NCBI GenBank assembly: GCA_964035545.1
Contig: OZ037767.1
Location: 25,901,628-25,965,627 of the forward strand
Origin: Bugula neritina
Lineage: Eukaryota > Bryozoa > Gymnolaemata > Cheilostomatida > Bugulidae
Reading direction: 5' to 3'
Length of the DNA stretch: 64,000 bases
The position numbers and the translations under genes are program-made. Each line of letters starts with the position of its first letter. Position 1 is the first letter of the stretch. Below, piece by piece: positions 1-64,000 of the stretch. The notes below the pieces were generated by a model that saw nothing but the letters and a program-made list of their open reading frames with translations, did not search any database and was not told the origin of the DNA.

Positions 1-362
1 AATTGTAGTTTTATGACGTAGGTGTGTGAGAACAGATGACAAAGAATGATAAGTATATAGGAGTCATAACCTTTGTATACAACCTGCTGTGCCAAACAAT
101 TTATATGCCTCAGTTCATTAAGCGGTCATATTATTTTGCATCACTTTCAATAGTACTTAGGCAATTAATTTTAGTTTTTTTAAGCATTTCAACCTGGATA
201 TGATAATTACACAATATAACAGAGCGTAAAACTTTTTATATGAATATAATATTTTTTACATAGATATATTTTTTATGCAAACCTAATTTTTTCATGAATA
301 TATATTGTATATAAATATATTTTTACATAGATATATATTTTACATATATATTTTTTTGGAAG
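1..362. other. Intron or 5' flank of the first gene
   Basis: No coding exon, RNA gene or mobile element is recognisable. The last 120 bases are T/A-rich runs leading into the acceptor before 363. The first visible exon of the + strand gene begins with a split codon, so this is probably an intron and the true start lies left of the window. Confidence 0.4.
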
Positions 363-3300
363 ACGGCAAATCTGAGAAGCTTACTGTATATCAGAAAAAG
401 GCGCGGGAATGCAGAATGAAAATATTTGAAGATACGATTTCCCGATTCTATTCAATGCTTGAGATTTATACTCCATACAAGATGAGACCTCGGCTGTGGG
501 ATGAGCAGAGTATTCCAGATGACTACATGAACGAGAGGATAAAACTCCCAATTCGTGAGTTCCAGTCTTGCTAAAACACTGATATTGTAAAATTAGCAAC
601 AGAGTAAGACCTGATGTTATGTGATTTCATGCCCAGACCACCCAACATTGTTCTTACATTCACAGCATAAACATATTATATATCATGTTCTCTATTTTAG
701 GTGAAGCATTTAAGACATTCATAATGGTTATGAGGCAATTCCCTACCAAAATCACTAAACAGAAGGATTTGGTAGACTACACATTGAGGACAATACTGCC
801 GAACTGTGAAGCAGGTACTATCTACTGCTATATCTAGTTATTATAGAATATAGAAGCTCATGCAAACACCTGCTGATACCTGTCATGTGTCAACTATTGC
901 ATACATATATCAGCAATAGCTTTCTTATGTAGTCTGCTTTAGTCAGTTATAATGAAAACATTTCATCCCCAGATGTAAAAACCTGGCATACTAGACTGAA
1001 ACCATTCAAGTAATATAATTATTATCTCAAATTACTATTTAACTGTCAAGAATAAAATTATATATTAAGAATTTTAAATTCATTGAAATTAACTAATATG
1101 CTAATATTGATGCTAATTAAAATAACGTGAATCAAGGTTTCATTAACATAATTAATTCCTCGACTCTATAGTTATTTTTATTTATTGTTTCAAATGCTTT
1201 TATTTCGTTCAAATTTATTAAAAAAACCACATCATAATATAAATTCTAGCATATCGTGAACACATAATGCAAAAAATAAAATGCTGTATCATATAATGTA
1301 AGTAACATAATTTAGAGAAGCGAATAGTTTGTACCATATATTGTTAATCGATAGACACCACAACTATGACTCTATGACTATGACTAAATGTCTATGACTC
1401 TATGACTATGACTCTATGATTATGACTAAATGTCTATGACTCTATGACTATTACTCTAAGACCATGACTGAATGACTATGACTCTAACTCCTTGAAAAAT
1501 GCTGTGAAAGGTTGTGCAACAATAAAATTATACAAAATAGGAAGTTTCAATAGCATATTTTCACTTTCAAATTGAATGGGAAAGTTATCATTTTTCATCA
1601 ACATTTGCAAACTTTAAACTTTAAAGTATTCAATATATTTATAAATAAAAAGTTGGTGTTAACATTACTGATGATTGTACGTAAAAACTGCAGGGATGTC
1701 TGAGAGAGGAATAAGGTATCATCTGGCGCAAGGTAAAGAGAAAGGTCAGCAAAGGCAGCATGTTCAAAAAGATAGCCAGAGTAGTGAGAGAAGTGTGTGG
1801 GATCGTGATGACGATGACATTAAAATTGCATTAGGTAGGTTTCTAAAAGGTTGTATAATACACATCTGTAACCAATGTGCAATAACAGTTATATGAAGTG
1901 AAAATTTTAGTGAAACACACAAATGCCACCAATTATATCACTGCATCTTCTACAAACATACTGCTTATCCTTTAGCCAATAGATGTGAAGGTAAAAGTCA
2001 GACGCACATGTGACTAATGTTGCAACATAGTGCTATATGTAAATGAAATAAGAATATGTAATATAGCAATGAAAAGGCAAATGCATGCTACTTGCTGTGG
2101 GGCTCAAGCATTTGTGTCGCTGCCTTTATTTGTTCACAAAATTTTGAGCAAATATATATATATTATGTAGCATAATCTTGTTTTCTTGCTTGATTGAGCT
2201 GTTCAAATCCTGAATATTAGTATGCTGTACATGTATTATTATTATGTTATATACACTCACATTTTATATAGTTATAATTACAGCTGGCAGTTTTTGCTAT
2301 AATGCTGCCACATGCAATGTACACTTTATATTTCACAACAATAAACTTAACAATACACTATTAGCTTGATATATTCTAGTCCTGGTTGTTACCAATGTGC
2401 ACACAAAACATATCATTCTCTTTTCTGCACGAGATGATTGTGTGCTTGCAGGGTACCAACGAAAGGCTTTGCGTTTACCATCCCACTCAGCGGAATCTAA
2501 GCAGGCAGCTACTATGTACTCAGATATAATGAATAGAGCATCTTACGGCTCTTTAGTCAACACTGCTCAACCTCAAGCAGTCAAAACTAATCCTTCTCCT
2601 AGCAATAAGTCTCAACTGCAGAGCTGTAAGTGTTGAGGTTCTATAATATTATATAATTAAAACTTGTGTTCATTTAAAACTTCCATCTCTGCGAGAACTC
2701 CTGGTGATAAGAGATTTTAAAGCTGTGCCTCTCACTATGTTGACAACATGGTCTGAGGACCTTTCTTTAAAGAGTACTAATGTTGTGGTGACTAGATACC
2801 CTTCCTAACATCAAAGACCTTGCTATAATATGATATGAAGCCATGACCTAGCATTTGATAGACAAGTACTCTATCTACTAGATCACAGCTGCTCTATTTA
2901 TAGTATAAAATAATGTAATATAATATAACTTAATATGATATAATATGATATAATATAATAAAATATAATATAATATAATATGACATGATACGCTATGATA
3001 TATAATATAATATTCAACCCAAAATATCAATATATAGACCTAGTGCAGAAATAGCTGCATTAACTTACAATACTAATAATAAACAACAACAGAACTAATT
3101 TTTAATTCTCTTCCTGATTTAAACAAATGATACAAGCCTCTGTTTATTATTTGAATATTAATGATACTTTTGCTTATATAATAAATCTAAATGAGAACCT
3201 AACCTCTTGTATATTTGAGATATATTATAAGATGTTATGCAATTTTAGTGATTGAAAATAGAAAGCTATCTAAGCCTGAGGACTATTCATGGATTCAACC

Positions 3301-3742
3301 AATAGGTGCACAAGTAAGGCGAATGCCCTCACCTGTATTTGGCCGACACCATAGAAGAGGTACTAAAGTTTCCAGTACTGTGGTACTTAAGACACAAACT
3401 GCAGTAAAGTATGAACCAACAAGTAGCTCCAACATATTGTTAGTACCAACAGAAAATGATATCATTCAAACAGAGGCCATCAGTTACAGACGGGTTCTCT
3501 CACCAAAACAAAAACAAAAGTTACGAGAAAATGAATACGAAGACTTGGATGCTACAATGCAGGAAAGTACTTTAGGGTATCCAATAGTCTGTAGCAGAAG
3601 AAGGAGAGAGGTGAAGAGTGCTCCAATCTATGACCGTAAGCTATTACGACATTTGTCAACGCTAAGCAGTGCCACTATACCTACTCACAGGTCTGGCACA
3701 ATATACTTGCAGGAGAACATTAATCCTAATTATGACTTGTAA
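363..3742 (+). CDS. Unrecognised protein, 3' part of gene (5 exons)
   Basis: Five exons join in one frame: 363-554, 701-814, 1694-1834, 2452-2625 and 3249-3742 (stop TAA). All junctions are phase 1, with clear GT donors (GTGAGT, GTACTA, GTAGGT, GTAAGT) and AG acceptors. The phase coherence argues for a real gene. I do not recognise the family. The N-terminal visible part is charged and probably helical (YQKKARECRMKIFEDTISRF, then EAFKTFIMVMRQF). The rest is basic, Ser/Thr/Gln-rich and looks disordered, ending NPNYDL. No signal peptide, membrane segment or catalytic motif is visible. The start codon is off-window or in an unseen upstream exon. An AATAAA lies 250 bases past the stop. Confidence 0.6.
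1355..1488. repeat. CTATGA-type short tandem repeat
   Basis: Imperfect tandem copies of a 6-7 base unit (ctatga, with ctatgactaaatg variants) lie within the intron before exon 1694-1834. Confidence 0.85.
2675..2897 (-). mobile_element. Diverged tRNA-derived SINE, copy 1
   Basis: On the minus strand this copy starts at the GAGCAGCTGTGATC head and continues through a degraded B-box-like segment. It shares the TGATGTTAGGAAG-type core (read on + as ttcctaacatca) and the gagaactcct tail block with the better copies at 30.4 kb and 44.4 kb. It is the most diverged of the three and lies in the last intron of the first gene. Confidence 0.6.
2925..3012. repeat. ATATAATATG-type low-complexity tract
   Basis: Short irregular repeats of TATAATA and TATGATA abut the SINE copy on its tRNA-head side. 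Confidence 0.7.
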
Positions 3743-3991
3743 GAGTTAGAAAACCTTTAATCTCTGCAAGCTACATAATTTATCAATGGTGACGTCAGTT
3801 CCGAACTTGATATTTAAAAGTAAGAGAAGAATTCAATACAATTTCGATATTTTTATTGCATGCTGAATAATACTTACGTACATTATTTTGTCATCAACAT
3901 AATTATTATTTCATTTCATGTAATTTTTCTGTATATTATAACATCCCAACAATACACTGATGCTAGTTGTTAAGTATAAAGTTGATGGCAC

Positions 3992-3997
3992 AATAAA
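3992..3997 (+). terminator. Polyadenylation signal AATAAA (first gene)
   Basis: First AATAAA after the stop codon at 3742, about 250 bases downstream, followed by a T-rich stretch. This is a plausible 3' end. The rest of 3743-4647 is the convergent 3' region shared with TTC36; nothing else is recognisable there. Confidence 0.5.
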
Positions 3998-4647
3998 ATG
4001 TTTTTATGCAAGTATTGTATTTATTTGCTCATATACAAAGAATATATCTGCTTATAATCATTTGCACACATTTCATAACAACTAACTTAATAGTCTGAAT
4101 TAGAGAAAATTCAAAACAACAATGAATTAAAATATTATTAATTTCATAAAAAAAATTAATGTACGAATATAAATTCAGGCCAAAGTATATAAATTCATGT
4201 TTGAAACTATGCAGATCTCAAAAAGCTGGGTTGCATGAAAGATGCCAGGAATGTCAATAACCTGAACTGTATCAAAATGCTACAGGCTAAAAATACCAGC
4301 ACAAACTATACTAGCGCATCACATCAGTTTCAGATGATGTGAAGTGATTTTAATGAGAAATAGCAGAAAATAATATATCGATGTATACGTAAAACATGGA
4401 ATATCAAAATAACTTTTAGTTGAATGAGGTACACAAATAGCTGCCAGAAAAACAAAAAACTAATCGATTGGTTTAATATACATTAAAATACGTTATTTAC
4501 TTCTAAGCTGGAAGACTAACACAAGTTACATATAATAATAATATATTACAGTAAAGGGTAGTTCAAATTTAGCTAGTCACATTCCATGAGAGGAAAATTC
4601 CTTATCCGCCAGCAGAGTAATCACAATGCAGTATATAAACTATGCTG

Positions 4648-6945
4648 TTAACCCAAAGTGTCAATTGAGTCAGTCGGCTTTCCCTGACAGGTTTTCTTCA
4701 TCATTTGAGCCAACATGGAGTTACACAGAGCTGCATAGGGATTCAGTTCTACCAGCTGTTTCTTAGCAAACGGGCTGCCAAGGTCAGCTGCCAACTTGAA
4801 ATCAGCTCTACATCCTTCTTCATCTCCTTCAAACACAGAAAGTAATATTTTACTACCATAGAACTGTGACTTTAAATGAGTCATAAACTAGCATAAAATT
4901 ATGCGCGTGTGTACATGTATGTATTTCATATTCAGTAAAAGTAATAGATACAAGATCTTTATATTGGTTATATATAATAGATGATGAGGGTTTATGAGCA
5001 CATTGAGATGCACAATAGCACAACCAATTATGTGAACAGTTCCTTTAGACATAAATGTGAGATACACTCGCTAACCTTGATATCATGAAACTAGTGAAAA
5101 TATTACCTTGGAGTCGCTTTATCATGGCTCTCTGAGTGAACGCCTGACAAGCTGCAGCTCCACAGCCTCCACTCATAGTTATAGCTGCTTCAAGGTCTTC
5201 TAATGACTCTGTTAATCATTGACGTAATTATATAACAAAAGTTGATAATACGTCAAACATAAATTTCCATAATGCAAACATAATTTGATAATTTCCAAGT
5301 GAGTAAATTGACTTTATATTGTAGTTTGGGTCACAGCAGAGCCAATAGCACACTGGACCAGCTGAATAAAGAGGTTGAGCAGTTTCTGTCCCGATTTGAA
5401 TATCAATCTAAAAGTTGGTTAGCGAGATTCCCTAGCTTTCATTTCAACCGAGCATGTGAGAGCTTAGAGTGTAGCTCTAACACATGACTACAGATTCATA
5501 ATTAAAACAGAAATTACACAAGTTTATGGATTAACATTTTTGGTCCAAGAACTAAAAAAAACTTTAAATTCAAAATGTTTATAAGATCGTCATGAAAAAA
5601 CCAAGTAAATTTGTTCATGTTGTAGCTCTGCTGAAAAAACAATAGTAATGGCTAAACTTAAGACATTTCTAGTCAATAAATGATTTCAGCAATATTGGTA
5701 AAAGCCATTGAAGTAGCAGAAACAATATGAAGGAAGTTGGAGAGCAAAAAACTTACTGTCCAAGTTGCCTTTTAGTCGCCATAACTGTGCTCGGTTATTG
5801 TAGCCTGCAGCCTTTTCAGGCAGTAAAACAATAGCTTGATCAAACAATTTGAGGGCGTCTTCCAGGTTCCCCTTTTCAGCCAACTCTACAGCTTTTTTCT
5901 CTAACTGCTTCCATTCTATACTCACTGAAACGATGATAATACATATATCAAACATAACATACTTGAAAAAATAATTTAGATGATTCAAACTAAAATAAAA
6001 TTTTATTATTTTAAATCAATAAAAAAATTTACTTGATCATTGCTGTATCGACTAAATGAATGACTAGTCAATACAAACTGAAACTGACTTGCTCTAACTC
6101 AAGCCATTGCTCGAAATTATATTCATTTTGATCTGATTTGTAGCAAAAACACTTTACTAAAATTAAAACTAACATAAGCCTAAGGCATATTCATAATGAT
6201 AGGGATAATTGTTAATTCAAGTTTAGCAACAGCAACGGGAAGAAAGAAAATGAGATTCAGGGTCAGATAGAGATTCTGTAAAGTGTAAAGACTAAAGAGT
6301 AAAGGAAGGTTTAAAACTAAGAGAGGAGTCAACTGTGAAGTAACACTAACAGTAACAGTAATACTAAGTCTAACTGTCTTAGTCCTAACAGTATCCGCAT
6401 GACTTAGAGTTAAACCAAGAGTAAGAATATCACTATGAGTATGAGACCGACACAGTGACTCTGAGTAAGATAGTCATAGTAATCATAGTGATAGTGAGTA
6501 TAAAAAGTAATAGTATAAATATAATTATGGCTTAGTCTTATCATTATGATTATCATTATGAGCAAGAGTAACACTAAGTGACTAACGTCAACGAACAGTT
6601 AGTGTTACAGTTACACTTTGACTTGGTAATAGTTAGTCTAAGTCTTACAGCTGACTTAGTGTTACTGTTAGTGTTACACTTACACTTACAGTTACAGTAG
6701 AACTAGACGTAGGCGCACCCGCACCGCGTAGCTGTAACACAGTTACAGTAACACTAACTGTAAGTCAACCACAAACAAAATAATCTTCTACCTGCGTCAT
6801 TATTTTCAGATGCATGACAACTGAGGCTGCAAAACTTAGGATTTTGTGCCTCTTCATTGTATGAAGGTTCTTGGCTGAATATACTCTGTATAACCAATTT
6901 ATCACGATTGTTTAGTCTTGGTTGTGATCTACTGCCGGAAGCCAT
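4648..6945 (-). CDS. TTC36: Tetratricopeptide repeat protein 36 (TTC36)
   Basis: Four exons on the minus strand: 6945-6792 (ATG), 5924-5757, 5208-5107 and 4826-4648 (stop). They join in frame to a 200-residue protein, against about 189 in human TTC36. The start is chosen because MASGSRSQ leads into DKLVIQSIFSQEP, matching the family's N-terminal block. TPR helices are clear: LEDALKLFDQAIVLLPEKAA, then YNNRAQLWRLKGNLDKSLED and ADFKLAADLGSPFAKKQLV. The diagnostic C-terminal LNPYAALCNSMLAQMM is intact. Introns have GT-AG ends (GTAGAAG, GTAAGT, GTAATA). TTC36 is a small soluble TPR protein; in mammals it has been reported as a chaperone-associated scaffold. Its function here is inferred only from homology. 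Introns 1 and 2 hold only low-complexity DNA. Confidence 0.93.
6230..6765. repeat. Degenerate GTTACAGT/ACTAAGT tandem repeat tract
   Basis: About 530 bases of interspersed 6-7 base units (gttaca, agtcta, acacttac, agtgtta and their complements) lie in TTC36 intron 1, ending next to the exon 1 donor. Both strands' versions of the motif alternate, so local hairpins are possible. Confidence 0.75.
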
Positions 6946-8660
6946 GGTGGTTAAAGCTCTACAGCGACGTACTAAAATAATATAGTCTTAAAACGGTCAT
7001 TTTTAGGAATCGGTTTTCTACCTCTGAATCGTCATAACAGGCCTCTCCTTGACACTCGTGACTGGGAATCGTAGCTTTTTCATGAAATAATGGAAAATTA
7101 TCATTACCTATTATTATAATACATTCAACATTGACCTTGTCGCCGTCTTTATTACTCATTTATTATGATCCATAACTAGATCATATTTCAAGATTGTCTG
7201 TACCTTCTTAAACTCCAAATTAGTGGTTATAATCTCCTAGTAAACTCGGTCTCTCACTATCAGTATCACTATCAGTATCTGTAAGTGTAAGTTTGAGTTT
7301 TCAAGGAAATTGAGATTCTTAAAAATCGATCCATCATAAAATTGAATGTCTTTATTCTTAATATTTAACTATTATTCTATAGATTATCATTATATTTATA
7401 CTATTATTATTAATTTTATAAGATAAAAATACATTTATTCTATGACTTAAACGTACTTTTAGAGTTAGAGTTAGTCTTAGTATTGGACAAATTGAAATAC
7501 AATTCAGGCTGAAGTCAAGACAAAGTTAAAGGCTGAGGGCAATGGCGTTAATAGTGATGGTGATACTTAATAAATTATCATTAAAATGTAAATGCATTCT
7601 GTATAATATGTTTTTTAAAGTAACAATCCTTGTTCTTTATTTTATCTTAAATTATCTTGAAGACAAGTAAAGTATCAATCGCTCTAAATTTGTGATAAAC
7701 ATTATTATCTTTATTGTAAATATATTCTTTATTTTATTGGTTATTATAATTATATGGTTTAATTGACAAATTTCTTCAACTTTAAAGGGAAATTATTATT
7801 ATATTTATTCAACGTTCAACATCATTATGATTATGATTTTAGGTATAAATGGCACTGGTAAAAATATTACAAATGGAAAAGCATGTAAAAATGGCACACT
7901 GTTGTTAAATTTTCCCAAACCCAACCCTTAAATTAAGCCGCTTAAAACCCAACCCCATTCTAAACCCTAATATTGAAAATGTGCTATTTTTACCTACTTT
8001 GCCATTTGTGTCATTATTACCTGTGCCATTATTACCTGTGCTAGTTTTACCTGTGCCAATTTTACTGGACACCTATGATTATTATCAAGGATTTGCTGCC
8101 TTGCCCTTTGGTTTAGATATTAACATTCCACACCTACATTAATCTTTTATGACAAAATTAGTGTAAAATACTTATAATATTATAGTCTTTTAAACTATTT
8201 TAACATAGAAATCATCTTTTTTTCAAAACTTTATATAAATTTTTAGAATATTTTGAATGGTCTCTGCAGAGCATTAGTGAAGCTGTCTATTAGTTTTTAT
8301 ATTTTTTGTTAGTTGTCAAGCTGTTGTCTAGAATTGCAATTGTAAAGTAGTTATGCTGCAAGATTTTATAAAAGTTGCAGAAATGATCACATTCTTTATC
8401 TCATTTGTTGGGGTAGGCAAAACATTTGGCTTATCTGAAACTTAAATTTTATGTGTTGCTCCCTGGCTTTTTCTTGCAGCTCTAATAAACAAAAATAGGC
8501 TATGCTAAGCCACAATTTATAAATGTTTTGTTCATCTTATATATTATTGATATAATTTACTGTGGTTGATAAATACATTCATCAACTTTTTGTAAATAGT
8601 TTACATAAATAGTTAAATATTATATAGCTTCTGTGCCATTCTCTGTAGAATCTTTGTAAA
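6946..8660. other. Divergent intergenic region between TTC36 and polyhomeotic
   Basis: This region separates two divergently oriented genes and should contain both promoters. The only recognisable structure is the foldback element near 7.85-8.07 kb. A pyrimidine-rich CTGTAG just before the PHC start (8643-8648) could be the acceptor of a non-coding first exon. No core promoter element is confident in DNA this AT-rich. Confidence 0.5.
7848..8074. mobile_element. Foldback (MITE-like) element with internal 15-bp repeats
   Basis: The left end AGGTATAAATGGCACTGGTA is roughly the inverted repeat of the right end, which reads AGGTGTCCAGTAAAATTGG on the minus strand. Just inside the right arm sit four near-identical tandem units (cctgtgccattatta and variants, 8018-8066). 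Flanking ATGATTTT (left) and ATGATTAT (right) look like an imperfect target duplication. There is no coding capacity. Confidence 0.5.
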
Positions 8661-11600
8661 ATGGATGAACCTGATTCACTGGTGATTGACGAGGATTCTC
8701 ACCCCTCATCTGCTGTTACAAATCATGACGTTCACAATGATGGCGGTGCTGATGAGGATTCGGATGATTTGCAGTTTGTTGATGATTTAAATGATGAGTC
8801 AGACGCAGCTGATCGACTGACGTCAGCAGCAGATGAATGCAGATCTAGTTCCAAAATATCGTCAAACTCGGACTTGTCTTCTGAGCAAATGTTGACAAAT
8901 TCTGCATCAACTGCGGAATTGACAAATCAACTTCTAGTCAGTTCTACCGGAAACTCAGTTGAACAACCGCGTGTTGATGCATCTGAACAAAGCATGCCGT
9001 CGTCTGCTAAACCTTCATCTAATTCTCAATTAAAAATGGATACCGCGCAGGCAGAAAATCAGATCTTAACACAAACAGTACCAGTTTCCCGCCAGAACAG
9101 CTCAGACAATGATGGCGGAGGTCAAAATAAAACTGATCAAACAGCCAGTAATGATAAGCCTACAAGTGTCGATCCGATTATCAAGCACTTCATTGATGGT
9201 CTGATAATTGAAGAATCTACCGAACCCTTTCCGGTATGTGTTACGTGTTACTAATCACTTATTCCACTTCATCGCTAATATATTATATTTCTAATATATT
9301 ATATTTCTTTCTCCTTAAGTCTTGGAACTAATAATGAATTTTTATAAGCATATTTTGAGGCAAAATCAACATATGTAACAATCTTTATCGAATTTATGGA
9401 TTATGTTAGTATTACTGAATTTTTTGCCATGATAGAAATTGAGTTTTGTTTACAGGTGCATAGGTCCTCACTCATCACAGAACTTCTGCAGCAGACGAAG
9501 AAGAAGATTAGCAGACGTCGAACTACCGGAGGTGCTATCTCACAGTCAACTCATCAAAGAGGGGCAGTATCAAGACCCACCCCACCCATCACACCTCAAC
9601 CTTCCAACAGAGTACAGTCACAGTCTACTGCTGCTGCCACACCCTCTAATAATCTTAAAAGAAGTGCCTCTATGGAAAGTGATGAAATAAAAACTGCTGA
9701 TAATGATGGAGGTATACGGGTTTCAGTTCATACTTTTACTCCAGCCTCTATGTACTACTTAGTACTATTAACTCACTTGGTGATTGACTGAAGCATAAAA
9801 AATAGGATTTTAGTTGAAATATAGTTGTTACATATCTGATAATATTGCCTGGAAATTGTCACTCTCATCATTCCTTAACTGAGGTTGCTGTCTCACACAG
9901 CAAGGTTTGTTTACTTTGCCTATTTTTAAGTTAAGGCTAGTATTTCACAAGTTATGTAATTTCAATAAACTGTTAGCTTTCTTATTACTAAATAAAAACA
10001 TTTAGCTGTGAGGGCTCATATGAACCTGATGACCATGATGACCTTGTTGGTGTAACAGCTCTGTTTCTCTTGCAGACGAGTCTTGCATGACATGTGGTGG
10101 TCCGTGCGGAACCCGACTCGGCTACTACAGAAACCAGCCATACTGTTCGATTGCTTGTATCAAAGTTGAGAAGAGTAAACTGTATAATAACCCTGATGCC
10201 CCGCCTCCTAAGAAAGGTCGTCCGGTTGGTGCCATGACTCGCAACAAACCTACACACAGAAATAGTGGCAAACTAGCAAAAGTAATAGTGAGTGTTGTTC
10301 AATGTTGTACCTAATCTAGTGCTGAGTTTAGTTTTTGTCTTGAGTTGATGCACCGTGGAGTTTTGACAACTTTGCTGACATTGCATTTGCTTTTTCCGAC
10401 TCTTCAGAAAATTTTATGAATGCCAACTTGAGTAAAATTTTGAGAAATTAAATAAAAACCTGTCTTGCACCTTTCTTTGACTGTTTTCGAGAACTTTATG
10501 CTTTTTCTAACAAGTTATGGTGTGCCGTTGTATTTTCATCTACCTTCTATTGCCTTGTTTTCTTTAGCATTGTTTTACAAATCAGCCAACATATTTCCAA
10601 ATGTATTTAAAAGATAACAAAAATAAGACTTTTGTAAAGATTTGTCAGCAACAACTATGAATATGACCCACAAATTGTCCTGTGGGTGAAGATGCCGCAA
10701 CTTTTGTTCACTTGGCGTGTTGTAGTCATGAGTCATTTAAGCATTTGTTTTGCTGTTTCTGCTTTCAGTTCAGAAGATACAGACCTGCTAAGAAAGATGC
10801 CAGTAAGTTACAGATGCCAGTGCCTGTAGTAAAGCAGGAGAGGGACAGTGTGACACAATTCAGCTACATGAATGGCCGATTCCCCTCGGAGAATGGTTAT
10901 GAGTCTGAAGATTCTGCCTTCACAGGATCAGAAGACACAAATGGAAGCGGCTTCAAGAGATCTGATATCATGCATTGGACTGTAAGTGGCAATAGTTGTG
11001 ATGGAGGTGATAGTGATAGTCAATGTAGTAGTTATGGTTATAGTGAAGGTAGTAGTGATAGTGGAAGTGGTGGAGCTAGGAGTGGCAGTAATGGTTGACG
11101 TAGTGGAGGTAAGAATGGGGTAGAGTGGAAGTGATGAATGCGGAGCTAAAAGTGGTAGTGATGGTGGTAATGATGGAGCTAGGATTGGGAGTAGAGTGAT
11201 GGTGAGATGAATTAGAAGAGCACTATAATATTGATGATCCTAATAGTTAATAGGATGGTGACATGTCAAAATAATTGTGTTACAGATTAGCGATGTTCGA
11301 GATTTCATACAGTTACTTCCTGGATGCGAGAAATATGCTCTGGATTTTGAAGAGCAGGAGATTGATGGTAGAGCACTTTTGCTGCTAAACCTGGACCACC
11401 TGGTGAACGCCCTGAACATCAAATGGGGACCAGCTCTGAAGATACACAATGAATTGAACTCCTTTAGGTATAATACTTAATCTTTTGTATTCGGATTAAA
11501 ACTTGTTGCAGAAAATCTTTAAATTATTTTGGTATTGTAAAACAAAGATATTTATTTTAACTAGTTGCAACAATAAAATTATTTCAATGTAAAACCCTGC

Positions 11601-11888
11601 TAAATTTATTCTAGATTTATGACTCTATGATGATTTAAAGTAAGCTAGGCTACACTTCTCCCCATATTTATTTCATCCATGTGTACTTGTTACATAACAG
11701 CTTGTTTAACAGATGAAAAAAGCAGTAGCTTTATTATAAATAGGGCAATTATGATTTTTGAAATAGTTACATAAAATTTATGGTATTTAGTAAAAGGATG
11801 TGTAATAAGTTATGTTGACGCAGCACACTGTTAGTCAAGACATTGTTCAGTGCCATATTATTTCTTATTCCATTTTATTTTTAGGTAG
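8661..11888 (+). CDS. PHC: Polyhomeotic-like PRC1 subunit (HD1-FCS-SAM)
   Basis: Coding exons 8661-9233, 9456-9711, 10076-10281, 10769-10981, 11286-11467 and a terminal exon from 11885 (or 11889) join in frame to about 477 residues. Domains in order: an acidic Ser-rich N-terminus; the HD1 block IIKHFIDGLIIEESTEPFP followed across an intron by VHRSSLI (residues ~170-197); an FCS zinc finger CMTCGGPCGTRLGYY...YCSIAC (~280-305); and a C-terminal SAM domain (~412-477) with FIQLLPGCEKYA, EIDGRALLLLN and NIKWGPALKI. This order is diagnostic of polyhomeotic, whose SAM polymerises and organises Polycomb repressive complex 1 in the nucleus. The ATG has a strong context (aaaATGG). The protein is short for the family, lacking the long Gln-rich N-terminus. 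The last splice can use either of two AGs; both give a stop within two codons. Confidence 0.92.
10993..11215 (+). repeat. Imperfect GATAGTGGTAGT trinucleotide-like repeat
   Basis: Purine/T-rich triplets (agt, gat, ggt) run from the donor at 10982 through the start of PHC intron 4. The tract stays open as a Ser/Gly-rich reading frame for about 110 bases, but the strong GTAAGT donor and frame continuity to the SAM exon place it in the intron. Confidence 0.6.
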
Positions 11889-13432
11889 GAAATGAAGTAC
11901 GGGAAAGAAGATCTCCTCTACTCTCTCTACACCTCATTGCTGTCATAGATATCGGCATCATGTTTATTCAATATCGATGTTCAGACTTGTACATCTTGTT
12001 TATATCTCCTCTTACTATTCAGTAGTAGTAGTAATAGTAGTAGTATAATAGTTATATTAGATAAAGTCATACTGTATAAAGTATTTGGTTATGACTAAAC
12101 TGGATCTCATAATTTCTCCGTAATTGCTATTCACGGTAGACATTATTAGTTGTTGGTGGTTAACTAACAGGAATATTAACAGTCATATGGTACGTTCTCC
12201 TAGAGGTACTGTAAATTCTCAACAAGTTGCAGCTCATAAGGTTTTGGTGAGCTTTTAATGCTAGTTGGATGTAGAGTGTTCAATACGGTATATAATCAAC
12301 TGTATGCCTGTTGGTGTTCATCATATATGTTATAAATACTAGTCAAGCGTTGTAATAGTACTTTGATAAAGCTATTTAGAGACAAATTTTATAAAACTGT
12401 ATATATAAAGTTAGTAAATGCATATTTTAGCATAATTTTAAAACTTCAGCCGGCTTATAAATTTCCTATAACAAAACTTTTGAATTAAAGTTATATGAAG
12501 CCAATAATTTGATGCATTTATAATAATTAGAAAACCACCCTCTCTCATCTGATGTATATATAGGAGTGGATGACTCCAGTAATTGTAATTATGCAGTTCC
12601 TCCTCTTACGTAACAGTATTATATTTTCATACAGCTGTGTATTATCTGGTAATATCCTGTACACTCTAACCTACTGTTGTTTTGCCTTCCATTATTATAT
12701 CTTATGTAATTTGTGCATACAAATATTTCGTATTACTTTGTATTACTCTTAGTGTATGTTTGGTTAGTGACTCTCTCAATCACTCTATCCTATCTGTCTG
12801 TCTGTGCAGTTCAAGAAATAAATTGTATCAATTTAAATTGTTCAACTCATTCTATTCAACTAATAAGATATTGTTTATAATAATGGCAAGATAACTCATA
12901 AATGCAAGATTTGGAAATGTTGAGGTATGGCAATGCTCAATGTATAATTTATCAGCGGAATAAAATTTTGTCACACGCGTCATGTGACTGAAGAAATGTT
13001 TAGTCAAAGAGTTTAGCTTATGTAGTATATTAACCAGAATCATACAAAGCAAATGTCAAGTTTTCTTGTTGATATTGTATTTAAATTCCATATCATTTAA
13101 TTTTAAAAGTAGCTTCTGTTGAGGCTGAAATAGTGTAGGAATTTAAAACCATTCTTAGGTTGATGGTGCTAAAGAGTCTTCACAAATGTTCTCAACTTTC
13201 TTGCTTAACGATTTTGATACAAATCTTGAAATATCAACTTTTAGAAAATATATATTTATTTTCATATTAGTTGTTAAACAAGTCTAAAGACACACTAGCC
13301 TATTTTCATCTTATGTTATGAATTACGTTCCATGTAGCATTTCATTAATCGTCTATATCAGTTCTTCAAATACCATAACTTAATATTCAAGCTCTGCCCT
13401 GACAACCAATGTATTTGAATAATAAATAAATG
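11889..13432. other. Convergent 3' region between PHC and SLC17 copy 1
   Basis: No exon is recognised. A short AGT-triplet run lies at 12024-12048. AATAAA at 12817-12822 is a candidate PHC polyadenylation signal, implying a long 3' UTR. TTTATT at 13255-13260 (AATAAA on the minus strand) is a candidate signal for the SLC17 gene. Confidence 0.4.
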
Positions 13433-19683
<6,251 letters not shown>

Positions 19684-20480
19684 TTTTCCTGTGTAGTTGA
19701 ATAGAACAGTTTCGTATACAGTCACGTATATAAGTATAAACAGCTACTGGTTAAATAGATATACACCAACTATAGACAAATGTCTTTTCAAACTTTACCT
19801 TTCAATTATTATCAAAATAAGAAACCTGTTTAGAGATAAATGCTAGAGGTCTTGTATACATGTCTTATCTTTAATATTGTCTCTTCCCAGATAATACCAT
19901 CGGTTAGTTTGGTTGGTTCCCCTGCTCACCTCATGCTGGCAACATTTATATAACTTTTTTTTTATCTCTATAGCAGTAGATGAGATGAAACTATACTAAC
20001 CCCATAATGCTTAATGGTAGCATAATAACATAATTGTAGCGAAGTTAAGTTGCGTTTTAATGGTAAACAGTAGTCTCTTTCCTTATAATATAGTGTCTCC
20101 TATGAAGATAAGGAGACAACCACTGCATGGGATATTTGCTCACGAACGCACACGCATGTCAATCTGTTTTAAATGAGATTGAGACAGATTTTATTGAAAT
20201 ACATCACAAAACTAAATTTCAGACTTGATTAAATTGCAGAGTCTGTAAAATGATCATTTTGATAAAGTTTTAGCCATCTAGATATGTTATGTTGCTAAAT
20301 GTTAATTAAAATATTAAAAATGTCAACTTCTTTTCAATATGGCTGACTCTGCAAAAACATTGTTGTGCAGCTCATGCAACTGAAATCACATCTCCAACGA
20401 AGATGTAAATATTATTGAAGTTTTATAAACAACATGTCATATACGAAATATTAACAATAAATACAAATAACAAATAAATG
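19684..20480. other. Spacer between the two SLC17 copies
   Basis: About 800 bases separate the copy 1 start codon from the copy 2 stop codon, so both the copy 1 promoter and the copy 2 3' UTR must lie here. Sequence around both stop codons is near-identical between copies (aaataaatgttaaagtttgc), marking the duplicated end. No other feature was seen. Confidence 0.5.
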
Positions 20481-23400
20481 TTAAAGTTTGCTGTCAGTTA
20501 TAGAGGTTTCTAATTTGGGTGGTTCACCAAAATCTTCTTCATCTACAGCCCAGGGTTGAGTCTCTCCTCTCGCAAATATTAAATAGAAAATGGCTCCAAA
20601 TACAAATATGGCTGCCCAAACATAAAACACTTTCTGCCATTCTTCAGCTGTGCCCTTCAAATATTAAGCACCATAGAAGCTGTGAATATGTATGAAGACA
20701 TTAATTTAATAACATGTACTACATTATTTTAATTCTATCAACATAATATAAATTATATAGGCCTACTGGACAAATTTAAAAGGTGTGATGATTAGTGAGC
20801 TACTAGAATAAGTTATTCATGTTCTATTTTTAAACTTCTTGGTTAAACATTTATTGGTTGAAATTTATCAATATCATTTAGGTACTTGGCTTAGCCAAAT
20901 ACCACTCTTGCTTGGTAAGCACCATTTTTGGTTTCCTGTGACATTCATAATTGTTGCACAATTGGTTAAAATCCTTACTTGGTTATTTGATTAAGGAGTT
21001 GTCTGCCTTGCATAGATACAAAAAAATACCCATTTCCTAAATCAATTGATAAAATACATGCAGTGAAATCACTGCTTCTTTAGCAGCATTCTTTAATCCA
21101 GATAATAGAGCATTACTTAAACAGGGAGATAACTTACATTAGGTGTCATTGCATTCACAAGAGACGGAGCTACCATTCCAGGGATTGTTGCGAATGTGTT
21201 ACTAATTCCAAATATCTCTCCAGCATACCTTTAACGTTAAAATACCATGTTTATGAGGGCAAACTATTAAAACTGCAAAGCGAGTTTTAATGTCCATTTA
21301 TCTTCATTTTGAGGTCTTACGGCTGTAAGAATGCGACTTTATTCATAAAATTTTGTACAGGATATTTGACGGTTGTTTTGATTTTTTTAAATAAATATTT
21401 GCTAGCGCTTTTGAATTCTTTAGTTATGAACAACAAATTTTTAAACTAATAGAAGAAGTTATTATTTGTTTGAGCCAGCATTTATATGACAGAAATACAT
21501 TGTTTCATTCTAGATTGAATAAAGTCAAGTCAAATATGAGTTGTTTTTGTATAAAGAGCATTAAATTAATAGTTTACATCTGATAGCATTTGATTAAAGA
21601 ACATTCCCTCAAAACATTTAGATTATATAAACATAGATATCAATCTATAAAGTGTTGACAAAACTAAATTTTACTAGGAAAAGAATAAGTATTTGTATTA
21701 AAATAACAATTTAGAATGTGTTTTAAAGTTCTTAAATAAAAATTTGAAAAAATTGGAACATACAGCTTTCGCCACTTACTTACTTAGCAGCAATATCTTG
21801 AGGGTTGGTGTTATAACCAGACCTATTGAACCCAGTAAAACCAACAGCTATCGTTAGAAAGACAACTCCAAGATAGTTCATGTTGCATGGGACATGGCCA
21901 GTTGCAACCAAAAGTCCAGCAGGTATGACAAAGGCTGTCACGATAAACAAAAATAGATAAGAGATGAATTAAAATGTAGGTGAAGTAACATCTAAATTTA
22001 ATCATTTCAAAGTTTTTATACTTTTAATGTTTATAAAATAGTGATTGGCTTTTTCCCTGAAATGATGTGGTTAGACTAGAAGTTATTGGCTAATAAGGGT
22101 CACTTGAGTACTTATATGTAATAGTATAGTATATAGCAAAAAGTTAATAAGTATGCACTACTACAAAATTTTGCTACTTACTCAAGAAAAAGCAAATATA
22201 TAATTTTGTGTATATTCTTGGCAAAAAAATGCTCAACAAAACTTGACTGATACATTGTAATTAAAATAAAATTATTATACTTCTTTTGAAAAAGTTTTGA
22301 AAAATGTATATAATTTGCCTATATAAAATTGCTTGTTAATTTTAAATTTTTAAGCCTACCCAAAGTCATGGCTATTTTTCTGGCATTTCTTGTTGAAACT
22401 TTTTTTCTTTTCCTCAGTTCATCCACAACATTAGAAACTGTGTTAGCGGCTAGAAACATGGCGATGTATGGCAGAGTAGAGTAAAGTCCATTCTACAAAA
22501 CAAAAATATAAAGCTGGCCACATTTGGTAAAGAATTAAAAGCAAAACTCTAAGTCAGCAAATTGCTGTCTAATTATATTATCCAAAAACTGAAGCTTAAA
22601 TTTTTAACATGAACATCCATGAACTATTTTCAACCAACTTTTATTATAATTTAGATAATACTAAGTTATAGAATTGATCACCATTGACTATTGTACTGAA
22701 TAAACAGATATTTTTGTGCTTTCAGGAAAGACAACACAAAATTTTGCCGCTAAATTTGTTTTATTACAATATTTTTCAACATAGGAATAAAATTGTTTTT
22801 TAATTATGCAATTTGATGCAAGCTATGCTCAAAAAAATTAAATAAATAACATATGTTAGGAACTCACAGATTTGATATCAAACTGCAATACTTCTTTCAT
22901 AAATGCTGGGAGTTTGGTTAGCAGAGTGTAGTTTCCAAAGTTGTTACAGCAATGAGCAACAATGATGGCCCACATGGCTGGTGATTTCATGATATCGAGC
23001 CATGGTACGTGAGTATTCTGCCATTATAATACAACATACTATATGATAACAACATAACAAACATATAGAATACTATAGTTTATCATGCATTGAGTACAAA
23101 TTGATTGTAAATTACATGTTTGTGTGTGTGCGTGTAAGCGTGTGTGTGAACAATTGTAAAACCCAATCAATAATATGACAATAAATGACAATAATTATTT
23201 TTTATTTAAGCTTTGATGAGTTTCTGTTTTAGTTAGAGACTGTTACGTTGCCCACAGCTTTCACAATTTATTATAGAATGAAAAATGGTCATTCAGCTAA
23301 CTTTTAAAATTGTACACTATATATTAGTTAATTTATCTTTGTTATTATTTAATGCTATAGCTCTATTAAAACCTCATGCAGGAGCAGACAACATGCAATG

Positions 23401-26400
23401 TGAATAAGCAATAAGCATTAATAACAACATAATATATATCATATAGTAGGTCATATATCCTGTTTCTTATTACGAGGACTTTTGGAAGATTGAGTGAAAG
23501 TATTATAAAATAAAGTATGGGAAATGTACTTCATCAAACATATAAAGTGATATACATTAAGCTCAATGCATTAATTAGTAGAGGGAGTACAAGATGAATG
23601 TGTTAAAGTTAGCCGTGCAATAACAGTGTGAAGATTAATGAAGGCTAGTAGGAAATGTGCCTATGGAATGCATTACCACAATTAATCTCACCTTGTTATT
23701 GAGCAAGAATTTGACATACTCCTGCAGTACAAAATTAACAGCTATAGGCCTAAAAAACTTGAGTTGCTCATGCCATTACTGAATATGCCTTTCAACCATC
23801 TAACTGCTAACAGAATCTTTTGATATACTAATATAATAACTAATTAACAGTGTTTAGATTTGGAGGTTTTCTTCTCATGCCAAAGCACAGTGTTATTAAG
23901 TTATCTTTACACCTAGCCAAATAGTGTGGAGTATAGGACAAGACAAGAACTTTACTTTAGTCTGAAAAGTTGTGACACTAATTATTAAGGTCATTTTCTG
24001 GTGCGCTGCTTTGACAGCCGGGAAATGCTTTACTACTGATGCTCACTCTATTTGATGTTATAGGTGGTTTCCTGGTGAGTCAAGAAAATATTCCTAACTT
24101 ACAAAACGAAGCGAAGTTATATTTAAAACTAGAGTAGTATAAATATTTGAATTAAATCAAAACCATCAGTATAAAATAGACCTTTAATATCAAAAGAAGA
24201 AAAGCTATACTATTCATAATATATTATTTGATGGATTAGGATAGCATTACATTATTTTCATCAACTAACCCACTCATTCTTGATGCAGTTACAACATTAT
24301 TTATCAGTAAACAAAACCCAAACACCAGTTGTAAACAATACATCGATTTTATTTTGTTAAGATAACGACTCCAAAAGAACTTATAAGCTCACAATTAAAC
24401 AGCCTCACCTTCCCTATCTCTTTGCCTTCCATGGCCTGTTGAATGTGGAGTTTTTCCCTCCTGCTGATTCGTGGGTGGTCAGCTGGTGAGTCATAGATAG
24501 TGAAAGCCCACACAAGGCAAAACAGAAGGCATAGACCACCTCCAATATAAAACATACTTGGCCACCCACCATCAAATGACTTCCACTCACAAAAGAATCC
24601 TCCAAGACCCAGCATTAGCACATTTCCTACCTTTAAGTAATGACTTAATTTAGCAGTTTTGTTACAGAAGATTGGTCAATTATCTTAAAGTTTTTCTCAC
24701 CTATCTCCGCTTTGTACTACTCGGGTAGCGGGACTAATTATCAATTATCTTAAATATCTACTTACAAATATCAACTTTTAATACAGTTTCTATCTTTGAA
24801 TGTAGTTTATGGCTTAAGCTACAGGAAAATGAAAAACCTGTGGTTGTTGTTGTGGGACAACAAGTGATCAGTTACATGGGAAATGTGTTGTTACAGTTCT
24901 AATGAACTTGACCTCTGAGTAAATTTCACTTTCTTATTTTCAATTACGACGATTGACAACTATTAAAATGTCAACAAATAGACCACTTACCATGGTTCCA
25001 GAAAAACAGAACACTGCTAATTTACTTCTTTCATAAGGTGGAGCCCATCGGCCGAGTAAATTCTGCATAGCAGGAAAGACAACTCCAGTAGAGAGTCCAG
25101 CTATAACTCTTAATGCTATTACCAAATATGATGATACTCTGTAATTCACACCATCAAACCTAACAAAAATAAATTATATTTTTAGTGAAAGAAACAGAGT
25201 AGTCACTATAACAACAAAATGACATACTGCACAAAATTATATTTTGAAATTTCAGTTGATTTTGAGAGTCTTTTTAAACTGGTTTATGCTAAGAGTCTGA
25301 AGTTTATTGAAAGAGTCAACCACCTTTCCTTATTTTATTACATTCAGGTCAATATATTTAAAAACAACACAGTGATAATAAACAGTGTACAGAATTTGCA
25401 GTGTTTGATTAGTGTAAAACTGATGTAGTAAAAGTTGAAAAATAAGTTTAACATTATATCTCAAATGTAAATGGTGAAAAAGAAAATTTGTATTGACTAA
25501 AAATCATTTACCAAAAATAAATTAGAAACTTTATTCGCGCTTGACCAGTATATTAGACTAATTTATCAAAAAAACTGTTTAAATAAAATTCAGAGCTGAA
25601 TATTTTACATTAGTTGCTAGTTTGTAACAGAATATAATACTTTTATTTTCAAACCATCACTGCAACTATCAGGTACAAACCTGGCTGCAAATGGGGTGGC
25701 CAGCGTGACCGCCCCGTATATAATCAGTCCAACCAGCATTACTCTCTTTCCTCCAAATCTTCCAGAGAGATATCCACCAGGAATCTGAGTGACCAGATAT
25801 CCGTAGAAGAAAGAACTCAGAACCCAACCTTGGGTGGTCTTGTCCCATTCTATTTCACCTTCATTAGCCTAAAGTCCATGGACAGCCATGTGCAATTACA
25901 ATAATTACAATAATAAGCATCAGATGCAATAATAATCGCATGTAAATATTTAAAGATGTCGTATGTTAAAAAAATTAAACAAAATATGTGTAAACAGGAA
26001 AAGGCCATGTTGCAGTTAATTTAAGTTTTTTTTTAAAGTTTGATGAAACATATGAACAACTATATGTATTGTAACACCCGATTGGTGTTGGTTCAATATT
26101 ATTTGAATGGAAAATTACATTTATATGGTAAAGTTGCTTGAGTTTGCAATACAAATCATCATCTTTCAATGTGTTTACATATAGACCTTTAGGCATCAAA
26201 ATAGCTGATGCATCAGAGGCCACATGCCTGCTTGCTTACATACTTAGATTTCAATGTATGTGTTGATGCATGCCTGTATGTATGTTTGTATAATGTGCGC
26301 ATGAGTTCATGTGTATGTATGTGTGCATGTGTGTATGTGTTAGCTGTAATTAACACATGTTCATCTAATGCAGCTTCCAAATAACCTTTCCAAACTGTAG

Positions 26401-27601
26401 TTATACAAAGATCTAAACTGCTTATTTATGTAGAAAATTTTTATTTAATGTGTGAAGTTGACAATTGAGAATGCTCTAATTTAGAGACTAGGAGAAAGTG
26501 AAGAGAATAGATCAACAATATGCATGTGGTACTAAACCTCTATTAACTATAGATGCCTTTAGGGTTTAACAGCTATTATCTAATCAGTTTTCTACACTGT
26601 GGAATTAAATATATTATGATAACGTAAAGTCACACTAGATGCTAAATGATGAACAGTTAATTCAGTAGAGGCTTCATCACTGATAACCACATTTTATCTT
26701 TGAACTGGATAACAACATTTTATCTTTGAAAGTCTATACATTATTAGTGACTTACTTTTAATGCCATTTGTTATGAATATAATATATTTTATCAATATAA
26801 CAGCTCACCACAGAACAATATTAAGACTGAACATGGTCAGTGGCTCTCACCTGAGATGACAGAGTTTCATTGCTGCCAAAAGATGAGGCAGCACATTCCT
26901 CTGAAACAGCTTTCTGCACAAAAGTGGAAGTGTTTGCTGCCTTCACCATGCAGACCACAGCTATACCCATATTTATTCTTAGTGCATAGATGAGAGTAAA
27001 GCAGATGCAGCCAATATACGACAGCATCCATCGACATGATGTTAGTACTTGAAAGGTAGTTTCTAAAGTGTAGAAAGTTGTTAACATTGTATTTACATTT
27101 TATTGAATAATAAATATATATTCACTGTACTGATGAGCACAAGCAAGGAATTTATTTTATAATAACAATTTGCAACGTTTGCTTGATTTTTATATATTTT
27201 CAATTTTATTTCTATATTCTTAAACAAAAACTTGGCATTATTTACAAGTTTTTGCTTCATATAATATAATTTTGTCATAAAATTTACTTGCTCCAAGTTT
27301 TGGCACTGGAAATAAAATTATATAATTGTTTTCTACATCTGATAAGCTTGACTCCTGAATTTTCAAAAATGCTTGTAAAATTGCAACTTATATGCTATAC
27401 TGTACCACGATGCACCTAGTATTATAATCTAAGTTGTATTCAAAAGGAAGATGTAGGGGGAATTCCCCAAGCATGTCCCGTTTCAAAAACATCACTTAAT
27501 TTCACTTAACACAGCTAACTAATTAGGTTGGTACCTGTTTCTTCTTTCTCAACTTCAAGTTCTTCTAAGATATGGTTAGTAGATTTATTTACACTTGCCA
27601 T
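20481..27601 (-). CDS. Sialin-like SLC17 anion transporter, copy 2
   Basis: Ten coding exons: 27601-27535 (ATG), 27062-26851, 25868-25681, 25159-24991, 24630-24409, 23017-22868, 22492-22360, 21934-21784, 21228-21138 and 20654-20481 (stop). Every exon equals its copy 1 counterpart in length (67, 212, 188, 169, 222, 150, 133, 151, 91, 174), giving 518 residues again. The protein is very similar in the core (identical [18 protein letters not shown] and [12 protein letters not shown]) and more diverged in TM1 ([14 protein letters not shown]), the cytosolic N-terminus ([16 protein letters not shown]) and the C-terminal tail ([13 protein letters not shown]). Introns are largely unrelated, so the duplication is not very recent, although exonic identity is high. 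One conservative splice-codon change is AAR to AAK at the exon 8/9 junction. No frameshift or stop was seen; both copies look functional. Confidence 0.92.
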
Positions 27602-28546
27602 CTTGTTTTTGTAGTTGAATAGAAAAGATTCCTAGACAGCCATATATATATAATTACAAATCAGCTACTGATTAAATAGATATGCGTCAACCAAGTAGAT
27701 ACCTTCAAACATTTGCCTCTAAAGGATTATAGTAACACTGTAAGTAGCTAGATTAAAGACAAATATTGGAAGTCAAAGGTCACTAGAATCTAATCTCTGA
27801 GATCTACTCTTGTCAGATATAACAAATTAATTCAAGTGTTTAAATAATGATAATAATATTTATAAATTCCTTTAAAAGAGCAAGATGACAAAGTATGGGC
27901 AAGTTTGCCTATTGTTGTTATTATGATACTATATATCAAAATATAGATATCATATTTTCCGTGAAAGTTTACATAAAGCATTCCTTCAGCTTGAGAGGTC
28001 TGAGAAAATGTATTGTGAATAAAGTAATTACTGTGATTATACTAAATACTTTATATATTTATGAGAAGTTTATGAGAAATTTATGAGAGGCTAATATAAA
28101 ACCGAAATGTGCTGTAATGGCAGCTAAACACTTTAAACTATCGACTATAAAATATTCCATATCAAGTTCTGAGCAGCTAAATTATTAGAATTTTCATTAA
28201 AAGGAAGCATATCTAGTTCACCACTCAGCTTGTATAAGTACTTGTTATATTCAATGCATAGAAATATTACACCCACGCACGCACCTGTTTCCATCTGAAT
28301 ATGCTGTGCAAGTCTTTAACCATATAAGATCAATTGTAGCTCAAATATTTATATATATTACCAAAATTATGTGTGTATCTCTTACACCATGCATCTAAAA
28401 CAGGTCATAAAGTAAAAGTAGTGTCCAATGGTGTACAGTTGCTGTTGCAACAGATTGTTGTAGGACTCTAAAATTGCCTTGTGTTATGCTAGTAAGGATC
28501 AGAAGCTAGCTGCTAGTCAATGTTACTTTTTTAAAGACTAGGAACC

Positions 28547-28672
28547 GCTAGAAGCAGCACAAAGTTGAGGTCATTGGACAGATAGACATCGATATACCCC
28601 CTCCTCAATCATTGCATTCCGTGACCACCACCTTTGTGCTGCTTCAAGCGATTTTCTAGCAGCCCATTAGCT
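28547..28672. mobile_element. Short inverted-repeat element (MITE), copy A
   Basis: Left arm aaccgctagaagcagcacaa and right arm ttgtgctgcttcaagcgatt are inverted repeats about 70 bases apart. The same arm core (CTAGAAAATC, GAAGCAGCACAAAG in minus-strand sense) recurs as an inverted pair at 40889-41056, so this is a dispersed family. Confidence 0.6.
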
Positions 28673-28797
28673 GGTAATCACATCAAAACAAAACATTCCT
28701 AATAGCAAAATCCTGTTTTATATACAAAATAACCTTGCTTGCTGGTATTGTGTGATGGCATAATGGGTTTCAATGATCAACTAATTTGTATCTGTTA

Positions 28798-28800
<3 letters not shown>

Positions 28801-28870
<70 letters not shown>
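28801..28870. repeat. (TA)n microsatellite
   Basis: Pure TA dinucleotide run, intergenic; a second TA/TATG tract follows at about 28944-29030. Confidence 0.97.
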
Positions 28871-28873
<3 letters not shown>

Positions 28874-28941
28874 GCTCTCATTTAATGCTCAGCAATGACA
28901 TTAAGTGATTGAGCACTCTAACCATGGTCACATGATGTAAC

Positions 28942-28974
<33 letters not shown>

Positions 28975-29598
28975 AAATGGTGTATATATATGTATGTATA
29001 TATGTATATATATGTATGCATGTTTATATTAGATACATATGTTTTATGATAATTGAGTGCTTATAGCAGAATGGGAACATCGTCTAAATAAACTGACTTG
29101 ATAGTTGTAATCATAATATAAAAGCACGATATATTATTCACATAATAATGGATATGTCAACATAGTTTAGTATCAAATCATTCACAAACATGTTTATTTT
29201 TATAATAATACCAATAGAATTATCCCGAAGAAGTGATGCAGTATAATATGAAGCACTCAATAAGTAAAAAGCTTAAACAAATTCTATAAAAATGATAAAA
29301 AAATGCAAAAAGAAAATACTAAAAATACAAAATTTTCAATATAAAAGGCAGAATATAAAGAGAACATCTATAGCATGTAGTAATCTTGTTAACAAACAAT
29401 CTGATCAAAATTGGTAAAACATAATTTATATATTCCTGTTTGTATGAATAAAATACAGGTATGAATACATGGATGTATGTAAATAAGGAACTCAAGTTAA
29501 TGAAGGCACACAACTTCCAACAGCTGATGTGTATTATTTTTATCTCAAGTTACAGACATTCAAAACTTTTCCAGAAATCATTTGCCACTGTGCAGTCC

Positions 29599-32270
29599 TC
29601 AAACTGAAGGATTGAAACCAGGGAAGAGGTAGAGTGTCTTACTAGGCTCCAGCCAATTGAAACAAGTCACTAACTGGCTGCCAACTCTGATACCTCTCTG
29701 TTGATATTTCTCTCTCTGCTTATTTATCTTGTGCTGTATCTGTTGACACACAAGAAACCAGCCCAATTATAAGCATACTCTTATACTTTAGGAACCTAGT
29801 CTAATCTTTACTCATTCAATCAGAATATATTGGCCAGCTAAGTAATTCCTTAAATTCAATGCGTTTCCATGACTTCACATTATGGGTATGGATGCTCGTA
29901 TAAATGAATTTATGGTGGTGGTTTCATTCGATGCAACTTTTTCCAAACATGAAAAATTCACTTGCATAATGTAAAGCTTAAAAAGGTAATAAAGTTGCAG
30001 ATGTAGGAGGGGTAAAAACTTACACTAATCTATTCAGTGAAAGTTCATGCTGAAAAGACTTGAGTTTGTAAATTGATGCACCTTGTATCTATAGAGCATA
30101 TAATGGGTTTGTAGGAATTACCTGTTTAGAGAGGTCCTCTACATGCTTATGACATGAATGTTTGTACAATGTTGATACGGTAGCTCTGATGAAAAATGAG
30201 CCAAAATTAGGATGCCGATAAGACACAAACCCTGAGAAAGAAACAAATATAAATGCAATAAAATTACTTTTAAATAAAACATTGATGTCGATGTAACAAA
30301 CATTGGGTAAAGAAAATGCGCTGGCAAACCAAAACAGCAAAATTTTAATAACTGCAAAATAGATCTTCTGTGTGAATAACAACTGAGTTGATATTTAGTC
30401 AATATTTACAGCACCCTTAGGCCAAATAAGGAGCAGCTGGGGTTAGAGTGTTGGCTTAGTTATATACGAAGTCATGGGTTCAAGTCCCATTAAAGGCCAC
30501 TGGTGATGTTAGGAAGAGCATCCAGTCATAATTGCTCCTGTGTCACACATGAATAAGTCCTTAGCCTGCTTTGAAAAAACCCTTTTCCATCAGGGTTTAT
30601 CACAGGGATAGTGACTATAAACTTGCGTGAGTTTTTTTATGCCAAGTCAATAGCATAATAAAACAAATTGAAGCAAGAGATATTCTGAGAGGTTACCAGG
30701 TGCACTGGAGTTCAAAAGATATATTCCCTGGTAAGAAGGGATTTCCCCAGGGAGAGGTATAACTGGCGGAGGTAGATCTCCTGGTTCCAAACCCTCATCT
30801 TCCGGTTGCAATAATTGACCACCATTTTCTGCGCTTGGATCAATTCTATTGTCATGTGAAAGTGGTTGATTCATTCGATCTTCCGACACTAATTAAAACA
30901 ACACAATCAATTGTTTTATTACATGTAATTGTTAATTATGTATGCAGTTTCCATACACTAGTACATTATCTTATCTGTGCTTTACTAGAATACCTCTACA
31001 CATCTATTACAATTATAAATTACAATTATGAAAAACTACAAGACAGTGAAACAAGAGCAAGAAAGTCTATAACTGCTGAAAGTTACAAGAAAAAGTTAAA
31101 CATATAATTCACTACATTATAGATTATTAGCTAATAAAAGCAACAACTTGCCTCCTGAACAGGCCTGTATGATGACCAGTTTGGGTCTACCGGCCATCTT
31201 TGTGAACTTATAGTTGGACAGCAAATCTAGGATTTCCTTTCGTTGGACAGATATTTCATCTATACCACAGATGGTAGTCTCGTCACCATGTGTCATGATT
31301 ACCAAAACAAACATACCATAGCAGCCATGTTCTTCATTTTGTGTTTCACTATGTATTGTATCTATCATTTCCTGTCAATAAAAAACACTAAAATTTAAAA
31401 GAATAAAATAATGGTTTATCATATTGTTAAATAAAAATATTATAATAACAAAAGAAACCGGCTAAAAGTAGACTAATGTGAAAATCTATTAGTCTAATAA
31501 ATTGATTACAAAGTATCCAAACATCAGTAAAGACAGCACCTATAGTTGAACCGTGAGCAAACTCATCAGTGATTGGCCAACTTAAAGAAGGTTGGACTAA
31601 CCTGTGCTGTCAAGTCTTGATGCCGTGTACAATCGAAAGCAAGCGCAGTAAAAACATTTTCAATGTTTTGCGTATCGACATCAGAACCAAGTCTAGGAGG
31701 ATCAAAGTTATAGTTGTTTATAATGAGACACCTTCCTCTATAAGGCTGAGATATCTGGTACACCTGCAAAGGTGAGAATGCATATCCAACCTGCGGACAA
31801 TGCGAAAACAGCGTTTCATAAACTTTGGTAAAGTGATCTCTTTAAATACTAAAGTGTCCATCTAGAGTGGCTCAAAATCAACCAGTTGTTTAGTTTAGAA
31901 AATTAGCCTGGTAACTTCAAAAAAATCATAAGTGATCCAACAATGAGTCAAAATGTCAAAACTACAAAGTAAATATTTTGCAAACCACAATATCTGTGTA
32001 CAGTCACGTTGACCGAGTGCCTTTGATTTATTTATAATGTAATTTCTATTTTAAAGCCAGAAACTAACTCATGCCTCCTTATAATTATCAGTATGAAAAA
32101 AGCTAAAAATCCTCATTTAAGTAGACTAACTCTATCTGATTGGTTGAAGAGTTGCCGGACATCTAGTGAAGTGCATGGCTTCATGTATATGTGAGGCTCC
32201 ATGATAGTAAGGTGGTCGTTCCTCTCATCCATAAACTCATCATCATCTGAGAAACCACCATCATCGTTAT
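29599..32270 (-). other. Caspase catalytic module (p20 and p10) of the preceding gene
   Basis: Exons 32270-32131, 31763-31602, 31371-31152, 30888-30697, 30231-30122 and 29739-29599. p20 opens with YRGRCLIINNYNF and keeps the substrate-binding Arg context PRLGSDVD (caspase-3 equivalent SRSGTDVD). The catalytic His lies in MTHGDE and the Cys in QACSG, 43 residues apart (42 in caspase-3). A long Pro/Glu-rich intersubunit linker (about 55 residues) precedes p10, which has SSAPGFVSYRHPNFGSFFI with the conserved Arg, and ends at LVTCFNWLEPSKTLYLFPG plus a short tail. All catalytic residues are present, so an active protease is expected. The acidic stretch GGFSDDDEFMDE before p20 could be a processing site (inference). 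Confidence 0.9.
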
Positions 32271-35200
32271 CTAAGAAAGCAGGAGCAAATTTACAAGACA
32301 TTTTAAAAACATCTATTTTCATTATGGAAATGGGTCATTTTATTTAATTTAGTACACACTGGAAATCTCTAATTTTTAGCTATTTTTCACAATTTAGCCA
32401 CTAAAGAAACATAGGTTTTTGCCCAACATTAGTAAAATATCAATAAATACTTCTAAGTAATCAAGGTTCTTTTTAATTTTGCTTGATTTCCCATGTTTTT
32501 CCTAATTATTCGGCTAATTTGGATTGCGGATCGTTGTTGGTTTTTTTAGTAACGGTCCGCAATCCAAATTAGCCAAATAAATAAGAAAAAACCTGGTAAA
32601 TCATGCAAAATTAAAAATAACCTTGATTATTTAGGTATATTTTTTAATATTTAACTAGTTTTGAGCAAAAACTCATGCTCATTAGCAGCTAAATTGTGAA
32701 AAATAGCTAAAAACTAGAGAGTTCCACTGTGTACTAAACTAAATACAATGAGCTAAATTAAAGTGACGCTCTCAAGCTTACAACACAGTCTGAGAATGAC
32801 ATTTACAAATAGCTGCTGTATATGGCTTTTGATTTTATAAGATTGTGCAATGAGTGAAAAAATTCGACTATGAATAAAGAACAAGTTTTTGATTATGTCA
32901 TTATGCCCATCCACAAGAATTAAATTTATAGAATCACTAAAACCATATTAATTATTAACATTGGTAATTGAATTATATATATTTAAATGAATTGCGACTT
33001 GCGTTTTTAAAAATTCCTAGTTTCTACATGTACTATGGTTTTCGAAAAAAAACATATTTTCAATTTTATTTTCAGAAATATCACTTGTTGAAAAACAAAT
33101 GTATTTTTATTTTCTATTTTTCTGTAGCCAATGAGCCTGCCAAAAGACAAGCTTACCAGACTAGTATAATTATGTAGATAACATTCTAAATTAAAACTAC
33201 ATAAATAGACGTGTGTAGGATAACTTGAACCAAATATAAAGGCTTACTTGAAGCTTGTACAGCTGTAACTGTGCTTGCTTGACCTAAAGCAAAATACATT
33301 TTGAAATTATAAAAATCCAACTACAAAAATATGTATGAAAGATACCCAACATACAGATAAAAATAACAACCATTGAGTAGAAAAATGCTCATAAAACATT
33401 TCAACATTTGTTTAAAAAAGAAGTTTTAATTTAAATTGACAAAAAACTGTTGGATTCAATTTTAACTTACTAAAACCACCCACTTATTTAAAAATGACTT
33501 TAGCTCAATTTTCCAAAGAATTTAAATTCCTGAGATTACCTTCACACATTGATGGAAAACGTTTAACCTCTTCCAAATACTTCGTCAACTGTTTGACATG
33601 ATTCTCATTTAACTCTTTACCTTAAAAGATCCAAGTTCCCATTTAAATTGAATCCAAAATTGCTAAACAAAAGCAGTAATATTATGGTACAAAGAATGCA
33701 AGCAGATACATAAAGAGTGCATGAGAATACTAAGGTATGAGCAAACGCATAGGCGAGATTATTCACCGATGTTTGTGAGGATAAAACCAGAACTTACATG
33801 GTTCAACCAATGGCAAGGGCACGTCTAGGTTGCCCTCTTTATCATTTTCCTTAAAACACTTGACCTGTGTATAACTTTTTGTACGAACATAATCAATTTC
33901 ATCTTCATTGAAATATGCCCAGTCTTTCATGGGTTGATATCCAGGCTCTTCAGCTCGAACATAGATGCAATGACAACAAAACAAATTCACCTCGGGACGA
34001 GTAGCTTTCCCGCACTTTTTAGCACAGCAGACAACCTTTTTGCATGTAATAGCTAACTTCTTCCATGACTGAGAAACCTGAGAGACTGGCGTCGTAACCT
34101 GTAGTATCAGACTGTGTTTTTTAAAGTCGTGGACCAAATGAAAGGAACATTCACCATGCTCAATAGTAGCTCCATTAGCATAGGACCATTTGTAGTACTT
34201 TTCTTCAGCATCGTTGAGCGTGTTAAACATGGCCACGGTGAGTAATTGGTGAACATACCTAGGCAAAGCTAAGCCCTTAAACAATATTTCAACTCTTAAC
34301 TGAAGCATGTTGCCAGCCTTCTTATATGAGTCATCTTTCAATTCAGGAGAGAAATATGGCAATATAAATTGAGGCCTTGGATGAGAATCAACAGGCCCGT
34401 GAACCAAGAAGAATGCTTGTAATACTTCCATCGCCACATTGTAGTCAAAGGCAGACTCGTGATCAAAGATTTGCTTTAAAACAAAGATATCAAGTATACC
34501 ATTAGTCCTAAAATTGTCTATCAAATGGTGATAATCTTCCTTATCCATCACCTTGCCATCAAAACGAACACCTTTGAATTTCTTGGCCATTTGATACCAT
34601 TCATGATAACCGGAGTGATGAAACAGCAACTTAACCATGTCAGTCACAGCCGTAATACGATGAAAAATAAAGTTCCTTAATGAGTCATGATCTTCATACC
34701 ACAAAATCCTTCCGATATTTCGCAGGTATCGAACTATGACATCAAGTTCATCTGCCCCAGAATACTTTCTCTCAAGATCAGAAAAAGTAAGAAAAGCTTT
34801 ATCTTTATTTTTCTCAATAAAGTCACCAACCTCTTGCCACCATTTTGGAATGAAGCCACTAAACTCTTGGCAATATTGTTCTAATGATTCCGTCAACTGT
34901 GAAAGATTTGGCAGGTCATCGGGGCTATCTCCTAACTCAAAGATATCAGAAAACGAAAACAATCGTCTACTAGTGTTCTCAAAGTAATCAATTTTCTGAA
35001 AGTCTTCCGGTAAGTCCAGTAACTCTTGTTCATCCAAAAATTTTTTTCGAAGTGCTTCAACATTCTCCAAAAGCTGTTCTTTTAAGGATTCGAAACTATG
35101 GGAACTATTTTCAAACTTGTCTTTGTGAGTGAGAACGAGAAGAGGGCGCTTCAACCTAGGACAATCAAGGTATAAGTGTGACAGCCAATCAAAACAAACC

Positions 35201-38200
35201 TTTTGAGTAGCTTTCTCTGGCTCATCAAATTCCAATTCAGTACGATATTGCTCCATGTTTACAACTATTAGAGGAATGCAGTGATCTTTCAGAGCCATTT
35301 GGTAGGCCATATGGTACACTTGATGGCCGCCAAAATCAACAAACCGCAAGCTACAATCTTTGAGATCAAGCTTGTTAAACTCAAAAACCTGGGTGGTGTC
35401 ATCTTTCTCTGAGCTGATGCAGCGTGTGGTAAACATCCTTCGTTTTTCTTTCAAACTACGTACCAAACTAGTCTTGCCGGACATCAACTCCCCGATGACA
35501 GCAACCGTGCCAGCAATAACTTTCACTTTACCCTTCTTTAGATCATTGTAAAACTTAAAAATCGCTCTTTTACCTTGCTCGCAAACCGCAAACGGAGGGC
35601 TATTGAGTGCCTCACAACGACGGCAGTCAATAGTGGACAGTTTTGTCAAATTTGTTAAATTCTGGTCTAAATTTTTGAGAACTTCGTTTGATTGAACAGA
35701 TCCCAAGCTGAGGACTCGTAGTTCTTTGAAAGAACAAACAACAGGAGGAAGAGTCTCAAACTTGTTCATTCCAAGACTTAATATCTCCAAATTCTTCAGC
35801 TGTGATAAACTAAAATAAATATGATGATTTTTCACATATAACGATACTTAGATTAATATTATATAATACAGATTATAACTAAAAGAATCAAGTTTTGTTA
35901 TTAGCTAATTATTGGGATATTAAAAATTCTCAGTTTGCAGAAGCTTTTGCACTTGATATTGCCAACATTAATACAATTTGTGCTAAAACATATAATATTT
36001 AGATGATAATATGCTCAGCAGTATTACCTCGCATCTATTTCTTTGAAAACATAATTTTAAAATAGTTGCTAACAAATACAAGCATTACATAACATTTCCA
36101 ACTATGCTATATCATAGTAAAGCAAATTTAGAGGGAAAAGTTTAGAAAAGTAGTTTACCTTTCAGGTAAATCGTTGAGATCACAATTTACAAGGCGAAGT
36201 GTTCTAAGTGAATGAATCTTCGCAACACCAGAGGGCAGACCTTTACTGAAATCATTATCCGACAGATCAAGGGATAGCAGACTCTCCAGGGCTTTACAGC
36301 TACAAAAACAGGGCATACTTAAAACATTAAACTGAGTGAGTAGTTAAAATTTCTTGGTAATGCCTAAATGATTAGAGCTATAATAACTTAGATGATATTG
36401 ACAAATAAATATATTTTAAATAAAGTTTGAAATATATTTTGTAAGCTTTTGAGATACACTAATAATATATGATATGAACATGCAGAGCAGACCTGTCAGG
36501 CAAACTATGGAGGTTACAGCTAGCAAGGTTCAGATCTTCTAATTCAGAGAGCTCTGCGAGGATAGGTGGTGGTGAGCCATTTTCAAAGTCATTGTAAGAA
36601 ATATCCAACTTCTTAAGACTAGTCATGAACTTGAGCCTTCAAATTGATCAATGCAGTAAATAACTTGAGTACATAAAAAACTTACTGCAGTATTAGAAAA
36701 TAGCTAACAATGAAAAGGTTTAAATATGTAAAGATGGAAACTGTTTAATAATTCGAAAGATATCCGTTTTAAAACATAACCATTAAATATAGAGAAATAC
36801 GATGATAACACAAGTTTCGTCCTAATAATTGAGGGCTCACTGTTAGTGTGAGCATAGGATAGCTTTTACACTTGACTAACTTTGGTATAATATAAAAACA
36901 CGTGTTGGCTATTCAGATCTCTGTTCCTCGCAAAGACTAAAACAGATATGGTGAGAAACGGTGAGAATAGTTTATGAACACGTCTGCATGTTCACTACTT
37001 ACGAAGGAAGGCTACGAAGATGAGATTTTTTCAGCTGAAGATCAGTAACTGATGTCAACTCAAAGATGCAGGCTGGCAGGGCACCTTCAAACCAGCTCTC
37101 GGATAAGTCTAGTGTTTTCAGCCCCACCATATTTTTCAAACTAAAGCAAGAAACAAATATATACATAATAAGCTGTACATAGCATATATAAAACAAGAGA
37201 TATGCATCCTATCTTTAACATAACAGCTTTTCTACAATAAAATATGTAAACTATACTGCTTATTTAACAATTTAATAGCTCAGATATCCTAACAACATGG
37301 TGAGTATTAACTAAAAAAGATGCAACAGGTATGATAGTAAATGCAACGCAGACTGCAACATGAAATGCTGTTTTTACATTTGTAATGCGCAATATTTCTT
37401 ATAAATTTTATAAACATTTTACAGGAATCATTACACTAATAAAACTACAGTAGCTACGTATTATGCATGCACCTAACATCTAAAGTCCGTCTATTGTATA
37501 GAAATATAGAAATGAGATGACCATATAAAATTGAAATCAGTGAAACATGCAGAGAGAGAAAATGTTTTGTGTGCCAGTTAACCACAATTACAAATATATT
37601 ATGTCATAAATAGTAAACTAAAATGAGATTAGAAATAGGTACCACTACAAGATGAAAAAACTTATAGCAGCAGTATATTAATAAAAACACATGGATACCA
37701 CTGGTTACCAGCAAACGATGTCAGTGGCAGTATTTGTATTACTAAGCTAATATGGTTAGCATTTCATATAAGAATGAGTGGCAGCTAAATTTACTTTGTT
37801 AGAGTTTACTATAGATATAATAGAGAAGGTGAGATGTTATTTACCTAGTTAAGTATGAAACTACAAATAACCATAAAATTTTAGTACTTGAGTTTTATGG
37901 AGCGTAGATATAATTCTAAGTACACTGGGAAATATAATGAACAAAAATATTATGTTATATAATATATGTTATAGATGTTACACAGGGTTAGCCAACAATT
38001 ATGTAATGTTTATAACTCTATTGCATTTAGCACAATGATCAATTATTATTAAATATAAAATTTAAATATAAAAGTTAAAAGTTTGAACACTGGTGATGCT
38101 AATCAATCATATTTTATTACAGGAAACCCTAACCTCTCATCACCTTATTTCTTGGAAAAGTAATACTGATAAAAATTGAGTAAGTGGGTTAATAAACATA

Positions 38201-39912
38201 TTCAAAATGATAAATGCAGAGTAAACAAATAATGAAATGACAGCAACAATATATACTTGATAAACCTGTACATATGATCCCACTACCCAAACAGGACAAA
38301 GTAGAGATATGTGAGGAAACCTGTACACATGATGCAAATGTTCCAACAGAATAACTTGTGTGTTTCTCTGTACTATATAGCATACATGTATATGTGATTT
38401 ACTCCATATAACATTGGCAGCAACATGGGGGCATGTTTATATCCAGAGGCACTACATATATCTTTATATTGACACAACACATATACTTACTCATACTATA
38501 TGCATACGTAGAGACACACTGGTGTAAAAATTGCCTTTCTATAGAATATGCTATATTTAGAGAAAAAAAACTGTATCTAGTAAATGAATTGTGTCTATAA
38601 ATAGTTTTAATCTAGCGAAACAGCTTATTTTATTCCAGAATATTTATTAATGAAGGACATGGTGTAAGGTTTGTTCCAGAATACTTATTTCACAAAGGAA
38701 ACAAAGCCAAGTATATTAGAGGTACCTGGAAGGAAGAGAAGAGAGTTCAGAGCGAGTAATTCTAAATACGCTAAGGTTGGACAAATCTGAAATGTAGTCA
38801 GGAATGCCATTCGGAAATTTACTGTCATTGATGTGCAGTGTTTGTAGTGATTTGAACCTACAACGCAAAACAGTTGTAGCACTAGGGTGACATTTTAGTA
38901 ACTAGCAGAAATTCAACTCTAACAAACTCTAATACTGAGCTAAAACAGTGTAATCTATATAGTTTAGATGAAATACAAAAACTAGGACTCATCAGGATAA
39001 AATTAATTATATATATATGCAAACGTACAAAATCACTAAATACGAACTTGAAAACCATTTTCTTAGCAACCATAAAAAAACAATGAAATGCAAAAAATTT
39101 TAAACTAAGGATAAAATAAACAAAACATAAAAACTGACTGCGAATTTTATATCTCTTAGATAACTATAAAATAATTTTTAATAAGCACTAACTTTCCTAA
39201 CACTGGTGGGAAAGCATTGATATTTTCCACTAGCATGTTGGTAACATGAGGAGCGACAGTATCTAATGAATCAGGGGGATCTCCTCTGATACACAAGTGT
39301 GTTATGATGTCATCTCCAACTTCCTCTTTCAACTCAGCCATGGTGATGCGTCTCAAATCCATCTCATCAGTCCGAGGCATCTCTGATAAGTTAGCATCAT
39401 CCAGAGCATACCAGACAAAAAACGTCGGACCTAACAAAACCAAATATATCTTATTCAGAATCAATTTATGATTCTAAAAATATGTTTTTAAACAAAATGG
39501 TTATTCCTAAAACAAGAAATTCACAAATATATATTAGTTTTATTCAACATGTAAACTATGGTAAACATTTTAAAAGCATATTAAACTTATTAAAATTCTT
39601 TCTAAATACTCATAACTCAATTATTTACTAACCTGTCTAACAATAACCCGATACAACTTGATACAACAAAACAGCTCAGTTAGTGTCATTAATCAAGTCA
39701 AAGACTAGCATTATATCATGTAATTCTAAGATACTATTCAATAATTTATCTCTATTTTCTACAGACTGTTGATCAATATATTATCTTAACTCACCAAAAC
39801 TATCAAAACCACCAACATACGAAGTTGGGAAGTCGTTAACAGGAACTTTGTTTATGGGCCTCACTTTTGGGCAAACCGCTTTCCGCTTCTTGTTTTTCTG
39901 CTGCTTACTCAT
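29599..39912 (-). CDS. Predicted LRR-ROC-COR-caspase (Roco-caspase) protein
   Basis: Fifteen exons join without a frame break to 1,334 residues: 39912-39795, 39430-39193, 38857-38726, 37140-37003, 36636-36493, 36299-36159, 35809-33798, 33620-33540, 33283-33248, 32270-32131, 31763-31602, 31371-31152, 30888-30697, 30231-30122 and 29739-29599. Order: basic N-terminus; LRRs (~120-400); ROC GTPase with P-loop GELMSGKT (410-417), DFGG (462-465) and THKD (531-534); COR (~615-915); a Cys-rich patch (CCAKKCGK, FCCHC); an acidic linker; then caspase p20 and p10 with catalytic His1142 (MTHGDE) and Cys1185 (IIQACSG). Roco proteins are GTP-regulated scaffolds; caspases cleave after Asp. The fusion rests on phase agreement through two short exons (81 and 36 nt). 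The alternative is two genes, with the Roco stopping at 33763 and a caspase starting at an ATG at 32322 or 32301. Confidence 0.62.
30431..30645 (+). mobile_element. tRNA-derived SINE, copy 2
   Basis: The head GAGCAGCTGGGGTTAGAGTG contains a pol III A-box-like segment, and GGTTCAAGTCC (30477-30487) is a near-consensus B box. The body (TGATGTTAGGAAGAGCATCC, CATAATTGCTCCTGTG, CCATCAGGGTTTATCAC) matches the 44.4 kb copy closely. It lies in the intron between exons 30888-30697 and 30231-30122 of the caspase module, opposite to transcription. Confidence 0.82.
32338..32748. mobile_element. Long near-perfect palindrome (foldback MITE)
   Basis: Two arms of about 195 bases flank a 10-20 base centre. 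The outer ends read TTTAGTACACACTGGAA on the left and TTTAGTACACAGTGGAA on the complementary strand of the right; the inner arms share TTGGATTGCGGA. Arms differ at scattered positions, so it is not newly inserted. The element sits in the intron before the first caspase exon, ending about 70 bases from it. No open frame. Target duplication is unclear. Confidence 0.8.
33763..35835 (-). other. Large ROC-COR exon of the Roco gene
   Basis: One 2-kb open stretch encodes the last LRRs, the whole ROC GTPase and COR. The exon itself is 35809-33798. Frame-open sequence extends to a stop at 33763, but a perfect GTAAGT donor at 33797 is followed by phase-compatible exons. The ROC has the G1, G3 and G4 motifs, so nucleotide binding is expected. 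No kinase domain follows, unlike LRRK1/LRRK2. The arrangement before the caspase resembles MFHAS1-type or DAPK-type Roco proteins. Confidence 0.93.
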
Positions 39913-40888
39913 TTTTATACGTAACAATAGGATAGACTTCAACTGGGAAATAATATCATAATTATTTATCAAGTATAGTTCAAAAACCTAGTTCATATAT
40001 TTTACCTGGTAGATTGAAAAACATTATACATATATAATTACAATGCTAAAATTTTAGGTTATTATTAGTACGACCATTTAATAATATTATTAATCAATAC
40101 ACTGTCAATATTACTATTATTTCTACGACTACAAACCATTGCTAACAATTTTCAATATATTATCTTGCAAATAAATTTGAAAAGAAGCAAGTAATAATCA
40201 CATGAAGATAAAAATGCAACAATTATCATAGGTTATTAATATTAATATTATATTGATAATGTCAACATGAAACTGAAAGTGAGTGTGAATACATATTAAT
40301 CTTAAATCATGCTTTAATCGTTATGGTAGCCGTAATGATAATCACATCATATTTATTGCCTATTACTATAAGTATAAGTATTAGTATGACTCGGACTGTT
40401 TAACCATATTTACACTTAATATTATTCACTTATTGGCTACAGTCACTAGCTCAGCTGCTGTTAATAACTGTAAAGTGTAACTGTAAGGTTTTACTGCAAT
40501 TATAACTATAACTAGTAGTTGTTCAGTTACCTGTGGGCAGGTCGATTCATTTTCATTTCATTTATAGCAGGACTTAATAATGGTAATACTTATAGTAATA
40601 ACTATAAGCAGTCAAATACAATCACTATCGTCCATTACTATCAGTATGAGTATGAGTATCAGAATGAGAATGAAAATCACAATCCTTTTTAACTTTTTAC
40701 ATTATTGATTACTTAAAGTTTATTCTATATAAATATCATATTAAATAAATTATTTGAGCGCGGTTGAGTAAAACAAAATATGCAATGCAATAACTATAAA
40801 AGTAAAACAACCAAGACAGGGAAGCAAGTACGACTTAGACTATCCCCATCACTACGCGAGACTTTTGAAACTGCAAGAGGGATATTCC

Positions 40889-41056
40889 CTAGAAACATGG
40901 AAAGCGCTTGAAACAGCACAAAATTGGTAGTCACTGAGTGCAGTAGCTAAGGGTATTGGCTTCAGAAGTTCGAGAAACGCTACTTACGTAAATACTGCAT
41001 TTTAATGATTCCCAACTTTGTGTTGCTTCTAAAGATTTTCTAGATAAAGCGCTTTC
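40889..41056. mobile_element. Short inverted-repeat element (MITE), copy B
   Basis: Left arm gaaagcgcttgaaacagcac and right arm gtgttgcttctaaagatttt, followed by tagataaagcgctttc, are inverted repeats. The arms share the GAAGCA(G/A)CACAAAG and CTAGAAAATC blocks with copy A at 28.6 kb, while the centres differ. Confidence 0.6.
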
Positions 41057-41129
41057 GTTTTGGCCTTGACCTTAGCCATTTATTACAAAGTCTGTTCCAC
41101 TTCCAAAGTTATTTTTTCACACCTGTTCC

Positions 41130-41566
41130 CAGTGTGGTATATTAAGAGTGTTGCCATTAGCAAATCTTACGGAATCATATGGGCGCCATTATGCCGAGAT
41201 TGGTACCGCGAGTTTATATAAGTTATAAGGGAAAAATTTTGCCACTTTTGTTATTTTATTTTTTTTCTATTTTATGTGTACATTTTTTTTAATTTTTTTT
41301 ATTGGTAAAGTTTTTAAACACATTTTTAATGCACATAAAATTAAAAGAAAAATTAAAACTCAATCATGCACATAAATACAAAGCTATAAAGTTCAAGCTT
41401 CGCTGTGATTTTAATGTGAATATGAATTGAATAATGCTTGCAATAACCATTATACACAAAATACGTTACAGTTGCTATAAATGTAAGACTAGTTAATTGG
41501 ATGCAAATAAGCACGGTAATACTACTTAATTTATGCTATTTTTGAATTTTGTAGTAAATATTTGGC

Positions 41567-41639
<73 letters not shown>

Positions 41640-42871
41640 ATATTATTATATATATATAATATATAATATTATTATATGTATATATATATATATATTATAT
41701 ATAATATCATTATATATATATAATGTATATAATTTAATATATAATATAATAATATATTATATATGATATTATTATATATATAATATAATATATGATATAA
41801 TAATATATTATATATATTATATATGATATTATTATATATAATATATATATATAATATATTATATAATATATTAATGCATAATATATTATTATAATATATA
41901 TATATCATATATAATATAATATATAATATAATAATATATTATACATGATATTATATATATATATAATATATATAATATACTATATAATATAATAATATAT
42001 AATATATTATTAAAAAATATATATATTATATATAATATTATTATACTTGTATAATATATATATAATATAATATAATATATAATATATAATAATATATAAT
42101 ATGTTATTATAATATATATATATATATTATAAATAATATAATATAATAATATATTTTATATGATATTATATATATATATAATATATATATAATATATATA
42201 TAATATAATATAATAATATATTATATTATTATATTATATAATATATTATTATAATATATATATATTATATATAATATTATTATACTTGTATAATATATAT
42301 AATATAATATAATATACAATATATAAAAATATATAATATATTATTATAATATATATATATATATTATAAATAATATAATATAATAATATATTTTATATGA
42401 TATTATATATATATAATATATATATAATAAAATATAATAATATATTATATTATTATATTATATAATATATTATTATAATATATATATATTATATATAATA
42501 TTATTATACTTGTATAATATATATAATATAATATAATATTATTATACTTGTATAATATATATAATATAATATATTATTATTATACTTGTATAATATATAA
42601 ATAATATAATATAATATATAATATATAATAATATATAATATATTATTATAATATATATATATATTATAAATAATATAATATAATAATATATTTTATATGT
42701 TATTATATATATATAATATATATATAATATAATATATAATATAATAATATATTATATTAATATATTATACAATATATTATTATAATATATATATATTATA
42801 TATATTATTATTATACTTATATAATATATATATAATATAACAATATATAACATAAAAATATATAATATATT

Positions 42872-42925
<54 letters not shown>

Positions 42926-43352
42926 CATGCCGAATATTTACTACAAATTTCAAAAATAGCATAAATTAAATAGTATCACCGTGCCTATTTGCATCCAATT
43001 TACTAGTCTTACATTTATAGCAACTGTAACATATTTTGTGTAAAATGGTTATTGCAAGCATTATTCAATTCATATTCACATTGTAATCACAGCGAAGCTT
43101 AAACTTTATAGCTTTGTATTTACGTGCATGATTAGGTTTTAATTTTTTTTTAAATTTTATATGTATTGAAAATATGTTTAAAAACTTTACCAATAAACAA
43201 AACTAAAAAAAATGGACACATAATGTAAAAAAAAAAATAAAATCACAAAAGTGGCAAAATTTTTCCTTTATAACTTATATAAACTTGCGGTACCATTAGC
43301 GACATAATGATTTTTCATGGTTTAAAGTCAACACTCTTAATATACCACACTG
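41130..43352. mobile_element. hAT-like non-autonomous foldback element with 8-bp TSD
   Basis: The left end CAGTGTGGTATATTAAGAGT is repeated inverted at the right end (..actcttaatataccacactg). The exact 8-base duplication CCTGTTCC flanks it at 41122-41129 and 43353-43360. Inverted arms of roughly 430 bases each (shared blocks: GTTTATATAAGTTATAA, AAATTTTGCCACTTTTG, AAAGTTTTTAAACA) surround a TA-rich core. Ends beginning CAGTG with an 8-bp duplication are characteristic of the hAT superfamily (established knowledge). No transposase frame is present. Confidence 0.85.
41567..42922. repeat. TA-rich core with ~225-240 bp higher-order repeat
   Basis: Nearly pure A/T built from TATAATATTATTATA-type units. 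The marker TATACTTGTATA recurs near 42042, 42281, 42505, 42541 and 42580, showing that longer segments were tandemly duplicated. It fills the centre of the foldback element. Confidence 0.9.
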
Positions 43353-44319
43353 CCTGTTCCCAGTGTGACCTATCTTTATTCTATAACATTTTGCCTGTTC
43401 CATGGTTTCGGTGATTATATTTTATTATTCATTGTGGTTCCTTTGTAGATTTTTAAGATAATAAAATTCTATGGTGTATACATCGCCGAAATATATAGTG
43501 CATGGAATTTAAAGAAATAGTCCAATTCAGTAATATAATCATGTGTCTCGTTTTCAGTTTTATAATAATATATAAGAACAAATTTGTCAAAGCTAAGGCC
43601 AAGGTTATAACTACTAAAATTTAAATGACAGTCACAGAGTGATATATCAATTATAAATATGAATGTGTATCTTTAACCATTTGTTATTAATTAATATATT
43701 TCTAACTATGATTAAAATTTTACTTTTTGTGATTATAACTTTACTTGTTTCTTGCAAATTACTGATTACATAATAACCTTACAGTTACTAAGTTAGCACT
43801 TGATTTTTCTATATTGATTATGATATTCATATTAAATAATTAATAATTATAATCATAATGATATTCATAATCATATTGATATTGCTAGGCCTAGTACTTG
43901 AAGTTTAAGTTTAATGCTTGGAGTAGGAGTGTATAGGCTACTAGCAGCAATTACTACTATAACTATAAAATTAAATGTAATTATTGTTTATTATATTTTA
44001 CCTCTGATACTGATAGTGATAGTCATAGCAGTAGTGGTAACTTTAATTTAAATTTAAATTTGTAATATAGGCTACTCACAAACATACTGTAACTATAGGT
44101 ATATGTCTATAACTATAAGTATGACTATGAGAATACTATGGCGATGAAAAATAATAGATTACATAAAAATAATTGTACAAGTAAAGTTTGACCCTTTTCT
44201 AAGTTTGATCAACATGTCTACTTCACTCAGCAACCTACACAACACACTAACACACGTTCAAGCATTACTATGCTAGCAATCCTAATGTTCATGCATCTAA
44301 TTCGTGCTACATAAAATCT

Positions 44320-44516
44320 CACTATAGTCACTATCCTTGTGAGAACCCCTGATGGAAAGGGTTTTCCAAAGCGGGCTAAGGACTTTTTTCTGATGTGGCA
44401 CAGGAGCAATTATGACTGGATGCTCTTCCTAACATCACCAATGATCTTTAATGGGAATCGAACCCATAACCTCGGGTTTACTAAGCAATGCGAGAACTCC
44501 TAGACCACAGCTGATC
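44320..44516 (-). mobile_element. tRNA-derived SINE, copy 3 (best B box)
   Basis: In minus-strand sense it runs from GATCAGCTGTGGTCTAGGAG (A-box region) to an exact pol III B box GGTTCGATTCC (44464-44454), then the body TGATGTTAGGAAGAGCATCC and CATAATTGCTCCTGTG shared with copy 2. It ends about 60 bases before the first recognised SPRTN coding exon. Confidence 0.85.
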
Positions 44517-44575
44517 TTTCCAATTTGCGCTACTATATGTTGGTTGTTTATTTTCGTTTTATAGGGAAGCTAAAC

Positions 44576-47500
44576 ATGCAAAGATTGCCATCATCTCTAG
44601 CATCACCTGAATGGGAGCTTATTGATCCAACTCCAGATCCTGTTGCTTTGTTCTTAGCATATAACCAACAGTTCTTTTGGGGAAAGCTTGAGTCTGTTAT
44701 TGTTAAATGGAGTCCTCAAATGACTTCGTAAGTAGAGTACCGATAAAATATTCAGTTATGACATTTCTATTGATATAACAAATTTTTAGCAAGAGTAGAT
44801 TTCACTTGTCAAATACACTTTGTAAATGTTTTTTGTCAAGATGTATGTTATTGCTGTAACTTTTAGATAAAAATTATATATGTGTATGTCATCTCTTGAT
44901 TCTAGCATACTTATGCCTTAAATTACTAGATGTAACACACATTAAAATGTAAAAAATATGTTTCTATTTAGTATAAAACAACATTCAAATTTCTTTGCAA
45001 ATCATTGCATTTATTCATCAACTGAAACTAGGTGAAAATGAAAAGTCAACAGAAGCAAATTCTTCACTGAAATATACACAGTGTATTTACTGGAAATGAT
45101 TTATAACCTTGACATTGCATTAGTGTTTAATACCTGCAGGTGTGCGGGTATCTGCTCATATGAAGGTAGGGGTGGTTTGTGTACAATCAGCCTGAGTGCC
45201 CCGCTACTGAAGTTACGACCCCGTAAAGATCTTGTAGAAACTCTACTACATGAAATGATACACGCCTATCTCTTTGTAACACAAAATAATCGTGACAGAG
45301 ATGGTCATGGTCCAGAATTCCAAAAACACATGCATCGAATTAGTTCAGAAGCTAAGATCAATATTACAGTGAGTTTTTAATTGTTGGTGGCATTTTTATG
45401 AGACTGGTGTAGCACAGCATTAAAATGTAAATGGTGCCTATTTCTATCCTAGCCATTTCCTTGTATTCTAAGCTAAATGTGGTGTTTATTTTGCAGTTAG
45501 AGTATAGGAGATCGATGTTTGTAAGATAGCATGGCACATTGTACCCAATAATTAAATGTTTTGCATTTGAAAATTTTATTGAATCTAATCAAAGTGTCTA
45601 TCTAACAGTCTGTAGTCCAATGATGTGGTTTTATGTTACTTTTTTTGCTTTAGTGGTAGTGACTAATACTTTGTAAATTAATCATCATTCATTTTCCAGT
45701 CTTTACCTTGTAGATTTACCATTCATTCAGAGACGAGGTCCGTCACTATCAGACTCATGTGTGGAAGTGCAATGGTCCGTGTCAGCACACTAAACCGTTT
45801 TATGGTATATTGAGGAGGTCACGGAATAGGCCTCCTGGACCCAATGATTTCTGTAAGTTTTTAGTGGTTGGGTCTAACTTGTACATAGGGAGTCTGACTT
45901 TGTGTCACTAAACAATTCTTGCAAAGCTAGCTATATCATCACGGTGCCACAGGATTTGCTTTTATTAGGTATGTTGACTTTTATACCTCCAGTTGTGCAT
46001 AGTACGGCATAGTTGTACTGGCTGACAAGATCATGAATGGTCTGGTGTTAAGGCAGCTACAATATCTCTTATCTTTGAGCATTCAAAAGCTTAAAGAGCA
46101 CTTCATTTGAAACAAAATGGCAGGCTGTTGATAACTAGCAACAGCATAAATTAATATTATTTCACTATGTGGTTTGTTTAATAGAAAATCTATATGATAA
46201 TTTATGCGTTAAATGCTTTGCTATATGTGAGAACACATTAATTGTAATTTGGTGCTTTGTCCTTTTTAGGGTGGTCAAGACATCAGGCATCATGTGGCGG
46301 AAAATACGTAAAGATCAGTGAACCCGAAGAGTTTACGAAGAAGCAGCAAGTGAAACGTAAATGCTGTAACTTCTCTTTACAAAATAGTGATCAATAGTCT
46401 GTCAACCATTGTATTTCCTCATCCTACACTATTCGATGATGTTAACACCTGTCGCTTTCAGCAGCTAAAATACTTGGCACAGTGTTTTCACTCTGCTTCT
46501 TGTAATACATCTCAATTTTAAATTTTTCAATTTTAATTGACTTCAGACAAAAAGAATTATTACGCATTTATGTAAAAAGCTTGTGTAGCAAGTTGTTTTT
46601 GCAAACTTTCATGTAAATTACATCTAACTTACCAAGAAAATTTTACATCTAACATCTGACACAGTCTCGCTGTTCTAGCTCATAAATTAATATACAATTC
46701 GCCACAAAATGTATTTAATTTTTTGTAGAGTCTAAAATTGAAGCTAAGCGTAAAAAGGAAGATGCAAAAAACAAATCAAAGATTACCAACTTTTTTCCGA
46801 CTAGTCCAGCACAAAAGGTGGGTGGAGTATATTTAGTAAGAAAATTGTCTAATTTACTTAATCAAATCAAATGGTTTGTTACGCAACACCTGGTGGTATT
46901 TGACAAAAGACCTGAGATGGATTGTTACTATACTCATACATATTGCACTTGTAAGACTAAACATATATTCTATATGCAGTCATGCTGTGTGTTATGTTTA
47001 TGTGTTTCCCAGTAACAACAGGTGAAGGCCATCGCCAATCAAACTTATTTATTCATTTTTGACTAATAATAACAGACCACAATAGATTTCACCAATTAAA
47101 TATTTTCTTGATATCTTCCCACTATAAAAATGTGTTGCTGAATGTGAATATATATTTTATTTTTACAGGGAAATTCTGTTCCGCCTTGTAACAACACACG
47201 CAGTAATAACATAACTCCAACAACTAAAATAACTCCACGTGGTAACACAACTCTAAGTAATAATATAGGGAGTCGACTAGGTGGAAACTCTTCCATTTCA
47301 AAGGTGAGACTAAAGTCTCATTACCCAGTTTCAATTTTAGTTTCTAAATCATCTATTTCCTGTTTGAGCCAGCAGCAGAACTTCATTTGTGTGTTTAATC
47401 ATAAAAGATTTTTATTCCAAAACATACAGCAAAGCAGTGTATCGAGATTTTATTTTATATTATTTTTTTCAAATGCCTGAGAAATTTATAGCTGTAGTTA

Positions 47501-49564
47501 TATAATCTGGATACTGCAAATGTTTAAAGTCGCCCATCAGCTCCTATCTCAACAGCAGCGAAGCTAGGCCTGGTTTTTTCGAAGTTTTGTTTATTTGGTA
47601 GACTGCAGAGTAAATTGCCCAGGCAATGTTACCTTCATGATCTATTTTGTTGGCTAGGCACCAAATCTTCCATTAGATTTTAATAGTGCTTGCAGTTTTC
47701 GCTTATTGGTTTATAAACTAAAATATTTATACTACTTGAGCTTTCAATACTCTGGAATGCTTCAATTCTTTTACAGGAATAAGTTTGCTAGTTTGGTGCT
47801 GGTTATGTTAGCTGCCTTATACTTGTATTTAAAGACTTGACAGTCTACACTGTATGCACTCGCCACGTCACGTATTCATTGAATTTGGTTAGCATTCTGG
47901 GAATGTTCTGTTACTGCTTATGCTACTAATTTATTGGTTACGGTGAAGCTCAAAGCTACATTTCAGGCACTGCTATAAAAGAAAATATCTATATGTGCTA
48001 TTTTTCTAGTTCTTTATTAACTTTTCTTTGTACCTGACAGGTTATGACAGTGCGGCGTATTCCAGGAATTGGAGAGATTCCAGTTCGAGTTGAGCCGCAA
48101 TCTAATCACTCTACAATCTCTCCGTCTACTTCCCAATCTCGTGTCAATAGTTTTACTCTTCCTCAGTCTAAGCGTACCAAATCTACTGCAACACCTTCTG
48201 CTAGGAGTAAGGTTGGAGCTATGAAGCCCACCTCATCAAACAAGATCTTAGAAACCCATTGCTATTCTTCTGATGAGGACATTCCTTTACTCAAGCGTCC
48301 AGCCAACACACCACGATATTCTACTGGGAAAATGAAGCTCAAAGGTATTAATGGTATAGTTGTACAATGCATTATGCTAGCCTAATATGTTTATGTGGAT
48401 ATAATGTACAGTGATTATTACACAAATACTAGTAACGTTATACATGCATGTACTTGCTAGAAATATAGCAGCTGTCAACTACGTGTATGTCCTTGACTAT
48501 TTCTTGTTTCATCTGTTTCTTAGAGTCCACTAGTTCCACGGTTATTCTCCTGTCGGATTCTGACGATGAAATTTTAGATGCAATGATCTCAACAGCCAAA
48601 CGAAAGACATGCACGAAGAGGTCAAGTTCTGCAGTTTCTTCAAGTATCTCTTCATCAGGTCAGCATTTTTTCTGCATCTAAGAGAAATAAATATCGTTTT
48701 AGGGTATACTGGCTTTGTAAGTACTATCTGTTACAGTGGTCAGTGTTTTATATATCTGTTTTTGTATCTGCTTCCCAAATATTTATAAAAACAAAATCCT
48801 AATTGGGCTAATTTTCTAGGCATAATTTGATACACCATTTTAAATGTATTTGAGAATTTAAATTGCAGCAGTTATAGTTTTGACTTTCATGTTTCTTTTA
48901 GCTTCTAGTTGATATGTTTATCAGTCATCTTTTTTCATAGATTACTTATAAACATGTACCTTTAGTTTCCCGCATCACTGTATCAGTATGCCCGTGACAA
49001 CGCACACATGTTAATAGCAAGTGATCTTTGTTAGATTGCAATACTGCCACTGGTGCTGATTCTAATGATGTAACTCTCCTTCCTACTTCTAATCCACACT
49101 CCTCAGTGCAGCCAGATAATCAAGTAGGCACTTGTCCGATTTGTGGAGTTGCCTTTCCAATGAGAGAGTTGCTACACCATGCAGATCTATGCTGTAGAAA
49201 AGACAACTCCTCCATAGTAAGTGTAAGTGTTTATAGTAGGCACACATTTATTTTGCAAGTCGTTTTTTCTGCTTGTCGTCCCAAGAATTTTTGTATATTT
49301 TTAGCTGCAAATGATTATCATAATGTTAATTTTAATGGCCAATAATTGAACTTGGATTAAAACTGCTGTTTTCTTGTAGATTCGTAACCAACAGTATTCT
49401 CTACAACTTGGTTATATGTTACTTGATTGCACACGTAAACATAGTATGTGTATGTGTTTTAGGCCAATAATAATGACATGCCGGTGTCGTGCCCCATGTG
49501 TGGGCAGAGAGTGTCTCTCAGTGACATTGATAGTCATATTGACAGATTCTGCAGTAACGGATGA
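44576..49564 (+). CDS. SPRTN: SPRTN (Spartan) DNA-protein crosslink metalloprotease
   Basis: Ten exons: 44576-44727, 45140-45368, 45714-45852, 46270-46356, 46729-46817, 47169-47303, 48041-48344, 48524-48658, 49035-49216 and 49463-49564 (stop). They give 517 residues (human 489). SprT domain: WELIDPTPDPVALF, NQQFFWGKL, then the zinc protease motif HEMIH (88-92) with third ligand in GHGPEF (His107), and the basic Zn-binding segment WKCNGPCQ...CGGKYVKI. SPRTN cleaves DNA-protein crosslinks during replication. The tail is disordered and carries KITNFFP (possible PCNA-type motif), a strong SUMO-interacting motif VILLSDSDDE (~385-394), and two UBZ4-like fingers: CPIC...HADLC and CPMC...HIDRFC. Human SPRTN has one UBZ. 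The ATG at 44576 follows an acceptor (tttatag), and the human N-terminal ubiquitin-interacting helix is missing, so an upstream coding exon is possible. Confidence 0.93.
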
Positions 49565-49698
49565 TTATAAATATTCCTAAGAAGACTTCTTGTAAGTTCC
49601 TGTTCCCAGTGGAAAGTCTACTGTAAGGCATTCAGTGCTATTTGGAGTTGTGTACTTACTGGTGTTTTATAATATTTTACCTTTCATTTTATTTAAAG

Positions 49699-49704
49699 AA
49701 TAAA
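49699..49704 (+). terminator. Polyadenylation signal AATAAA (SPRTN)
   Basis: First AATAAA after the SPRTN stop (135 bases), followed by GT/T-rich sequence (cagtgttttttaaa), which fits a cleavage site. Confidence 0.6.
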
Positions 49705-50722
49705 CTCAGTGTTTTTTAAACTGAATATAGTATTTTTAAAGTTGTGAGACAGTTGTTTTTTCTTTTCCAACTTTTTGGTGCTAATAAGATGCTATTTTGT
49801 ACCAGTTTTTAATTGTGAACAATCTCTGAAATATATATATTTTACTTTAACAATATCTGGTAATGCTCTTGCTCTAAGCAAATAAATGTGGTTGAAATTT
49901 TTCATTGTATTCAAATAATGCCTCCGTGTTGTTCTAGAAACTTATTGTAGAAGTAATTTCAATGAGCTTTTAATTCCAACTAAGAGTTGTTTTCTCAGTT
50001 GTTACTGGGTTCCTATTACAGCTGCTATTCTAAGGTTAAATTATATAGATATCAATCACAGTAAGGCTGTCAAGCTCATTGGGAACCTAATGCATGCTTA
50101 CTCATTTGTCAAAACACATTCAAGTGTGGCCTGTGACTGCAGATAGGTGTATAAATAATAGAATGTAGGTAAGTTAAGTTGTTTTATCAAATGTAAATAA
50201 TTAGGAATAGTTGTACAATACTGATAATGTTTTCTCTTGTATTTGCTATATATTTATTTTATGAAGACTAAATCAATTCATAACACTTGCCTTTTAGGCT
50301 GTTATTTACTTTAAGGAAAGCTGTACTATCTAGTATTCTATTGTAATTCTTTAAATCATCTTCCATAAATATTTTTCATTGCTGAGTGAAATATCAAATT
50401 TAATGGTTATAATATACTTTATTTTTATTGTGGCGTATTTTTGAAGATTTACATGTGATGGGCCCATTTTATGATTATTATATTTCTGAAATTTTATATT
50501 GTATTTGTCTTTTAGATTAGACGTTTGTGAACACAAGGCATATAAGTGGATTAAATTTTAAGACAAAAATCGGAGTGAAGGTGTACCTTCTTTTTCTACT
50601 GACCTCGTAGCAAGTTGGATATCATTTAGACTGGACTCCCTTCTGTAGAAGAGTCATGCACTTCCTTTCACGGCAGAGTTCTTACTGTTAACAACTTAAA
50701 TTTTACTTCCTTTGCATGCATA
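49705..50722. other. Intergenic region SPRTN to agrin
   Basis: Same-strand spacer of about 1 kb. It should hold the agrin promoter and 5' UTR. No repeat or RNA gene is recognised. The sequence becomes less AT-rich in the last 150 bases before the agrin start. Confidence 0.4.

Positions 50723-64000
<13,278 letters not shown>

Follow-up and report, generated by a model that had tools for sequence, protein, structure and literature searches.

In NLR inflammasomes and in the CED-4/APAF1 apoptosome, a sensor coupled to an NTP-dependent switch leads to a caspase. LRRK1 and LRRK2 carry a kinase and WD40 repeats after ROC-COR, and MFHAS1 (MASL1) is not known to contain a protease. Kaur et al. 2021 (PMC8195603) described bacterial conflict proteins built as LRR-ROC-COR (AP-GTPase) and ending in a caspase, for which a counter-invader role was proposed; at that position at least 24 different domains occur, the caspase among them. 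In two further papers, Rocos of animals are joined to TIR, kinase or Death domains, in Aplysia (PMC9334734) and in sea anemones (PMC5094078).

The gene analysed here lies at 29599..39912 on the minus strand of a window, that is, the whole 64,000-nucleotide stretch examined, from the genome of Bugula neritina (tzBugNeri2.1, GCA_964035545.1). Its predicted product consists, in order, of an N-terminal domain, an LRR array, a ROC GTPase, COR, an acidic linker and an animal caspase. With MFHAS1 it shares an LRR-ROC-COR core lacking a kinase, and several of its Watersipora relatives bear that name at NCBI. Compared with LRRK1 and LRRK2, the caspase occupies the kinase-WD40 position, and the kinase family gave no match in a Pfam scan of the window protein (E 0.1). 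Unlike in the NLR and apoptosome systems, the switch is the GTPase ROC-COR rather than NACHT or NB-ARC, and the caspase is in the same chain. The likeness to the bacterial proteins, as excerpted from PMC8195603, extends to domain order, several paralogues per genome and rapidly evolving LRRs; however, when solved structures are compared, the caspase of the window gene comes nearest to those of animals (CED-3, caspase 9 and caspase 3), and the fusion has been kept in two genera. Brown algal ROCOs, according to parts of PMC11378527, also show phase-2 LRR exons, exon shuffling and diversifying selection, but their LRR exons are of 72 nt and hold one repeat whereas those of the bryozoan are of 132-144 nt and hold two, and three of them end in a different peptidase (IPR009003), not a caspase. 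The Rocos of Aplysia, sea anemones and Branchiostoma (P0049) similarly join ROC-COR to immune or death modules, but a caspase is absent from the rows and partial descriptions of them that were compared.

The earlier note knew of no metazoan Roco with a caspase. For the literature this stands, as an animal Roco-caspase protein was not found in open-licence PMC papers. For sequence databases it does not, since unremarked public models with the fusion exist for Watersipora subatra (several called MFHAS1-like) and for B. neritina (EB796_012341, called CASP8). The same literature yielded no description of bryozoan innate sensors. If the interpretation given below is true, this would be an animal receptor with a built-in death protease that needs no adaptor, and bryozoans, for whose innate sensors no literature description was found, would possess a large family of such receptors; animals would have reached an architecture used in bacterial conflict systems. 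It would also provide a natural setting in which to test, with protease activity as a simple readout, how the switch of a Roco GTPase governs an effector, a central issue for LRRK2.

Gene model and domain organisation

The features of the locus are as follows.

39795..39912, minus strand: exon 1, start codon at 39912; no homologue found, the least certain exon
39193..39430, minus strand: exon 2, N-terminal domain (VWY...ITHL)
38726..38857, minus strand: exon 3, two LRRs, phase 2-2
37003..37140, minus strand: exon 4, two LRRs, phase 2-2
36493..36636, minus strand: exon 5, two LRRs, phase 2-2
36159..36299, minus strand: exon 6, two LRRs, phase 2-2
33798..35809, minus strand: exon 7, 2,012 nt; end of the LRR array, complete ROC GTPase and COR; terminal phase-1 donor T|GTAAGT
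33540..33620, minus strand: exon 8, linker ELNENHVKQLTKYLEE; homologues in Watersipora and in B. neritina EB796_012341
33248..33283, minus strand: exon 9, frame-neutral linker of 36 nt
32335..32751, no strand assigned: nested inverted repeats in intron 9, interpreted as a MITE-like insertion
32131..32270, minus strand: exon 10, acidic linker NDDGGFSDDDEFMDE leading into VRQLF; homologue in Watersipora
31602..31763, minus strand: exon 11, first part of caspase p20, with Arg1069
31152..31371, minus strand: exon 12, caspase p20 with His1142 (31288-31290) and Cys1185 (31159-31161); GC donor
30697..30888, minus strand: exon 13, intersubunit linker rich in proline and acidic residues
30122..30231, minus strand: exon 14, caspase p10 with Arg1257 (30215-30217)
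29599..29739, minus strand: exon 15, end of p10 and stop

The fifteen exons in one frame described in the earlier note were re-derived identically, giving 4,005 nt and 1,334 amino acids. By eye, exon 2 resembles Watersipora P0001 and P0006, whose N-termini read VWYRH...ITHM/ITHI.

The window ROC contains the P-loop GxxxxGKT, G3 DxGG and G4 THxD, with COR immediately C-terminal to it, as in Roco proteins. The tested GTP-binding motif positions are kept in all 26 paralogous exons; Watersipora P0003 has DxAG instead. The profile search of the translated exons suggested in the earlier note matched PF00656 at 3.2e-36, with Roc at 25.8 bits, slightly under the cut-off of 27; NCBIfam matches were of LRR type and GTPase only. 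The catalytic His, Cys and Arg, said earlier to be intact, were read as H1142, C1185 and R1257, and the His-Cys dyad, the S1 arginines R1069 and R1257 and the presence of both p20 and p10 place the domain in the C14A caspases. The caspase looks active. It matches CED-3 at 5.7e-26 (phmmer), and an origin from a metacaspase or a bacterial caspase is not favoured, given that animal CED-3 and caspases 9 and 3 are the best solved-structure matches. The Pfam scan of the window protein (E 0.1) gave no match to the N-terminal kinase, ankyrin repeats or Death domain of DAPK, to the CARD, DED or Death prodomains of initiator caspases, or to the NACHT or NB-ARC of NLRs, in place of which ROC is present.

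The junction between COR and caspase

An in-frame stop at 33763, just downstream of the exon 7 donor, would allow the locus to be split into an LRR-ROC-COR gene that ends there and a neighbouring, independent caspase gene whose start lies near 32.3 kb. Neighbours can indeed be merged by automatic annotation: P0009, an automatic fusion model, has fn3 repeats together with a hydrophobic stretch at its C-terminus, which probably derive from a merged neighbour gene, and automatic fusions can be false. The model of P0002 is of moderate quality. However, the donor of the COR exon is at the same position in 26 of the 29 paralogous exons read (23/26 and 3/3), although the distance from donor to next stop varies between 1 and 27 amino acids. 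The linker exons are homologous between genera, exons 8 and 10 having counterparts in Watersipora, and between paralogues, 12 of 17 having a homologous acidic linker exon between COR and p20. EB796_012341, an independent B. neritina model from transcript-hinted annotation, spans the same junction; between the last part of exon 8 and the first part of exon 10 it runs in a different frame, regaining the original one at VRQLF. Paralogue L018, the sole one spliced by hand, stays in frame across four GT/AG junctions and does not use exon 9. P0015, an ORF on a contig that shares 97% identity with exon 7, continues through the donor to a stop; it looks like unspliced DNA because it starts within intron 6 sequence. 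The linker HMM search was weak, with ten pieces over the inclusion threshold, those in L020 and L021 at unlikely sites 2.1-2.7 kb beyond the donor. Together with the same-strand neighbourhood of ROC-COR and caspase, seen in 52 of the 66 copies and with no case of the reverse order, the conserved donor, linker homology, EB796_012341 and the splicing of L018 lead us to reject the two-gene model as hardly credible. Homologous junctions in relatives oppose a pair of separate transcripts as far as sequence can, and the single LRR-ROC-COR-caspase gene proposed in the earlier note is supported.

Family size and genomic arrangement

On this evidence the predicted fusion is confirmed as real and is not unique, being one of dozens of such loci. 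The union of searches of this genome comprises 120 caspase loci, and for at least 63 of them a ROC-COR exon precedes the caspase on the same strand; the 120 were merged from the 150 matches listed out of 176, and family counts are therefore lower bounds. From the ROC matches, 104 of 150 listed were carried forward (103 on nine large scaffolds and one on C58), and 66 of 138 candidate ROC-COR exons were scored. A caspase match lay within 8 kb downstream on the same strand in 52 of these 66, with none upstream and none on the opposite strand. The shift control gave a mean of 0.4 and a maximum of 15 in 500 trials, and chance adjacency was rejected. The other 14 scored exons had no caspase in the caspase list used. 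Ten caspase loci were sampled, and in four of these the 5 kb upstream showed no ROC-COR.

Phylogeny and other bryozoans

The search for ROC-COR and caspase in single proteins of relatives, proposed earlier, found fused members in Watersipora and in B. neritina. Among the 7,995 best word-sharing candidates scored, 43 proteins passed at E 1e-8, and within these PF00656 was confined to rows named Watersipora or Bugula; many rows are unnamed contigs, this cross-phylum alignment search was limited by words and length, and the fusion may exist elsewhere. Six Watersipora ROC-COR rows list no caspase domain (P0010, P0016, P0018, P0019, P0024 and P0029).

The bryozoan ROC-COR rows form one clade, separate from the four outside rows included, and divide into clades A and B, each with fused members in both Bugula and Watersipora. 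Clade A holds at least four Bugula copies, including the window gene, and ten of the Watersipora rows in the tree; the three best remaining Bugula loci, when fetched, all fell within it. The window gene has its own long branch inside clade A, and its closest loci in the genome, among the 66 of 138 candidates scored, are only 37-38% identical to it.

Selection

The selection estimates come from loci of clade B and not from the window gene, which belongs to clade A. In these paralogues the sensor face is under diversifying selection, and the switch and effector are under purifying selection. Omega was 0.15-0.40 for ROC-COR and, pooled, 0.20 and 0.27 for caspase exons. The LRR exons gave a pooled omega of 1.43 (bootstrap 1.14-1.91) from 42 exon pairs in 14 locus pairs, an interval which is optimistic because the locus pairs share loci and exon partners were taken by best match; in three sets of smaller size omega was 2.92 (5 exon pairs), 1.56 (10) and 1.27 (10). 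Among pairs both keeping the catalytic Cys, p10 omega was 0.63 (two exon pairs only). The changes were concentrated on the concave face of the LRRs, with 200 of 321 at 8 of 43 positions. Diversifying selection on a ligand face, here in clade B, and expansion within a lineage are what is expected of immune receptors, and the family looks like an unrecognised set of innate immune receptors.

Active site of the caspase

In the 22 ROC-COR-linked loci with the active-site exon read, Ser replaces the catalytic Cys in five and Cys is kept in 17, while the QAC motif is replaced in 19 (EAC in 15, HAC in four). The fusion could be real and the caspase mostly a scaffold or decoy like that of c-FLIP, an example of such a pseudo-protease, with signalling left to the Roco half. 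The substitutions point that way, as does p20 omega, which is still 0.24 in the Ser-for-Cys group. There is also bacterial precedent, excerpts of PMC7159879 reporting about 70% of effector-position caspase domains in some conflict systems as inactive. However, QAC, His and Cys are all kept in the window gene, in each of the three further clade A loci that were read and in the nine Watersipora rows covering the site, and with Cys retained in 17 of 22 loci we regard a mostly inactive caspase as unlikely, though not negligibly so.

Proposed mechanism and function

We consider it fairly probable that these proteins are one-chain innate receptors in which recognition by the LRRs drives Roco dimerisation and then caspase activation. 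Alongside the architecture, family and selection reported above, we infer ligand binding, dimer switching, proteolysis and a cell-death outcome. Ligand would most likely bind the LRR concave face and release or drive a GTP-dependent change in ROC-COR dimers. This change would juxtapose two caspase domains, which may be activated by proximity and cleave themselves at Asp residues of the acidic and intersubunit linkers. Cell death or inflammation would then begin without a CARD or DED adaptor.

The window gene might instead regulate developmental cell death, in zooid degeneration or metamorphosis, with only the expanded clade B being immune. Its long branch, its canonical caspase motif and the low identity of its closest scored loci would fit such a role, but its LRR exons share the two-repeat build of clade B, and this reading is weighted lower because the gene has further clade A copies in both genera; we judge it distinctly unlikely. 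Coloniality, together with a large family whose loci are clustered and whose LRR face varies, might suggest allorecognition receptors rather than pathogen receptors. However, no locus is tied to colony fusion or rejection, and such a role seems very improbable.

Building on the one-chain innate receptor, a wider and more tentative proposal is that in cheilostome bryozoans the NLR/apoptosome route has been largely replaced by a large, fast-diversifying LRR-Roco-caspase repertoire, arisen independently of the bacterial systems, whose active members and Cys-to-Ser decoys may cross-regulate one another. Across the B. neritina genome NB-ARC gave no match and NACHT one partial match; CARD gave four matches and Death eleven.

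The ROC-COR and caspase exons form one gene

The earlier note had read the ROC-COR exon (exon 7) and the caspase exons of the window gene as one gene rather than as two neighbours, an LRR-ROC-COR gene followed by a separate caspase. All 10 proteins from the protein search were from Watersipora subatra and 9 of them carried PF00656. In the alignment, window exon 8, ELNENHVKQLTKYLEE, matches FQLHKDEVEMLKSYLADLK of Watersipora protein P0001 and exon 10, NDDGGFSDDDEFMDE, matches SDLSDVEEEGYCDH of the same protein. EB796_012341 (P0022, 623 aa), from an independent annotation of Bugula neritina, is 87% identical to aa 695-1334 of the window protein and spans the exon 7-exon 8 junction with identical residues. 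That annotation is described as built by AUGUSTUS with transcriptome hints used at the annotation level (PMC7576161). Its frame departs from that of the window gene late in exon 8, stays different into early exon 10 and returns at VRQLF, before p20. This discrepancy, where the linker evidence is weakest, may reflect a species difference or an error in the draft or in the model.

The exon 7 donor lies at the same phase-1 site in 26 of the 29 paralogous ROC-COR exons read, mostly as CCAT/GTATGT or GTAAGT, with the next stop 1 to 27 codons further on; the motif is missing in L024, L034 and L035. Splicing paralogue L018 by hand at four GT/AG junctions gives a continuous frame that runs from COR via a linker exon and then an acidic one to p20, and among the 17 loci with an identified first p20 exon, 12 have an acidic-type exon between COR and p20. 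Two models are less straightforward. Watersipora P0009 adds fn3 repeats and a hydrophobic C-terminal stretch to a Roco-caspase, probably by merging with an fn3 neighbour gene, so single automatic gene models are no proof of fusion. The contig ORF P0015 continues beyond the exon 7 donor, and because it starts in intron 6 it looks like unspliced DNA. Taken at the level of sequence, the homologous linkers, the EB796_012341 junction, the shared donor and the splicing of L018 argue against two genes and bear out the single gene.

Intron 9 contains nested inverted repeats at 32335-32751 (arms of 98, 73 and 40 nt, 82-90% complementary), interpreted as a MITE-like insertion. The neighbouring genes in the window, at 45042-45377, 50630-51223, 60119-61213 and 17972-24675, comprise an SprT-like (SPRTN-like) gene, an agrin-type NtA domain with Kazal domains after it, and MFS transporter exons on the minus strand.

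A family of Roco-caspase loci in Bugula

The assembly (G000) was searched in six frames with the window ROC-COR exon, and 66 of 138 candidates were scored; those other than the window exon itself were 32-38% identical to it. Within 8 kb, a C14 match lay downstream on the same strand in 52 of the 66 (median distance 1.46 kb), and upstream or on the opposite strand in none. When the caspases were shifted along the chromosomes, 500 trials averaged 0.4 adjacent pairs and never exceeded 15. Caspase exons followed ROC-COR, in order, in 19 of the 20 first-fetched loci, the exception being L023, with no caspase within its stretch and a candidate 8.5 kb off. Ten of the caspase loci that initially had no ROC-COR partner were sampled; one was found in the 5 kb upstream in six and was absent there in four. 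Among the matches listed, at least 63 of at least 120 caspase loci are ROC-COR-linked, on 8 of the 9 large scaffolds (at least 24 on C6 and 22 on C1).

At G000:C1:33884653-33886500 the ROC-COR exon sits inside a 2,363-aa open frame (kin, ~680-750 aa). A CARD match ~1.8 kb upstream of a ROC match, same strand, makes G000:C2:9943461-9945862 a possible CARD-Roco gene. The top ROC matches, up to 115 bits and above the bryozoan family, fall on short scaffolds (C58, C90, C99 and others) and are possibly from a cobiont; a labyrinthulid bin is recorded for B. neritina (PMC7576161).

In the ROC-COR tree (49 rows; the program warned of long branches, the window gene's included) the 45 bryozoan rows grouped at 100/100. 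Clade A held the window gene, Bugula L041-L043 and 10 Watersipora rows (98/98), and clade B the other 25 Bugula loci and 6 other Watersipora rows (96/94); both reappeared without L041-L043. In both, fused members occur in Bugula and in Watersipora, so the fusion probably predates their split.

Catalytic residues and selection

The intact caspase His and Cys claimed for the window gene were confirmed. Both, with Cys in QAC, are retained in the window gene, L041-L043 (QACSG in these) and all nine Watersipora rows covering the site, so the window caspase looks active. P0006 has Lys for the p10 Arg and P0003 has Ala for one G3 Gly. Across the loci read, every p20 Arg (21 of 21) and His (20 of 20) was conserved, as were 15 of 20 Cys and 14 of 17 p10 Arg residues; the other three p10 positions hold Ile twice and Ser once. 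One of the 20, L037, showed no ROC-COR in its stretch; dropping it and adding L041-L043 leaves 17 of 22 ROC-COR-linked loci with Cys. The motif is QAC in the three clade A loci, EAC in 15 others and HAC in the remaining four. The EAC and HAC loci (L011-L022, L024-L030) are clade B Bugula genes, in which an altered S1 pocket and substrate preference may follow. The five with Ser for Cys (L024-L027 and L029, in the C6 cluster) are candidate decoy caspases; their p20 omega of 0.24 indicates purifying selection, and pseudo-proteases still under constraint likely exist in the family. The GTPase positions tested were conserved in 26 of 26 paralogous exons.

Between close pairs of clade B paralogues, omega was 0.15-0.40 for ROC-COR (49 pairs), 0.20 for p20 exons (28 exon pairs) and 0.27 for p10 (17 exon pairs). 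The LRR exons gave a pooled omega of 1.43 (bootstrap 1.14-1.91; 42 exon pairs, drawn from 14 locus pairs that have loci in common) and 2.92, 1.56 and 1.27 in smaller sets. Of 321 LRR amino-acid differences, 200 fell at 8 of 43 block positions, the x positions of two LxLxxNx strands, which by LRR geometry form the concave face; positions 17, 19, 30 and 40 were likewise variable. Window LRR exons 3-6 are phase 2-2 units of two repeats, so arrays could change length in frame. Brown algal ROCO genes are described as varying their arrays through 72-nt exons, compared with 132-144 nt here, frame-neutral in both (PMC11378527).

Proposed mechanism and relation to known Rocos

Architecture, conserved linker, family and constraint pattern are the established part of the mechanism, as read from sequence. 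The LRRs would bind a ligand, ROC-COR dimers would switch by analogy with known Rocos, and the caspase, activated by proximity, might cut its own chain at Asp residues of the acidic linker, the output being death or inflammation. The domain search found no adaptor domain within the window protein chain. The window protein begins MSKQQK; Watersipora P0001, P0006 and P0010 begin MGAKSS, MGCSLS and MGNGQS, which resemble N-myristoylation sites and suggest membrane placement of these three.

Exon-by-exon six-frame searches of the assembly gave one partial NACHT match, no NB-ARC match, 11 Death and 4 CARD matches, and three partial gasdermin exon matches (G000:C2:2048552-4312395), possible caspase targets. 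Given this search mode and a reported BUSCO completeness of 83.4% (PMC11480708), these counts are indications; they fit Roco-caspases covering much of the role of NLR-caspase pathways elsewhere.

Bacterial LRR-ROC-COR proteins are reported to bear caspases too, there as one of at least 24 joined domains (PMC8195603). Among animals, Rocos are described with TIR in Aplysia (PMC9334734) and with kinase, Death and TIR in sea anemones (PMC5094078), and the protein search returned one with Death in Branchiostoma (P0049). The suggestion that no metazoan Roco with a caspase is known stands for the literature searched, where we found no account of one, but not for public databases, which hold gene models of this architecture labelled, for instance, MFHAS1-like or CASP8.
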